Shown here: in pieces, positions 1 through 52,885 of the stretch
Position numbering within the stretch: position 1 is the stretch's first letter
How the letters are laid out: every line of letters starts with the position of its first letter
Origin: a virus
Strand: one strand, 5' to 3'
IMG/VR virus record: IMGVR_UViG_3300011114_000575
Coordinates: 1 to 52,885 of that record
Length of the DNA stretch: 52,885 nucleotides
Made by a program: the position numbers and the translations under genes
The notes under the pieces: generated by a model
Databases searched by the model: none
The model's input: the letters and a program-made list of their open reading frames with translations, nothing else
What the model was told of the DNA's origin: nothing

Positions 1-208
1 GATTAACAGCCATTGTTCAGCCCTCCGATCACGAAATGCCAGTCGGGCCAGCGCCATTAGAGCGCCAAACCTCGTTGTTAAGGCCGACGATCACCTGCGG
101 GAAGTTCGTGCTGGGATCGGTGCCGTTCGCGCCGGGCGGGGAGAAGTCGTAATCAACGATGACAAACGGCGAAGTTACCGCCGTCGCAACAGCGTCGAGA
201 TACGCGCC
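1..208. repeat. Terminal redundancy, left copy
   Basis: Bases 1-208 recur at 52678-52885 with one difference: G at 82 against A at 52759. The repeat shows that the two ends of the window are joined in the molecule or are terminally redundant, and that the head operon runs across the junction. The unique genome length is about 52,677 bases. Whether this is a packaged terminal repeat or an assembly overlap of a circularly permuted genome cannot be told from the sequence. Confidence 0.95.
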
Positions 209-685
209 AGAGGTGCCAGTGGCAGCATTGCCGGCGCCCAGGTTGCAGGTGACATACCGGCCAATCGGCAGGCTAGAAATCACCGCAGGGGTCGCGCTGG
301 CGTTGAAGAAGCTGGAACCAGTGGCCTGGACAATGAAGCGGGCATTCGGGTTGTCGATGATGTAAGCCTCGACATCCTGAAGAGTGTTCGCGTCGGAACC
401 CGGCCAGTAGCGGCTCCAAACCACGCGCTTCTGCGAGACCGACAGATACTTGCAGCCGACAAAGATGCCAGCGCAGGCAACAGTGCCGCTGTAGGTGGCG
501 TTCTGAGCGGCGGCATTGGTGATGTAGCCCGTCACAGAGCTAGTCACGGGGACCACCGGGTCGCCCCAGTAGATCGGATTGGTGTTCGACGGCGCAATGC
601 GTCGAACAGACTGCGAAAAGGTCGGCGCAGCACCGGCGCCACCGTAATACTCAAGGAAACCAAAGGGAGCCGAAGTGTTCGGCAT
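29..685 (-). CDS. Head-region protein encoded directly before the major capsid gene
   Basis: The product has 218 residues. I do not recognise a named family. It is rich in Ser, Thr, Gly, Ala and Asn, has no membrane segment and looks like a beta-rich structural protein. The ATG at 685 follows a good ribosome binding site (GAGGAG). Because the ends join, its stop lies about 15 bases before the major capsid start (52690 in the other copy), so the two genes are co-transcribed, and a capsid decoration or head-stabilising role is a reasonable inference. The terminal-repeat mismatch changes one codon (CTT Leu here, TTT Phe in the right copy), so the population may be polymorphic here. Confidence 0.85.
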   Translation of the reverse strand: MPNTSAPFGFLEYYGGAGAAPTFSQSVRRIAPSNTNPIYWGDPVVPVTSSVTGYITNAAAQNATYSGTVACAGIFVGCKYLSVSQKRVVWSRYWPGSDANTLQDVEAYIIDNPNARFIVQATGSSFFNASATPAVISSLPIGRYVTCNLGAGNAATGTSGAYLDAVATAVTSPFVIVDYDFSPPGANGTDPSTNFPQVIVGLNNEVWRSNGAGPTGIS

Positions 686-752
686 GGGATTGCTCCTCTG
701 TGCTGGTTTGCTGTCGCGCGCCGAGGCGACTTAAACCGGGGGGATCAGAAAG

Positions 753-772
753 CCTCCCACGCCGGGGGGAGG
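753..772 (-). other. Stem-loop in leader of the capsid genes
   Basis: CCTCCC at 753-758 pairs with GGGAGG at 767-772 around an 8-base loop. It lies in the 152-base space between two leftward head genes, downstream of a possible promoter at 783-810, so it would be in the 5' leader of a capsid-gene transcript. A role in RNA stability is possible but not shown. Confidence 0.4.
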
Positions 773-782
773 AGCGTCATGA

Positions 783-810
783 CCTATAGACAGAAAAAGG
801 CAGAAGTAAA
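783..810 (-). promoter_or_regulatory. Possible leftward promoter before the capsid genes
   Basis: On the minus strand TTTACT (810-805) and TATAGG (788-783) are separated by 16 bases, four matches each to the sigma-70 consensus. It lies in one of the few intergenic spaces of the virion operon, just after a weak hairpin and before the genes for the 218-residue head protein and the major capsid protein. A local boost of capsid expression would make sense. The match is modest. Confidence 0.35.
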
Positions 811-827
811 GGGGTTTTTACACCCCT
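810..827 (-). terminator. Weak hairpin after the 222-residue head gene
   Basis: AGGGGT at 810-815 pairs with ACCCCT at 822-827. Read leftward it is followed by a pyrimidine-rich stretch containing five T's a little further on. It lies 10 bases beyond a leftward stop codon. This would be at best a partial terminator. Confidence 0.35.
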
Positions 828-837
828 CTACACATTT

Positions 838-1506
838 TCAATCATTAGGAATCGGAATGGCTTCATAGCCCTTCTTGATTTTGGCCTGAACCTCACGATG
901 GTCGCGGCCAAATTGTCCATCAGGGCTCTGATTGAGAGATTGCTCCCTGATCTTAACCTGATCGCGAGCCTTCTTCTTCTCAGCGTTTTCAAATCGTTCG
1001 CTGATAACCTTCGGGCGAGCCATCAACACCATGCCATCACGCTCAATGACAGGGTAATTGCCGCTCGGCATCATGGTCGGGTGACGTTCCGTAGGCACGG
1101 GCTCCCATCCAGTGCGCGCCAGAGACACCTGATAGGCAGGGTCTTCCATGCCATAAACGGTCTTGCGCTTCCAATTGTAGTCCCAACCGTCAGGAATCAT
1201 CCTTTGGTCAATATAGAACTTGTCACTGCCCTCATCGACGCTGCCACCGATGGCGCCCATAATCTCGGCGGCTCGCTTGGCAGCAAGTTCACGCGAGTTT
1301 TCAGGGCGAAGGGCAGGACGCTGGTCTGGACGACGCGGAACAGGCTGCGCAGCAGGCTCCGGGTCAATGCCTTGCTCTAATTCATTCACTGCCCTAGTGA
1401 TGGCAGCAATATCATTTGGCACTTCAAGAGGAACATCACTGTCAATACTGATTGCAGACGGCCTAAGGCTAGGGCGACCGGGGCGCTGGGGCGAATAACC
1501 GCTCAT
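838..1506 (-). CDS. Head assembly protein, unknown family
   Basis: The product has 222 residues and sits between the scaffold and the capsid genes. The N-terminal third is Pro/Arg-rich and probably disordered. A compact conserved-looking core follows (FYIDQRMIPDGWDYNW at about residues 117-132, then repeated aromatic and Pro residues), and the C-terminus is a charged helix (about 175-205) rich in Lys, Glu and Gln. The ATG at 1506 has AGGAGA eight bases upstream. The position suggests a minor head or scaffold-associated protein. No enzymatic motif is visible. Confidence 0.8.
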   Translation of the reverse strand: MSGYSPQRPGRPSLRPSAISIDSDVPLEVPNDIAAITRAVNELEQGIDPEPAAQPVPRRPDQRPALRPENSRELAAKRAAEIMGAIGGSVDEGSDKFYIDQRMIPDGWDYNWKRKTVYGMEDPAYQVSLARTGWEPVPTERHPTMMPSGNYPVIERDGMVLMARPKVISERFENAEKKKARDQVKIREQSLNQSPDGQFGRDHREVQAKIKKGYEAIPIPND

Positions 1507-1517
1507 TTTTGCTTCTC

Positions 1518-2414
1518 CTAATGAATTTTGCCAGCCTTGCGGAGTTCCACAAGGTTTTTGGCGTATTCAGTATCCGTCATGCCCATCATTTGGGCCATTT
1601 CGCGCTGTTCTGGCGTCAACCTGACGACATTGGAGCGCGTTCCAGCGGCAGTTCCGCTTCGACTGACCGGGGCCGCCGGCGGCATCGACTGACGCTGCGC
1701 ACCGGATGACGCGGCAGACATGGGAGAATCAGCCGGAGATTCATATCGCTGCGACGAAATGCCCAAAATGCTCTCAATAGCTGAAAAATACTCGTCGGTG
1801 TCAGCCTTGATGTCGTCCGCAACGACCAGATCATGCGCCGCGATCATCTTCCGAGTCAGACGCGGATTGTGGACACACTCGGGATGGCGCCTAATCCAGT
1901 CAGCGGAACGCGGGGTAAGCGTCGCCACGAAGGCTTCGACGGGATCGGAAGGTGCCTGATAAACCGGAGGAGGCTCGCGCTTGGGGGCGGCTTCCATGCT
2001 GGCCTTGCCATTCTCCAACTGAAGGAGCTTGGCAATATTGGAGGACATGCCTTCCTGAATCTCGGCGGCCGATTCGTAGTCACCAGACGCCAGCGCCGCC
2101 CGGTAATTGCCCTTCAGGATGTCGTTCTCACGCCGCAGGGTGCCAATGGCGTTGTTGATGAGGTGGAGATTGCTATCCTCAACCTCACCACGGGCGCTGT
2201 GCGCCTGCTGGGCGGCCTCATTGGCGCGATGTTCAGCCTCCAGGCGAAGGCGCTTCTCTGCCTCAAGCTGGCGCCGCAGCGTCTCAATGCCATCTTCCGG
2301 CGCGATAACCGGACGAGGCTTCTCTTCCGCCTTCTCAACCTTGATTTCAGGCTCTTGAGCTACGGGGTCGGCGGGCTCAACAACAATATCAAGCTCTTCC
2401 TTGCTTCCTGACAT
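1518..2414 (-). CDS. Scaffolding protein
   Basis: The product has 298 residues with the build of podovirus scaffolds. It has an acidic Pro/Glu-rich start, a long predicted coiled coil (about 40-135, rich in Glu, Arg, Ala and Leu), a linker rich in Pro, Ser and Ala, and a short charged helical C-terminus (LTPEQREMAQMMGMT, about 266-280) of the kind that binds the coat protein. Order in the operon (portal, co-chaperonin, scaffold, capsid) supports the role. It would direct procapsid assembly and leave before DNA fills the head. No protease domain is present, so release by exit rather than self-cleavage is likely. The start at 2414 has GGTGAGG upstream. Confidence 0.8.
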   Translation of the reverse strand: MSGSKEELDIVVEPADPVAQEPEIKVEKAEEKPRPVIAPEDGIETLRRQLEAEKRLRLEAEHRANEAAQQAHSARGEVEDSNLHLINNAIGTLRRENDILKGNYRAALASGDYESAAEIQEGMSSNIAKLLQLENGKASMEAAPKREPPPVYQAPSDPVEAFVATLTPRSADWIRRHPECVHNPRLTRKMIAAHDLVVADDIKADTDEYFSAIESILGISSQRYESPADSPMSAASSGAQRQSMPPAAPVSRSGTAAGTRSNVVRLTPEQREMAQMMGMTDTEYAKNLVELRKAGKIH

Positions 2415-2424
2415 GATCTAGCCC

Positions 2425-2817
2425 TCACCAAACTTGGTCGGGCTGATCGACGCGCCCGCGAATAGCATGATCGTCAATGATGCGGCAAAGAACGCCGTTG
2501 ACAGTTACGCTCCAGCCATCAGAAGGGCGGAACAGAACCCAATCGTCTTCATTAATTTGAACGTCTGAAAACCACTGATTTTCTGGGTCAACAAAAGCAG
2601 TCGCACCCTTTTTAAGAACAAGACCAATCTTGCCCTGATACTTATCCTCATTTGTGGTTTGATCGGTAAGATAGATACCGCTTTTTGTCTTAGAGGGGCG
2701 GATATAAACCCCAACAAGAACCTGATTGTTGAAAATTTCAACCTTACTTAAATCGCCAACGTCACCCTTTAGCTTCTTCTTCGGGTCAACGTCGTGTTGC
2801 ATTAGCATAAGCGTCAC
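2425..2817 (-). CDS. GroES-like co-chaperonin
   Basis: The product has 130 residues. Residues 26-122 follow the Cpn10 pattern: an initial strand NQVLVGVYIRP (31-41), a mobile-loop region with KTKSGIYLTD (43-52), KYQGKIGLVLKKG (59-71), the dome-side strands, VQINEDDWVLFRP (86-98) and a closing VNGVLCRIIDDHAI (106-119). GroES caps the GroEL chamber. Phage versions such as T4 gp31 let the host chaperonin fold the major capsid protein. Its place between the portal and scaffold genes fits capsid folding. The GTG at 2817 is preferred over internal ATGs because GGAGG lies six bases before it. The C-terminal 10 residues extend beyond the usual fold. Confidence 0.75.
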   Translation of the reverse strand: MTLMLMQHDVDPKKKLKGDVGDLSKVEIFNNQVLVGVYIRPSKTKSGIYLTDQTTNEDKYQGKIGLVLKKGATAFVDPENQWFSDVQINEDDWVLFRPSDGWSVTVNGVLCRIIDDHAIRGRVDQPDQVW

Positions 2818-2832
2818 AAAAAACCTCCACTG

Positions 2833-3027
2833 TTACATTCTTTCGCATATAAAATTAGCCTCATCAATTATCGAAGATGATTCAATGAGACCTTGAATAC
2901 GTCCCGCTGTTTTTTTGTAATCCTCCAACGACAAATGACCGGCGGCCATGTCATCTTTAAGAGCGTTCACACGCTCGTCAACCAATTTCTTGAATTGTTC
3001 AGCAAGTTTTTTGTTAAATGTGAGCAT
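2833..3027 (-). CDS. Small helical protein, unknown
   Basis: The product has 64 residues, mostly alpha-helical and charged (KKLAEQFKKLVDERVNAL), with no membrane segment. I chose the ATG at 3027 with a weak GAAAGA upstream. An in-frame TTG 15 bases further upstream has no ribosome binding site. It stands 15 bases before the co-chaperonin start and is the first gene after a structured 116-base gap. The function is unknown. The helical build would suit an adaptor or a small scaffold partner. Confidence 0.65.
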   Translation of the reverse strand: MLTFNKKLAEQFKKLVDERVNALKDDMAAGHLSLEDYKKTAGRIQGLIESSSIIDEANFICERM

Positions 3028-3048
3028 GCGATGATCTTTCAAGAGCTT

Positions 3049-3097
3049 GCGGTTGAGACGGAGGCATTGGGAGGGGCAATACCCCCGTCTCTACCGC
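3049..3097 (-). other. Long stem-loop in the leader of the co-chaperonin genes
   Basis: Arms at 3049-3061 and 3085-3097 are complementary over 13 positions with one T-T mismatch, enclosing a 23-base loop that itself contains runs of G and C able to pair. It lies in the non-coding gap 3028-3143 in front of the small helical gene and the co-chaperonin gene. It could stabilise or attenuate the transcript. There is no T-run, so it is not a standard terminator. Confidence 0.5.
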
Positions 3098-3126
3098 AGC
3101 TATAGGCGCCCGCTACGGTAACTTAA

Positions 3127-3154
3127 GTCGGAAGAAGTGTTGGCTACTTCCGAC
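3127..3154 (-). terminator. Hairpin over the stop of the 500-residue gene
   Basis: GTCGGAAG (3127-3134) and CTTCCGAC (3147-3154) form a perfect 8-base stem with a 12-base loop, spanning the leftward stop at 3144. Read leftward the stem is followed by TTAAGTT. It may act as a partial terminator or an RNA-processing barrier. Confidence 0.4.
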
Positions 3155-4646
3155 GTTCAATCTCCGTCTTCTCCAGACGACCGAGGCCGCTGCCAGCGCC
3201 AGCATCCATGTCCTTGTAGGAGCGATAGACGCGGCCACCAGCCTTGCGGCCCATCGGCCCGGCAGGAGGCATCTGCGGAGGAGGCATCGGCATGCCGCCA
3301 CCCATCGGGGGCATCGGCATCGGTGCAGCCACAGGAGGCATCACAGAGGCCTGACGAGGCATGACAGCCGGGGCGGCACCAGGACCGCCCAGACCGCCGG
3401 GCACGCCAGACTGACCCGCCGCGCCATCCACGGCAGGACGGCCCGCCGAGATGATGATGTTGACGTTCGTCTTGCCCTTGTTGGCGCGACCGCCAGTAGC
3501 GCGGGCCATGCGGCCACCATGCTGCGGACGCTCGCCGCCGATGTCGCCAATCTTGCCACCTTCGGCACGGCCAGAGACATCATCCTCGTAAATCGGCCTA
3601 CGAGTATAGCGCGAGGCGCCATACGCGTTGTCCTTCTTGTCGCGGAAGCTAGAGGCAGCAGCGCCGCTCTTGAACTTGCCGACAACATCCCCCGTATGCC
3701 GATCAATGACATGATACATAGACGGGGACTTGATTTCAGAAGAACCACCTTCGGCCTTGCCCATCCTGCCGCCAGAGCACTTGTGGCACCGGCAGCCGGC
3801 GCCATGGTCGGCCTTGCCGCCGTCCTTGCGCTTGGCAGCCGCACGCTGAAGTTCGCGGAAACGGGCCACATCAGGCTCTTCCGGAGGCCGCGTGACCGAA
3901 GTTTGGCGCGCGGGCACCGGCTCTGTGCGGCCAGCAATCAAACTACCAGGGTCGTTTACTTCACCGCCATCAGCCCGGTTACGCAGAAGCGCGTGGATCA
4001 TCGCGGCTTCACGCTTCTTGATCTTGCGACCGGAGCGATTGGAGCTACCAATGGCCTGATTGACAGCGTCTTCATTGTAACGCGGCCCCATATCAGGCTG
4101 CGGGCGAGGCATGCGACGCGCCGGAGGCATCGGCATGTTCTGTTCGTCAAAGATTTCGCCGCCATCCGCCTTGTGCTTGCGCATGGCCTTGTGGGCGCCT
4201 GCTTCGCCACCATGCTTCTTGCCGGTCAGCGCGGCACCCTTGACCATCTTCCTGACCAGGGCGCGGTCGGCAACAATGTCGTCGTGCTTAGGCGCGCCGC
4301 CATGCTTGTAGCCACCAACATGCGCCGTGCCGCCAGACCGCTCGCGATTGGCTTCCTTGCTGTCGCGGTTGATGTAGTTGTTGGGCGTCAGCGCCTTACC
4401 GCCGGCATTGCGCGGCTTGCGACCGGCGTGCTGATGCGCCTGCTCACCCTCAACGTGCAGCACCTTGCCGCCACGCTTGAAGGCGCGCTTGGAGACGGGG
4501 CGCATGCCAGTCTTGGCGCCGCTGTTCACCATCTCCGGGGGCGTCCACGACGAGGCGTCAACGTGCGCCTTCGGGTCGCCTGCGTCGCCCATACGCTTGG
4601 CCTTCGCCTTCATCGCCGCTCGCGCGGACTTGGCATCCTCAGACAT
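3144..4646 (-). CDS. Basic Gly-Gly-repeat virion-associated protein
   Basis: The product has 500 residues, is strongly basic and is low in hydrophobic core residues. It carries more than ten short basic/acidic Gly-Gly motifs scattered along its length (for example FKRGGK, YKHGGA, KADGGE, RADGGE, RAEGGK, RKAGGR) and a cysteine cluster CRCHKCSGGR (about 285) that could bind zinc. A Pro/Met-rich stretch precedes a conserved-looking C-terminus (VYRSYKDMDAGAGSG). The segment HAGRKPRNAGG is nearly repeated in the 134-residue protein at 50148-50552. The position after the portal suggests a virion or packaging accessory role. Basic character suggests DNA contact, which is inference. The ATG at 4646 has GGAGACT upstream. 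Confidence 0.75.
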   Translation of the reverse strand: MSEDAKSARAAMKAKAKRMGDAGDPKAHVDASSWTPPEMVNSGAKTGMRPVSKRAFKRGGKVLHVEGEQAHQHAGRKPRNAGGKALTPNNYINRDSKEANRERSGGTAHVGGYKHGGAPKHDDIVADRALVRKMVKGAALTGKKHGGEAGAHKAMRKHKADGGEIFDEQNMPMPPARRMPRPQPDMGPRYNEDAVNQAIGSSNRSGRKIKKREAAMIHALLRNRADGGEVNDPGSLIAGRTEPVPARQTSVTRPPEEPDVARFRELQRAAAKRKDGGKADHGAGCRCHKCSGGRMGKAEGGSSEIKSPSMYHVIDRHTGDVVGKFKSGAAASSFRDKKDNAYGASRYTRRPIYEDDVSGRAEGGKIGDIGGERPQHGGRMARATGGRANKGKTNVNIIISAGRPAVDGAAGQSGVPGGLGGPGAAPAVMPRQASVMPPVAAPMPMPPMGGGMPMPPPQMPPAGPMGRKAGGRVYRSYKDMDAGAGSGLGRLEKTEIERRK

Positions 4647-4666
4647 TGGCAGAAGTCTCCATGGAG

Positions 4667-6484
4667 TTACGGGCGTCCCCGTGTGTGCTGACGACCGGGC
4701 AGCGCGGCGTGGCGAGTGAGGGATAAGGCGTGGTCGACAACGGAACCGCCACCCATTGGCAGACCAATTTCTGCCATGGCCTGGGCGAGAGGATGGTTGT
4801 GGGCAGGGTCTTCAATGGCACCGCCGGTAGCAGCATGGCGCATGGCGTTGATAACGTCTTGGTGCGTCGTCTGTTCGTCGCCGACCTTGTCCCAAACAGC
4901 ATGGTGGGTAAGGTGCTGGTAGTATGGCTCCATGCCCTCAGGCGTTTTCAAGCCCATAGCCTCCTGCCGGGCAGCAAGGCGGTCGACAGCTTCACTGCCG
5001 GCGCGTGCGAGGGGTTTCTTGGCCTCTGAGGTAGGATTGCCGGTGTGCAGGACAATCTGACGCGCATCGAGCGTAGGCTGGTCTCCACGTCCAAGTAGAG
5101 ACCCCATAAACCCAGCCTTTGCGCTGCCGATGCCATGAACGCCACCAATAAAATTGCGCCACTCTTCGGGACTGCTTTTGCTCTGCATCGCACGAGCAAC
5201 CATATCAGACACAGCTTTCGCATGCTGAGGAAGGTTTTGGGCTGCCCACGGAAGTGCCTTTGCTTCAGTAGACAGACCAAATACCTTCATGACATTGGCA
5301 GCGTCTGCAATGGATTCGTGGTCGACAATACCCTGCTCGGCGGCGTCAAGATAACGGCGCCCCATAGGAGAATGCAGCCACTCACCAAAAGCCCCTTCAG
5401 GACGAACGCTGCCATTAAAATCATGAGGAATTGGCACGCCCGACGCGCGAGCCTTATCAGCAGACCTAGATTCGCGCTGAATGCTGGATCGAGTGATTGT
5501 ATATGCCTTAATGAGGTCGCGAGGGGTTAAGCCATGCGTTGCGGCCCGACGCGCTGTCTCATCCATGAACTGGCCAAAGTTGACAACATGCGACGGGATT
5601 TCGCGTAAATCCCCAAGCTGTTCCTGCACTTCGCCAAGGGGTCGCCAATCCCATCCAGCCATCTTGCGGCTTTCAGGGTCTTTGTAGGCCTCGCCTCCAT
5701 CCGCACGATGAATGCGACCACCACGGGCGGCAGCATCACTATCACCATAACCACCGCCAAGGGGGCCGGCAGCGGCAGCGGCAGCGGCTGCCATCTCGGC
5801 GGTGCCGCCGGTCGGAGCCCCACCGCCATTAGGGTGCCAACGGTCCCCACTGCCACCCTGGCCTTCCTCAAGAGGATTGTCTGGGAGATTGTAGGAGGAC
5901 GCATTGAACGTCGGCGCGGGGATGGACGGGCCGATGTATTTCGATTCCAGAGGCTTACTTGACCCCGTGTAGGTGGTGGGGCGCGACGCCAGTATAGCCG
6001 CCATAGTGGCCTTGGACGGGGCGAGGTTCAGCGTTTCAGGCGACGGCAGGCCGGTGAAGGCGCCAGCAGCCGGGGCGAAGTTGATGGGGGCGCCAGTGGC
6101 CGAAGCAAAGCCAGCAGGACTGCCACCAAACGCATAGCCGCCACGGTTCATCATCTTGAGGGCGCGGTCGACAACGTTGCCGTGATCCCCCGCCACCCAC
6201 GCATCAGGCGTCTGGTGATAGACGGACATCCAATCATCATGCAGCTTGCTCGGCGCGATGCCATGCTCATGGCTAATGCGCTTCATGATGCCATCAATAG
6301 CCGCATACTGCGTGCGCCCCTTCATGCTTCGCAGTTCATCGCGATGCATCTTCAGGAGGTGTTTTAGTTCTGCAACGGCAGGATTGTGCGGCGTGTGCTT
6401 TGTAATGTTACCACGATTAGGTAAATTCTTGTGGCGAGCAACATGAAGCGCCGCACGGGCGGCTTTCTTGGGATCAGCGGTCAC
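4667..6484 (-). CDS. Portal-adjacent protein with a helix-hairpin-helix-like segment
   Basis: The product has 605 residues. A helical N-terminus (about 1-115) ends in VVDRALKMMNRGGYAFGG. A low-complexity Ala/Gly/Pro linker follows (120-265) with HRADGGE (259-265), then a mainly helical C-terminal half. Residues 447-476 (GGVHGIGSAKAGF then TLDARQ) resemble the hairpin and following Asp of HhH-GPD DNA glycosylases, where Gly-h-Gly-h-Gly binds DNA and the Asp is catalytic. This is a resemblance only. The C-terminus repeats the VVDxAL motif (582-587). Start GTG at 6484 overlaps the portal stop (GTGA) and has GGAGG upstream. It may be an ejected or internal virion protein. The function is unproven. 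Confidence 0.75.
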   Translation of the reverse strand: MTADPKKAARAALHVARHKNLPNRGNITKHTPHNPAVAELKHLLKMHRDELRSMKGRTQYAAIDGIMKRISHEHGIAPSKLHDDWMSVYHQTPDAWVAGDHGNVVDRALKMMNRGGYAFGGSPAGFASATGAPINFAPAAGAFTGLPSPETLNLAPSKATMAAILASRPTTYTGSSKPLESKYIGPSIPAPTFNASSYNLPDNPLEEGQGGSGDRWHPNGGGAPTGGTAEMAAAAAAAAGPLGGGYGDSDAAARGGRIHRADGGEAYKDPESRKMAGWDWRPLGEVQEQLGDLREIPSHVVNFGQFMDETARRAATHGLTPRDLIKAYTITRSSIQRESRSADKARASGVPIPHDFNGSVRPEGAFGEWLHSPMGRRYLDAAEQGIVDHESIADAANVMKVFGLSTEAKALPWAAQNLPQHAKAVSDMVARAMQSKSSPEEWRNFIGGVHGIGSAKAGFMGSLLGRGDQPTLDARQIVLHTGNPTSEAKKPLARAGSEAVDRLAARQEAMGLKTPEGMEPYYQHLTHHAVWDKVGDEQTTHQDVINAMRHAATGGAIEDPAHNHPLAQAMAEIGLPMGGGSVVDHALSLTRHAALPGRQHTRGRP

Positions 6485-8820
6485 TGCACGCCTCCGGGAG
6501 CGCGAGGGTTGCCCAGGCCGGGCAGAGGGCGTCGCCTGGAGGCGTCCAAGGCAGCCTGACGGCTCTGCACGCTCTCAAACGACGGACGCACCAGAGGCTC
6601 TACCAGAGCGGCGCTGTAGGGATGCACAGCGAGGTTCTGGGCGAGGTCCACAAGCTGAATGCGTTCCTTGGCCAGCTTGTCGTCCAACTGCGCGTCAACC
6701 TGCTCACCGGCAATACTGGCGTCGGTCTCGACCTTGTGCGCATCAAGCTGCGCCTTGGCCACGCCCAGGTGCGCGTCGGTCGACAGCTTCTGCATACCAA
6801 TCTGGATATCGGCCTGCGCCTTCTGCGCCTTCGTCTGGGCGTCCAGCATGCGCGCCTGCGCCGTGATGTCCTTCGCCTTGGCGTCGGCCTGCATCTTCAT
6901 CATCTCAGGCGGCGGCGCACCCTGCGCATTCGGCGGCGCCATGAACTGCGACGGATTGCTCCAGCCAATCGCCTGAAGGGCGGCAGTATCAACGGCAATC
7001 GGATCGTAGAGGCCGGGCTGGGCGGCCTGTAGCTGCTTCAGGGCCATGATCTTCATGAGGCGCTGCGCATGCGACGCGGTGTTGGGATCGGCCTGGGGCG
7101 TCAACTCATAGTTATTAAGGGCTTGCAGGAAGACCTGCTCATCCCACGGGTAAGCCGGCGCCCTGTTCCTCTGCCAAAAGCTCTCAGGATTGTCGCGGAA
7201 GCACTTAATAAGTAACCGGAACTCCTGCGCCTGAGCGGCATGCATGCGCTTGTGAACGCTATTGAGAATCTTGGCGGCCTGCTCGATCATGGCCAACGTC
7301 GTGCCGACTGGCGCGTCAGCGCGACCCTCGCCCGTCTGCATCTCGGACACGCCGCCAATGCGCTGCCCGGTCTGGGCGATGTTTTCAACCAACGACATCA
7401 GCGCAGGAGACGGGTCTTTGTAGGGCAGTGGCATGATCGCCTGATTGATCGGCAACCCGCCCGTCTTGACCAACGCGCCACCACCCGGCGGCACGCGGAA
7501 GATGTTGGTATTTTGGCGGGCGCCAACATCCGACATCAGGAAGCCGGGGAAGTTGGCATACATGCCGGCATCGAGCAGTTCACGCCACGCGGCTGTGATG
7601 GCGTTCGTCGTGTTGCCCAAAATATGCAGCAAACCAATGTCATAAAAACCAAAGCCGGGAATGAACGTATACTTGACGAACGTTTCCTTGGCTTCGGGCA
7701 GTTCGCTTTGGTCTTTGTCGTAATTCCTAGTGATAGAAAGAATGTTCTTGGACGATACATCAATCGTCACCCGATAAGGAATCTCAAGACCGCTCTGCTT
7801 GCCCTTGTGCTTGTGTTCAAAGCCCAGGATATCGAGTTCGCAGTAGCACTCGTAGATTTCGCGGTCACGGTCCTCTGGGCGATGGGCATCAACGCTAATG
7901 CCTTCAACGTCCTTCTTTTCTTGATCGAGCGAGTTTGTCTTTGCGGCGCTGGGCGTGCTGAGGTTGATATCCTGATAGACGCCCAGAATTTGCAGGCGCT
8001 TCACTGTGCTAGGCTTCATGTATACGCGATGCGTAATACGCTTGGCGTTTGCAAGATCAGTGGCGGTATTGTTTACGATCAAATCGTTGGCGTCTACGGT
8101 TTCGCTCACGGGGCGATTGCGTAGAGGGCAGTAATACACCTTCTTAAACTGCGTCCCTCCAAAGCCCAGCATCAACAGCATGCGGTCAGTGTCGGGGTAG
8201 TATTCGCTGGCAGTCACGGTCAGGTAGTGGTTGAGGTCACGCTCAAGGGCGTCGGCCAGACGGTCCTCAGCGGCCGTGGCGTCGTTGTCGTCGTTCCTGA
8301 TCTTGACCGGCCCGTCAGTCGGAAGGAGTTCGGCGCGGGCATTGGCCTGGAAGCGCAGGACCGCCTCCAGCAGCAGAGGGTGACGAACGCGGCTGATGCC
8401 TTCGACCGGCGCGCCGTCTGCGCTGCCGCCAAGGCCAGGAATGTCCAGCTTCAGGCCGAGCAGGCGCACGCCATTGGCGCGATCCTCAACCCAGTCCTTG
8501 CGGCTGTCGATGTCGGCCTCGATGCTGCGGACGAGGTCGTCGGCAATGCGCGACAACTCTACAGCCTCAATGTCGTCAACGAGGTTGTCGAACCATCCAC
8601 GCGGACCACGCGATGCCGCGCTCTCCAGAGGGCTGCCGTCGATGGAGACGGTGACGCTGCCGTCGCCATGCTCAATCGACAAGATGTTGCCTTTGGCGTC
8701 GGTCATGCCCTGGTCTGGCGCGTCCTCCGCGACCTCCACCATGATGTCGCCCTCCAGCAACTCAGCTTGAGGCGGGGCGGGCTGCCGCAGAGACGGGCTC
8801 AAACCAGGGACGAGCGGCAT
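6481..8820 (-). CDS. Portal protein, P22 gp1-like
   Basis: The product has 779 residues, close to the 725 of the P22 portal. After a variable N-terminus, the core (about 110-560) has the pattern of P22-type portals: the HPLLLEAVLRFQANARAEL helix, aromatic DxxRMLLMLGFGGTQFKKVYY, and a long helical wing and stem. The C-terminus is an extended Ala/Gln/Lys-rich coiled coil (about 630-740), matching the barrel of P22-like portals. Twelve copies would form the DNA entry vertex and bind terminase. It is placed correctly downstream of the large terminase. ATG at 8820 follows AAGGG. The overlap with the next gene indicates coupled translation. Confidence 0.9.
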   Translation of the reverse strand: MPLVPGLSPSLRQPAPPQAELLEGDIMVEVAEDAPDQGMTDAKGNILSIEHGDGSVTVSIDGSPLESAASRGPRGWFDNLVDDIEAVELSRIADDLVRSIEADIDSRKDWVEDRANGVRLLGLKLDIPGLGGSADGAPVEGISRVRHPLLLEAVLRFQANARAELLPTDGPVKIRNDDNDATAAEDRLADALERDLNHYLTVTASEYYPDTDRMLLMLGFGGTQFKKVYYCPLRNRPVSETVDANDLIVNNTATDLANAKRITHRVYMKPSTVKRLQILGVYQDINLSTPSAAKTNSLDQEKKDVEGISVDAHRPEDRDREIYECYCELDILGFEHKHKGKQSGLEIPYRVTIDVSSKNILSITRNYDKDQSELPEAKETFVKYTFIPGFGFYDIGLLHILGNTTNAITAAWRELLDAGMYANFPGFLMSDVGARQNTNIFRVPPGGGALVKTGGLPINQAIMPLPYKDPSPALMSLVENIAQTGQRIGGVSEMQTGEGRADAPVGTTLAMIEQAAKILNSVHKRMHAAQAQEFRLLIKCFRDNPESFWQRNRAPAYPWDEQVFLQALNNYELTPQADPNTASHAQRLMKIMALKQLQAAQPGLYDPIAVDTAALQAIGWSNPSQFMAPPNAQGAPPPEMMKMQADAKAKDITAQARMLDAQTKAQKAQADIQIGMQKLSTDAHLGVAKAQLDAHKVETDASIAGEQVDAQLDDKLAKERIQLVDLAQNLAVHPYSAALVEPLVRPSFESVQSRQAALDASRRRPLPGLGNPRAPGGVQ

Positions 8821-8823
8821 CGA

Positions 8824-9042
8824 CTACCCTTTGCTTTCAGCCTCCAGGCGCCTGACGTCGATTGCAAATCGCCGCACAGCCTCTTGGCGAGCAATTGTAT
8901 CACTCTTGGCTGATAGGGTATAGATCTTGACATAGTCAAGCGGTTCCTGGCCGACGACCTCAACTTCATATAAATTTAGGCCAGGGGCTCCGCCGTCGAC
9001 GCCACGGATCAAATTGATAAAAACATCAGGCTCTTCAGTCAT
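8824..9042 (-). CDS. Small protein between terminase and portal, unknown
   Basis: The product has 72 residues. The first two thirds look like beta strands (YEVEVVGQEPLDYVKIYTL) and the end is a charged helix (IARQEAVRRFAIDVRRLEAE). No known motif. It begins 6 bases after the large terminase stop and ends 3 bases before the portal start, so it belongs to the packaging operon. A head-assembly or packaging accessory role is only suggested by position. Confidence 0.75.
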   Translation of the reverse strand: MTEEPDVFINLIRGVDGGAPGLNLYEVEVVGQEPLDYVKIYTLSAKSDTIARQEAVRRFAIDVRRLEAESKG

Positions 9043-9048
9043 TTCTCA

Positions 9049-10737
9049 CTAGACCTCATAAATTGACGATGCGACCGGCGACTGGTGGCGCATGGATTCT
9101 TGCATCTCGGCTTGCCACTCAGGCTCACGGACAAGCAGGCCACGGTCGCGGAAGTGCTTTACAGCCATAGAGACTGTATCCACAATATCGTCATTTTTGC
9201 CCTTGGGGAACACAGATACTTGCTGGATCACCATGTCGGCAAATGCGCGGTCAGGTGCGTAGATAATACCCTCTGCGAAGAGATGCTGTATGCTGTATAG
9301 GCGAGCGAGCTTGTCTAGTGTTTTGGGGTCATACATTTGCACACCCCAATCTTCGTGACTGTATAGGCGGCGAATCTCTTGCGCGACGCTATGGCCGGCG
9401 GCCTTGTTCTCGATCAGGAGCAGATCGACTTTAAGGCGGCGGCAGGTTTTGGCCACCTTTTCGACGAGGTCGTGTAGCTCCAGACGCTCCTGCCAGCCGT
9501 CCATAAGCATGAGCCTGGGCTGGTCGCCACGCGGCCCCTGAGGGCCTTTGTGCAGCACCTGGGCGGCTTGATCAAACATATTCATGGCGTCCTGCGTGTC
9601 GCGCCTCTGGCCGCCTCGTGTGGCGTAGGCGTCGATGCGCTGCGCCTGGGCGCCGCTGAACAGCCCCCAGACGGTCAGGGCGCTGAAGTCGTTCTCGGCC
9701 TTGATCGTGTAGGCGGTATCGAGCGAGGCGACGACATACTCCATAGGCGGGAACACGTTGGCCTCGTAGAGGCGCCACCACTCCCGTTTGATAACGCCAC
9801 CGCCACGCGGCGTAGGCTCCTGCTGGAACTGGCCGGCTGTCGCGTATGGCCCCATGACGCGCTTGTCGCGGGCGACCACCTCAGCCGGGAAACGCTCAGG
9901 GAACAGCAACTCGCCGGCTTCCGTGCGAGGGTCTATGAACCCCAGCTTGGTCGGGAACGAACGCGCCGGGTCGAATTCCATCGGCAGCATGAGGTGATCG
10001 TATCCAAGCTGCTTATCCAGGATGATGCCGCTCACGTCCTCCTCATGGAGGCGCTGCATGATGATGACAATTGAAGATCGAATGGGATCATTCAAACGTG
10101 TTGGAATAGCTTCAAGAAATGTAGTGACTTCCGTCTGTCGCTGCGTTTCGGAAGCTGCTGAATCCACAGAATGTGGATCATCAATGATAACCCTGTCGCC
10201 CCTGATACCTGTCAAGCTAGTGATCGCAGTGGCAATACGAAAGCCACCAACGCTATTGACAAAATTCAGCTTCTCATTCTGATCCTTGGCCAGCTTGACG
10301 TTGTCGCCCCATCGGGCCTGATACCATTCAGACGTGATCAACTGCCGCATACGCCTGCTATCGCGAGCCGACAGATTCTCGACCTTGTGCGCCGCACAAA
10401 CATATCGCAAGTGCGGCAGGTTGCACGGCCCCCACTCCCACGCGGGCCAAAACACATTGGTAATAAGAGACTTCATTGTCCCTGGCGGAACATTTACAAG
10501 AAGACGATTGTATGGCGTTCCGTCGTCTAACTCGTGGCCATCAGTAATCGCCTCAAGATGCTCGCAAATGGCGTCAATATGCCAACCATGCGTATATGGC
10601 TGCCCTGGCTCAACTATCGCCCACGCCATACGAATAAAAGCAACAAGGCTTTCTGCGGCCTCCGCCTTATCTAAGTCGATTAGAACCTTGTCAGCGTCAA
10701 GAACAAGATTGCCAACACGAACAAGCGTATTGCTCAC
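9049..10737 (-). CDS. terL: Terminase large subunit
   Basis: The product has 562 residues, the usual size. ATPase domain: Walker A VPPGTMKS (83-90) and Walker B RVIIDDP (182-188). The RNase H-like nuclease domain shows its acidic residues in VASLDTAY (Asp 340), LLLIENKAAG (Glu 443) and KGKNDDIVDT (Asp 516-520). The enzyme pumps DNA into the prohead through the portal and cuts it. The GTG start at 10737 overlaps the stop of the small subunit (GTGA). The nuclease domain and ATPase are both intact. Phylogeny of this protein would best predict how genome ends are made (pac or fixed ends). Confidence 0.95.
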   Translation of the reverse strand: MSNTLVRVGNLVLDADKVLIDLDKAEAAESLVAFIRMAWAIVEPGQPYTHGWHIDAICEHLEAITDGHELDDGTPYNRLLVNVPPGTMKSLITNVFWPAWEWGPCNLPHLRYVCAAHKVENLSARDSRRMRQLITSEWYQARWGDNVKLAKDQNEKLNFVNSVGGFRIATAITSLTGIRGDRVIIDDPHSVDSAASETQRQTEVTTFLEAIPTRLNDPIRSSIVIIMQRLHEEDVSGIILDKQLGYDHLMLPMEFDPARSFPTKLGFIDPRTEAGELLFPERFPAEVVARDKRVMGPYATAGQFQQEPTPRGGGVIKREWWRLYEANVFPPMEYVVASLDTAYTIKAENDFSALTVWGLFSGAQAQRIDAYATRGGQRRDTQDAMNMFDQAAQVLHKGPQGPRGDQPRLMLMDGWQERLELHDLVEKVAKTCRRLKVDLLLIENKAAGHSVAQEIRRLYSHEDWGVQMYDPKTLDKLARLYSIQHLFAEGIIYAPDRAFADMVIQQVSVFPKGKNDDIVDTVSMAVKHFRDRGLLVREPEWQAEMQESMRHQSPVASSIYEV

Positions 10738-11201
10738 TTCTTGGCCTTAGCCGCTACCATCACAGCACGCAATGCGTCGCGCTGCTCAGGCGAAAGGTCG
10801 CCAACATCAATCGTCGTCGCTTCCACCCTAATAGGCCCACCATCAGGACCAGACAGTTCCTGCTTTTGAGAATCAATCCAACCAGATGCAGAGCGACTAC
10901 GATTACGCAAACCCAAACTAATAATCTGAGAGTTTCCAGGTGAACCATTAGCAGTGTTCATTGCCCTTTCTTCCCACCACGCAAGAGCCTTGATGCGCCC
11001 TTCGTGAATAGCTTGCGAAAACTCAAGGTGCTTTGCCTGCCAATCGTAGATACACCTATGTGGGATATCTAATTTAGCAGACGCAGCTTCAAGAGAATAA
11101 CCTTGAGCCATAATCTCGATGATCTTATCGCAATACTCTGGCTTGTAATTAGTGGGGCGACCCATCTTGCGCTTAACTTCGCCTTCCTTATCTACTGCCA
11201 T
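10734..11201 (-). CDS. terS: Terminase small subunit
   Basis: The product has 155 residues. MGRPTNYKPEYCDKIIEIM (13-31) followed by a helix-turn-helix (YSLEAASAKLDIPHRCIYDW) is the classic N-terminal DNA-binding domain of small terminases. A helical oligomerisation region and a C-terminal tail for contact with the large subunit follow. It recognises the packaging start site. The stop overlaps the large-subunit start. A second in-frame ATG at codon 13 is possible but the longer start at 11201 is kept. The gene begins just downstream of a hairpin terminator and a duplicated promoter unit (11240-11281), so it is the first gene of the virion operon. Confidence 0.9.
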   Translation of the reverse strand: MAVDKEGEVKRKMGRPTNYKPEYCDKIIEIMAQGYSLEAASAKLDIPHRCIYDWQAKHLEFSQAIHEGRIKALAWWEERAMNTANGSPGNSQIISLGLRNRSRSASGWIDSQKQELSGPDGGPIRVEATTIDVGDLSPEQRDALRAVMVAAKAKK

Positions 11202-11214
11202 AATTTGCTCACAT

Positions 11215-11250
11215 AAAAAAGGGCACCAGACGACAATTCGTCGGGCGCCC
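11215..11250 (-). terminator. Rho-independent terminator between methyltransferase and terminase genes
   Basis: A 13-position stem (11221-11233 with 11238-11250, two mismatches) with a CAAT loop is followed, reading leftward, by six T's (11220-11215). It should end transcripts coming through the methyltransferase gene, separating the DNA-metabolism genes from the virion genes. Its right arm includes the palindrome GGGCGCCC, shared with the duplicated promoter unit, so termination and initiation signals overlap here. Confidence 0.8.
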
Positions 11251-11257
11251 TCAATAT
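11240..11257. repeat. 18-base direct repeat, copy 1
   Basis: Identical to 12010-12027. The two copies bracket the methyltransferase gene. Each contains the palindrome GGGCGCCC next to TCAATAT, which on the minus strand supplies most of a -10 box. Confidence 0.85.
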
Positions 11258-11281
11258 GCCCACGGATTCAAATCAAATCAA
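11253..11281 (-). promoter_or_regulatory. Possible leftward promoter for the terminase/virion operon
   Basis: On the minus strand TTGATT (11281-11276), 17 bases, CATATT (11258-11253), then GAGGGCGCCC where transcription should begin. The same arrangement with TTGATT and TATATT stands before the methyltransferase gene at 12023-12050. The -35 box lies inside the last codons of the methyltransferase gene. The GGGCGCCC palindrome at the predicted start point could be an operator. The start would be inside or next to the terminator hairpin, so attenuation is possible. This is inference from pattern only. Confidence 0.5.
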
Positions 11282-11992
11282 CAGATTTGTGTTTTTTTCA
11301 AAGCTTTCTTCAACCGCTTTCTCGATTCGCTCTTGGGCGATGGCAAAATACTTTTCGTCGCGCTCAATACCGATGAACTTACGGCCAAGGTTTACGGCGG
11401 CGACGCCGGTTGTGCCGCTGCCCACAAAGCAATCAAGGATCACCCCGTTAGAACCATCGTCTACTGCGTTGATAAGAGACTCCATCAGCCCTGTGGGTTT
11501 GCATGTGGGGTGGCCGTGGTCTTCCGAAGGGCTTGGGCGCCGCGTTTCATAAACGCTCTTGGGGCGTCCATTCTTGAAGATACGCCTGCCTTTTGCGGCA
11601 TACCAGATAACGTCGTGCATTGGCGCAAACGCCCCGCGAAGATCGCCCATGCCGTGATGGAGTCGGTTCCAGATCACTTGCGACTTCATATCAAACCCGC
11701 AGTCCTCGATATGCTTGCGCCAATCACAACTTGTTTTCCAGTCGCAAAACGAGAGAAGCGCCCCCCCCGTCTTTAGAACACGGAACGCCTCCACCAACCA
11801 CCGTGCGTCTATGGTGTCGTCTCCGTGGATTTTTTCGTGTCTCGGTCCCTTCTTGGACCAATTTGACTGAAAGCCCATTCCGTAGGGAGGGTCTGTGATG
11901 ACTGCATCCACCGACCCATCCGCAATCTCCTTCATCCGCTCAAGGCAATCGCCCTGCATCAGATAAAAGCAATCACTTTTTACATCGTTCAT
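11273..11992 (-). CDS. DNA adenine/cytosine-N4 methyltransferase, beta class
   Basis: The product has 239 residues. The catalytic motif DPPY is at 34-37 and the SAM-binding motif FVGSGTTG (189-196) comes near the C-terminus, the order that defines beta-class amino-methyltransferases, the class of CcrM. HPTCKP precedes the SAM motif. It would methylate an exocyclic amino group in a short recognition site. No partner endonuclease is nearby, so it is an orphan enzyme, perhaps protecting phage DNA from host restriction or mimicking a host mark. ATG at 11992 is chosen. A longer reading frame upstream lacks a ribosome binding site. The gene is bracketed by 18-base repeats carrying promoter sequences. 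Confidence 0.9.
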   Translation of the reverse strand: MNDVKSDCFYLMQGDCLERMKEIADGSVDAVITDPPYGMGFQSNWSKKGPRHEKIHGDDTIDARWLVEAFRVLKTGGALLSFCDWKTSCDWRKHIEDCGFDMKSQVIWNRLHHGMGDLRGAFAPMHDVIWYAAKGRRIFKNGRPKSVYETRRPSPSEDHGHPTCKPTGLMESLINAVDDGSNGVILDCFVGSGTTGVAAVNLGRKFIGIERDEKYFAIAQERIEKAVEESFEKNTNLLI

Positions 11993-12009
11993 CTTAAACC
12001 ATTTTAATT

Positions 12010-12027
12010 GTCGGGCGCCCTCAATAT
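12010..12027. repeat. 18-base direct repeat, copy 2
   Basis: Identical to 11240-11257. It lies 17 bases before the methyltransferase start codon and contains the GGGCGCCC palindrome. Similarity continues more loosely into the following dozen bases. Confidence 0.85.
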
Positions 12028-12050
12028 AGACACGAAAAGCGATCAATCAA
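12023..12050 (-). promoter_or_regulatory. Possible leftward promoter for the methyltransferase gene
   Basis: On the minus strand TTGATT (12050-12045), 16 bases, TATATT (12028-12023; five of six consensus matches), then GAGGGCGCCC. The -35 box overlaps the stop codon of the upstream 92-residue gene. The unit matches the one at 11253-11281. Confidence 0.55.
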
Positions 12051-12325
12051 TCGTTTTCTTCATCATGACCATTTTCCATGACCACCTCGCAGACGACGCT
12101 GTAAGTCTCAATCGAGCATTTTAGAATTTTGACGCGCTCCATGTGCGCTGAGTAGCCGGCGCGGAAGCCAATGGCATACACGCCCTTCTCGTATCCATCT
12201 CCGCCTTGGCGGTGCCGGAGGCTACCGGCAGACCCACGGAAGGTGGCTCCGATAACCGTCTCCTCACGGGCTGCCGCGAGGCCATGTTGGAAACCCACCT
12301 TGAGGGCAACGACGTCGCTTTTCAT
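12047..12325 (-). CDS. Hypothetical protein upstream of the methyltransferase
   Basis: The product has 92 residues. Two stretches of alternating small and aromatic residues around VIGATFRGSAG and YAIGFRAGYSAHMERV suggest a small alpha/beta fold. The C-terminus is acidic (NGHDEEND). No family is recognised. ATG at 12325 lies 2 bases after the stop of the previous gene. It belongs to a three-gene run (12913-12047). Confidence 0.65.
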   Translation of the reverse strand: MKSDVVALKVGFQHGLAAAREETVIGATFRGSAGSLRHRQGGDGYEKGVYAIGFRAGYSAHMERVKILKCSIETYSVVCEVVMENGHDEEND

Positions 12326-12327
12326 GA

Positions 12328-12528
12328 TTACAGGACCATTTCAAAAGTTGCAGAGGGAGTAGCTACGGCCTCCTGGCGCAAAGCGCGCAGGGCAGCGATA
12401 TCGTCGCGGAGCCACGTCCGCAGGATGGCACGCCACGCGATGTCGCGTTCGCTGATCCAGTCAGCGACTTGGGTGGCCAGATCGGCTTCGGCCTGGGCGA
12501 GGATGGTCAGGATGGACTTCTGGGCCAT
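12328..12528 (-). CDS. Small helical protein, unknown
   Basis: The product has 66 residues, alpha-helical, with regularly spaced Ala, Leu and Arg, and a Trp-rich middle (WISERDIAWRAILRTWL). The start ATG at 12528 is chosen because it lies one base after the stop of the 127-residue gene (TGACATG). A longer upstream reading frame overlaps that gene and has no ribosome binding site. The function is unknown. Confidence 0.6.
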   Translation of the reverse strand: MAQKSILTILAQAEADLATQVADWISERDIAWRAILRTWLRDDIAALRALRQEAVATPSATFEMVL

Positions 12529-12529
12529 G

Positions 12530-12913
12530 TCAGGCGCTCCGCACGAGGGCGCGAGGAGCGGAAGCCGCGGCAAGCGCAGCCTCAACCTCCTGGAGCTTGC
12601 GGAGGGCTTTGGCACGGGCGCGGGTGGCGTCACCGAGGCGACGCTTGCCACCGGCCAGGGTCATCCATGCGAGGGGAGAGGTATCGCGACGGGCGCGGTT
12701 GCACTGGCGCAAACCGTCCGCCACCTGCCGGCAGGCATTGACGTAAGACAGGTGGGCGAGGCGAACGAACTCCACGAGATCGGAGAGCGCATAGACCGGC
12801 GCCACATGCAGCGGCTGCCCGATCATGGCGGCCACATCGGCCAGGATGACATCAGTCAGGTGGCCATCAGTGAAACGCTCAGCGGCAGCGAGAACAGCGA
12901 GGTTACGGATCAT
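12530..12913 (-). CDS. Hypothetical helical protein
   Basis: The product has 127 residues, almost wholly alpha-helical, with a basic middle (CNRARRD) and an Ala-rich C-terminal helix (RARAKALRKLQEVEAALAAA). AGGAGA stands before the ATG at 12913. It is the first gene downstream of the 53-base tandem repeats and of a promoter element shared with the helicase gene (12946-12985), so its expression is probably controlled there. No family is recognised. Confidence 0.7.
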   Translation of the reverse strand: MIRNLAVLAAAERFTDGHLTDVILADVAAMIGQPLHVAPVYALSDLVEFVRLAHLSYVNACRQVADGLRQCNRARRDTSPLAWMTLAGGKRRLGDATRARAKALRKLQEVEAALAAASAPRALVRSA

Positions 12914-12956
12914 GTCGTCGTCTCCTATCTAATCGGGCTGCGTTGCCCGTGGCACC

Positions 12957-12985
12957 TACATACAGCTACCTAATTTTAGGCGCAA
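12957..12985 (-). promoter_or_regulatory. Leftward promoter of the TTGC/TATGTAGG type
   Basis: On the minus strand TTGCGC (12985-12980), 17 bases, TATGTA (12962-12957) followed by GG. The 21 bases at 12966-12946, beginning GCTGTATGTAGGTG, match the plus strand at 20733-20753 with one mismatch. The shared sequence runs past the -10 box into the transcribed region, so it may also include a regulator binding site. It would drive the 127-residue gene and those beyond. Confidence 0.6.
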
Positions 12986-13051
12986 TACGATAAATCTCAT
13001 TTCCCAAAAAAAAATGCGTTTTTGCCCACGACAAGGGCGCCACGCTAGACC

Positions 13052-13157
13052 CACGCTAGGCCCACGAAACCTCCCACGAAATTATATTTTCGTGGGGGAT
13101 TAAACACGCTAGGCCCACGAAACCTTCCACGAAATTATATTTTCGTGGGGGATTAAA
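13052..13157. repeat. 53-base tandem repeat, two copies, each with a hairpin
   Basis: Units 13052-13104 and 13105-13157 differ at one or two positions (CTCCCACG against CTTCCACG). A partial third start (CACGCTAGAC) precedes them at 13041. Each unit holds CCACGAAA ... TTTCGTGG flanking an AT core, a stem of about 8-9 bases. The core CCCACGA recurs about six times from 13025. The region is 286 bases without a gene (12914-13199), begins AT-rich, and lies next to the GapR-like gene. An origin-like or operator-like role is possible. Confidence 0.8.
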
Positions 13158-13199
13158 TGCGCCGAGTGACCCTCACCACCCGGCGCATTCCTGTGTGAG

Positions 13200-13493
13200 C
13201 TACACGCGCTCCATGGCGGCCTCCCCCAGAGGGGTATTGGCAAACTCGCCGAGGGCACGACGATACACCTCAACCAAACTCACACGCGCTTGGCGCTTGG
13301 TCTGGTCCTCCGCCCGTTCGCGGATCAGAGCGCGCAGCGCAGTCCCATCGAAGCCAGCCGACTTGGCCTCTGAGAAAATATCCTTCTGATCTTCCTTAAG
13401 GGATTTAATCTCATCGTTGATACGCTCAACACGCTCTACGATGGATCGCAGATGCGCATGCGCATTGTCGCCATGGTTTTTGATATCCGACAT
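13200..13493 (-). CDS. GapR-like (DUF2312) DNA-binding protein
   Basis: The product has 97 residues. Residues 15-80 follow the GapR pattern: a first long helix (RSIVERVERINDEIKSLKED), SEAKSAGFDGTALRALIRER (41-60) and a second long helix (QTKRQARVSLVEVYRRALG). GapR of Caulobacter clamps overtwisted AT-rich DNA ahead of replication and transcription. The family is typical of Alphaproteobacteria and their phages. AGGAGAT precedes the ATG at 13493. The last 15 residues extend beyond the core. The AT-rich hairpin repeats immediately downstream are candidate binding sites (inference). It could shape phage DNA during replication or displace the host protein. Confidence 0.8.
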   Translation of the reverse strand: MSDIKNHGDNAHAHLRSIVERVERINDEIKSLKEDQKDIFSEAKSAGFDGTALRALIRERAEDQTKRQARVSLVEVYRRALGEFANTPLGEAAMERV

Positions 13494-13559
13494 GTCTCAT
13501 CTCCTGCATCTGATTGCCCCAAACCTTAGATGCGTCGGGCCTGGGTATCTGACACCCCC

Positions 13560-13656
13560 TTTAGAGGCCTCTGGGAGGCCCGTAGAAGGCGGTAAGGGGA
13601 GGCTTAGGTAAAGGGACAGCCAAAAACCCCTACACCGGCCTCTACGGGCCTCTAAA
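13560..13656. repeat. Interrupted inverted repeat in the gene-free gap
   Basis: TTTAGAGGCC (13560-13569) and GGCCCGTAGA (13577-13586) together are the reverse complement of the continuous stretch at 13641-13656, apart from the seven extra bases and a duplicated GGCC between them. A 15-base direct repeat with one mismatch (GCCCCAAACCT at 13516 and 13658) brackets the structure. It fills most of the 174-base gap between the GapR-like gene and the next gene upstream. Confidence 0.65.
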
Positions 13657-13667
13657 GGCCCCAAACC

Positions 13668-14285
13668 TCAGAACGGGATTTCGTCGTCAATCAGGCCCTG
13701 CCACTTGATCCCTTCAACAGGATCATCGAGGCGCCGGGTCGAAGTCACCCTGGCGCCTGGGAAGGCCGCCAATACGTCGACTGCCGCCTGATAATGCTCC
13801 AGCAAGGCCACAATCTCAACAAGCGAAACAACAACTTTAGCCCTGCCATCATTTTTGACCCTAGATGCGTCAATATGGGTTTGGACGACACACAAAACCT
13901 TGCCATCGCCTTGGTGTATTTCAAGCATTTTGGGGTCCAACATATCCGCCCCACTCTCTGTTGCCGCCTTATCAAGCGCACGATACGCATTTACCGTGCG
14001 TTGCGATTCAAGTTGAATTTGCGCACTATCTGCCTTCTCAATCGCCTCATTCAGCTTCCAGCGTTGAGTATCAAATCTAGCCTGCAAGTCTGGGCCTACA
14101 AGCAGTCTCAGCCTATCCACGCCCCATTTTTTATCCATCTCATGCGCCAGTATGTCAACTGCCTGAATGCAAGCATGACCATGAAAGTAGCTGTCTGGTG
14201 TTTTGGCCCACGGCCCTCGTTTGGTCTGCTCTGAAACGGGCAGGGTTACCTTCTGCCTGCCTTGGGTCTGGGGTGCTCGGGTCAT
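13668..14285 (-). CDS. Replication-region protein with SSB-like acidic tail
   Basis: The product has 205 residues. The body is not a recognisable OB fold: a basic N-terminus, a helical middle (about 40-105) and a beta-rich end. Its last residues, LIDDEIPF, closely match the C-terminal tip of bacterial SSB (DDDIPF), which recruits helicases, exonucleases and polymerases. GTAGGAGG precedes the ATG at 14285. Lying between the PrimPol-helicase and the GapR-like genes, it may load replication partners or compete with host SSB for them. That is inference from the tail and the position. Confidence 0.75.
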   Translation of the reverse strand: MTRAPQTQGRQKVTLPVSEQTKRGPWAKTPDSYFHGHACIQAVDILAHEMDKKWGVDRLRLLVGPDLQARFDTQRWKLNEAIEKADSAQIQLESQRTVNAYRALDKAATESGADMLDPKMLEIHQGDGKVLCVVQTHIDASRVKNDGRAKVVVSLVEIVALLEHYQAAVDVLAAFPGARVTSTRRLDDPVEGIKWQGLIDDEIPF

Positions 14286-14325
14286 GCTCGGGTTCCTCCT
14301 ACTCGATTTTGGCGCTCGGGACTGT

Positions 14326-14426
14326 TGCGCGAGTCATAGGCCCCCCCCTAAAGGGGGGGCCTTATATGAACCCGCGCAGTCCCTCCAGTCCTGTCTGCGC
14401 GAGTCTGCGCGAGTCTTGCGCGAGTT
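14326..14426. repeat. Iteron-like repeats TGCGCGAGT
   Basis: TGCGCGAGTC occurs at 14326-14335, 14396-14405 and 14406-14415, and TGCGCGAGTT at 14417-14426. Between the first and second copies is a GC hairpin (about 14338-14362: GGCCCCCCC, TAAA loop, GGGGGGGCC). The cluster occupies most of the 186-base gap (14286-14471) directly after the PrimPol-helicase gene. Repeats of this type next to a replication gene are typical of replication origins or autoregulatory sites. The role here is inference. Confidence 0.75.
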
Positions 14427-14471
14427 CAAAATACAACCCGCGCTGTAACGAATTTCCCCTTGGCAGGCACC

Positions 14472-16760
14472 TCAGTAGAGGCCTGAGAGGGTCTTGCCGG
14501 CTTCGGCATACGTGACTTTGTGGCGGCGCTCATCGAGGCCCTCAACACAAACAATTGCACCTTGCTCTATCCAAACCTTGATAATCTGATCGACTTTAGC
14601 GACGGCAACCTTATCAACTCCACCATTTAAGTCAATGCCAACGACGGTCGAAACATAATTCCCCAGCCAATTTTTAGACCTCTTATCCATACGAAGGTTC
14701 GACGTATGCGGAGTGCCGTCTGGGTTTCGTGCCTGATTGGCGAGGTGTCGCAAAACAACCGAAACATGATCCCCGGTCACTCCATCCATGGCATTTGGCC
14801 ATTCCCATTTGGTGACTACGCCAACGCTGTCGCCAAATTCTCCGTCTACTCCATTCTCCAAATACACGGATTCCATCTTATACCAATCCGCCTTATCAGA
14901 CGGTAAAGCAAGATTATTCTTGCCATTATTAACCCTGAAATACCTATATCGAGTGTCAACGCCAGCCTTCTCTTGCTCACTCTCAGACATGCGATTCAGC
15001 ACCCAAGCGGTGCGAACGGCATCACGAAGTGCAATAGCGCCGCGTCCATCTTCGACTGAAATCTCGGTCTCTGACGTCTTCCTGGCGTGATGCACGAGGT
15101 TGATGGCGCATCCCGTCTCGGCTGCGATGCGGACAAAAGTCTTAGCCACACGGTCGATAGCGTTGTTATCGTTCTCGGTCACACGGTGGCTGGAGACGAA
15201 GGGGTCGACCACCCAGTAGTCAATCTGGTTATCTTTGATCGCCTGCACGCAGGCTTCCACGACAGGCGCATATACGACTGTGCCGTCCCGTGTCTGCTCT
15301 GCGATGGTGATAAGGGCATCGCGCCCATTGTTCACGAATAGGTATCCGTCGAGGTCTGATTTTTTCAGACCGTAAAATTTGGCAGCGGACTGAATGCGGC
15401 GCTGCAATTCTTCCATCGGGTCTTCGCCGTTATAGAGCCACACGCGCAGCCTGCCGGGCGGCTGGATACCGAGGAGGGGTTTGCCTGACGCCATGGCCAG
15501 GGCTTCCGCGATCATCAGTGCCGACTTGCCCAGGCCACCCGGCGCGATTGTCATGGACAGCATCGTGCGCAGATATTTGTAACCGTAGAGCCACTTGCGG
15601 GGCGTGATTTTCGTGGGGTCGATCCACTCGTATCTGGGGGCATAGACCATGCCTTCCGGCGCCGGCTTGGCGCCTGCATCCCACTCATCAGTCACGCCGG
15701 CCGATAGCGTAGAGCTTGAAGGCGCCGTCAGGGGCCTGGATGCCGGCTTCACCAGAGGGTCGGTCGCCGATGAGTATGATACCGCGTTCGACTGTGGCTT
15801 CTGGCGCTCTGGCGGCGCGATGAGGGCGTGTCTGGCGACTTTATGGTCCCACTGCTCCATCGCTGCACGCCACTTGGCCTGTAGCATGGTGATGCCACGC
15901 CCCTCGCGCTCCAGCAGGGTTTCCTGCGGCGTGCCGGGCTCGACGATGCGCGACTTCACCCGCAGCAGGTAGGTGCCCCAGGCGGCCATGAGATCGGCGT
16001 CACCGACTGGCTTGATCGGGCAGTCCCGGTAGAGGTTGACGACGGACGCCCAGACGATCCGGGTCATCACGTCCTCGCGGTTGTCGACTATGACGCCAAA
16101 GGCGTCTTTAGCCGCGTCGGGCGTGCCGGTGCGCTCAACTTGGGCTGTGTGCGTCCCGCCCCCATGCGTCTGGATAAGGTCGTCAATGGCCTCCGTCAGC
16201 CATCCAGGCGCCTCCTGCACGTCCACTGTGCCCGGCGCCCGTCCTGGCGCCCAGGCGTAGCTGTTGCCACTCTCGTGGGCGCTGGGCGGCAGCATGGCGA
16301 AGCCACCCTGCCCCCGGATGTCGATCCCTTTTGCTGTCTTGTTGGTGGGCGGCGTCCATCCTTCCGGCGCGCGGAAGAACAACTGCACGCCACCCCCGCC
16401 CGTGATCTGCTTAGGCGTAGCCGGCTCGATCCCGTGGCAGTAGGTGGACAACATCTCCGACCACCACTCGCGGGCCGAGTCCGACTTATAGAGATCGAGG
16501 TCGATGACGAAGACGCCACCGGAGCAGGCGCCGGTAAGGAGGCCCATATTGGTCCGGTCCCGCCACTGGCCGTGCGGTCCATACAGGCCGTCGAAGGCTT
16601 CGGCATCGACAAGCGTGTCTTGCAGGTTGCGCCAGGGGATGGCAGGCCGCTTCCACTGCTTGCCCGGCTCAGGTCGCAGCGCGGGCACAACCTGCCATCC
16701 GGCGGCACGATACAGACGCGCGTAGTCACTAGGGCCGAAAAAATCAAAATCAACAGCCAT
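14472..16760 (-). CDS. Primase-polymerase fused to RepA-type helicase
   Basis: The product has 762 residues in two domains. The N-terminal PrimPol domain (about 10-200) has the catalytic hhhDhD strand in VFVIDLDLY (83-91) and the TGGGGVQLFF strand (120-129). The C-terminal RecA/RepA-like ATPase has Walker A APGGLGKS (406-413), a Walker B at IDYWVVDP (513-520) and the INLVHHARK element (553-561) of RepA-type hexameric helicases. It would synthesise primers, possibly short DNA, and unwind the fork. Such two-in-one proteins replace separate primase and helicase in many phages and plasmids. A winged-helix-like C-terminus may bind DNA. The ATG at 16760 overlaps the preceding small gene by 11 bases. 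Confidence 0.9.
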   Translation of the reverse strand: MAVDFDFFGPSDYARLYRAAGWQVVPALRPEPGKQWKRPAIPWRNLQDTLVDAEAFDGLYGPHGQWRDRTNMGLLTGACSGGVFVIDLDLYKSDSAREWWSEMLSTYCHGIEPATPKQITGGGGVQLFFRAPEGWTPPTNKTAKGIDIRGQGGFAMLPPSAHESGNSYAWAPGRAPGTVDVQEAPGWLTEAIDDLIQTHGGGTHTAQVERTGTPDAAKDAFGVIVDNREDVMTRIVWASVVNLYRDCPIKPVGDADLMAAWGTYLLRVKSRIVEPGTPQETLLEREGRGITMLQAKWRAAMEQWDHKVARHALIAPPERQKPQSNAVSYSSATDPLVKPASRPLTAPSSSTLSAGVTDEWDAGAKPAPEGMVYAPRYEWIDPTKITPRKWLYGYKYLRTMLSMTIAPGGLGKSALMIAEALAMASGKPLLGIQPPGRLRVWLYNGEDPMEELQRRIQSAAKFYGLKKSDLDGYLFVNNGRDALITIAEQTRDGTVVYAPVVEACVQAIKDNQIDYWVVDPFVSSHRVTENDNNAIDRVAKTFVRIAAETGCAINLVHHARKTSETEISVEDGRGAIALRDAVRTAWVLNRMSESEQEKAGVDTRYRYFRVNNGKNNLALPSDKADWYKMESVYLENGVDGEFGDSVGVVTKWEWPNAMDGVTGDHVSVVLRHLANQARNPDGTPHTSNLRMDKRSKNWLGNYVSTVVGIDLNGGVDKVAVAKVDQIIKVWIEQGAIVCVEGLDERRHKVTYAEAGKTLSGLY

Positions 16761-16953
16761 TTATTTTCTTCCCGCGCTGGCATCCACATGAGCGCGTAGC
16801 CCCTCTGCGCAATGTGTTTGCTCTTACTGTTGTGGTCTTGCCGCAGTCGCACTGGCAAAACCAGTGGGCTTCTGTTCGCAAGTCGGTGGACTTAACTTGG
16901 CGAACAGCCACGAGCAGGCCAAATCGCCTGCCCGTCTCATCCTTCAATCTCAT
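16750..16953 (-). CDS. Small four-cysteine zinc-finger protein
   Basis: The product has 67 residues. It follows the pattern found at the start of many phage AP2- or HNH-associated proteins: DETGRRFGLLVAV, then FCQCDCGKTTTVRA, then RSCGC. The cysteines of CQCDCG and SCGC are the likely zinc ligands. No nuclease motif follows, so this is a stand-alone DNA-binding module. AAAGGT precedes the ATG. A related module is encoded at 26175-26402 on the other strand. Its location between the resolvase and primase genes hints at a DNA-metabolism or regulatory role. Confidence 0.75.
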   Translation of the reverse strand: MRLKDETGRRFGLLVAVRQVKSTDLRTEAHWFCQCDCGKTTTVRANTLRRGATRSCGCQRGKKINGC

Positions 16954-16970
16954 TTTATACCTTTGTTATA

Positions 16971-17513
16971 TTAGGCGGGTGAGCCGCTTCGATCCAATAC
17001 GGTCGCGCCATACCACGCCATGAGGGCGGCGTCGGCACGTCCATCGTGCTTCTTCAGCTTGAAGAGGCTGGCGTAGGCGGGGAACAGCTCCATCGCCCTG
17101 GCACGGGCGCCGTCCTTGCCGTCGCGCACCTGACAGGCTGATTGCCAAAGCTTGGGAGGGACGATAGTGACGGGGTAGCAGTAGGCTGCCAGGACGCCTT
17201 CGACAATGCCGACTGACCGGCCGAAACTGAACATGGACGTGACGCCCTGGCCGGGCATGGCGCCGACCCGCTCCATGATGACCTTCGGGATGGGCTGGAG
17301 GTGCTGGAAATCCGATAACTGATTGGCCAGCATGATCGGCGACAGTTCGTGCTTGGTTTTGCCGTTGCGCGTGACTTCCAGGGTCGGCATGTCGAAGATG
17401 TCGAGACGTCCCACGCGCGGCCGGAAGACGGCGATGGCGCCAGACTTTCCAGGGTCGATACCGATAAAAGCTTGATTTGATGCAGCAATTTGGCCGTTCA
17501 CGGCTATCCTCAT
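16971..17513 (-). CDS. RuvC-like Holliday junction resolvase
   Basis: The product has 180 residues with an RNase H-like core. IGIDPGKSGAIAVF (17-30) carries the first catalytic Asp (20), VIMERVGAMPGQG (78-90) the Glu (81), and KKHDGRADAALMA (154-166) the last acidic pair (157, 161). Length and motif order are those of RuvC and phage relatives. It would cut four-way and branched DNA before packaging. The ATG start at 17513 has only a weak ribosome binding site. The first 14 residues are variable and an internal start cannot be excluded. Confidence 0.85.
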   Translation of the reverse strand: MRIAVNGQIAASNQAFIGIDPGKSGAIAVFRPRVGRLDIFDMPTLEVTRNGKTKHELSPIMLANQLSDFQHLQPIPKVIMERVGAMPGQGVTSMFSFGRSVGIVEGVLAAYCYPVTIVPPKLWQSACQVRDGKDGARARAMELFPAYASLFKLKKHDGRADAALMAWYGATVLDRSGSPA

Positions 17514-17554
17514 CTTTTAGGGGCTTTGAAGGTGCGCTTCGGCGATGGGGCGTG

Positions 17555-17776
17555 TCAACCGCCGCTCGCCTGCTTCCGCATGTCGTGCGCGAAGCGTTTC
17601 CGAATGAAGTTCAGGGCCAGGAGCGCCCGGTGGCAGACGGTGCGATGCGCGACGACTTGCCGGTAGGTGCCGGGTGCGATCTGGTGGGTCTCCTCCAGAG
17701 TGCGAACCTTCGCGAGATGGTCAGGTGAGTAGCCCATCCAAACGGGGCCACAAAATTGTTCGGTGAAGTCTGGCAT
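17555..17776 (-). CDS. Small hypothetical protein
   Basis: The product has 73 residues. ATG at 17776 is chosen because GGAGGT lies seven bases before it. A longer frame upstream has no such site. The C-terminal half is basic and helical (HRTVCHRALLALNFIRKRFAHDM), and the N-terminal half contains YSPDHLAKVRTLEETHQIAPGT, which resembles a short helix-turn-helix in spacing. It could be a small DNA-binding regulator. I am not sure. Confidence 0.6.
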   Translation of the reverse strand: MPDFTEQFCGPVWMGYSPDHLAKVRTLEETHQIAPGTYRQVVAHRTVCHRALLALNFIRKRFAHDMRKQASGG

Positions 17777-17828
17777 GCGAACCTCCATACATATTTCTGC
17801 GAAGTTGCTATATTGCAGGAATATCTTT

Positions 17829-18638
17829 TCATAGCGCCCGCAACAATCTTGGGTCCACATAAATGTCATTTAGGCGCTTACTCTCAACATCTGAAAACTC
17901 AATCTCACAGAAATTGCCACAATCTGGCAAAATGTGACCTTCTTTTCGGCCTGAGTTGGGGTTGAGTTGGTCAAGAAAAACACGTCCGTTTTTGTCCTTT
18001 AAACATGAATTGCCGATCTCTCTCTCTATGCGCGCCATTTTGGTGAAAGTATCAGGGAAATCCTGTCTGATCTTGTTCCAGTAGCCCGCGCCCCCTTTTA
18101 GGCACCCCACACAGTTGTTGTTCGAGTATCCGAGTTTATACATCATAGGTCTTTCAATACCCATGATGTTCTCAAGGTAGTAGAGCGTATGCTCTTTAGT
18201 CATTTTCTGTTCGATAAGCGGGAAAATTGCTTTTGCCTTTGGATACTGCTCAATAAATCGAATAGCGCGATTGATTTCCTTATTTTTGTATTCAAAGCCA
18301 AAGACTTGGTGGAGGAAGTCTGTTTCTTCTTCAATCCGGTAGCGGACGTTTTTCTTTAGTTCGAGCGTGCAGCGTGCGCCGTTGGGGCCGTTGATATACC
18401 GAGTTTTCTGCGCCACATCGAATTGGTCAAGATACTTTACGGACCTGTGGATTTCAATTTCTTTGCCGTAAACCGCCTCACACTCCTTAATGAACCGCTC
18501 GTTGTCTGGATGCGCCGAATCAATCTTAAAATATATCAAGCGCACTTTGTCTGCGCCGAACTCATCGACGGCCATTTTGCACGCGACTGCTGACGTGACG
18601 CCAGCAGACCACCATGCGATGATGGGTAAGTTGTCCAT
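17829..18638 (-). CDS. PAPS-reductase-family enzyme
   Basis: The product has 269 residues with an adenine nucleotide alpha-hydrolase fold. The PP-loop is SAGVTS (11-16), a relative of SGGxDS. Cysteines at 90 (GARCTLELKK), 176 and 179 (NCVGCLKGG) and 240/244 could hold an iron-sulfur cluster, as in several members of this superfamily. Proteins of this type are common in phages and are usually labelled phosphoadenosine phosphosulfate reductase. The true substrate is unknown and could be a sulfur-transfer or nucleotide modification. ATG at 18638 with AAAGGA upstream is preferred to a longer frame. It is the first gene of the leftward block. Confidence 0.75.
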   Translation of the reverse strand: MDNLPIIAWWSAGVTSAVACKMAVDEFGADKVRLIYFKIDSAHPDNERFIKECEAVYGKEIEIHRSVKYLDQFDVAQKTRYINGPNGARCTLELKKNVRYRIEEETDFLHQVFGFEYKNKEINRAIRFIEQYPKAKAIFPLIEQKMTKEHTLYYLENIMGIERPMMYKLGYSNNNCVGCLKGGAGYWNKIRQDFPDTFTKMARIEREIGNSCLKDKNGRVFLDQLNPNSGRKEGHILPDCGNFCEIEFSDVESKRLNDIYVDPRLLRAL

Positions 18639-18677
18639 TTTTTGTCCTTTCTTGGATTTGGATATGAAGTGTGTCAC

Positions 18678-18706
18678 AGTATGACGCCGGACCCCGGCGC
18701 TGTCGA
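18678..18706 (-). promoter_or_regulatory. Main leftward promoter
   Basis: On the minus strand TCGACA (18706-18701) and CATACT (18683-18678) are exactly 17 bases apart, five and four consensus matches. The spacer itself is a GC palindrome (GCCGG ACC CCGGC), an unusual place for a dyad and a candidate operator. It would start transcription of the PAPS-reductase-like gene about 30 bases before its ribosome binding site. No other gene lies between 18639 and 18752. Confidence 0.55.
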
Positions 18707-18752
18707 GATGTTGGTGTTGTTTTTTGTGGGTTGTCAATCACATTTATCATGT

Positions 18753-18834
18753 GCCCGCATGGCGGAATGGTAGACGCAACGGACTTAAAATTCGTCGCAA
18801 TTGCGTGCCGGTTCGAGTCCGGCTGCGGGCACCA
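18753..18834 (+). tRNA. tRNA-Leu (anticodon TAA)
   Basis: The sequence folds as a full class II cloverleaf: acceptor GCCCGCA with TGCGGGC, D-arm GCGGAATGGTAGACGC, anticodon stem ACGGA/TTCGT with loop CTTAAAA (anticodon at 18786-18788), a long variable arm CGCA-AT-TGCG, T-arm GCCGG TTCGAGT CCGGC and an encoded CCA. The long variable arm and TAA anticodon identify leucine, reading UUA and UUG. It sits alone in the divergent control region. It may supplement a rare host tRNA or replace one attacked by host defence. Confidence 0.95.
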
Positions 18835-18865
18835 AAAACTTTTTCCAAAATTTGGCAAACCCCCG

Positions 18866-18894
18866 TTGACGATGGTTTGGGTGTTAGGTATACA
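18866..18894 (+). promoter_or_regulatory. Main rightward promoter
   Basis: TTGACG (18866-18871), 17 bases, TATACA (18889-18894), an almost ideal sigma-70 promoter. It lies 32 bases downstream of the tRNA and 46 bases before the first rightward gene, whose leader contains TATGGAGATA. Confidence 0.7.
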
Positions 18895-18940
18895 TCTCCC
18901 CACGCCGATGATGGCGACAAAGATACGTATGGAGATACAG

Positions 18941-19225
18941 ATGAACGTTTCCAACCTCCCCCTCGCTGACCGTTATGCCGCCGCCAAGGGGGTGCTGGAT
19001 GCTGCCCAGAAGGCGGTGGACGAACTCAAGGCCTTGATCAAGGCCACCGGCACCTCCCGCCTGGAGGGTGCGTTCTACGTCGTGGAGGTCGGCCTGTCTG
19101 AGCGTGCGACGCTCGACAGCAAGCTGGTCAAGTCGATCCTCAGCGAGGAGCAGGTTGCGGCCTGCACCAAGGTCTCGATGGTCGAGACGGTTCGCATCAA
19201 GCCGATGGCTGCGACCGGCAAGTAA
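18941..19225 (+). CDS. First rightward gene, small hypothetical protein
   Basis: The product has 94 residues: an Ala/Lys-rich N-terminal helix (about 10-35), then an alpha/beta part with SERATLDSKLVKSILSEEQV and a final strand VSMVETVRIK. I recall similar small phage proteins without a known role. The start ATG at 18941 follows TATGGAGATA, a leader motif repeated before two other rightward genes (20785 and 24532). As the first gene behind the strongest promoter, it is likely expressed early and abundantly. Confidence 0.75.
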   Translation: MNVSNLPLADRYAAAKGVLDAAQKAVDELKALIKATGTSRLEGAFYVVEVGLSERATLDSKLVKSILSEEQVAACTKVSMVETVRIKPMAATGK

Positions 19226-19231
19226 TAGGGC

Positions 19232-19247
19232 GGGGGTTTCGGCCCCC
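19232..19247 (+). terminator. GC hairpin with TTCG loop
   Basis: GGGGGT (19232-19237) and GCCCCC (19242-19247) pair around TTCG, a very stable tetraloop, six bases after the stop of the first rightward gene. No T-run follows, so it is more likely an RNA-stabilising element or a pause site than a full terminator. Confidence 0.45.
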
Positions 19248-19280
19248 ACCATTCCCTCAAAATAAAAGGCAACCCACCCC

Positions 19281-19850
19281 ATGATTACCATCAACGACCC
19301 CACCTTGTTCGTCGCCGCCACCCTTTGCACCGGCAAGGAACAGACCCGTCCCTACCTCCACGGGGTCTACATCCAACCGGCCACCGGCGGCGGAATCCTG
19401 CTGACCGCAACCGATGCCCATATTCTCTTTCATGGTTACGACCCCCACGGCACCGCCGAACGCGCCGCCATCGTGGTTCCTGACAAAGGCAAGCTCCCGG
19501 CCCCATGGGCCAAGGGCGGCACGATCACAATCGACCTTGCGCAAGGTGTCATGCGGCACACAACCGGCACCCTAACGGCAGGCTGCCGCGAAGAACCCGG
19601 CTCTTTCCCCCCTTACCCCAACATTATCCCGCGCGATTTTTCTGGCGAAGTCGCGCAGTTCAACCCAACTCTTGTGGCCCGGTTTGGGGATATTGCCAAT
19701 ATCCTGGCAAAAGGCAGTTCCCCAGGCATCCGGCATAATGGCAACGGCCCCGCACTCGTGACCTTTGCCCGGCGGGATTGCTTCGGCGTTGTCATGCCAA
19801 TCCGCATAACGGCCGATCTTTCTATGCCGACCCTTCCCTCTGCGGCTTAA
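19281..19850 (+). CDS. DNA polymerase III beta-clamp-like protein
   Basis: The product has 189 residues, about half of bacterial DnaN (about 370). RPYLHGVYIQPATGGG then ILLTATDAHILFHG (23-53) matches the DnaN pattern in which a conserved strand is followed by ATDGHRL. Near the end, FGVVMPIRI recalls the C-terminal PMRL strand of the clamp. It may form a clamp of more than two subunits or act as a decoy. No phage polymerase was found, so it could tether host Pol III to phage DNA. This is inference. ATG at 19281. Confidence in the fold is moderate. Confidence 0.6.
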   Translation: MITINDPTLFVAATLCTGKEQTRPYLHGVYIQPATGGGILLTATDAHILFHGYDPHGTAERAAIVVPDKGKLPAPWAKGGTITIDLAQGVMRHTTGTLTAGCREEPGSFPPYPNIIPRDFSGEVAQFNPTLVARFGDIANILAKGSSPGIRHNGNGPALVTFARRDCFGVVMPIRITADLSMPTLPSAA

Positions 19851-19877
19851 ACCTACCACCAACATCAGGAGATTCAC

Positions 19878-20267
19878 ATGCACAAGCTACCATCCGCCCA
19901 AGAGGTCTTTGACATCGTGGTGAACCACCTCTTCACGCAGGGGCGCCCTGCATACGATGGCAACCGCGGCTGCATGTATCGCACACACGACGGCCTGCGC
20001 TGCGCCGTCGGGGTGCTGATCCCAGACGACTTCTACGATCCGGCATTTGAGATAAACGCAGCTGATATCGTCATCCAGGAACTTTTTGAGGCGAACCTCG
20101 CTGATTGGCGCGAGCACAGTCCCTTGCTCTTATCTTTGCAGATGGTCCACGACAAATGCCTCCGCGATCCAGATGAAACTTTCAACACTACAGCTTTAGC
20201 CAGAAGCTTGCGTGACGTTGCAACAGAGTTTTCTTTGGAGTATCGCCGGCCACCCCTTGCAGACTGA
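19878..20267 (+). CDS. Conserved phage protein of unknown function
   Basis: The product has 129 residues. The core CMYRTHDGLRCAVGVLIPDD (33-52) with two cysteines and the C-terminal LLSLQMVHDKC pattern belongs to a protein type I have seen repeatedly in tailed phages but for which no role is known to me. GGAGAT precedes the ATG at 19878. The fold appears mixed alpha/beta, with no membrane segment. It is co-directional with the clamp-like gene 27 bases upstream. Confidence 0.75.
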   Translation: MHKLPSAQEVFDIVVNHLFTQGRPAYDGNRGCMYRTHDGLRCAVGVLIPDDFYDPAFEINAADIVIQELFEANLADWREHSPLLLSLQMVHDKCLRDPDETFNTTALARSLRDVATEFSLEYRRPPLAD

Positions 20268-20268
20268 T

Positions 20269-20297
20269 TTGCAAATGCCAGCGATGATCTATATGTA
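20269..20297 (+). promoter_or_regulatory. Rightward promoter of the TTGC/TATGTAGG type
   Basis: TTGCAA (20269-20274), 17 bases, TATGTA (20292-20297) followed by GGCG. It begins directly after the stop of the 129-residue gene and serves the 97-residue gene at 20343. It shares the TATGTAGG core with 20715-20742 and 12957-12985. Confidence 0.55.
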
Positions 20298-20342
20298 GGC
20301 GGCAGCCAGGAGGGTCTGGCTATCAATGAGGGAAGAAAGATC

Positions 20343-20636
20343 GTGAGCGATTTTGCTATTAGCAACCACATCCCGGTGCCCGTGAAGCGTGTTGCAGCCA
20401 CCCGTCAGGGTCGTAAGGCGCGCTATCCGTTTGAGGCGCTGGAGGTTGGCCAGAGCTTTTTTGTGCCGAACGCCTGCCTGAATAAGTCCGCCCGTAAGGA
20501 TGGGCAGATCGTGTTTTCGGCCGTGCCGGCGCGCAAGCGTCACCCGGATCGGAAGTTCGTGTGCCGCGCGATGGACGAAAGCCACAACGGCGTCCTGATC
20601 TCCGGCGTTCGCGTGTGGCGCGTGCCGACTGAATAA
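20343..20636 (+). CDS. Small phage protein, paralogue of the one at 28394
   Basis: The product has 97 residues. The pattern YPFEALEVGQSFFVPN (28-43), then basic residues, then GVRVWRVPTE at the end describes a small domain common in phages, function unknown. The same signature (IGDSVFIP ... GIRVWRV) appears in the 179-residue protein at 28394-28933, so the two are probable paralogues. Start GTG at 20343 follows a purine-rich GAGGGAAGAAAGA. Its own promoter (20269) and a strong terminator (20659) make this a single-gene unit. Confidence 0.75.
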   Translation: MSDFAISNHIPVPVKRVAATRQGRKARYPFEALEVGQSFFVPNACLNKSARKDGQIVFSAVPARKRHPDRKFVCRAMDESHNGVLISGVRVWRVPTE

Positions 20637-20658
20637 CCCACCTATTTTCGGGTGGCAG

Positions 20659-20693
20659 AATGCGCTTGGGGGCAACTCCAGGCGCATTTTTTT
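20659..20693 (+). terminator. Strong rho-independent terminator
   Basis: AATGCGCTTGG (20659-20669) pairs with CCAGGCGCATT (20678-20688; one G-T pair) around an 8-base loop, followed by seven T's. It closes the single-gene unit of the 97-residue protein and insulates the helicase promoter downstream. Confidence 0.9.
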
Positions 20694-20714
20694 GTGTTTT
20701 TTGAAAATACCATG

Positions 20715-20742
20715 TTGCCGAATTTGGTAGGTGCTGTATGTA
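20715..20742 (+). promoter_or_regulatory. Rightward promoter for the helicase gene
   Basis: TTGCCG (20715-20720), 16 bases, TATGTA (20737-20742), then GG. The block 20733-20753 matches the minus strand at 12966-12946 in 20 of 21 positions. The identity extends beyond the -10 box, which suggests a shared regulator rather than a promoter alone. Confidence 0.6.
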
Positions 20743-20784
20743 GGTGTCACGGGATTAGCCCGATAAATCGTATGGAGATAGCAA

Positions 20785-22287
20785 GTGACATTCATCCCCT
20801 CGCCGCAGCAGGCAGACTTCCTGAATTGGGTTTCTAACGGGTCTGGTTCGTGCGTGCTGGAGGCTGTTGCAGGCGCCGGCAAGACCACCACCCTGCTGGA
20901 AGCAGTTGACCGCACTGGTGGCGGCGTAGCTATCCTGGCCTACAACAAGATGATTGCGGAGGAGATTAAGGGGAAGTTGCTGAAGCGTGGCGTCGACTGG
21001 AAGACGGCAGAAGCCGGCACCGTCCACAGCTTCGGCTTCCGCGCCTATCGCAAGGCCTTCCCCAAGGTCAAGGTTGAGGGTGGCAAGACGTTTGCTGTCC
21101 TGGATCAGATGTTCAAGGACGCGCCTGCGCATCACATCAGCCGCACGCATGGCGCCGGCATTGCTAGCCTTGTCTCCCTGGCCAAGCAGCGCGCCATTGG
21201 CGTGGTCGGCTCCATCGACAACCGCAAGCTGTGGAACGACATTGTCGACCACTTTGGCTTGTTCGGCGACGATGAAGATGAGAAGATTGAAGCTATCATC
21301 GAGGTCGCCATTGCGGCACTGAAGACGTCGAACCTCACCACCGATGTGATTGACTTCGATGACATGGTCTATCTGCCGCTCATCCATAAGGTGCGCTTCT
21401 GGCGCTACAAGTGGGTGTTTGTCGATGAGGCGCAGGATACCAACCCCGCCCGTCGCGCCCTGGTGAAGGCCCTCCTGGCGCCGTTTGGGCGGGTGGTGGC
21501 GGTAGGTGACCGCGCCCAGGCCATCTACGGTTTTACGGGCGCCGACGCCGACAGCCTCGACCTGATCGCCGACGAGTTCAACGCCATTCGCATGCCGCTG
21601 ACCACCACCTACCGCTGCCCCAAGGCGGTTGTGAACTTTGCCCAGCGTTGGGTCTCGCACATCGAGGCAGCCGATACCGCGCCTGAGGGTGAGGTGGGGT
21701 CGATTGACGTTTCCTATATGATTAGCCACGAGGATCTGAATCGCGGTTCGGCCATTCTCTGCCGCAACACTGCCCCCATCATCAGCCTTGCCTTCCAGCT
21801 TATCCGCCAGGGCGTTGGCTGCCGCGTCGAGGGGCGCGACATTGGCCAGGGGCTCATCAAGCTGGCGACGAAGTGGAAGACCGTGAAGACGCTTGCAGGC
21901 CTGGAGAGCGCGCTGGAGAAGTGGGCGGATCGGCAGATTGCCCGCGCTCAGGCGAAGAACGCGGCTGCCGTGGCCCAGACCATCACCGACCAGCGTGAGA
22001 CACTCCAGGTGGTCATTGACCGCTGCCGCGAGCAGAAGCGGGACGGCATCGACCACGTCGTGGCCGCCATTCAGGGCATCTTTGCGGACAACGTCACGGA
22101 CATGCTGGTTCTTTCGACCATCCACAAGTCCAAGGGCCGCGAGTGGGATACCGTGTTCTGGCTGGATCGTCTCGGCACCCTGCCGAGCAAGTATGCCCGG
22201 CAGGAGTGGCAGCTTCAGCAAGAGGATAACCTCTGCTACGTTGCAGCCACACGCGCTAAGCGGTGCCTTATCGAGGTTGTAGTGTAG
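20785..22287 (+). CDS. UvrD/Rep-type superfamily 1 helicase
   Basis: The product has 500 residues, shorter than UvrD (about 720), lacking most of the inserted 2B region. Motifs are complete: I VAGAGKTT (28-35), II VFVDEAQD (211-218), III GDRAQAIYGFTGAD (241-254), IV TYRCP (275-279), V STIHKSKGREWDTVF (444-458) and VI YVAATRAKRCLI (485-496). It moves 3' to 5' on ssDNA in known relatives and would act in recombination-dependent replication with the nuclease encoded next. Start GTG at 20785 follows the TATGGAGATA leader motif. Confidence 0.9.
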   Translation: MTFIPSPQQADFLNWVSNGSGSCVLEAVAGAGKTTTLLEAVDRTGGGVAILAYNKMIAEEIKGKLLKRGVDWKTAEAGTVHSFGFRAYRKAFPKVKVEGGKTFAVLDQMFKDAPAHHISRTHGAGIASLVSLAKQRAIGVVGSIDNRKLWNDIVDHFGLFGDDEDEKIEAIIEVAIAALKTSNLTTDVIDFDDMVYLPLIHKVRFWRYKWVFVDEAQDTNPARRALVKALLAPFGRVVAVGDRAQAIYGFTGADADSLDLIADEFNAIRMPLTTTYRCPKAVVNFAQRWVSHIEAADTAPEGEVGSIDVSYMISHEDLNRGSAILCRNTAPIISLAFQLIRQGVGCRVEGRDIGQGLIKLATKWKTVKTLAGLESALEKWADRQIARAQAKNAAAVAQTITDQRETLQVVIDRCREQKRDGIDHVVAAIQGIFADNVTDMLVLSTIHKSKGREWDTVFWLDRLGTLPSKYARQEWQLQQEDNLCYVAATRAKRCLIEVVV

Positions 22288-22295
22288 GAGATGTG

Positions 22296-22463
22296 ATGAA
22301 GGACGGAAAAGAATGGGGTTACTGGCTGGGCGATCAGTGGATCGTCCTGCCACGCCTACCTCTAATTAGGGCAGGCTTCTTAGAGCCGCCCTTTGATGTT
22401 GAAAGGCCAGACGGTAAAATTCTTCATGTCATCGCCAGAAATGTAGTTGACAAGCCTACCTAG
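22296..22463 (+). CDS. Small hypothetical protein
   Basis: The product has 55 residues, rich in Trp, Pro and Gly in its first half (WGYWLGDQWIVLPRLPLI). The ATG at 22296 lies 8 bases after the helicase stop and follows TAGGAG. A longer upstream frame overlaps the helicase and is rejected. Translation is probably coupled to the helicase. The function is unknown. Confidence 0.6.
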   Translation: MKDGKEWGYWLGDQWIVLPRLPLIRAGFLEPPFDVERPDGKILHVIARNVVDKPT

Positions 22464-22491
22464 TCAGGCAATTATCGTGTGCCAAATGTCT

Positions 22492-22521
22492 TTGACATTG
22501 TTGGGCGTTCCTCCCTAAACT
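22492..22521 (+). promoter_or_regulatory. Possible rightward promoter for the exonuclease genes
   Basis: A perfect TTGACA (22492-22497) with TAAACT at 22516-22521 after 18 bases (four of six -10 matches). It lies in the 106-base gap before the PD-(D/E)XK nuclease gene. Confidence 0.5.
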
Positions 22522-22569
22522 AACCGGCCTAATATCAGTTTGGTGTTAGGTCGGTCTTTTTAGGATTAG

Positions 22570-23331
22570 ATGGAGAATATATTGGATAATCCGTTCCAGC
22601 GATTTGGTATCGCTCACTTGTCACCATCGACGGCAAATCTTTTTGCAAAGGCGCCCGCGTCTTTTGTGATGACGAAGATTTTTGGCTTTCGTGGTCAGGT
22701 TGGCGTTGCCGCGTTTCGTGGGACGGCTGTTGAGTCTGGCATTGCCCATGGGCTTGTGAATGGCGCAGAGGTGTCCGAATGCGTTGACCTCGCCAAGAAG
22801 GAATTTGCTCGTCTCAGTGCCTTCTCGACCGATCCTAAGAAGGAAACTGAGCAGGGCAACATCGCCGACATGGTCAAGATTGGTCTATACGAGTTGCTGC
22901 CTTATGGGCGGCCGACTTCGACCCAGGGTGCCATTCGCGTTGATGTTGAGGGTTTATCTGTGCCGATCATCGGCTACTATGACTTCATGTGGGCCGATCA
23001 CGGTATCATCGTCGATCTGAAGACAAGCTATCGCCTGACAAGCAAAGTGGAATCCGCGCATGCCCGTCAGGTCTCGCTGTATTCTCGTGCGATGAACACC
23101 AAAGACGCTCGCATTTGCTACGTGACGCCAAAGAAGAGTGCCGTCTACACTGTTGAAAACCTTGACGGTCACTTTAACTCTCTTGTGCAGATTTCTTTGG
23201 CGATGCAGAGTTTTCTGTCAAAGGCGCAGACAAAGGAAGAGGTTGCCTCTATGATTGCGCCTGATATTGACAGCTTCTACTACAACGATCCCCTTCAGCG
23301 CCAACGCGCTTTTGAGATTTGGGGGGTTTAG
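22570..23331 (+). CDS. PD-(D/E)XK nuclease, Cas4/RecB-like
   Basis: The product has 253 residues. LSPSTANLF at 17-25, the AVESGIAHG motif (53-61, with Glu and His), Asp 138 in GYYDFMW, DLKTS (149-153) with the catalytic Asp-x-Lys, and QVSLYSRAM (167-175) follow the RecB/Cas4/PDDEXK order. Such nucleases resect DNA ends in phage recombination, normally with an SSB or annealing protein. It is encoded 64 bases before the putative ssDNA-binding protein gene, which fits a recombination unit. No cysteine cluster of Cas4 type is seen. TAGGA precedes the ATG. Confidence 0.8.
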   Translation: MENILDNPFQRFGIAHLSPSTANLFAKAPASFVMTKIFGFRGQVGVAAFRGTAVESGIAHGLVNGAEVSECVDLAKKEFARLSAFSTDPKKETEQGNIADMVKIGLYELLPYGRPTSTQGAIRVDVEGLSVPIIGYYDFMWADHGIIVDLKTSYRLTSKVESAHARQVSLYSRAMNTKDARICYVTPKKSAVYTVENLDGHFNSLVQISLAMQSFLSKAQTKEEVASMIAPDIDSFYYNDPLQRQRAFEIWGV

Positions 23332-23395
23332 AACTTCGCCCATTGGGGCAAGAGCGAGTGGTGGGCTAGATCACCACATTTTGGAGAATGGTAAA

Positions 23396-24115
23396 ATGGC
23401 TCTGAACTTTGGTTTCATGAACCAGCCCGAAGGCGGTCAGACGTTCCTCCCCTTCGTCAAGTATGACTCGCGCGCTGGCCGCATGTTCCGCGTCGACAAG
23501 AAGGCGGATGGCTCCACTGAGAATGTCGACATCACCCGGTCGTTCAAGGCGCTGGTTGACCTGGAGAATGTCGAGACGGGCTGGATGCACTTCGCTGCTG
23601 GCGCCGCGCCCATCTATGCACTGAGCCGGCACGATGAGCCGAATCCGCCTAAGCCTGTGGCTGAGGCGAAGGAGGGTGTGCGCTTGGTCTTGCAGCTTGG
23701 CAACGCCTGCGGCGGCGACGTGCGCGAGATTTCCAGCAACGCCAAGAGCCTGTTGATGGGCATCAGCGAACTGCACAGCGCCTACGAGGCGGGTCTGAAG
23801 GACAACCTTGGCAAGCTGCCCATCGTCACTCTGTCCGACACCAAGCCGGTCTTGTCGACGGGTAAGAACGGCTCCTCCACCAACTACATGCCTGTGTTTG
23901 AGATTGTCGGGTGGGCGCCGCGTTCGGCGCAGCTTGTGTGGTCCCCTAAGGGCAACACGGTCATGGAGGCGGCGGCACCTGCTGCGCCTACCTTTGCTCC
24001 TGCTACCAACGCCCAGGCCCCCAGGACTGGCTCCACCCTGGTGGCGCCGCCGGCTCAGACTGCGACGTTCACGGCTCCTCCGGCGACAAGCGTTGCCGAG
24101 GATGATTTCGGCTAA
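23396..24115 (+). CDS. Putative ssDNA-binding protein
   Basis: The product has 239 residues. The N-terminal part (FLPFVKYDSRAGRMFRVD, 17-34) and a middle with alternating strands resemble phage ssDNA-binding proteins. A Pro/Ala/Thr-rich linker (about 195-230) leads to an acidic end, SVAEDDFG, like the partner-binding tail of SSBs. Gene order (helicase, nuclease, this protein) supports the role. I cannot align it to the OB fold by eye, so an alternative is a recombination accessory protein. ATG at 23396 follows GGAGAATGGTAAA. The longer in-frame reading overlaps the nuclease gene and is rejected. Confidence 0.55.
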   Translation: MALNFGFMNQPEGGQTFLPFVKYDSRAGRMFRVDKKADGSTENVDITRSFKALVDLENVETGWMHFAAGAAPIYALSRHDEPNPPKPVAEAKEGVRLVLQLGNACGGDVREISSNAKSLLMGISELHSAYEAGLKDNLGKLPIVTLSDTKPVLSTGKNGSSTNYMPVFEIVGWAPRSAQLVWSPKGNTVMEAAAPAAPTFAPATNAQAPRTGSTLVAPPAQTATFTAPPATSVAEDDFG

Positions 24116-24124
24116 CCTGACTAT

Positions 24125-24148
24125 GTAGTGGGGCGAAAGCCCCACTAC
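24125..24148 (+). terminator. Perfect GC hairpin with GAAA loop
   Basis: GTAGTGGGGC (24125-24134) and GCCCCACTAC (24139-24148) form an uninterrupted 10-base stem closed by GAAA, 10 bases after the stop of the putative ssDNA-binding gene. There is no T-run. It could be a 3' stabiliser that protects the upstream message or a partial terminator. A similar GAAA-loop hairpin is found at 50124-50141 in the virion operon. Confidence 0.6.
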
Positions 24149-24166
24149 ACCATCAAAGGACAAACA

Positions 24167-24487
24167 ATGCGATTTCTAGTGACTATGAATATGGGTTCTG
24201 GCAACAATAACCTTGTTCACCAATTTGTTTTCGACCATGAATCCGACTCTTTGTCGGCCCTACTTGAATACATCAACGACAATAGCTTTATCCTCGTAAC
24301 TCACTACTATTGGGATAAGGAGCGTCGTGGCCTTCGCAATATGGGGCGCATGGTCATCAACACCTACCACATGGGCAAGGTGGTTGAATACACGGGCGCT
24401 GGCGGTGAAGTTTCTGACACGACAGGCCTTTCTCTGCTGTCGCCAAGCACCGAGAATGGTCAACAAAGGCGCTTGACAAGAACGTAA
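24167..24487 (+). CDS. Hypothetical protein
   Basis: The product has 106 residues. The first 85 look like a compact alpha/beta domain (MRFLVTMNMGSG, HQFVFDHESDSLSALLEYI, FILVTHYYWD), and the Ser/Arg-rich tail is probably disordered. ATG at 24167 has AAAGGA upstream. No family is recognised. It stands directly downstream of the GAAA hairpin. Confidence 0.65.
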   Translation: MRFLVTMNMGSGNNNLVHQFVFDHESDSLSALLEYINDNSFILVTHYYWDKERRGLRNMGRMVINTYHMGKVVEYTGAGGEVSDTTGLSLLSPSTENGQQRRLTRT

Positions 24488-24500
24488 AACAAGACAAGAT
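24473..24500 (+). promoter_or_regulatory. Weak promoter candidate before the small-gene cluster
   Basis: A perfect TTGACA (24473-24478) is followed after 16 bases by CAAGAT (24495-24500), a poor -10 box. It overlaps the end of the preceding gene and lies before the TATGGAGATA leader of the next gene. Confidence 0.3.
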
Positions 24501-24531
24501 AGCCATCTAAATATGGCTTATGGAGATAGAT

Positions 24532-24798
24532 ATGTCTGAAAATACCTCAGTTATGGACGACTTTCTCAATGCAATAGATGAGGCAAGAGCAAACGAAATA
24601 GAGAGAAAATTCTTTGAAGATATTTTGAACGAAGCCGAACAAATTCCCACTGTCGTCGCTGCTATAGCGTTTATCATCTGCCGACTTGCCACAAAAGAGG
24701 CCAATGATGGTGTGGAGGAACGTAATCCAATAGACTTTTTGAGTATGATAGCTGCTTTGGTTTTGGAAACCAAAGTGACCAAATATTCCTTGAATTGA
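24532..24798 (+). CDS. Small acidic helical protein
   Basis: The product has 88 residues. It has an acidic N-terminus and a hydrophobic stretch (IPTVVAAIAFIICRLA, about 43-58) that might be a short membrane helix or a buried core helix. The start ATG at 24532 follows TATGGAGATAGAT, and the upstream ATG that is part of this motif is rejected. The base composition is lower in G+C than the following genes, which may mark a different origin. The function is unknown. Confidence 0.65.
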   Translation: MSENTSVMDDFLNAIDEARANEIERKFFEDILNEAEQIPTVVAAIAFIICRLATKEANDGVEERNPIDFLSMIAALVLETKVTKYSLN

Positions 24799-24815
24799 TA
24801 TAGAAGGAGGGGAAA

Positions 24816-25160
24816 ATGAATGAACGTATGAAGCTGTTGGAGGCGGTGGTGGCGGCGGCGGATTCGTTGGACGTGGCGATTTCGTGCGGCGATAAGTTGC
24901 TGGAATGGCGGCACCGCAAGCTAAAAGCGGCGCTTCGTGCCTATCGCACCTTCCTCGCCCTCCCCGCCCAGCCGCAGGGGGAGACGGTGGGCAAGGTGGT
25001 GCAAATCGCAGCCATAGGCGCAAACAACGGGGTAGCGGCTTGCGTGTTTGCCCTGCGTGATGACGGCTCGATCTGGGGCAAGCGGGTGGATCGCGATGGG
25101 GCGAAGTGGTGGCGGGAGGATGATATCCCCGCCACCGTCACGCTGGAGGTGACGCCGTGA
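24816..25160 (+). CDS. Hypothetical protein, first of the overlapping small-gene string
   Basis: The product has 114 residues. The N-terminal half is an amphipathic helix with many Ala, Leu and Arg (KLLEAVVAAADSLDVAI, RHRKLKAALRAYRTFLAL). The C-terminal half is a small beta domain (VVQIAAIGANNGVAACVFAL, DGSIWGKRVD). GGAGGGG precedes the ATG. The next gene starts at its stop (GTGA). From here nine genes are joined by 1-8 base overlaps, so they are surely co-translated. The role is unknown. Confidence 0.7.
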   Translation: MNERMKLLEAVVAAADSLDVAISCGDKLLEWRHRKLKAALRAYRTFLALPAQPQGETVGKVVQIAAIGANNGVAACVFALRDDGSIWGKRVDRDGAKWWREDDIPATVTLEVTP

Positions 25161-25447
25161 GCGCGCGGGATGTGCTGGCAATGGCGCTGGTTCGCCACAT
25201 TGAAGGCGACAGCGTGACCCGTGATCTTATCACGGATGACGAGTGGGCCGGATATCTGTCCGATGCGGATTATGTGTCTGGCCTGATCTTCGCCGCCGGT
25301 TACGCGGTGGTGCCGAGGGAGCCTACGCCGAAGATGTGCAGCATGGGTGCCGATGAATTGCCGACGCCCACATGCGAAAGCACCGACGAGGAAGCCGCTG
25401 CCGAGGTTTACCGCGCCATGCTCGCAGCATCGGAGCCCCAGCCATGA
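25157..25447 (+). CDS. Hypothetical protein
   Basis: The product has 96 residues, acidic, with an N-terminal helix (ARDVLAMALVRHI), a region YLSDADYVSGLIFAAGYAVVP that would form a helix and strand, and a Pro/Thr/Glu-rich linker before a last helix (EEAAAEVYRAML). GTG at 25157 overlaps the preceding stop. The closing sequence is of the kind seen in phage proteins that end with a short helix. No known family. Confidence 0.65.
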   Translation: MSARDVLAMALVRHIEGDSVTRDLITDDEWAGYLSDADYVSGLIFAAGYAVVPREPTPKMCSMGADELPTPTCESTDEEAAAEVYRAMLAASEPQP

Positions 25448-25758
25448 CCGCCGACGACGTGGTGGAGGTGATGGCGCGGGCCAGTTTCATGCGGAACTGG
25501 GCAACCGACCCGAACGGCATGGGCGAAGATGAACTGTTCGAGCTGCGGAAGAAGACTGACCGCGCTGTGTGGCAGATGCACCTTGCCAACACCCGCGCCG
25601 CGATCCGCGCCATCACCGCATCCGGCGGCCTGGTGGTGGGGAAGATGCCTGATGAAATGAAAGCGCTGGCAGTAACGCAGTGGAGCAAGGGATGGCTTGA
25701 AGGCCACAAGGAAGCCCTCGCCGCAGTCCGCGCGAACGCGGTGAAGGTGGAGCCATGA
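25444..25758 (+). CDS. Hypothetical helical protein
   Basis: The product has 104 residues, mainly helical (VVEVMARASFMRNW, ELFELRKKTDRAVWQMHLANTR), ending with WSKGWLEGHKEALAAV. ATGA overlap with the previous gene fixes the start at 25444. No catalytic motif is recognised. Confidence 0.65.
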   Translation: MTADDVVEVMARASFMRNWATDPNGMGEDELFELRKKTDRAVWQMHLANTRAAIRAITASGGLVVGKMPDEMKALAVTQWSKGWLEGHKEALAAVRANAVKVEP

Positions 25759-25988
25759 CCGCCCCTCGCGACTGCCGGCCGACGGAGAATACGCCGCCCG
25801 GTTCGGTATTCGACCTGATCCAGACGCGCTCTGGTGATGCGTATCCGATCATTGCTGTCTGGTGCGGAAACGACGAGTGGTTCCTATGGGGCGGGCGCCG
25901 CATGATGACGCCGGCCGAGGTCGCCGCCGAAGGGTGGCGCATTGACCCAGACGGCGAGCATGTCATCGCGGAGCCGCCCCATGAGTGA
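25755..25988 (+). CDS. Small protein of the DCRPT/TPP family, member 1
   Basis: The product has 77 residues. DCRPTENTPPGSVFDL at the start, a Trp-rich middle (AVWCGNDEWFLWGG) and TPAEVAAEGWRIDPD at the end. The same layout occurs in the protein at 26749-26976, and the last part in the one at 26399-26752, so these are probable paralogues. The ATG overlaps the previous stop (ATGA). A small beta domain with a final helix is likely. The function is unknown. Confidence 0.7.
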   Translation: MTAPRDCRPTENTPPGSVFDLIQTRSGDAYPIIAVWCGNDEWFLWGGRRMMTPAEVAAEGWRIDPDGEHVIAEPPHE

Positions 25989-26178
25989 GCGCGCGACGTG
26001 CGAGACGTGCCGGTGGTGGGAAAAAGCACGACCGGGCGCGCAGATAGACGGCTTGTGCCGCAAATACGCCCCCCGGCCTTCCGCTATCAACAACGGTCAA
26101 TGGCACAACGGAGATTGGCCTGCGACCTGTGAACGCGACTGGTGCGGCGAACACCAGCCGAAGCCGCCACACAGATGA
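25981..26178 (+). CDS. Small cysteine-rich zinc-binding protein
   Basis: The product has 65 residues. CETCRWW (8-14), GLCRKYAPRP (24-33) and TCERDWCGEH (49-58) give five or six cysteines plus His in a spacing that would bind one zinc ion. Similar short proteins (CxxCRyw ... CRryaPrP ... DWCGE) occur in other phages, without known function. ATG at 25981 overlaps the previous gene by 8 bases. Confidence 0.7.
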   Translation: MSERATCETCRWWEKARPGAQIDGLCRKYAPRPSAINNGQWHNGDWPATCERDWCGEHQPKPPHR

Positions 26179-26402
26179 CCCAAAGCAAAGTCATCGACAT
26201 GGCTGGGCGGCGCATCAACGAGTGGTTTGTCGTTGAACGTGCCCAGGGTGTTGGGCCTGGAACATCAAAAGCAAAATGGTGGGTAGTGTGCCCCGCCTGC
26301 GGCGAGCAGCACTATGAGACTGGAAGCAAGCTGCGCGCTGCGGAACAAAATCGCTGGATCATATGGTGCCGCGCGTGCGGCTTGAACGGAGTAAAGAAAT
26401 GA
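26175..26402 (+). CDS. Zinc-ribbon protein related to the one at 16750
   Basis: The product has 75 residues. DMAGRRINEWFVVERA recalls the DETGRRFGLLVAVRQV start of the zinc-finger protein at 16750-16953, and VCPACGEQH plus WCRACGLNG supply four cysteines for one zinc. The start overlaps the previous stop (ATGA). A small DNA- or RNA-binding protein is likely. Confidence 0.7.
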   Translation: MTQSKVIDMAGRRINEWFVVERAQGVGPGTSKAKWWVVCPACGEQHYETGSKLRAAEQNRWIIWCRACGLNGVKK

Positions 26403-26752
26403 GCGAACGCTGCGAGCCGCCGCCGGAATGGCGGCACATGCGGTGGCATATGCTCGAAGCCGACGTTGAGCCGCTTGGTTGGTGGCCCCCGAAAACTGCT
26501 GTGTGGCAAGCCCCCGCCGCTTGGATGGGCGACACGCTCGGATGGTCGAATGACTTCGGGCTGGGCTTTGATGGGCCAGAGGAAGCCGCTGAGAAGGGAT
26601 GGCGCTACATCGCCCCCGTCACACCCCCCACCACCGTCGCCGCGCTGGTGGAGGCGTTGGAGCGCATTGCGGAAAGCCAAGTTTATTTGTCGTCGGCAGG
26701 CACCCAAGCCCGCGCCGCCCTTGCCCTGTATCGCGGGAAGGCCGGGCGATGA
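26399..26752 (+). CDS. Small Trp/Pro-rich protein, partly like the DCRPT family
   Basis: The product has 117 residues. The N-terminal two thirds are full of Trp, Pro and Glu (GWWPPKTAVWQAPAAWMGD) and reach PEEAAEKGWRYIAPV, matching the end of the protein at 25755 (PAEVAAEGWRI). The C-terminal third is a helix (TVAALVEALERIAESQVYLSS ... ARAALALYR). It could be a fusion of the small paralogue domain with a helical tail. ATG at 26399 overlaps the previous stop. Confidence 0.65.
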   Translation: MSERCEPPPEWRHMRWHMLEADVEPLGWWPPKTAVWQAPAAWMGDTLGWSNDFGLGFDGPEEAAEKGWRYIAPVTPPTTVAALVEALERIAESQVYLSSAGTQARAALALYRGKAGR

Positions 26753-26976
26753 GTCGGCTTAACTTGGATTGCCGACCGACTAAGGGAACGCCACCAGATA
26801 CCGAGTGCTGGTTGCAGCACATAGACAGCGCCATGATGATGATAGCAAAATGGGATCGATGGAAAGGACGGAGAGGCATCTGGTATTGCTTTGGCGTTGC
26901 CAACGGTCTTACGCCAGTGCAAATGTATAAAAATGGCTGGCGTTTCCATTCTGTCGTGGAGTGGCCCTATGAGTGA
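26749..26976 (+). CDS. Small protein of the DCRPT/TPP family, member 2
   Basis: The product has 75 residues. LDCRPTKGTPPDTECWL, a Trp-rich middle (IAKWDRWKGRRGIWYCFG) and LTPVQMYKNGWRFH mirror the protein at 25755-25988 position by position. ATG overlaps the previous gene (ATGA). The pair and the related 117-residue protein suggest local duplication. The function is unknown. Confidence 0.7.
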   Translation: MSRLNLDCRPTKGTPPDTECWLQHIDSAMMMIAKWDRWKGRRGIWYCFGVANGLTPVQMYKNGWRFHSVVEWPYE

Positions 26977-26989
26977 GGCAAACTCTCAC

Positions 26990-27052
26990 TTGTAAGCGGC
27001 AAAATGATATGCTAAATCGATTATCCCCGAGCAAATCAGGTTGTATCGGGGA
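26990..27052 (+). promoter_or_regulatory. Possible promoter and leader hairpin
   Basis: TTGTAA (26990-26995), 17 bases, TAAATC (27013-27018) is a weak promoter match in the 94-base gap after the small-gene string. TCCCCGA (27024-27030) and TCGGGGA (27046-27052) then form a 7-base stem just before the ribosome binding site AGGAGAG of the next gene, so it could modulate translation. Confidence 0.35.
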
Positions 27053-27070
27053 ATTATATAGGAGAGAACG

Positions 27071-27334
27071 ATGACAAACGAAGAATACCTAGAGCAAATT
27101 GCTGCACTATTCCCTCATATAAGCAACAGAACGCGCTTAGTGCAAATTGCAGTTGCAGAAACCAGCGACGGTGATTTGGAGGCGGCTGTAATTACAGAAA
27201 ACCTTAGCCTTTCGCAGGCTTGGAATTATCTGGAGAACAGCTTTGCGGCACCCCATCGCATGGCTATCGTTGAAGTGCGTATTCCTGTGCGACAAGTGCC
27301 TATCATCCCCGGCAAGGCGAAGGAGGCGGAGTGA
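27071..27334 (+). CDS. Hypothetical protein
   Basis: The product has 87 residues with an alternating strand/helix pattern (RLVQIAVAETSDGDLEAAVI, LSQAWNYLENSF, MAIVEVRIPV). AGGAGAGAACG precedes the ATG. No family is recognised. Its stop overlaps the start of the next gene (TGATG). Confidence 0.65.
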   Translation: MTNEEYLEQIAALFPHISNRTRLVQIAVAETSDGDLEAAVITENLSLSQAWNYLENSFAAPHRMAIVEVRIPVRQVPIIPGKAKEAE

Positions 27335-28008
27335 TGAGCAAGGATGGTCTTGCATGGCATTTTGTAGGCGACACCTTACGTGATGGTCGCCCAATCCCCG
27401 CTGATGGGGTAACATTGAAGCACAAAGGGAAACTTGAACTGTGCGCGTCTGGCCTGCACGCAAGCGAGCGTCTTATTGACGCTTTGCAATATGCTCCCGG
27501 CCCGATATTGTGCCGCGTCCAGATGGGCGGAACCATCAAAAAAGAGTCCGATCAACTGGTTGCAAGGCAGCGCACAATTCTTTGGCGCGTTAATTCAACG
27601 GATGTGTTGCGGAAGTTTGCCCGGCAATGCGCGCTAGATGTGGCGCATCTGTGGAATATGCCACCCGTGATGAGGCAATATTTAGAGACAGGCGATGAAA
27701 GCCTTAGGGCTACCGCCAGTTCTGCCGCCTGGGCTGCCGCCAAAGGTTTCGCCTGGGATGGCACCAAGGATGCCGCCAGGGATGCAGCCAGGGATGCCGC
27801 CTTGGCTGCCGACAGTGTTGCCGTTTGGGCTGACGCCGATGCTGCCGCCGGCAATGCCGCCAGTGCTGCCTCCAGCAATGCCGCCAATGCTGGCGGCTGG
27901 GATGCCGCTAGTGTTGCCGCCAGGGTTGCCGCCGGGGCTACCGCCAAAGCTCTCCAAAACATCCGCTTGAATATAATGGTTATGGCATTAGCCCCGGAGG
28001 GGTCATGA
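27334..28008 (+). CDS. DUF7666-like protein with Ala-rich repeat tail
   Basis: The product has 224 residues. The N-terminal 125 match a phage protein type characterised by LCASGLHASERLIDALQYAP, CRVQMGGTI and an arginine-rich LVARQRTILWRV, function unknown. The rest is a low-complexity tail (about 126-205) of Ala with Asp, Trp, Ser and Gly in repeating short units (for example DAARDAARDAALAAD). The repeats are mirrored in the DNA as GCC-rich tandem units, a likely site of length variation. ATG at 27334 overlaps the preceding stop, with AAGGAGG upstream. Confidence 0.7.
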   Translation: MSKDGLAWHFVGDTLRDGRPIPADGVTLKHKGKLELCASGLHASERLIDALQYAPGPILCRVQMGGTIKKESDQLVARQRTILWRVNSTDVLRKFARQCALDVAHLWNMPPVMRQYLETGDESLRATASSAAWAAAKGFAWDGTKDAARDAARDAALAADSVAVWADADAAAGNAASAASSNAANAGGWDAASVAARVAAGATAKALQNIRLNIMVMALAPEGS

Positions 28009-28181
28009 TGAATCCTGAAGACGCAACCCGGTTCAACGGGCCAGGGCAACCAGACGCAGACGAGGTGCTGCGCCGCGAGGTGAACTGGGATGTATGGGCA
28101 TTTTGGTCGATAGTAATCGGCGTGTGGGGAGTCGTTCTAGGATACGTGATTGCGTGGCTGTGGGAGAAAATAGTAGGATGA
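28005..28181 (+). CDS. Small single-pass membrane protein
   Basis: The product has 58 residues. A charged N-terminus of about 30 residues is followed by a strongly hydrophobic, Trp-rich helix (VWAFWSIVIGVWGVVLGYVI) and a short Lys-containing end. It starts at 28005 (ATGATG) overlapping the previous stop and ends by overlapping the next start. The tight packing and the ribosome binding site (GGAGGGG) support it as real. An inner-membrane role, perhaps host takeover or superinfection exclusion, is conceivable but unproven. Confidence 0.65.
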   Translation: MMNPEDATRFNGPGQPDADEVLRREVNWDVWAFWSIVIGVWGVVLGYVIAWLWEKIVG

Positions 28182-28384
28182 TGCTCCAGCTAAACCCATC
28201 TATGCCTGTAAAAACGCCACAAGGCGTAGCCATGGCCATAGGATGGATAGATTACGGCCCAGAGCATGACCTTATATGGATTGTCATAGACGACAACACA
28301 AGGGAATGCTGGTGTGTAGGTAATAGAGACATTAGATTTGGGTCAAACGAAACCTACGGAAGAAAAATACCAAGGGATAGGTGA
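28178..28384 (+). CDS. Hypothetical protein
   Basis: The product has 68 residues, beta-rich (VAMAIGWIDYG, LIWIVIDDNTRECWCVG). ATG at 28178 overlaps the preceding stop. A longer upstream frame is rejected because it runs through the membrane-protein gene. The function is unknown. Confidence 0.65.
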   Translation: MMLQLNPSMPVKTPQGVAMAIGWIDYGPEHDLIWIVIDDNTRECWCVGNRDIRFGSNETYGRKIPRDR

Positions 28385-28393
28385 GTAATACCT

Positions 28394-28933
28394 ATGGGCA
28401 GAGAGAGAAATAGTAGCCTTATTTTGCTGCCAGTAGAAAAAGGGATACCCATCCCTCCTGTTGAAAAATTCCCAAAATGGAGAAGGCCAATAAAATACAA
28501 AATCTCCATTAAAAGGCTTTTTATTGGAGACAGTGTATTTATACCAGAATCAGATCAGCCACCCCAGGCGGAAATGTCTCTTCTTAGGAGGAAACTTGGG
28601 CGCAATCACGTATACAGAAAGGTAAAGTCAGAAGATGGCGTTGTATTGGGAATAAGAGTTTGGAGAGTGGAAGACAATCCAAGCCATCTGATAACGCCAG
28701 AAGCAAAGAGGAAAAATGAAATGGAAGAACTGAAACAAAATCAGAAAGACGAGATTGAACAAGAGGCTGCGCTTTTGGATAAAGAGCCTCAGCCGCCAGA
28801 GTTGAAAAAAGAAGATGACCGCAAGAAGCCTAAGATGCGGAATTGCTTGTGGTGCGGGTTGCCGTTTGAAAGCAAAAACGCAGGTGATAGGTATCACCAG
28901 AATTGCAGGGACAACGCAAGGAGAGCCGGATGA
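28394..28933 (+). CDS. Paralogue of the 20343 protein fused to a charged linker and zinc ribbon
   Basis: The product has 179 residues. Residues 30-95 repeat the signature of the protein at 20343 (IGDSVFIPES, basic middle, GIRVWRVEDN). A highly charged helical linker (about 100-150, Lys/Glu/Gln-rich) leads to a C-terminal zinc ribbon NCLWCGLPFESKNAGDRYHQ NC (two CxxC/HxxxC-type pairs). Zinc ribbons of this type are found in nucleic-acid-binding phage proteins. ATG at 28394. The region has lower G+C than its neighbours. Confidence 0.7.
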   Translation: MGRERNSSLILLPVEKGIPIPPVEKFPKWRRPIKYKISIKRLFIGDSVFIPESDQPPQAEMSLLRRKLGRNHVYRKVKSEDGVVLGIRVWRVEDNPSHLITPEAKRKNEMEELKQNQKDEIEQEAALLDKEPQPPELKKEDDRKKPKMRNCLWCGLPFESKNAGDRYHQNCRDNARRAG

Positions 28934-29127
28934 CGAACATAGTAAACGCCGTCAAGGAAGACCTTGATAGACGCGCCGCGCTTGGCCTTAAAAAGTATGG
29001 TGTTGGCCTGGAGCGAATGGACCTAACGGAAGAAGATTGGATTCAACACGCCTACGAAGAGGCTTTAGACCTAGCGTGCTATCTCCGAAGACTGATAGAG
29101 CTTAGCAAGATGATAGCGCGCGAGTGA
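28930..29127 (+). CDS. Small helical protein, MazG/dNTP-hydrolase-like pattern
   Basis: The product has 65 residues. The pattern DLDRRAALGLKKYGVGLE then EEDWIQHAYEEALDLACYLRRLIE is common in small phage proteins and resembles the helical core of MazG-like and dATP/dGTP pyrophosphohydrolases, with an EExxD-type acidic pair. At 65 residues it is too short for a complete enzyme, so the function is uncertain. ATG overlaps the stop of the previous gene. It is the last rightward gene. Confidence 0.65.
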   Translation: MTNIVNAVKEDLDRRAALGLKKYGVGLERMDLTEEDWIQHAYEEALDLACYLRRLIELSKMIARE

Positions 29128-29140
29128 TGGCGTCATCACT
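29123..29140. terminator. Bidirectional hairpin at the convergent junction
   Basis: AGTGATG (29123-29129) and CATCACT (29134-29140) form a 7-base stem with loop GCGT. It contains the stop codon of the last rightward gene and that of the last leftward gene (29136), so a single compact signal sits at the meeting point of both transcription blocks. It lacks T-runs. Confidence 0.5.
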
Positions 29141-29408
29141 TGACGATGTTGATGATCCTGGAGTTTTTCTCTAAAGCCCTAAAGCCATGAGGTTGCCTGG
29201 GCTGCCAATCCAAGACTGAATTATTGAAAGCATCCGCCTCAATTACCCACCCAGGCCCGAATATCTCAAACCTGCCCCGCTGCACGATGGTGATGTGGAC
29301 GTTTGTCTCATCGTGATCGTGCAGCGGCAATTCGTCCCCAACCTCAGGGAAGTTATACACTGAGGCCAGCAGCCTGCCGAGTTGTAGCTGCTTGACGTCA
29401 AGCGTCAT
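29136..29408 (-). CDS. Cupin-fold protein, last gene of the virion operon
   Basis: The product has 90 residues. LPLHDHDETNVHITIVQRG (28-46) with His 30, His 32, Glu 34 and His 38, and LDWQPRQPHGFRAL (66-79) with His 74, give the two cupin motifs that hold a metal ion. Small single-domain cupins often bind sugars or act as isomerases or dioxygenases. Next to the tail-fibre genes, it may modify or bind carbohydrate. This is inference. ATG at 29408 overlaps the stop of the previous gene (ATGA). Confidence 0.7.
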   Translation of the reverse strand: MTLDVKQLQLGRLLASVYNFPEVGDELPLHDHDETNVHITIVQRGRFEIFGPGWVIEADAFNNSVLDWQPRQPHGFRALEKNSRIINIVK

Positions 29409-29638
29409 GCAACAGGAACCGGAGGGGAGTTGGGCGCGGCGTTACCTTCAGTCTGCATAGGCTGCGGCGGCGCAGGTGGAACGGGATCAGTGCCATTCCA
29501 CGGGAAGCCTGGAGAAGCCTGCACGGAGCCGGTGTAATGCACCAGCGTGATGCCTTCAGGAGGCGTGTATTCCGCCACGCCATCATACTCTATGACGTTG
29601 TCGATGATGCTGTTCGCGTCAATCAAAAGCCAGGGCAT
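29405..29638 (-). CDS. Tail-fibre-associated small protein, paralogue of 44699
   Basis: The product has 77 residues. IIDNVIEYDGVAEYTPPEGITLV (11-33) shares the DGVxEyTPPEGt pattern with the protein at 44699-44929, which also lies directly after a tail-spike gene. A Pro/Asn-rich tail follows. Small proteins in this position are often fibre assembly chaperones or small fibre caps. I chose the ATG at 29638 (GGTGAGC upstream). An ATG four codons earlier is possible. Confidence 0.6.
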   Translation of the reverse strand: MPWLLIDANSIIDNVIEYDGVAEYTPPEGITLVHYTGSVQASPGFPWNGTDPVPPAPPQPMQTEGNAAPNSPPVPVA

Positions 29639-29643
29639 GATGC

Positions 29644-31146
29644 TCACCATTCAAAGAAAACAACGCCAGCCCTGCCGGCTGTGGGGGAGCCAGAATCACC
29701 AGTTCCCCCCGCGCCATATCCTCCACCACCAAAGATGGATGCAGCGCCAATATTTCTACCATAATTTGCGCCATAAACGCCAGCGCCGCCAGCAATAGAA
29801 AGAGTAGGAGAACCAGCAGTTACGCTTCCGCCACTGCCGCCAGTCGTAGAACCTGTTCCGCCAGTCGTAGTTACAGTAGTAATGGCCTGAGTGCCAGATG
29901 AAATGCTGCTACTGCCACCACTACTTCCGGCGCCAGATGTTCCAGCAGCGCCGCCAGTGCCAACTGTCACTGAAATTGTATTGCCAGGAGTAAGGGAGGA
30001 TAGGTAAGTAATTGCGGCAGCACCAGACCCACCGCCACCAGCAATAGAACTTGGTAAACCACATCCGTTAAAAACGGTTCCAAGTGACCCGCCACCACCG
30101 CCACCAACAATAGTCACCTTCACAACAGTTACGCCAGTAGGGATGGTAAATGTTCCCGATGACGTAAAAGCCTGACTAGACTTGATGGTTGCAACCGACA
30201 CAGACCCGGCGCCATTGGTGATGGTGATGCCATTCCCGGCCGTCAGGGTAGCCCGAGTGAACCCGGTCCCGTTGCCGATATCAATCTGCCCGTTGGACGG
30301 GGTCGTGGTGAGGCCAGTTCCGCCGTTCGCGATAGGCAGGGTGCCGGTGACGCCCGTTGTCAGGGGCAGGCCGGTGGCATTGCCCAAGGTGATCGTGGGG
30401 CCGCTGCTGAGGACCACGTTGCCGGTGCCGGTGCTGGTGGTGACGCCAGTGCCGCCAGACGCCACAGGCAGCGTCCCAGAGGTCAGGGTGGTGGTGCCAG
30501 TGGCATAGATGGCGCCGCCAGACGTGAAGCTCACAAGGCCCGTGCCACCGCTGGCCACAGGCAGGGTGCCAGAGGTCAGGGTGGTCGTGCCGCTGGCGTA
30601 GATGGCGCCGCCAGACGTGAAGCTGGTGAGGCCTGTGCCGCCGCTGGTGGTGCCGAGGATGCCGCTGAGGGCGATGGTGCCGCTGGAGGTGATAGGGCTA
30701 CCGCTGACCGTCAGACCGGACAGGCTGGTGGAGAAGGCGACGCTGGAGACCGATTGCGTCGTCCGCATGCCGGAGGCAGTGCCGTCGCAGGAGACGTTGA
30801 TGAGCGCCCCAGGCGGAACCGTGACAGCCGATCCGCCGGCAGCCGAGGAGATGCTGAGGACAAAGGCGCCCGAGGTGCCGTTGTAGATCATCCACTGGCC
30901 GCCAACCCCCGAGGGGACGACGTAGTTGACGTTGGCTGTCAGAACGCCGCTGATAGTGAGCGTCAGGGGAGCATACTGCGCCGACGACAAGGTCTGATTG
31001 CCAGACAGGGCGGTGACATTCAAAGATGTCGAGCCACCAAAGGCAGTATCAATCTGACTGAGCGAGGTATTGACCGTCGTGCCCCACCCCGTATCACTGA
31101 GAGCAGGTTCGCCAATAGCTTTGTTCGGTGTGTATGACGTAGCCAT
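29644..31146 (-). CDS. Tail fibre with GTLPVASGGTG repeats and Gly-rich tip
   Basis: The product has 500 residues. The N-terminal region (1-130) probably anchors the fibre to the tail. Residues about 160-300 carry four to five copies of a tail-fibre repeat (GTLPVASGGTG, GTLPIANGGTG) spaced by SFTSGGAIYA-TTTLTS. From about 330 on, a Gly/Ser/Thr-rich tip (TIVGGGGGGS ... GGGGYGAGGTG ... AGVVFFEW) resembles glycine-rich receptor-binding tips of other phages. The repeats make this gene prone to recombination and host-range switching. ATG at 31146 follows GAGGT. Confidence 0.8.
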   Translation of the reverse strand: MATSYTPNKAIGEPALSDTGWGTTVNTSLSQIDTAFGGSTSLNVTALSGNQTLSSAQYAPLTLTISGVLTANVNYVVPSGVGGQWMIYNGTSGAFVLSISSAAGGSAVTVPPGALINVSCDGTASGMRTTQSVSSVAFSTSLSGLTVSGSPITSSGTIALSGILGTTSGGTGLTSFTSGGAIYASGTTTLTSGTLPVASGGTGLVSFTSGGAIYATGTTTLTSGTLPVASGGTGVTTSTGTGNVVLSSGPTITLGNATGLPLTTGVTGTLPIANGGTGLTTTPSNGQIDIGNGTGFTRATLTAGNGITITNGAGSVSVATIKSSQAFTSSGTFTIPTGVTVVKVTIVGGGGGGSLGTVFNGCGLPSSIAGGGGSGAAAITYLSSLTPGNTISVTVGTGGAAGTSGAGSSGGSSSISSGTQAITTVTTTGGTGSTTGGSGGSVTAGSPTLSIAGGAGVYGANYGRNIGAASIFGGGGYGAGGTGDSGSPTAGRAGVVFFEW

Positions 31147-31154
31147 GACTTACC

Positions 31155-33038
31155 TCAAATAGCTTCGTTGGCGATGGAGAGGGCTTTGACAATGTGTTCG
31201 TCAGGCGCCTGCAACAGCGGCTCCGTCGTCTTGCTCTCCTGCTTCTTAGCCGCCTCTGCGGCGCGAACCAAGGATGCAGCACGGCCAGAGTGGTCGATGC
31301 CTACGCGCCCACCTTCCCGCCGCTCGATGCGGCCTCCGGTGGATTCCTCCTGATCTTGCCGCGCCTTTTCTGTTTGATACAGCCCTTGTCCAACAGGACG
31401 GGAAGTGGCGGCTTCAGTTAGGGCACCAACAGGCCGATTTAGCATCCCTTTCCCATAATGAGCATATCCCATCAGGCGCGGCGATGAGGCAAGCGCGCCA
31501 CCAAGAATATGAGGAATGGCAGAAGGTTGGAATAGCGCCAGTCCTGCCGCCCCAGGATACCCAATCATTGCTTGCGTCCCTTGTGCAAACCAAGGGCTAA
31601 CTGCGGCACCAGAAAGCATTGCAGGAAGTGTTTTTCCAGCGTTGGTTTCAGATAGAGTTTGTAAAAGACTTTGCTTAACTCCAGGCTGATCATTTGCCTT
31701 CATGAGTTTTTTAACAATTGCATCTGCTCCGGCTTTATCTTTCAAACTCAAAGAACGTTGATAATTGTTTAGCAAATTCCTCCAATTTTGCCAATATTCC
31801 ATGGCAGAGGCGTATTCTGGCGCATGAGAAGAAATTGTATTTTTGATTGAATTATATACATTTCCAATCTTGCCTTCAAATCTAGTTCCCTGGGCACTGT
31901 GAAGAACGTCACCAATTGACTGTTTTACATTGTCTAAGTCAATGACAGTCCTTGCCATAGGGTGTTGGTTTCTAAGAGATTCAAATATTTGGTTATTAAT
32001 GTCTTGAACCATGCTTTTAGCTTGGCTAAATCTGGATGTAGTCCCATGTAGATTGACAAAATCATTTAGCTCTTTTAGCGCCCCACCGGTTGTATGTTTT
32101 AAGAGTAAAGAATTAAGTTGAGATATTTGTGGCTCAGTCAATTGCCCTGAATAATTCATAACGCTCTGAAGGATTTGCGAGCCTGTATGATCAAGCTGCA
32201 CAATATTATCAAGATTAAGCTGGGCAGGAGATTGACCAGCTTCAGCCATGCTGTTTAAATAAGCCTGATTTGCGGCGCCTTTTTTTTCTTCTAGCGCGCG
32301 CATTGCCGTATTGGCAATCTCAGAATGTTCGCTTGGGTCGCGTGCCATTTTAAAAAAGGCAGCTTTTTGTTCTGGAGTTCCAGTGGAGGCTATTTCTTGA
32401 ATGTTTTTAAAATTAGATGATGGGACGCCAGAGAGGCCGGCTTGAGTTTTCCCTGCAATTAAGGCGCCTCCTTTGATTGGAAGTTTTGCCACAGCAAGAG
32501 CGGATTGCACAGGGTCCATAACAGTCGCGGCACGCCCTGCCATGCGGGCGACTTGACCCGTTAAGCCGGCCGCCTTGGCGCCAGCACTCGCGCCCAAAGA
32601 AAGCGGCAAAGAGACATCAATGCCAATGCTGAAAGGGTCTTTAGCCAGGGCGCGCTTAAAGCCTCCCATGGTGCCGTATTGCTCGGCGTAGTGCTGGCCT
32701 AAAGCGTTGATCAATTGCTCATTCTGAGCTTTTTCCTCTGGGTTTTGCTTTACGCCAAGGGCGCCAGCAGCCTTAGAGTAGGCGCCAGTGCCCATTTGCT
32801 TAAGTGCACCAAGCGTGTCTTCGTAGTTGTAAATTGCAGAACCTACGTCTTTAAGGACACCACCAAAGCTGGAAGGAAGGTTAGATGCGCCCTCCATGAG
32901 GACTTCTGGCCACGACTTTTGTGCGTATTGTTCACTCTCTGCCTGCCTTTCCGTTGGCGTCGGGCGAGGAGAAACAAGATCAGAGGGCGGCTGCTGATCT
33001 TCAGGCGGAGACACTAAGTCAGAAGGAGGCTTGTCCAT
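31155..33038 (-). CDS. Internal virion/ejection protein
   Basis: The product has 627 residues. The N-terminus has a short repeat (PPSDLVSP twice in 1-25). The middle is mostly amphipathic helix with two Gly/Ala-rich hydrophobic stretches (about 135-200 and 470-530) that could insert into membrane, as ejection proteins of podoviruses do. The C-terminus holds TGGRIERREGGRVG and then an ordered helix (RAASLVRAAEAAKKQ ... PDEHIVKALSIANEAI) that looks conserved. It follows the 1605-residue protein directly, a normal arrangement for proteins ejected with the DNA. ATG at 33038. Function by position and composition only. Confidence 0.65.
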   Translation of the reverse strand: MDKPPSDLVSPPEDQQPPSDLVSPRPTPTERQAESEQYAQKSWPEVLMEGASNLPSSFGGVLKDVGSAIYNYEDTLGALKQMGTGAYSKAAGALGVKQNPEEKAQNEQLINALGQHYAEQYGTMGGFKRALAKDPFSIGIDVSLPLSLGASAGAKAAGLTGQVARMAGRAATVMDPVQSALAVAKLPIKGGALIAGKTQAGLSGVPSSNFKNIQEIASTGTPEQKAAFFKMARDPSEHSEIANTAMRALEEKKGAANQAYLNSMAEAGQSPAQLNLDNIVQLDHTGSQILQSVMNYSGQLTEPQISQLNSLLLKHTTGGALKELNDFVNLHGTTSRFSQAKSMVQDINNQIFESLRNQHPMARTVIDLDNVKQSIGDVLHSAQGTRFEGKIGNVYNSIKNTISSHAPEYASAMEYWQNWRNLLNNYQRSLSLKDKAGADAIVKKLMKANDQPGVKQSLLQTLSETNAGKTLPAMLSGAAVSPWFAQGTQAMIGYPGAAGLALFQPSAIPHILGGALASSPRLMGYAHYGKGMLNRPVGALTEAATSRPVGQGLYQTEKARQDQEESTGGRIERREGGRVGIDHSGRAASLVRAAEAAKKQESKTTEPLLQAPDEHIVKALSIANEAI

Positions 33039-33049
33039 TTTTCAAACCT

Positions 33050-36000
33050 TTAAACAGGAGGTTCAATTCTTTTTCCGTTATGCCACCACTGCCCTGTAGA
33101 TGGGCTATACTGCGCCCCCGCAGGCGCCCAAGAAGGCCTAGAAGGAATTGCACTTCTCTCAGACGGCGATTGAGAAGAATACATGGTATTATACAAAGGC
33201 TGACTCATGTCAAAAGCATTAACGCTGTCAAGCGCTGTATAGTAATCCCCTCTAGGAGAATTTTTAACAACATCAAACTTCTCAATTTCATGCTGGGCGC
33301 GCTTTTGAATTACGTTTTTAAGCAGGAAAAGCGCACCTTCTCTGGTCATCGCAGAACCTGGAGAGGTTCCTTGAGCCGCATTCCATTGCGCAAGAAGTTG
33401 CCTTCCTGCTGGAGTTTCAATTTTCCCCAACTCAGCCGTCATCATATTTCTCATTTTATCTATGACGTCAACTTTTGCTGGATCAGTAAATGCATCACTA
33501 ATCCAAGAGGGGAAACCAAATTGCCTCAAAGTGCCAGCTAAATATTTTAACCTTTCAGCTTGCGGCCCCATAGAAGGAGATGTGCCAGGGGATTGGATGG
33601 TGTTAATCATCAACTCAGCTTGCTGCTGGAGCGCCCTAGCTGCCCTTGCTTCATCTGCGGAAGAAGAATACAACTCACGGAACATTTTCCCCTGCTCAAG
33701 TTTTGCAGCGCCTTGAAGCTGCAACGCATTAGAAAGTTCCGCCCTAACGTCATTAGCTTCTTGTTCTATTGCAGCTTTTGCTTCTGGAGTTATTGCTGTT
33801 CTGGTCCTGGCAGTTAGAGTTTGTAATTTTTGATTGGCAGCAGCAACATCGTCATCAAATTGAGTTTTGATGGTGGGGGCTGCGGGGGGTTGAGGCTGCG
33901 CTTGTGGAGTTCCGCTAGTCCTGCGACCTGCCGCTGCACCACTTTCAAAAGAAGCCATTGCATCCGCAAGTTTACCAACAACTTGAGGATTCTTGAAATC
34001 AATCTGGTCTGTTGGCTTTATGCCAAGTTGAGAGGAAACGTTGGAAATGTAATTTGCAACGCTACGCTGATCCTCTTCATATTTTGGATGACCGGGCTTG
34101 TATTCAGAAGCCCACCGAGAGACAATCTGTTGAGGCGTCACAAGGCCATTGTTTGCATAATTCTGCAAAAGAGAAATTTGCGCATTTCGACCGTCTTCAG
34201 GTGTCTTAAAAACAGCAAAGCCATTTTCAGAGCCAGCGTATCCAGGCATATTTTTGGCAAATTGCCCGTCCTTGATCGCTCCTTGATTGTTTGTCCTGAC
34301 AGTCAGAGGAGTGCCAGCCCCACTTGGGGAGGCAGCAGGCCCTTGGGGAGCAGTAGGTGCGCCACCAAGGATAGTGGCTGCACCCTTGTCTGCGCCGAAC
34401 ATAGAAAGGGCGTTTTGATAAATTGAGTTCATCTGCTGGGGAGTGTAAGTTCTCCCGTCAAGCAGGCTTGTGTAGCCAACAATGTTATTGTTTTCATCAG
34501 TTTGAGGCTTGTAATTACCCCTAATAAATTCCATGGTTTTATTTGTAGCTTCGGCCATCCTAATTTGCATGGCTTGCGGCATAAGGGCGGTTTCAGTCGC
34601 GATCTTTTCACGCTGAACCATTTGATTCTGCACGTTCCCGTAGGCGCCAGCGGCACCGGCGAGGCCCTGAGCAAAGGCCGACCCCAGGTAGCGGCTAGGC
34701 GACGCCGCCATGGTGCCGACGCCAGTCAGAAGGGGGACAAGCCAGTCCTGGTTACGAGAGAACCAACTTCCCTTGGACCCTTCATCCGGCTTTTCAGGAG
34801 CGGGCGAAGGCGTGGGAACGGCCCCAAGGCCGGCTTGCTGGACGTTCTGGCTTACGGGGGCAGAAGCCACAACGTTAGGTGTTTCAGACTGGGCAAGAGA
34901 CGCTCCTGGTGGCAGGGCGCGCGCTTCAACCTGTTGTGCAGGCGCAACCCCGCCACCAGGGCGAGAGATTACAGCAGGTGCGCTTGCGGGCGCTGCGAGA
35001 GGCTGTTCGCTAGCCTGCTGAGGCGCATAAGGTTCTGTCCCGGATGCTAGGCCAGGGGCAGGCCCTTCCGTCTGTCTAGCCTGCGCAGCCGGCGCATAAC
35101 GACCGCCAGGATTTGTCATCACATTATTTAGAAAATCTTGGTTGGCAATTCCAAGGGCGCGCTGGGTATCGGTGCCGGAACCCTGCGAAGAAGGCGAAGG
35201 GGTCGCCCCAAGGCCAGTTTGCGGGGGAATGATTGCACTAGCTGCGCTACGGACGGCGGGGGATTGGTCTGCTCCCGCCCTTTCATCAGGTTGCAAATCT
35301 CGAATTTGCTGCGGCGCATAAAGACCGCCAGGATTGGCCATCACATTATTTAGAAAACCTTGGTTGGCAATCCCAAGCGCGCGCTGAGTGTCAACGTGCA
35401 GCCCGTCTGCATTGGCCCCTTGCGCCGAAACCGGAGGCGCAGAACGCGCACCAGCATCACGGCCAGAGTTTACATTAAATCTATCAAGATTATGAAATAC
35501 ACTAGATGGGTCAGAAAGATTAGAGTTGTAGTTGCCGTAAAAATTATCAATTTGAGGATCATCAGTGTCTACTCCAGGCAGACCACCATAAGCAAAGTGA
35601 CCACGATGTGCAGCACCTTCGGTAGCGCGCCCGTAGTCAACAGTCTTATATCCTCCAGCAAGACCAACAGCCTCAGGATGCTTGTGCTCAACGTCCTGCG
35701 CGATTAAACCAATCTGTGTTTCGGGATGACCCTTGTAGTTGTAGCGATAAACCGGCTGACCATCAAAGGTCTTGCCAATCTGATGGATGTTTTCCTTCAG
35801 ACGCTTGTCAGAAAAAAGAGAAGCAAGACCTGCTGCGCCCTCAAAAAAAGTCTTGCCTGCACCAACAAGGCCGGCGACCTTCGTAAGGTCGTTTCCAAGA
35901 CCACCAGACTGCCCAGAACCAGCCTGCTCAGGCTTAGGGGGATTGATAATGGGCTTTTGATTGGGAATGTTTAGGGAGAAAGTTTCCTTGTCAGGGTCGT

Positions 36001-37867
36001 TGTAAGGATTGACATCCTCATTGTTCACGCGACCATCTGTGGCGTAACCCCTGATTGCGCCGCCATGCGCTGCACCAAAAATATTCCTAACGGATGCCAG
36101 ATACCCTTTGCCTGTGTCCCAATCGCCGCCAGCGCCAAGAATCCCCTTGCTGGCTGCGGTCTTATCCGTAGCGGCGGAACCCACAAGAGCGGACTGGGCT
36201 GCTCCGGCCAATCCCTTGGCGGCCTCTACCTGCTTGGCAAAATTAATAACTTCTTTGTCACGGGGGTGCTGATCCGGCGGAGGAGAAGCAACAGCCAAAC
36301 GCCCAGACGGCATGCTGCTTTGCGTCGGGATGTTCAGACCCTGCCCCTGACCACCAAGGCCAGCGCCAATTTGCCCCTTGCGGGCATTAGCCAAAATATG
36401 GGCAAAATAGTCTGGCATGCCACCTTCGGCAAAACCTTCGCCAGCGCGCTCCGGCACAACGCCACCACCCATAGACGCGCCACCATAGGCGAAGTGCCCA
36501 CGATGCGCAGCGTCCTCAGTGGCGCGGTCGTAGTCCACAGTCTTATAGCCGCCAGCAACGCCAACAGCCTCAGGGTGCTTGCGCTCAACGTCCTGCGCAA
36601 TCAACCCAATCTGAGTGCCACGCTGCCCCTTGTAGTTGTAGCGGTAGATCGGCTGCCCATCGAAGGTCTCACCAACCTGATGAACATTCTCCTTGAGGCG
36701 CTTGTCAGAGAAGAACGAAGCAGGCTGCGTCGTTGTTGTCGTAGAGCCCGACTGGGAGCCAGTCCCCAGGGCAATGTTGGCAAGGAACTGCGCCACCTGG
36801 AATGGGTAGCCCTGCTGCTGGAGGAACTGATTATAGAGGGCAGTGTTCTGTGCCTGCTGCGTCTGCTGCTCCTGCGTTCCGGCAGCCAACTGCGCCGAGG
36901 CACCCTGCAAGGCGGCGCCCTGTGCGCCAGTGCCGAGGGCAGCAAGGTTCTGAGCCGTCTTCTCGCCCATGCCGTAGACGCCCTGGCCCAGGCCAGCAAT
37001 CTGCTGCCCCGCCGCCAAGCCCTGCCCGAACTGCTGCTGCCCCAGGCCGGCTAGCTGACCGGCCGTGGCGGCGCCCTGACCAAACTGCTGCTGGCCAATG
37101 CCCATCATCTGACCGGCGCCAGCCTGCAAGGCGGCACGATTGGCCTGCTGCGCCCCAAGGCCAACGCCCTGCTGCTGCTGCGCCGTCCCAAGCGCCTGCC
37201 CGTAGCCGGTATTGTAGAGGTTCGCGAGGGTCTGCTGATTGGCGAGGTTCTGCTTATAGGCAAGGTTGGCCGCCGCGACGCCAGACCGATCACCACCAAA
37301 TGCACCAGACTTAATAGCGTCGCTGGTAAGCTGCGACTGCTGCTCCTGGTTCTGCTGGTTCATCGCCTGCATGGTCGCGCCGACCACGTTGTTGAGGTAT
37401 GGCGACATATACTGGTTGATTGCAGCCTGCCCCAGGTAGGTTGGGTTCACGGCCTGCGTGCCTGCTGCGGCTAGGCCAGTGGCGGCCTGATTGTAGGGCT
37501 GTGCGGCGGCTTGAGCGCCCTGTAGCGCCCCATACGACTCCTGGCCAAGCTGCGCACCCAGGCCATAGGCGCCGCCATACACGTCCATCGCGGCGCCGTA
37601 GTAGGGGGTCGCGGCCTGCTGGCCTTGCAGGAGGGATTCGGTAGCGCCCGTGAAGTAGGGTTGGGCCTGCCCGGCGGCCTGATTGACGTTGGCAATCGCA
37701 GCGTTCTGCGTGCTGGTCATCGGCGCCACAAACTGCCCCTGGTAGGGCTGGTAGGGCGTCTGCGCGACATCGGAGGCATACTTATTGACGGCGTTGTATC
37801 TCGCCATAACCTCCGGCGGGATTTGAACGCTGGAGGTCGAAGTCGAGGTCTTGCCGCCGCCGCTCAT
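33050..37867 (-). CDS. Giant internal virion protein with two S74-like modules and a lysozyme-like domain
   Basis: The product has 1605 residues, the largest protein. Residues 1-380 are Gln/Ala/Gly-rich and helical with repeated GIGQQQFGQG-type units (about 230-300). Two S74-like modules follow (384-446 and 684-745: FSDKRLKENxHQxG, IYRYNYKG, TQIGLIAQDVE), each ending in HRGHFAYGG. A 31-residue repeat (DTQRALGIANQ, 826-852 and 900-926) comes next. Residues about 1189-1312 resemble a lysozyme-like domain of phage ejection proteins (NNQGAIKDGQFA, GFAVFKTPEDGR, QIVSRWASEY). The end (1330-1605) is helical. It probably acts on peptidoglycan during DNA ejection. Confidence 0.75.
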   Translation of the reverse strand: MSGGGKTSTSTSSVQIPPEVMARYNAVNKYASDVAQTPYQPYQGQFVAPMTSTQNAAIANVNQAAGQAQPYFTGATESLLQGQQAATPYYGAAMDVYGGAYGLGAQLGQESYGALQGAQAAAQPYNQAATGLAAAGTQAVNPTYLGQAAINQYMSPYLNNVVGATMQAMNQQNQEQQSQLTSDAIKSGAFGGDRSGVAAANLAYKQNLANQQTLANLYNTGYGQALGTAQQQQGVGLGAQQANRAALQAGAGQMMGIGQQQFGQGAATAGQLAGLGQQQFGQGLAAGQQIAGLGQGVYGMGEKTAQNLAALGTGAQGAALQGASAQLAAGTQEQQTQQAQNTALYNQFLQQQGYPFQVAQFLANIALGTGSQSGSTTTTTQPASFFSDKRLKENVHQVGETFDGQPIYRYNYKGQRGTQIGLIAQDVERKHPEAVGVAGGYKTVDYDRATEDAAHRGHFAYGGASMGGGVVPERAGEGFAEGGMPDYFAHILANARKGQIGAGLGGQGQGLNIPTQSSMPSGRLAVASPPPDQHPRDKEVINFAKQVEAAKGLAGAAQSALVGSAATDKTAASKGILGAGGDWDTGKGYLASVRNIFGAAHGGAIRGYATDGRVNNEDVNPYNDPDKETFSLNIPNQKPIINPPKPEQAGSGQSGGLGNDLTKVAGLVGAGKTFFEGAAGLASLFSDKRLKENIHQIGKTFDGQPVYRYNYKGHPETQIGLIAQDVEHKHPEAVGLAGGYKTVDYGRATEGAAHRGHFAYGGLPGVDTDDPQIDNFYGNYNSNLSDPSSVFHNLDRFNVNSGRDAGARSAPPVSAQGANADGLHVDTQRALGIANQGFLNNVMANPGGLYAPQQIRDLQPDERAGADQSPAVRSAASAIIPPQTGLGATPSPSSQGSGTDTQRALGIANQDFLNNVMTNPGGRYAPAAQARQTEGPAPGLASGTEPYAPQQASEQPLAAPASAPAVISRPGGGVAPAQQVEARALPPGASLAQSETPNVVASAPVSQNVQQAGLGAVPTPSPAPEKPDEGSKGSWFSRNQDWLVPLLTGVGTMAASPSRYLGSAFAQGLAGAAGAYGNVQNQMVQREKIATETALMPQAMQIRMAEATNKTMEFIRGNYKPQTDENNNIVGYTSLLDGRTYTPQQMNSIYQNALSMFGADKGAATILGGAPTAPQGPAASPSGAGTPLTVRTNNQGAIKDGQFAKNMPGYAGSENGFAVFKTPEDGRNAQISLLQNYANNGLVTPQQIVSRWASEYKPGHPKYEEDQRSVANYISNVSSQLGIKPTDQIDFKNPQVVGKLADAMASFESGAAAGRRTSGTPQAQPQPPAAPTIKTQFDDDVAAANQKLQTLTARTRTAITPEAKAAIEQEANDVRAELSNALQLQGAAKLEQGKMFRELYSSSADEARAARALQQQAELMINTIQSPGTSPSMGPQAERLKYLAGTLRQFGFPSWISDAFTDPAKVDVIDKMRNMMTAELGKIETPAGRQLLAQWNAAQGTSPGSAMTREGALFLLKNVIQKRAQHEIEKFDVVKNSPRGDYYTALDSVNAFDMSQPLYNTMYSSQSPSERSAIPSRPSWAPAGAQYSPSTGQWWHNGKRIEPPV

Positions 37868-38355
37868 CTAGGATGATCCTTCAACAACTTCGTCGTCGCC
37901 CCGTAGAGGAAGAAAGCTCCCGTGGGCTCTCCGAACTTCCTCTTATAAAGCCTGACCTTGGCTTCTGTCCGATTGTTGCTCAATACACCGATAATCAACG
38001 GAATGCCAAGGCTATCAGATACCTCTTTCGCAAAGTCGCAAAGCTTCCCGGCCCGGCCACCCTTGGCGCTCCTGTATTCCGGGTGAACGAAGATCGCCTT
38101 CTCTTCAATGACATCCTGGTCAGAATACCACATCTTGCCGGTTCGCAGGAGAATGGCGGCTTCAAGCTTTTGCCCAGGCTCGCCAATAACGCCCATGATG
38201 CCATGGTCGTTGTTTAACGCTGGCCAGATATCACCAAGAAGTTTCGTCGGGTTGGGGTCAACGAATCCATTTTCATCAGTAGCCATCATGGCTAATTCCA
38301 TAACCGCGTCAACGTCGGCAGGAGTTCCAATACGAATCTTGATGTCTTCAGACAT
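37864..38355 (-). CDS. GNAT-family acetyltransferase
   Basis: The product has 163 residues, the usual length of GNAT enzymes. The acetyl-CoA motif A is AIFVHPEYRSAKGGRAGKLC (87-106), with the R/K-x-x-G-x-G/A loop in AKGGRAG. The C-terminal YKRKFGEPTGAFFLYG is motif B-like. Phages carry such enzymes in the virion gene cluster. The substrate (a virion protein, a host factor or a small molecule) is unknown. The stop overlaps the start of the 1605-residue gene (ATGA), so the two are coupled. ATG at 38355. Confidence 0.75.
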   Translation of the reverse strand: MSEDIKIRIGTPADVDAVMELAMMATDENGFVDPNPTKLLGDIWPALNNDHGIMGVIGEPGQKLEAAILLRTGKMWYSDQDVIEEKAIFVHPEYRSAKGGRAGKLCDFAKEVSDSLGIPLIIGVLSNNRTEAKVRLYKRKFGEPTGAFFLYGATTKLLKDHPR

Positions 38356-38362
38356 AAATGCA

Positions 38363-38992
38363 CTAATCCTTCTTTGGGCCAGGAAGATTCTTGAGGGTTT
38401 TTACGGTTTTTGCCCTCATTTGCTTGACAAACTCATCAAGGATTTTGTGGCCATCGTCAAGCGAGCCACCGCCAAGATGCTCAACAGACTTGGGGTCGAT
38501 CACATACTCGCCACCGGCAGCGACAATCGGAACGGTGCCTGTAGAGCCGCCTGCGGCCTTGTGGGGCATAGGCGCGCCGTAGGGTAGGCCACGACCACCA
38601 TAGGGCTTGCCGGCGCCCATGAAGGGCGTAGAGAAGATGTTCTGGGCCACCTTGAACCCCGCCATCGTGTTCCCCTCGCCCATGGCACTGATGATGTCGG
38701 CGGGGATGACGTAGGAGCCGGAGGCAACGTGCATCGGCAGGTGGTCCGTGCGACCGGCCACAGGGCTGTGGATAGGGCCGGCGTGAACCTTGGTTGTCGT
38801 GCCGCCTTCAAAGGCAGGAGGCGCGTCTGGCATCGGAGGTTCCGGCGGGGAGAAGGGGCCGCCACCGGCCTTAGTCTTCCTGGCCGTATTCAGCGCCGCC
38901 GCAATCGCCTGATCCTGCGGGTGGCCAGCGTGGACCATCTCCCGGATATTGGTGCTGATCGTCTTTTGGCTTTTGCCGTGGATCAAAGGCAT
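38363..38992 (-). CDS. Tail/virion protein of unknown family
   Basis: The product has 209 residues. [19 protein letters not shown] ending in [17 protein letters not shown] (2-38) is a pattern found at the start of several small phage virion proteins. The middle (about 85-120, [20 protein letters not shown]) and a Gly-rich stretch ([29 protein letters not shown]) are typical of a set of Gly-Gly-containing structural proteins here. The end is a helix ([18 protein letters not shown]). ATG at 38992 follows GAGGT. The function is unknown. Confidence 0.7.
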
Positions 38993-39000
38993 CACTTACC

Positions 39001-40299
39001 TCAGATGGTCAAGTCGTAAACTTGGAGAGTCGCAATGCCAGAACCAGCGGGCGAGTTGTTTAACCCACGAGCCGCCACAGTCATAGTATCACTTGTGCCA
39101 AAGCCGTTTCCAGACAAAGAAGCCGTCAGGCCAAGCTGAAGGTCGAAATTATAGCCTGTTTGCGCGGCAACGCCTTGACTGGACTGGTTGCTTGCTGCCG
39201 TAAAGTCAGACTGCATAATGCTATCAACAGTTGGCGCAACAGCTACCGTAGCCGCCGTATCGACATCGACATGCCCATTGGCAATTGCACTAGCGGCCCA
39301 CGTAGCCCCCGTCAGCGTTGCATTTTTGATAAGCACAATTTCATAGCTGCCAGATGCGGTAGGCAAGAAGTTGACGATAGAGGGGATGATAATAGCGCCA
39401 TAATAAGAGGAGTTTATGCGAACGGAAACAATTGGCGTAAAGGTCAGGCCAGTATTGTTGGCAATCGTGATACCATTACCGCTAGGGCGAGCAATATATG
39501 GCTGAGATATCTGCTCGTATCCACCCTCAGAAATGACAGTTGCACAAATTTGCTGCAAGGTAGCAGCAGAAGTTGTTGTTCCCGTCGTAAAAATCTCATA
39601 CCTTATAGGCAGAATGGCAGTCTGCATGTAGACTTTTGTCTGGTTGTTGGAGTTTGAAAAAATATGGGCGGTGTAAAACACGCCATTCTCAACAAACCCA
39701 ACCTGCACGTTGCCGACGCCCAGCCACTCAAAAGACATGAACATGATTTGAGTCTTGGTCAAATCAAGATTTATGCCGCTAGGCCCGCTGCCGTTAAACT
39801 TATCAACGTTCCAATTGGCTTGAGTCACAAAGCGAGAGTTATCGACTGAACCGCTAGTGTAGGTGCGAACAACAAAAGAAATCTGCGAACCCGCCTGCTC
39901 CAGGTAGACGCCATTGTAGGCGCTGTAGTAGCCGGCGCGCTGCGTCAGATTGGTCTGTGCAGCGGCAAAGGAGAAGGTCTGAAGCGTCAGCAGGCTTTTG
40001 CCGGGCTGATAAGGGAAGACGCGGTAGGTCTGGCTTAAAACCTGAGACCCAGAGGTTGTCGTGACAGCCAAAGCAATGGCGCTCTGATTCGTGACATAGG
40101 TTGCCGTGCCGCCTGTCGCCGTGGCAAAGCTAAACGCCGCATCAGCCGCAAACCGGCTCTGGGAATCAAACACAGTGAACGGCTGAGAGACACGAAGCCG
40201 CCCAAAGGCATCAACCGTGTTGCCGAGAAACTGAGAAATCTGCCCGGTAACAGGAGCCGAAGCACTATACCCAAGTGCCGGGAACTGCGTGATGGTCAA
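39001..40299 (-). CDS. Virion structural protein with FGRLRVS motif
   Basis: The product has 432 residues, beta-rich. DAFGRLRVSQPFTVFDSQ (about 30-47) is a motif met in structural proteins of many tailed phages. A long region of alternating strands follows, and the C-terminus has LQVYDLTI. A TTG at 40299 is taken as the start. It has GGGGGA ten bases upstream and overlaps the stop of the preceding gene. A longer frame to 40395 overlaps that gene by 100 bases and is less likely. It may be a tail tube or tail-hub protein. Uncertain. Confidence 0.7.
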   Translation of the reverse strand: MTITQFPALGYSASAPVTGQISQFLGNTVDAFGRLRVSQPFTVFDSQSRFAADAAFSFATATGGTATYVTNQSAIALAVTTTSGSQVLSQTYRVFPYQPGKSLLTLQTFSFAAAQTNLTQRAGYYSAYNGVYLEQAGSQISFVVRTYTSGSVDNSRFVTQANWNVDKFNGSGPSGINLDLTKTQIMFMSFEWLGVGNVQVGFVENGVFYTAHIFSNSNNQTKVYMQTAILPIRYEIFTTGTTTSAATLQQICATVISEGGYEQISQPYIARPSGNGITIANNTGLTFTPIVSVRINSSYYGAIIIPSIVNFLPTASGSYEIVLIKNATLTGATWAASAIANGHVDVDTAATVAVAPTVDSIMQSDFTAASNQSSQGVAAQTGYNFDLQLGLTASLSGNGFGTSDTMTVAARGLNNSPAGSGIATLQVYDLTI

Positions 40300-40712
40300 G
40301 TAGAATTTCCCCCAGATATCGTCACAGTGATGCCAGAAGCCAAAGCATAACCCTGAATCGTCGCCCCGGCCCCAATAATCTGGGTGCTTTCCCACAAAAC
40401 GGTAGTGTTGCCAGGAATGGGCGTGTTGTAAAATATCGCATTACCCGCGCCAGCTACGCCGCCAAGCGGGACAAAAAACAAATACACATTGATTGTAAGG
40501 GATGTGGTGTTGCAGATATTGATAGAGTTTACGTGCGACTTTGCGCCTGAAGATGCCGCGTATAGAGTAGCAACAGACGTTCCAAGCGTCGTCTGACAAA
40601 GCTGCGTAGTGGAGATGTTATTGTAGACACCAAGAAGATACGACGCAAGATTGTTGATGGCAATCACGCCATTCTTTTGCGTCGTAAGAATGTCTGAGAG
40701 AGATGCGCTCAT
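40296..40712 (-). CDS. Small tail-associated protein, unknown
   Basis: The product has 138 residues, Ser/Thr/Ile-rich and beta-strand rich (SHVNSINICNTTSLTINVYLF, TIQGYALASGITVTISG). A helical first 30 residues precede it. The ATG overlaps the stop of the nozzle gene (TAATG). A small tail-tip or needle-like component is possible. There is no recognised family. Confidence 0.65.
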   Translation of the reverse strand: MSASLSDILTTQKNGVIAINNLASYLLGVYNNISTTQLCQTTLGTSVATLYAASSGAKSHVNSINICNTTSLTINVYLFFVPLGGVAGAGNAIFYNTPIPGNTTVLWESTQIIGAGATIQGYALASGITVTISGGNST

Positions 40713-42769
40713 TAGAATTTGCCATCCTGCTGGAGCCTGTATCTAATGTTGCCAAGCCTCCAGAAGCTATCAATGTCGCTGCTGGCAATGCCGATCGAGA
40801 CAAGGCGCCCACGGAACCTAGTGTTAAAATAATCTGTTGCCTGAGTTACGGTGTATGGACCATATGCTTCTGGCGTGGCGCCTGGGTAGTCAGTGACATA
40901 GAATGTGATTTGCACGTTGGCGCTAGGGGTTTGATTGTAATAGCCCCACTTCATATCAGGCCAAACAAGATCAACGAAAGACTTTACGTCGCCATCCTGC
41001 ATGGCAAAATAGCCAGTCTGGAAGCTGGACGACATAGGCTGCTCATCAGCATTCGGGGAAATCTCGTGCTGATAGATAATGTTGGTCGAACTAGAACCAA
41101 TGGGAGGGCCAAAAACAGACTGATTAATCCAAGCAGTCCTGTCTAGGGTGCCAAAATCCCAGCCCCGCGTGTTGATATTATACTTTACATAGTTGGTGTT
41201 TTCGCCACCATTGACGGTTGGATAATACCAAGTAACTTCACCAAACTGCGAGTTCGTGGCAATCCTAATTTTCTTGATAGTGTCGCTGTTCAGGTTGGTG
41301 ATTGTCTGAAAGACAACGTCCCAAATGGGGCAGTAGATAGGCATAACGCCTTCGCCAGACAGCATGAAAAACTGAGTCTGGCTCATCCAATAGACAATGC
41401 CGTTCATTGAGGCTGCGGCCTTCGGGGCAATCAGGCCGCATCCCGTCCCAATCTCATTAAAGCTGTAGATGAACGGCTGGCCGACATACTGCATCGCCCA
41501 CACGGCAAGGTCAGTCCAAAGCAGGCCCTGCTGGGGGCCTTGGATGCCGCCGACAATCAGGGAGCCGCGAGGGATGCGGTAGGAGCCAGCCTGATTGGTG
41601 GACTGAGCGATCCACACAGACAGGTTGCCTACGTCACACCAGCGCACCAGCATCGGGTCTTGGATGCCGTTGAAGGTGGAACCCCACGCGATGATCTGCT
41701 GCTCCGGCATGGCCACGAAGGCGCCAGAGTTGGCCGCAGGGCCTTGAGGAATGACCGTGGCGATAGGCGACGACACGGTGGGGCTCCAGATATAGATCGG
41801 GCCACCGTAGGGGCAGGAGACGAGGATGCTGCCCCAATTGTCGAGCGTCCAGTCCGTCGCAGTGATGGGTGTGCCAACGGCGGCAACTGGAGGGACACCC
41901 GTCCCCCAGCCACCATCACCCCAGCCGCCAGCGCCCCAGCCAACGCCAGCCGCCGGAGTCCCAATGCCAACATAATACAGATACGACGCATTGCCACCAT
42001 TGAGGTAGCCTGTCGTCGTAGACGTGGCAGAGGCGGATGTTTGAATAGTAAATATGCTGCTCGATGTTACGCCAGTTACCGTGTAATTACCAGAAAAAGT
42101 GATGCCACCAACGGTCGTGGACATAAGAACAGGAAATGTGGAGCCAATCGAATAGCCGTGATTAGGCAGCGTCACAGATACGGTTGACGATCCGCTAACC
42201 ACAGAAAATTGAGGAAGCACAGCAGTCGAAGATGTTGTCGTGGCAAGCTTTGGATTGCCAAGAGCATCGGTAGCAATGATGGTGTAATTATTTGCATCAA
42301 ATGCGTAGCACTGATAAAGGCCAAAAAGAACAAGATTGCTGACGCTTATCTGCGTTTTGATAAAAACAGTGTTATAGCTAGTCACATTTGAAGATGGATC
42401 GTTGATGTTTACAACGCTGCTGCCAGCCGTAGTAGACGCCGGATAGGTTGCAATAGCCGGGCTAGTGGAGAATGTCCTAGGTGTGATATTGGTAAGAGCG
42501 TTATTGAGAATTGTATTTAAGGATGATACGCATCCAACGCCAAGATATTTGTTGCTGTTTACATCAGCCCAAGCCAAAAGCGCGCGGACAACACTGTCCA
42601 TGGCCGTGGGGTAGAACTTCCCCCAGCCGCCCAGCTTCTGCGGCAGCGCGACGCCTTTGTCATCAATCATGAAGCGGATAAGCTGAGACTGCGAGATGCC
42701 AGCCTCGTTCAGCGCCGGGGTGCGGTTCTGATTGACGGTCGGGAGAAGCTTCAGGGATGCGTGCGGCAT
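40712..42769 (-). CDS. Tail nozzle protein, P22 gp10-like
   Basis: The product has 685 residues. It has the traits of the phage stabilisation protein gp10 family, which builds the nozzle below the portal: an N-terminal start (LKLLPTVNQNRTPALNEAGI), repeated WG-rich segments (VGWGAGGWGDGGWGTG, about 277-292) and a long beta-propeller-like region (MSQTQFFMLSG, VTWYYP, WDFGTLDRTAW) ending with a helical WRLGNIRYRL. It would plug the tail and hold the packaged DNA. It lies directly after the adaptor. Start ATG at 42769 follows GGAGGT. Confidence 0.75.
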   Translation of the reverse strand: MPHASLKLLPTVNQNRTPALNEAGISQSQLIRFMIDDKGVALPQKLGGWGKFYPTAMDSVVRALLAWADVNSNKYLGVGCVSSLNTILNNALTNITPRTFSTSPAIATYPASTTAGSSVVNINDPSSNVTSYNTVFIKTQISVSNLVLFGLYQCYAFDANNYTIIATDALGNPKLATTTSSTAVLPQFSVVSGSSTVSVTLPNHGYSIGSTFPVLMSTTVGGITFSGNYTVTGVTSSSIFTIQTSASATSTTTGYLNGGNASYLYYVGIGTPAAGVGWGAGGWGDGGWGTGVPPVAAVGTPITATDWTLDNWGSILVSCPYGGPIYIWSPTVSSPIATVIPQGPAANSGAFVAMPEQQIIAWGSTFNGIQDPMLVRWCDVGNLSVWIAQSTNQAGSYRIPRGSLIVGGIQGPQQGLLWTDLAVWAMQYVGQPFIYSFNEIGTGCGLIAPKAAASMNGIVYWMSQTQFFMLSGEGVMPIYCPIWDVVFQTITNLNSDTIKKIRIATNSQFGEVTWYYPTVNGGENTNYVKYNINTRGWDFGTLDRTAWINQSVFGPPIGSSSTNIIYQHEISPNADEQPMSSSFQTGYFAMQDGDVKSFVDLVWPDMKWGYYNQTPSANVQITFYVTDYPGATPEAYGPYTVTQATDYFNTRFRGRLVSIGIASSDIDSFWRLGNIRYRLQQDGKF

Positions 42770-42772
42770 ACC

Positions 42773-43513
42773 TTACCTCCCTGGCGTGGCCACGACGGCG
42801 GGGCTCATGGAAGACCAGCCGCCAGCTTCGAACTTCTTGCGGAACTCCTCCACCGTGGCGCCCTTGACGAGAGCCTGATACTGGCTTTCGTAAGACACGG
42901 CCATGGCAGGGTCGTCGCTTTGGCGACCAAAGTTCCGCTGATATGCGGAGATATAGATCATGCTGGCCATGATAAACAAACTTGGCAGATTTTGACTAAT
43001 AAATGTCGTGGGAACAGTAGCCGAAAGTGAGGGCGGGCGATACGTCCCAATAATTTCCAAGGTATACGGGCCATCAGGGAATGGCGCGATCAAAAAAGTA
43101 TTGAGTGTCTGGGTTGTCGGTGTTGTGCCGGTGCTGCTTTGGCTTTGAGGCGCAAAGTAGCTGGGTGTGGCCGTGTAGGTGGCACTTGGATAGTTGATGT
43201 TGATGAACTCTTTTGTCGTCGGCAGCATAGGAACCCGCGTCCCGGAATCAGGCGACACGGTCCCATAGGGAGTGATGGCGTTGATCTCCTGGACAGTCAC
43301 AAACTGAGGGAACGTCACCGACCGAGTGCCAGTCGGAATCGTCTGCGTGGCCGTTGTCACCGTCGCCAGGAGGTCTAAGTCCCTGTAAATCCTCAGTTCG
43401 GCGTAATCAATCATTGCCGGCAGGATGGTTAGGAAGTTAGGATCAGTCGGGGAGACGACAGCCATCTCGGCGATCTGGGTCTGGTAGCTTGAATAGGTTA
43501 GGCCGGTCGTCAT
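42773..43513 (-). CDS. Head-tail adaptor, SU10/phiEco32-like
   Basis: The product has 246 residues. An N-terminal YSSYQTQIAEM helix, then YAELRIYRDLDLLATV (about 37-52), a variable beta domain and a helical C-terminus (LFIMASMIYISAYQRNFGR, AMAVSYESQYQALVKGATVEEFRKKF) fit the adaptor proteins that join the portal to the tail in SU10- and phiEco32-type podoviruses. It is encoded directly before the nozzle gene, as expected. A second adaptor-like gene (gp4-like, 47375-48067) lies elsewhere. I cannot say which of them contacts the portal. ATG at 43513. Confidence 0.7.
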   Translation of the reverse strand: MTTGLTYSSYQTQIAEMAVVSPTDPNFLTILPAMIDYAELRIYRDLDLLATVTTATQTIPTGTRSVTFPQFVTVQEINAITPYGTVSPDSGTRVPMLPTTKEFININYPSATYTATPSYFAPQSQSSTGTTPTTQTLNTFLIAPFPDGPYTLEIIGTYRPPSLSATVPTTFISQNLPSLFIMASMIYISAYQRNFGRQSDDPAMAVSYESQYQALVKGATVEEFRKKFEAGGWSSMSPAVVATPGR

Positions 43514-43619
43514 CTTTTAGGCCCCAATCACGCCAACACTGCCGATATAGCGGCGCTCTAAACAAAAGTAAACCTTAGAGTTGCCCTCTTAGTTTCCCGC
43601 GCAAGATTAGCGTATAATT

Positions 43620-43985
43620 TTACTCTACAACCTCAAGAGTCCTATCATTGCTTACCGCAACGGTAGCGCGAACTGACCTATTTTGAATGATACAGCCATT
43701 GCTGGCCGTGCGATTCATAGACGTGTTGTCGCCATGGATTAGGAAACCATCACGCCCAAAAGTATCAGTCCCCTTCATGGGCGTAAGACGCATTGTCATA
43801 GGGCCTGCCTTGGGATGCGTGAACGCAACACCAATGCTATAAAGCCCACGAGGAATAGGTCCAACATCACGAATAGCTTGAGCCTCAGGGTTATTCACCC
43901 CATTGCCACAACCAGCATACCCAGAGCCCACGACCTTGTCGTTATAAGACAGATTGCCTGTCTTTTGCGAATATTTCCACGTCAC
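43620..43985 (-). CDS. Tlde1-like (DUF2778) lysis enzyme
   Basis: The product has 121 residues. The pattern is that of DUF2778/Tlde1, an L,D-transpeptidase-like fold: WKYSQKTGNL at the start, GPIPRGLYSI (42-51), FLIHGDN (81-87) and ASNGCIIQ (94-101). His 84 and Cys 98 are the likely catalytic pair. Bacterial Tlde1 effectors cleave peptidoglycan tetrapeptides. A phage copy directly after the holin would serve as the endolysin. No signal peptide is seen, so it needs the holin to cross the membrane. GTG at 43985 overlaps the holin stop. Confidence 0.75.
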   Translation of the reverse strand: MTWKYSQKTGNLSYNDKVVGSGYAGCGNGVNNPEAQAIRDVGPIPRGLYSIGVAFTHPKAGPMTMRLTPMKGTDTFGRDGFLIHGDNTSMNRTASNGCIIQNRSVRATVAVSNDRTLEVVE

Positions 43986-44410
43986 TTGGACACCCCCTTG
44001 ACCTTCTCGATGGTGCGAGACGCGCTATACCCAAGGAAACAGAATCCAAACATCTGCCACATGGTCTCAGGAATGGCCGCAAGCCACTTTTGAAGACCAA
44101 TGGCAATCAGGTCGGCATGCTTGGGGGTGATGCCATACAAAATTCCCATGGGGATGCTGCCCAACATGAGAATATACATGACATACATGAAGCTAGGACG
44201 TGCGCGAGAGGTCCACTTATCAGAAGAATTGGCCTCCGCAAGCATGACGCTCATCTGCTGCTGAAGATTTGCCAGCGCAGCGTCAGCGTTTGCCTTGATA
44301 ATCATAGCCTGTGCTGCGGCCGTCTCCGTTGGATTCGGCCAAATCTTGTTGATGGCGTCATCAATTAGCTTTGAGGCATTAGAGATAGCGTCATCAATGC
44401 CGAATGCCAT
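43982..44410 (-). CDS. Three-helix holin, GTA-type
   Basis: The product has 142 residues. The N-terminus has an amphipathic helix (ISNASKLIDDAINKIWPNPTETAAAQ) and an Ala/Glu-rich stretch, followed by hydrophobic segments (SFMYVMYILMLGSIPMGILYGI about 74-95, and IPETMWQMFGFCFLGYSAS about 113-131) with a short charged link. This is the architecture of the holin family used for release of gene transfer agents and several alphaproteobacterial phages. It would make the membrane lesion that releases the lysis enzyme. ATG at 44410 overlaps the preceding stop (TAATG). Confidence 0.75.
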   Translation of the reverse strand: MAFGIDDAISNASKLIDDAINKIWPNPTETAAAQAMIIKANADAALANLQQQMSVMLAEANSSDKWTSRARPSFMYVMYILMLGSIPMGILYGITPKHADLIAIGLQKWLAAIPETMWQMFGFCFLGYSASRTIEKVKGVSK

Positions 44411-44655
44411 TACTTATCCGCCTTTCTTTGCTCCAGAGCGTCAAGCTTATCAAAAATCTTAGAACACAACTCCTTGATTTCTTTAAAGGAGTCAGAATAC
44501 TCTTCCTTCGGCACATACTTTGATGGAAGATCAATCTCAATCTGATGGATATCTTTTTGAAGCTGCTTCACGGCACCCCACAACTCCCTAGCAAACCAGC
44601 CGAGAGCGGACAATATGGCTCCGCCCGCAAGATTGATGATGGATTGAGTGTCCAC
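44410..44655 (-). CDS. Small membrane protein, spanin- or holin-like
   Basis: The product has 81 residues. One N-terminal hydrophobic helix (INLAGGAILSALGWFARELW) is followed by a charged coiled coil (VKQLQKDIHQIEIDLPSKY ... FKEIKELCSKIFDKLDALEQ). A single anchor plus periplasmic coil is the build of an i-spanin, and the same build occurs in some holin-associated proteins. It is directly upstream of the holin gene. Start GTG at 44655. No lipoprotein partner (o-spanin) was seen. Confidence 0.6.
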   Translation of the reverse strand: MDTQSIINLAGGAILSALGWFARELWGAVKQLQKDIHQIEIDLPSKYVPKEEYSDSFKEIKELCSKIFDKLDALEQRKADK

Positions 44656-44698
44656 GGCGCTCTCTTCAAAACATCAAAGGCAAGTTGCAGGGGTGCGC

Positions 44699-44929
44699 TT
44701 ACGCGCGCTCAAGCGGGGCAGGGTTGGCATCCCGTTCCGCAAGGTAGTCTGCCTCGCGCATGACGCGCGTGCCTTCCGGCGGCGTCCATTCAGACACGCC
44801 ATCCCACAGCATAATGTTCAACACGCTGCCAACAGGGATTACCACCTCGCGTGGGCCATTCTCCGGGTCAAACTCCATGCGCGTCGTCTCTTCCGTCGAC
44901 AGCAGCACCCAGCGATCTACTTCGGCCAT
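44699..44929 (-). CDS. Tailspike-associated small protein, paralogue of 29405
   Basis: The product has 76 residues. WVLLSTEETTRMEFD, then VIPVGSVLNIMLWDGVSEWT and PPEGTRVM, shares the DGVxEwTPPEGT core with the protein at 29405-29638. It directly follows the tailspike gene in transcription. A fibre chaperone or cap is a reasonable inference. ATG at 44929 follows GGAG. A longer frame to 45013 overlaps the tailspike gene and is rejected. Confidence 0.6.
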   Translation of the reverse strand: MAEVDRWVLLSTEETTRMEFDPENGPREVVIPVGSVLNIMLWDGVSEWTPPEGTRVMREADYLAERDANPAPLERA

Positions 44930-44954
44930 TTTAATGCTCCATTCAGTTAAGTGG

Positions 44955-46865
44955 TTATGTCTCGATACGGTAAAGCGTGTTAGACAAAGCAACGTAAGTT
45001 TTGTTTGCGCCACTTACAATAGTGTCAGGTATGTTTGTCCCAAGTGCGTTAATTTGCCCGCCAGACATGGGATAAACATTGAGAGTGTTTGCGCCGGCAT
45101 TCCACACAGTTACGCGCAAGCCTGTGACACTATTGGCGCCAGCAGTTGGCAAACGAACGCCTGTCCCCACATTTACCGTGGTTACTTCGTTAAAGTTTTT
45201 GGTCAACGCTAACGCGGTGCCGCTGGTAGAACCAATCGCCGTCAACCCGGTATTAGGTGAAATGCGGACCTGATCGCTGAAACTAGCGCCAATCAAAATA
45301 CCCCATTGTGAGGCATCATTATTGGCCTGCATGGACCAAACTTGCCTGGAGGTTCCGTTGGCGTTGGTGCTGTGAAACTCGTGAAAATTGCCATCCATAT
45401 ACATACGAAGGAGATCGCCGTCAGTATCTTCCCACGCAATACAAGATTGCTCGTCGTTTGTGCCATTATTGTGGTTTGTGATGACAAAGCCCTGCCGCAT
45501 CCGACCCGTGATACCAAGCTTCTCAAACCAGTTCCCATACTGGTTTGGCAAAGCGGTGCCCTGATAGAACGGTGCTCCAGTGTAAGTGGTTCCTGTGATG
45601 ACGTTGCCTGTCACCGTGGCGCTATTTACCTCGCACCTAATCACGCCAAAGTTTGCAGAATTGGTTCCAGGGTCCGTAATAACGTTGCCAATAATAGAAA
45701 CAGCCTTAGGAGTGTAGCTGTTGGCGGGAGTAACAATGATAACGCTAGTGTTGGGATCAGGGTAATCGTTGAACGTGTTGTTTGCAATAATCAAGCGATC
45801 AACGTAGCCGCGATGAACCAAATAGGAGCGGTGAAACTGGTTCCCAGAAATCACCACATCGGTAATGCCATTGTCGCGGTTGCTAAGAGGCTCAATCTGG
45901 CACGGCTCGGAGGCCGCCCCAGTGCAGCGAAATACGTTACCCTGCACGACAAGCCGCTTGCCAATCACATACAAGGGCGAGGATGCAACAGGCGAAACCT
46001 CAGGATTAAAATTCATCATCTGCGCCGTCTGGGACGTTTCGGCGTAGTTGTTCACTACGTAGGTTGTGCCCGGCCCCTCCCAAAAGTCCCACGCGCAGTT
46101 GCGAAATTCATAGCCGCTATTGCCGACTACCCACGTTTCCTCACAGCCTCGGCAAGCAATAGAGTTTCCGCCGTAAAAGAAATAGTTATCTTCAATTAAA
46201 AGTCGGGTAACATACCTAAAATTAAGAGGATGCATGGCATTACTTGCTGTATTCCATGAATAATCAAAAGTAATACCAGAAACAGAAATATCATTGTCGC
46301 CAGCAGCTAGTGATGCAGCATTCCAGTTTACATTGTAGAAAAACGAATAAGCCTCACTCATTCCAGACCCAGGGAAACCGGCTATGGCTTTGATCCTGGT
46401 TGCTTGGCGTCCTGCACCACGAACTTGCGTGCCGGAAAAAAGCCCAGTCCCATACGAAACCATATAGGTTCCAGCAGGGACCAATAACACACCACCATTG
46501 GGAAGCGACGCCGCCGCAGCGACAAAAGCCGCTGTATCGTCTGTCACACCATCGCCAGTTGCACCAAACGCGCGGACGTTAGCACCAACGCCGACGCCAA
46601 GTGCTGCCGCCGCTAGCGTCATCTTGCCTGTTGTCCCGGTATTGGGACCGATGCTTCCTTGCACGACCGGAAATATATCTGTTGAATTAACCGACGAAGC
46701 GGCAGGAAGCTGCGAGATATAAAAACCAGGATAGTATGAATAAGAATATTGAGCAATCCCGGCGACGGTCGTCTGCACCGACGTGCCAGACTGGACAGCC
46801 TCCAGGGCCTCAGTGCCGTTGAGGGCTATCGCTACGGGCAGGTTGGGGATTTGGACATTGCTCAC
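44955..46865 (-). CDS. Beta-helix tailspike, pectate-lyase-like
   Basis: The product has 636 residues. Residues about 1-95 form an N-terminal attachment part. NVRAFGATGDGVTDDTAAF (96-114) is the hallmark start of right-handed beta-helix tailspikes and pectate-lyase-3 domains. Long parallel strand repeats follow (VISGNQFHR, IIANNTFND, SIIGNVITD, TVTGNVITG). The last 80 residues (LRVTVWNAGANTLNVYPMSGG) resemble a C-terminal receptor or trimerisation domain. It probably binds and cleaves host surface polysaccharide. The GTG start at 46865 overlaps the previous stop. Confidence 0.85.
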   Translation of the reverse strand: MSNVQIPNLPVAIALNGTEALEAVQSGTSVQTTVAGIAQYSYSYYPGFYISQLPAASSVNSTDIFPVVQGSIGPNTGTTGKMTLAAAALGVGVGANVRAFGATGDGVTDDTAAFVAAAASLPNGGVLLVPAGTYMVSYGTGLFSGTQVRGAGRQATRIKAIAGFPGSGMSEAYSFFYNVNWNAASLAAGDNDISVSGITFDYSWNTASNAMHPLNFRYVTRLLIEDNYFFYGGNSIACRGCEETWVVGNSGYEFRNCAWDFWEGPGTTYVVNNYAETSQTAQMMNFNPEVSPVASSPLYVIGKRLVVQGNVFRCTGAASEPCQIEPLSNRDNGITDVVISGNQFHRSYLVHRGYVDRLIIANNTFNDYPDPNTSVIIVTPANSYTPKAVSIIGNVITDPGTNSANFGVIRCEVNSATVTGNVITGTTYTGAPFYQGTALPNQYGNWFEKLGITGRMRQGFVITNHNNGTNDEQSCIAWEDTDGDLLRMYMDGNFHEFHSTNANGTSRQVWSMQANNDASQWGILIGASFSDQVRISPNTGLTAIGSTSGTALALTKNFNEVTTVNVGTGVRLPTAGANSVTGLRVTVWNAGANTLNVYPMSGGQINALGTNIPDTIVSGANKTYVALSNTLYRIET

Positions 46866-47365
46866 GACAGAGACCCCGTTTCAGGCACCGACGTATTATC
46901 ATACGGAAGGCCAGGATTGCTATTCCCAGGTGCATTGGGGTCGGTGCCGGGCTGGGTATTTGTGCCCCCAGGCGCCTCGCCAGTCTGCTGCGTCACCCGG
47001 TTGCCATTGGACTGAGTGATGCGGTTGTTGCCCCCGATGACGGGCAAACCAGTCGTAGGATCGACGCTATTCTGCCCAGAGGTCGTGCGATTGTTGGTCT
47101 CTGCATTGACAAAATACTCAATGCGAGGATTCTGAATAGGCACAGGATCGGCAGGAATAACAATAGCACGCAACTGCTGCTGAGGCTCATCGTAGCATGA
47201 GTTGCATACGAGCATTCGCCTGTTTACAAGCGACGCACCGGACCAATCAAACTGCCATTTGAGATTTACGTGGTTATACCTAAACCCACACCTATCGCAA
47301 ATCGCATGCGCCTGCGGTGAGCGTGCGCTAGTCCTAGCCCTACCTGATCGAGACGCATACGCCAT
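46862..47365 (-). CDS. Zinc-finger virion protein
   Basis: The product has 167 residues. CDRCGFRY (23-30) and CNSCYD (54-59) form one four-cysteine zinc site. The segment between (NHVNLKWQFDWSGASLVNRRMLV) and the Pro-rich LRAIVIPADPVPIQNPRIE after it form a recognisable small phage structural protein type. The C-terminal half (about 90-167) is disordered and rich in Asn, Gly, Thr and Pro. It is placed between the adaptor and the tailspike, so it may link tail parts. ATG at 47365. Confidence 0.7.
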   Translation of the reverse strand: MAYASRSGRARTSARSPQAHAICDRCGFRYNHVNLKWQFDWSGASLVNRRMLVCNSCYDEPQQQLRAIVIPADPVPIQNPRIEYFVNAETNNRTTSGQNSVDPTTGLPVIGGNNRITQSNGNRVTQQTGEAPGGTNTQPGTDPNAPGNSNPGLPYDNTSVPETGSLS

Positions 47366-47374
47366 AACGTCTCC

Positions 47375-48067
47375 TTACGGCCTGTAATAGCCTGCAAGCT
47401 GGGGGGAAATGTATTGCTGTGCAGTTTCTACGTTTTGTTCCGCCGCAATACGGTAGGACTCATCCGCCTGCGCCTTAAGCCCAGGCGCCATAGGAGGATT
47501 CCAAATCTTAGCCAAACGATAAGCCAAACCATCTCCAAAGGCTTCAAGCCAAAGGTAGGGGATATCGAGCGTCTGACCGTTTGTAAAGTTAGCATCCTCA
47601 ATGCGGCGCACTCGATAGTATTTCAGATATTGCGCGCTGCTGCCATCAGGAACAGGCCAAAGAGTGACACTAGGGGAAATCAGCCTGTCAAGCCAATATA
47701 CCGTAGTAAACCCCTGTTGCTCCTTATTAGGATACGTGGAGTATTCCGAGCGGCTAATAGGAAGAATGATGCGGTCGGTAGATGTTGAACCACTGACGGT
47801 TGTCACATAAGCATCAAGAATAATAACCGTGCTTTGGTCAACCGAATAAGTAGACTGCCCCTGCACAAGCGGAACCGTCACAAGGTCAACCTTCCACAGG
47901 TTGACGCCCTGGTTAGCCCAGCGTGCCAGCATGAGATTGGTTGCCATCTTCGCAGAATGCATATGCTCCTGCAGGAGCGCAGTGTTGCGAACGCCAGCAA
48001 CATTGAACGCATACAGGACCAATTCGCCAAGCGATGGATTGAATGCGTATGTGCCGGAAGAAGTCAT
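47375..48067 (-). CDS. P22 gp4-like head-tail adaptor
   Basis: The product has 230 residues. An N-terminal helix (SLGELVLYAFNVAGV, KMATNLMLARWANQGVNLW), a central beta domain with TVPLVQGQSTYSV, WPVPDGSSAQYLKYYRVRRIED (about 138-160) and a final helical stretch (YLWLEAFGDGLAYRLAKIW) match the tail accessory factor gp4 family that closes the portal and receives the nozzle. A catalytic role (P22 gp4 has hydrolase activity) cannot be judged. ATG at 48067. Confidence 0.65.
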   Translation of the reverse strand: MTSSGTYAFNPSLGELVLYAFNVAGVRNTALLQEHMHSAKMATNLMLARWANQGVNLWKVDLVTVPLVQGQSTYSVDQSTVIILDAYVTTVSGSTSTDRIILPISRSEYSTYPNKEQQGFTTVYWLDRLISPSVTLWPVPDGSSAQYLKYYRVRRIEDANFTNGQTLDIPYLWLEAFGDGLAYRLAKIWNPPMAPGLKAQADESYRIAAEQNVETAQQYISPQLAGYYRP

Positions 48068-48068
48068 T

Positions 48069-49031
48069 TCAATACTCTACCACAATTACAATTCCAGGCG
48101 CACCTGCGCCGCCAGCGCCACCGACGAAACCACTAGTGCTGTTTCCGGCGCCACCGCCGCCACCACCGGCTCCGTAGTTGCCGCCAGCGCCGCCTGCACC
48201 GCCGTTGCCAGTAGAACCTGCACCACCACCACCACCACCCGATGCTGGTGCGTTTGCAAAAATATTTATAGGGGATTGTCCAGAACCTGCGCTACCATTA
48301 GCATTAATGGCGCCGCCCGAAGCGTTATTAAATGGACCATTTATCAACGTGCCACCGCCACCTGCGCCTGCCTGAGCAGTGCCTGCATTAAACCCACCTC
48401 CACTACCGCCGCCAGTAGGAGAATTTTGATTGTTTCCGCCACTAAAAGCAGTCCCGGTTGAACTACCACCCCCACCAGCACTGCCTGAATACAATGCGCC
48501 AGCGCCGCCTGCAGAGCCAAATCCACCTCCCGCTCCAAAAGCAGAGCCCAATCCACCAGCGGCATTTGTGCCAAAACCTCCCTGTAGGCTGTTTTGTGAA
48601 GCCGAACCACCACCACCCGAAGCCACCCCTAATGCTCCGGGAGCGCCGCCGCCTCCACCACCCCCATATACTTTGGAAGCAAACGAACTGACGCCGCCAA
48701 TACCACCTTGACCGGCAATACTCCCCCCGGTTGGAATTACCCCAGACTGTCCAGCAGCACCGCCAGCCCCAACAATAATAGTTTCTGTCGCAGAAAGACT
48801 TGCAGCATTAAACTGATATGAAAAGTAACCGGCACCACCACCGCCGCCGCCGCCTGACCCGCTGCCTGCGGCATACGTGCCCCCAAATCCCCCACCACCG
48901 CCGCCACCCACAACAAGAACCTGAACCGTCTTTGTGTTCGGGTTCTTTGTCCAGGTGCTAGAGCCGGTGGTCGAAAACGTCGTGGTAATAGGCGCAATCG
49001 CGCCGGAGGTTGCTACTGCACGAACAGCCAT
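48069..49031 (-). CDS. Gly-rich fibre or adhesin
   Basis: The product has 320 residues. After a short beta-rich start (STWTKNPNTKTVQVLVV) most of the protein is glycine-rich, with polyglycine runs of 6-8 residues separated by Ala/Ser/Asn, ending in VVVEY. Such proteins are used as receptor-binding tips. A similar Gly-rich tip ends the tail fibre at 29644-31146. ATG at 49031 overlaps the stop of the preceding gene. The polyglycine repeats make the gene liable to slippage. Confidence 0.7.
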   Translation of the reverse strand: MAVRAVATSGAIAPITTTFSTTGSSTWTKNPNTKTVQVLVVGGGGGGGFGGTYAAGSGSGGGGGGGAGYFSYQFNAASLSATETIIVGAGGAAGQSGVIPTGGSIAGQGGIGGVSSFASKVYGGGGGGGAPGALGVASGGGGSASQNSLQGGFGTNAAGGLGSAFGAGGGFGSAGGAGALYSGSAGGGGSSTGTAFSGGNNQNSPTGGGSGGGFNAGTAQAGAGGGGTLINGPFNNASGGAINANGSAGSGQSPINIFANAPASGGGGGGAGSTGNGGAGGAGGNYGAGGGGGGAGNSTSGFVGGAGGAGAPGIVIVVEY

Positions 49032-49576
49032 TACACGCCATCCCCTGCCATGACATAGACAATAGCAGTTCCGGTCTGAGTGATGCCGGTGAAATACGAA
49101 TTAAAAGGAACGGTAAAAACCTCAATAACCCCAGGCAGCAGAACAATAGCAGGACTGCCAGTGGTGGTAATCGTGGTAGAGGAAACCGTTTGAGACTGAC
49201 TTACGGTATACGTTCCCGTGCTACCTGCTGTGCCAGTAAGCTGGGAAACAATCTGCGTATTAGCCACAACGCCAGTGCCGCTGATAAGCTGGTTGGGGAA
49301 GAGCGCTCCCGAGCCAACAGCAGAAACCGTCATTGTAGTTCCAGAAATGCTGGCTGTGATACTGGTAGCAACAGGAACAACCGCGTTGGTCTTTGCCACA
49401 GCAGCGTTAATGCTAAACCCCATAAAAACAGGGGTTGTGCCAGCATTTAGAACTCGAATGTTCCTGACGCCCGCAGAGATGGTGAGCAAATTCGGAACCT
49501 GAATAGCATCAGGAGCCGACGTGGCAGCAGTAAATGGAACTGTCAGACCAATTGGGAAAAAGGGCGTTAGTTCCAT
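49031..49576 (-). CDS. Head/tail protein with the YTVSxSQT domain
   Basis: The product has 181 residues. Residues about 75-140 hold a small repeat-like beta domain ([18 protein letters not shown] ... [15 protein letters not shown]) that also occurs in the 399-residue head protein at 50564. The rest is beta-rich, ending in [14 protein letters not shown]. It may be a head decoration or fibre-base protein. ATG at 49576 follows GAGGT. The domain is widespread in phage structural proteins, but I know of no function. Confidence 0.65.
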
Positions 49577-49658
49577 TGCATTACCTCAAACTAAACTTAC
49601 AAAAAATTCTGCCGTGGTTGGTATTGGCAGAACAAAGCGTGGCAGAGGCAAGCAGGTA

Positions 49659-49838
49659 TCACTTGCCCTTCTTGGTGTGACCAGCGCGAGCCGCAGTAAT
49701 GTTGTCTACCATATTAGGGTAAGGGCGGCCAGAGGCGCGAGCATGTGCCTTGGCATCCTTTACCCCTTCGCGGCTCAAGTGCTTATGCACCGCATCTTTA
49801 GGGGCTGCCGTTTCCCAAAATTCCTTGTGCTTCTTCAT
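49659..49838 (-). CDS. Small basic protein
   Basis: The product has 59 residues, basic and mostly helical, with KDAKAHARASGRPYPNMVDN as its most distinctive stretch. The start ATG at 49838 overlaps the stop of the upstream gene (TGATG). An in-frame GTG five codons earlier is possible. A DNA- or head-associated small protein is likely. Confidence 0.65.
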   Translation of the reverse strand: MKKHKEFWETAAPKDAVHKHLSREGVKDAKAHARASGRPYPNMVDNITAARAGHTKKGK

Positions 49839-50104
49839 CACGGGCAATCCCACTTACGGAGAGACTTGTTGATCCGGCTATTGGGGTCGTGAGCCGCCTT
49901 GGCGCCCGTAAGCTTATTACGCATCCCTTCCATCCGCGCACAGAATGAGCGGCGGCGGGCGGCAGAAAGCTCGCTATGCTGCGCCTCGTCACGCGAAACA
50001 GGGCGTTTGATGTCGCGCCCCTCCGCCTTCAAAGAAGCCCTACCCTTCTCATTGAGGCCGCCAGAGGGGTTCTTGCCCTCCTTACGAGTCCAAGCACCAG
50101 CCAT
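49838..50104 (-). CDS. DUF6321-like small virion protein
   Basis: The product has 88 residues. AWTRKEGKNPSGGLNEKGR (4-22), RRRSFCARMEGMRNKLTGAK (50-69) and DPNSRINKSLRKW (73-85) match a small basic protein common in tailed phages (DUF6321), without known function. GGAGG precedes the ATG at 50104. It is followed directly by a second small basic protein. Confidence 0.75.
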   Translation of the reverse strand: MAGAWTRKEGKNPSGGLNEKGRASLKAEGRDIKRPVSRDEAQHSELSAARRRSFCARMEGMRNKLTGAKAAHDPNSRINKSLRKWDCP

Positions 50105-50123
50105 TACAGCCTCCAGAGAAAGA

Positions 50124-50141
50124 CGGGGGCTTTCGCCCCCG
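50124..50141 (-). terminator. GC hairpin with GAAA loop (minus strand)
   Basis: On the minus strand CGGGGGC, GAAA, GCCCCCG (7-base stem) followed by TCTTTCTCT. It lies in the 43-base gap between the genes at 50148 and 50104. Its shape matches the hairpin at 24125-24148 on the other strand. It may lower expression downstream of the abundant capsid messages. Confidence 0.55.
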
Positions 50142-50147
50142 CTGTTC

Positions 50148-50552
50148 TTAGTCGATGTCCATGTCCTTGTGCCCGTGCGGCAGAGTGCCCTTGTGGGCGC
50201 TGCTCAGCGGGGAGGCATCAGAACCAGACTTGGCGCGACCGCCAGCCTTGCGGGGCTTGCGACCGGCATGATGCTGCGCGGCAGCGCCATGGACGGCGCC
50301 AACGTGCTTCACATGGCCCATGTGGTGGTGCATGACGTGACCGCCATGCTTCCGCTTGGTGCGACCGCCATGTTTCTTGGCCTTAGCCTCACCCGAAACG
50401 TTGCTCTCGTTCGTGTAGTCCATGATGGGGTGATCGAGGTCTTGCTTAAACTCAGCAACACCCTTCATATTCTCGCCGGCAGGGCCGCCTTCAGCAAAGT
50501 GACCCTTGTGCGCGGCGTGCTTGCCGTGATGATGCGCCTTATGACCCTTCAT
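50148..50552 (-). CDS. His/Lys/Gly-Gly-rich virion protein
   Basis: The product has 134 residues, rich in His (about one in six) and Lys, with Gly-Gly motifs (FAEGGPAGEN, KKHGGR, RKHGGH, RKAGGR). HAGRKPRKAGG is almost identical to HAGRKPRNAGG of the 500-residue protein at 3144-4646. A histidine-rich composition suggests metal or nucleic-acid binding, which is inference. GAGGAG precedes the ATG at 50552. It lies two genes downstream of the major capsid gene. Confidence 0.7.
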   Translation of the reverse strand: MKGHKAHHHGKHAAHKGHFAEGGPAGENMKGVAEFKQDLDHPIMDYTNESNVSGEAKAKKHGGRTKRKHGGHVMHHHMGHVKHVGAVHGAAAQHHAGRKPRKAGGRAKSGSDASPLSSAHKGTLPHGHKDMDID

Positions 50553-50563
50553 GGCCGATCTCC

Positions 50564-51763
50564 TCAGAACGCGCTGAATTGGGTAGCGCCGAAAAGACCG
50601 GCGATGGACCCAACATTGTAAAGTTGCGGGGACTGGCGGATGATCAAACGGTTTGCGCCAGTGGAAGACGCGGACTGCAAGGTATAAGTGCCTCGCACAT
50701 CGCCAGTAGTGCTGGACGGCGTGGTCTGCACCGAAGCCGTGTAGCCCGTGGCCGCCGTAACCAACGTTGTTGCCGTCAGTGAGGCCGCATAGTTCACCAG
50801 AATGTCACCAAAGAAATCAGACCGAATCGGCAAGCCGATAATGTCTGTGGTGCCAATCGAGTAGGCGCGCGTTGTATCAGCCGTGCCGCCGCTAAGAACG
50901 ACGGAACGAATATACTTGAACGCCTTCTTGCCGTTCACAGTGGACCCGGCAGTGATAGTAATGGCTTCCGTCATCGGGAAGCCATACACATCGTAGCCGT
51001 TCACCGTGGCGGTGGTGTAGGTCGCGGTGGCAGCAGCAGTGACGCTGACAGCGCGGCCCAGGATGGCCATGGGGTTCCAGGCAGTCAGGCCGCCATTGCT
51101 GCCAAAGTCGATGCCCGAGGCCAGCGTAGCGCCCGAAAGAGACGCCGTGATGGTGCCAGAGCCAATCGTCTGCGACGTGCTGACGATATAGGTGCCGACA
51201 TAGCCAACGCCCGTGCCGTAGCCCACCACAGTCACACCAGAGGCCAAGGTGCCCGTGCCACCGGCAGTCAATAGCGTCATGCCAATGCAGATCGGCCCGG
51301 CGCTGTTGGCTGTCACGGTCATCACCGTGCCAGCAATGCTGGCGGTGAAAGACGCATAGGTGTCGATACCCACAAGTCCGGCCCCGTTCACGCCCGTGTC
51401 AACCACGTTTGTGTCAGCGCGGACAATCGAGGGAATGATCGAGACGCCAGTCGTGGCCGAAGGCGCAGACACCAGCGTCAGCGTAGCCGACGTGGGGTTT
51501 GCGGAAGCCACAATGGCAGCGGAGGAGGCAGTGTAGGGCACCACGTTGAGCGTAGTGATGTTGTCCATGCCGATGAAACCCGCAGTCAGGGCTGTAGAGC
51601 CCTGACCAGGAGTATAGGAATAGACCGCGCGCGGATCGAGAATGCCGGCGCCAGCGTAGAACAACGAAGGGCCAAGGTCCGGGTTGTAATCAGGCGTAGG
51701 GCCGACACCAGCCGGCTGCTGCCCAAAAACAACCAAAGGACCAGAAAGGGCGGTAATAGCCAT
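50564..51763 (-). CDS. Head/decoration protein with the YTVSxSQT domain
   Basis: The product has 399 residues, beta-rich, Ser/Thr/Ala/Gly-rich. A domain of about 70 residues (roughly 135-205: SFTASIAGTVMTVTANSAG ... GYVGTYIVSTSQTIGSG) is shared with the protein at 49031-49576. Flanking regions look like further beta domains (VNGYDVYGFPMTEAITI). Directly after the major capsid gene and with a strong AAGGAGG before its ATG, it is probably abundant, consistent with a capsid decoration role. Confidence 0.75.
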   Translation of the reverse strand: MAITALSGPLVVFGQQPAGVGPTPDYNPDLGPSLFYAGAGILDPRAVYSYTPGQGSTALTAGFIGMDNITTLNVVPYTASSAAIVASANPTSATLTLVSAPSATTGVSIIPSIVRADTNVVDTGVNGAGLVGIDTYASFTASIAGTVMTVTANSAGPICIGMTLLTAGGTGTLASGVTVVGYGTGVGYVGTYIVSTSQTIGSGTITASLSGATLASGIDFGSNGGLTAWNPMAILGRAVSVTAAATATYTTATVNGYDVYGFPMTEAITITAGSTVNGKKAFKYIRSVVLSGGTADTTRAYSIGTTDIIGLPIRSDFFGDILVNYAASLTATTLVTAATGYTASVQTTPSSTTGDVRGTYTLQSASSTGANRLIIRQSPQLYNVGSIAGLFGATQFSAF

Positions 51764-51775
51764 AAGCCGGCCTCC

Positions 51776-52690
51776 TTACGAAGTGGGGAACGACCCGAAG
51801 ATCGAACGCCAATTGTAGTAACCGAACGAGTAACGCTCGTAACCCTTCACAAGCAGATTGTCAGTGACAAAATCCACCTGCATGTCGGTCTCAAACTTGA
51901 CTCGCTCCATATACGACAAACCATCAATGTTCGTCAGGAGGAACCAAGCAAAAGCCGACGTGAGGAAGTCGTTGGTCATGTAGCCTTCGGGAAGGCCACC
52001 GGCCGTCGACACAATCGCGTTGACGTCGTTGTCAGCCGTGCCGGGGCGCAGTTCCGTCTTCGTCAGACGAATAGCAACCGGCTCAAGCTGCGGCGGGACA
52101 ATGAGCTTGCGAGCGCGCGCAAACACCTTCAGGCCAGCCTGATCGCGGAAGTTGGTTCGCACCGAGATCATGCCGTTCAGCAGGGTGGCCTCGTTGAGGT
52201 CAACCTGGATGGTCGGGGTGTTGGCAACGGTGCCACCGTCAATCGGGTGCGCAGTGGAGCACAGGGCCACGCCGTCACCGCCAACCGACGCATTGTAGGT
52301 CGTCGCGGTATTCAGCAGGTTGGCGCCGTAGATTTCCTTAGTCTGCTGGAAGGACTCGATCAGACCAAGGTTCGACGGGTGAAACTGCGTCTTGTAGAGG
52401 TTGTCATCAATCGCCTTGCGAGTGATGGCATACCCAAGAGCAATTTCAGTGTGTTCCTGGTTGTAGACAAAACGCTCACCAGCATTATTGTCAAACGCAG
52501 TCTGACCACCTTCGGTCTTAAGCTGCGCCAGACCCAGGTAGCGCATCTCAGCGGTGCGCTCCAGAGCCATCTTCGACTCGTGCTTGGTGAAAATCTTATC
52601 ATACTGAGACGGGATCATCTCATACTTGCCCTCGACGCCACGAAGGCCGGGGAGCAAGAGGTCCTTGATAGCCGAAAGATTAACAGCCAT
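51776..52690 (-). CDS. Major capsid protein
   Basis: The product has 304 residues, a usual size for an HK97-fold coat protein. The helical start (LSAIKDLLLPGLRGVEGKY), YSFGYYNWRSIFGSF end and the spacing of domains resemble Mu gpT-type coat proteins. It lies after the scaffold and two head genes (across the sequence junction), with a strong GGAGGG before the ATG at 52690. The absence of a prohead protease gene agrees with no N-terminal cleavage. The co-chaperonin encoded upstream may help it fold. The assignment rests on size, position and pattern. Confidence 0.8.
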   Translation of the reverse strand: MAVNLSAIKDLLLPGLRGVEGKYEMIPSQYDKIFTKHESKMALERTAEMRYLGLAQLKTEGGQTAFDNNAGERFVYNQEHTEIALGYAITRKAIDDNLYKTQFHPSNLGLIESFQQTKEIYGANLLNTATTYNASVGGDGVALCSTAHPIDGGTVANTPTIQVDLNEATLLNGMISVRTNFRDQAGLKVFARARKLIVPPQLEPVAIRLTKTELRPGTADNDVNAIVSTAGGLPEGYMTNDFLTSAFAWFLLTNIDGLSYMERVKFETDMQVDFVTDNLLVKGYERYSFGYYNWRSIFGSFPTS

Positions 52691-52885
52691 TGTTCAGCCC
52701 TCCGATCACGAAATGCCAGTCGGGCCAGCGCCATTAGAGCGCCAAACCTCGTTGTTAAAGCCGACGATCACCTGCGGGAAGTTCGTGCTGGGATCGGTGC
52801 CGTTCGCGCCGGGCGGGGAGAAGTCGTAATCAACGATGACAAACGGCGAAGTTACCGCCGTCGCAACAGCGTCGAGATACGCGCC
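52678..52885. repeat. Terminal redundancy, right copy
   Basis: Repeats bases 1-208 with A at 52759 against G at 82. It includes the first residues of the major capsid gene and the end of the 218-residue head gene, whose complete copy is at 29-685. Confidence 0.95.
52706..52885 (-). CDS. C-terminal part of the 218-residue head protein (redundant copy, cut by the window end)
   Basis: The last 59 codons and stop of the gene at 29-685, in frame, truncated by the window end. It differs by one codon (TTT Phe in place of CTT Leu). It is not a second gene but the same one seen twice because of the terminal redundancy. Confidence 0.9.
   Translation of the reverse strand, partial: GAYLDAVATAVTSPFVIVDYDFSPPGANGTDPSTNFPQVIVGFNNEVWRSNGAGPTGIS

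What the first reader, a model, noticed from the sequence alone, without database searches (positions are those of the whole stretch)
3144..6484. Gly-Gly motif shared by six virion-region proteins
Short motifs of a basic or acidic residue, Ala or other, then Gly-Gly and a charged residue (KADGGE, RADGGE, KHGGR, RAEGGK, FAEGGP, FAYGGL, RKAGGR, TGGRIERREGG) occur many times in the 500- and 605-residue proteins here, and in the proteins at 50148, 33050, 31155 and 38363. Outside these motifs the proteins differ. One stretch (HAGRKPRxAGG) is shared by two proteins encoded far apart. Such a distributed motif suggests a common partner: DNA packed in the head, a capsid inner surface, or a maturation enzyme cutting after Gly-Gly. 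I know of no named function for it.
Basis: partly seen in the sequence, partly recalled or inferred. Interest (0 to 1): 0.7.

Follow-up and report, generated by a model that had tools for sequence, protein, structure and literature searches.

The report
Gly-Gly junctions in phage cargo proteins
A short amino-acid signal built around two glycines marks the joints between building blocks in the proteins this phage probably packs with its DNA and injects into bacteria; it is found almost only in those proteins, and it may be where they are cut, held or hinged.

Summary
The motif is [K/R/F/Y]-[A/K]-x-G-G-x-[V/I/T/A], often doubled with an exact 8-residue period (GG-R-[IVTA]-x-[KRY]-[AK]-x-GG). In 11 large relative contigs it occurs 187 times in six predicted internal or ejected protein classes (24 expected) and at chance level everywhere else (28 versus 23). 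Doublets: 53 versus 0. The gene next to p500, between it and the portal gene, is a hypervariable slot. In relatives it encodes "polyvalent" proteins with ADP-ribosyltransferase, inorganic pyrophosphatase, M15 peptidase and GNAT domains. There the motif sits between domains, never inside them. Homology blocks break at it (73 of 140 ends, 16 expected), and the N-termini of stand-alone versions map onto it (60 of 65, 18 expected). The basic 500-residue protein is a string of small modules separated by K-K/A-x-GG.

So this is a module-junction signal of probable packaged, injected proteins. Whether it is cut (as in adenovirus or ASFV polyproteins), docked to a common partner, or only a hinge is not settled. 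No candidate protease was found. I found no description of such a signal. Virion location and cleavage are inferred, not shown.

The parts
3144..4646 (-). p500: basic 500-aa protein, a string of small modules separated by K-K/A-x-GG; 10 strict motifs and 2 doublets
   Evidence: homologues
4667..6484 (-). p605: occupant of the hypervariable polyvalent-protein slot, between p500 and the portal gene; N- and C-terminal AL-helix elements, YAFGG, doublet GGRIHRADGG directly before the conserved ~300-aa domain
5690..5722 (-). doublet junction GGRIHRADGG(E) in p605
4395..4430 (-). HAGRKPRNAGGK in p500
50235..50270 (-). HAGRKPRKAGGR in p134
6481..8820 (-). portal protein (SU10_portal PF23899; phrog_1216), next to the slot
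31155..33038 (-). p627: C-terminal module with doublet GGRIERREGG (31308-31337) and helix ending ALSIANEAI; in relatives the same module ends unrelated upstream proteins
33050..37867 (-). p1605: probable ejection/lytic virion protein with two Peptidase_S74 domains, each followed about 27 aa later by FAYGG
38363..38995 (-). p210: phrog_2423-like N-terminal helical module, then GG linkers, then two related small modules ([10 protein letters not shown] / [10 protein letters not shown])
50148..50552 (-). p134: small Lys/His/Arg-rich protein; doublet GGRTKRKHGG (50340-50369) and the HAGRKPR module shared with p500

Best explanation
The motif is a module-junction signal in the proteins this phage group probably packs in the virion and injects with its DNA. 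Each functional module (enzyme domain or small basic or helical module) carries a joint made of a short helix (consensus near V-x-x-A-[LM]-x-[ILV]-[AT]-[RK]) and one or two copies of [K/R/F/Y]-[A/K]-x-G-G-x-[V/I/T/A]. Modules are gained, lost and swapped at these joints. Shown: the sequence, its near exclusivity to this protein set, its position between domains, and its match to the ends of stand-alone versions. Inferred: that the proteins are in the virion, and that a dedicated partner reads the joint. My preferred mechanism, held at about 0.35, is that an unidentified protease cuts at or next to GG, in the maturing head or after injection, and so separates the modules of these polyproteins; docking of each module to a common virion partner is nearly as likely. 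The confidence below is for the junction-signal role, not for cutting.
For: Specificity: 187 motifs and 53 doublets in six internal classes versus 28 (22.7 expected) and 0 in the other ~630 proteins of 11 relative contigs; same picture in the complete relative MW202675. Common consensus in six families; 8-residue doublets over-represented in five of them (148/29, 18/2.7, 12/1.4, 39/9.4, 24/4.0). Junction position: 0 of 56 strict motifs inside Pfam domains (6.8 expected), and ART domains mostly followed by a motif 11-14 aa after the domain end. L002 carries successive ART-type segments, each bounded by xxGG. Homology-block ends: 73 of 140 within 10 aa of a motif (16.4 expected); among 233 dipeptides the four most enriched at block ends are YA, GY, DG and GG. 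N-termini of stand-alone versions project within 25 aa of a motif in 60 of 65 cases (18.2 expected). Helix element within 30 aa of a motif or protein end in 60 of 65 cases (23 expected). For cutting: one joint per domain rather than one per protein; a free residue before GG; precedent of GG-cleaved polyproteins in adenovirus and ASFV (PMC4246237; PMC10308890); predicted processing of polyvalent proteins (PMC5512222).
Against: No mass-spectrometry or other virion data were available. No protease family was found across the group: S78, C48 and JAB in none of 14 virus records, SprT in 1 (the C48 search had no positive control); no recognisable protease or HExxH protein is shared with MW202675. 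p500 has GG every 5-8 residues in places, so full cutting would shred it, and two slot proteins carry a motif 2-3 residues from the C-terminus. The statistics use related sequences, so the p-values overstate independence. The motif pattern was partly derived from the same families it was counted in, although on other contigs.
Confidence: 0.68

Rival explanations
1. Docking motif, not cut. Each GG joint (alone or as a doublet) binds a groove on one common virion partner, for example the highly conserved capsid inner surface, scaffold or portal, so that cargo is loaded and lined up for ejection.
For: Multivalent arrays in p500 and exact 8-residue doublets; conserved residues on both sides of GG; motif near the extreme C-terminus in two proteins; the capsid protein is 91-100% identical over dozens of contigs while cargo differs greatly.
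Against: One motif per domain junction rather than one per protein; no partner identified; co-folding was not possible with the tools.
Confidence: 0.3
2. Inert hinge and recombination joint. GG gives flexible linkers so that beads-on-a-string proteins can thread the portal and tail, and the repeated sequence promotes module shuffling; nothing reads the motif.
For: Linker position; low-confidence, unstructured linkers in the p210 model; block ends and terminus projections at motifs.
Against: Fixed flanking residues at -3, -2 and +2 in unrelated families and a fixed 8-residue doublet period; non-motif GG is much less enriched at block ends (36 versus 18.7) than strict motif GG (57 versus 8.9).
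Confidence: 0.22
3. DNA-contact motif. Basic GG segments bind packaged DNA, like AT-hook or RGG segments.
For: p500 and p134 are very basic, with RKxGGR and HAGRKPRKxGG.
Against: In the effector, 1605-type and 605-type proteins the same motif is YADGG or FAEGG, with few basic residues.
Confidence: 0.1
4. Composition artefact of glycine-rich proteins.
For: Several phage proteins are Gly-rich, and in the window alone p605 is not significant.
Against: Shuffle tests and controls; the most Gly-rich protein in the window (48069-49031, 36% Gly) has no basic-flanked motif.
Confidence: 0.02

Closest known systems
Polyvalent proteins of phages and conjugative elements (Iyer et al. 2017, PMC5512222)
   Same: Multidomain proteins encoded next to the portal gene, with ART-PolyVal, InPase, GNAT and peptidase domains, highly mosaic and predicted to be packaged and injected.
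   Different: That paper describes no Gly-Gly joint ('glycine', 'GG motif' and 'linker' do not occur) and predicts processing by zincin peptidases, which I did not find here. The joints here also occur in ejection-type and small basic proteins.
Adenovirus core precursors cut by AVP at (M/I/L)XGG|X (PMC4246237)
   Same: GG sites with a free residue before them, in basic and internal virion proteins.
   Different: No adenain-like protease seen; the residue two before GG is Ala or Lys, not Met/Ile/Leu; repeated 8-residue doublets; a phage.
ASFV polyproteins pp220 and pp62 cut at Gly-Gly-X (PMC10308890)
   Same: GG at module borders of internal polyproteins.
   Different: No SUMO-protease-like (C48) enzyme found in 14 virus records (no positive control); the residue after GG is often basic or acidic, not hydrophobic.
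T4/phiKZ-type head protein processing (SPN3US gp245, AXE motif; PMC10052503)
   Same: Internal, ejected proteins sharing one short motif.
   Different: There the motif is A-X-E and removes mostly N-terminal propeptides; here GG, internal and repeated.
Podovirus ejection proteins (PMC8954989)
   Same: p1605 and p627 sit in the ejection-protein position and p1605 matches ejection/virion families; domain swapping is known among such proteins.
   Different: No GG joint is described there ('glycine' does not occur).

Membership tests
Phage polyvalent proteins (Iyer 2017) | Several domains of disparate activity in one polypeptide encoded near virion genes | tested here: met
   Met in relatives: GNAT, M15 and ART in one 739-aa protein, InPase in an 898-aa protein, all between portal and p500. 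The window's own p605 shows the shared ~300-aa domain but no Pfam hit.
Phage polyvalent proteins (Iyer 2017) | Packaged in the virion and injected | not testable with these tools
   No proteomics available; inferred from gene position and families.
GG-cleaved viral polyproteins (adenovirus/ASFV type) | Conserved GG sites at module borders | tested here: met
GG-cleaved viral polyproteins (adenovirus/ASFV type) | A cognate GG-specific (adenain/ULP-type) protease encoded | tested here: inconclusive
   No C48, JAB or S78 hit in 14 virus records; the C48 search rang in no control genome. Many early genes remain unannotated.
GG-cleaved viral polyproteins (adenovirus/ASFV type) | Observed cleavage after GG | not testable with these tools
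   Needs mass spectrometry of virions.
DNA-binding AT-hook/RGG proteins | Basic residues flanking the Gly core in all members | tested here: not met
   YADGG and FAEGG variants in effector and 1605-type proteins.
S78-type (HK97-like) prohead protease systems | S78 prohead protease gene in the head operon | tested here: not met
   PF04586 in none of 14 virus records; positive in 4 control genomes.

The most novel reading that the evidence does not exclude
These phages use a Gly-Gly-specific processing system, unknown in phages as far as I could find, that cuts packaged multi-effector polyproteins into separate injected enzymes, convergent with adenovirus and ASFV core maturation, with a protease of a new family.
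Probability: 0.25. Interest if true: 0.88.

Novelty: new variant of a known kind. Interest (0 to 1): 0.62.

Why it matters
If the joint marks injected cargo, a simple sequence rule (GG doublet plus helix) would flag effector modules in thousands of uncultured phage genomes and show where each module begins and ends, which now needs structure prediction. If it is cut, it would be the first such GG-based virion polyprotein processing that I know of in tailed phages. If it is a docking tag, it would offer a way to ask how tailed phages other than T4 load foreign protein into heads.

Tried and rejected
Composition artefact: rejected by shuffles and whole-contig controls. DNA binding as the general function: rejected because flanks are aromatic or acidic in half the families. 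Recognisable prohead protease in the head operon: none found. SprT-like metalloprotease, seen in MW202675: only 1 of 14 virus records. AlphaFold models: p605 too poor to interpret (mean pLDDT 37.5); p210 partly useful; no fold search was run on such weak models. PDB sequence searches with p210, p500 and p627 gave no convincing relatives. Phage-isolate searches for p500 found only MW202675. Polyvalent proteins of an unrelated Rhizobium phage do not carry the doublet, and that of Sulfitobacter phage phiGT1 does not clearly carry the motif, whereas marine Roseobacter phage CRP-9 and MW202701 carry related FNQGG/MAEGG/FAKGG joints. So the joint is a lineage trait, not general to all polyvalent proteins. 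Genome-contig hits were metagenome-assembled genomes of mixed phyla and do not identify the host. Literature searches for a named GG motif in phage internal proteins found nothing.

Full report
OBSERVATION. The six named genes exist, all on the minus strand, and contain the quoted motifs. In the window alone, shuffle tests are decisive for the 500-aa protein (p500) and the 134-aa protein (p134), weaker for the 627-, 1605- and 210-aa proteins, and not significant for the 605-aa protein. HAGRKPRxAGG is shared by p500 and p134 and is kept in the relatives of both.

WHAT KIND OF PHAGE. The portal matches Pfam SU10_portal and phrog_1216, and the adaptor matches SU10_adaptor. The closest annotated record is the complete uncultured genome MW202675 (portal 67% identical); isolates such as Pelagibacter HTVC027P, Caulobacter GB2A and Roseobacter CRP-902 are distant, around 30%. 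Relatives are very numerous in IMG/VR. The window carries a 208-base direct overlap of its ends at 99.5% identity, so it is probably a complete genome of about 52.7 kb.

THE MOTIF. Over six homologue families, position -3 before GG is enriched in K/R or F/Y, -2 in A or K, -1 is nearly free, and +2 in V/I/T/A. Adjacent GGs have a sharp 8-residue spacing in five unrelated families: 148 versus 29, 18 versus 2.7, 12 versus 1.4, 39 versus 9.4 and 24 versus 4.0. Motif glycines are more conserved than other single glycines in p500 and p134, while the preceding residue is not; the 605 family does not show this.

SPECIFICITY. In MW202675 the strict motif falls only in p210, p627, the slot proteins and p500, plus one helicase hit. 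Over 11 relative contigs and some 700 proteins, six classes hold 187 motifs (24 expected) and 53 doublets; all other proteins hold 28 motifs (23 expected) and no doublet.

ANATOMY. Between portal and p500 lies a slot of 1.0 to 8.1 kb whose content changes even between near relatives. In MW202675 it encodes proteins with GNAT, M15 peptidase, ART-PolyVal and InPase domains, which are classic polyvalent proteins (PMC5512222). Strict motifs are never inside Pfam domains (0 of 56, 6.8 expected), and a motif follows most ART domains by 11-14 residues. Relatives with 95-98% identical portals have 814-, 1304-, 1004- and 1058-aa proteins in place of the 605-aa one; the inserted segments begin and end at GG joints, and L002 has ART-type segments each bounded by xxGG. 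Over all slot proteins, 73 of 140 homology-block ends lie within 10 aa of a motif (16.4 expected), and the four dipeptides most enriched at block ends are YA, GY, DG and GG. Projected N-termini of stand-alone versions lie near a motif in 60 of 65 cases, C-termini in 24 of 42 (18.2 and 10.4 expected). A short helix element lies next to a motif or protein end in 60 of 65 cases. p500 is the same idea at small scale: modules of tens of residues separated by K-K/A-x-GG, some of which also appear in p210 (the GLYANIxAKRxRI module) or p134 (the HAGRKPR module). The p627 C-terminal module ends unrelated upstream proteins in relatives. An AlphaFold model of p210 puts most of its GG sites in low-confidence linkers between small folded modules; the p605 model was too poor to use.

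MECHANISM. What is shown is a conserved junction signal of a defined protein set. That the set is packaged and injected is inferred from gene position, polyvalent domains and ejection-family matches of p1605. Cutting at GG would explain one joint per module, the match to stand-alone termini and the free residue before GG, and has precedents in adenovirus and ASFV. Against it: no candidate protease, dense repeats in p500, and C-terminal motifs in two proteins. Docking explains multivalency and two-sided conservation but not one joint per domain. A plain hinge does not explain the flanks or the 8-residue period. I put cutting at about 0.35, docking 0.3, hinge 0.22 and DNA binding 0.1.

COMPARISON AND NOVELTY. 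The proteins belong to the polyvalent/ejection kind; the GG joint itself is not described in the papers I could search. It is not universal in polyvalent proteins: the Rhizobium phage tested lacks it and Sulfitobacter phage phiGT1 shows no clear case, but marine phage CRP-9 and MW202701 have related joints. Hence 'new variant of a known kind'.

LIMITS. Sequences are related, so counts are not independent trials. The motif pattern was partly learned from the same families. Several relatives are fragments. No experimental data were available.

Noticed in passing
1-208 and 52678-52885: Direct terminal overlap of 208 bases at 99.5% identity: the contig is probably a complete, circularly closed genome although it is classed as linear.
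   Followed up: partly
37864-38355: GNAT acetyltransferase gene conserved between p210 and p1605, with 11 homologues in the 11 relative contigs and one in MW202675; GNAT genes are also annotated in the virion-gene regions of CRP-902 and Alcaligenes phage QDWS535. Role unknown; lysine-rich p500 and p134 could be substrates.
   Followed up: no
33050-37867: Two Peptidase_S74 chaperone domains in one internal-type protein, each followed by the same GGYKTVDY...FAYGG stretch: an internal duplication.
   Followed up: no
43620-43985: Tlde1/L,D-transpeptidase-like domain (PF10908, E 1.5e-13) beside small holin-like genes: possibly a Tlde1-type lysis enzyme.
   Followed up: no
38363-38995: N-terminal ~42 aa of p210 match phrog_2423; the same module is a free-standing 44-aa protein in the head region of phage phiEap-2 and the N-terminus of the AP22 head maturation protease.
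   Followed up: partly
L264:4315-8502 (Roseobacter phage CRP-9 gp54): A marine phage slot protein with FNQGG/MAEGG joints followed by GEYVVPADVV, the same element as in p210.
   Followed up: partly
48069-49031: Tail-region protein with 36% glycine, without the motif.
   Followed up: no
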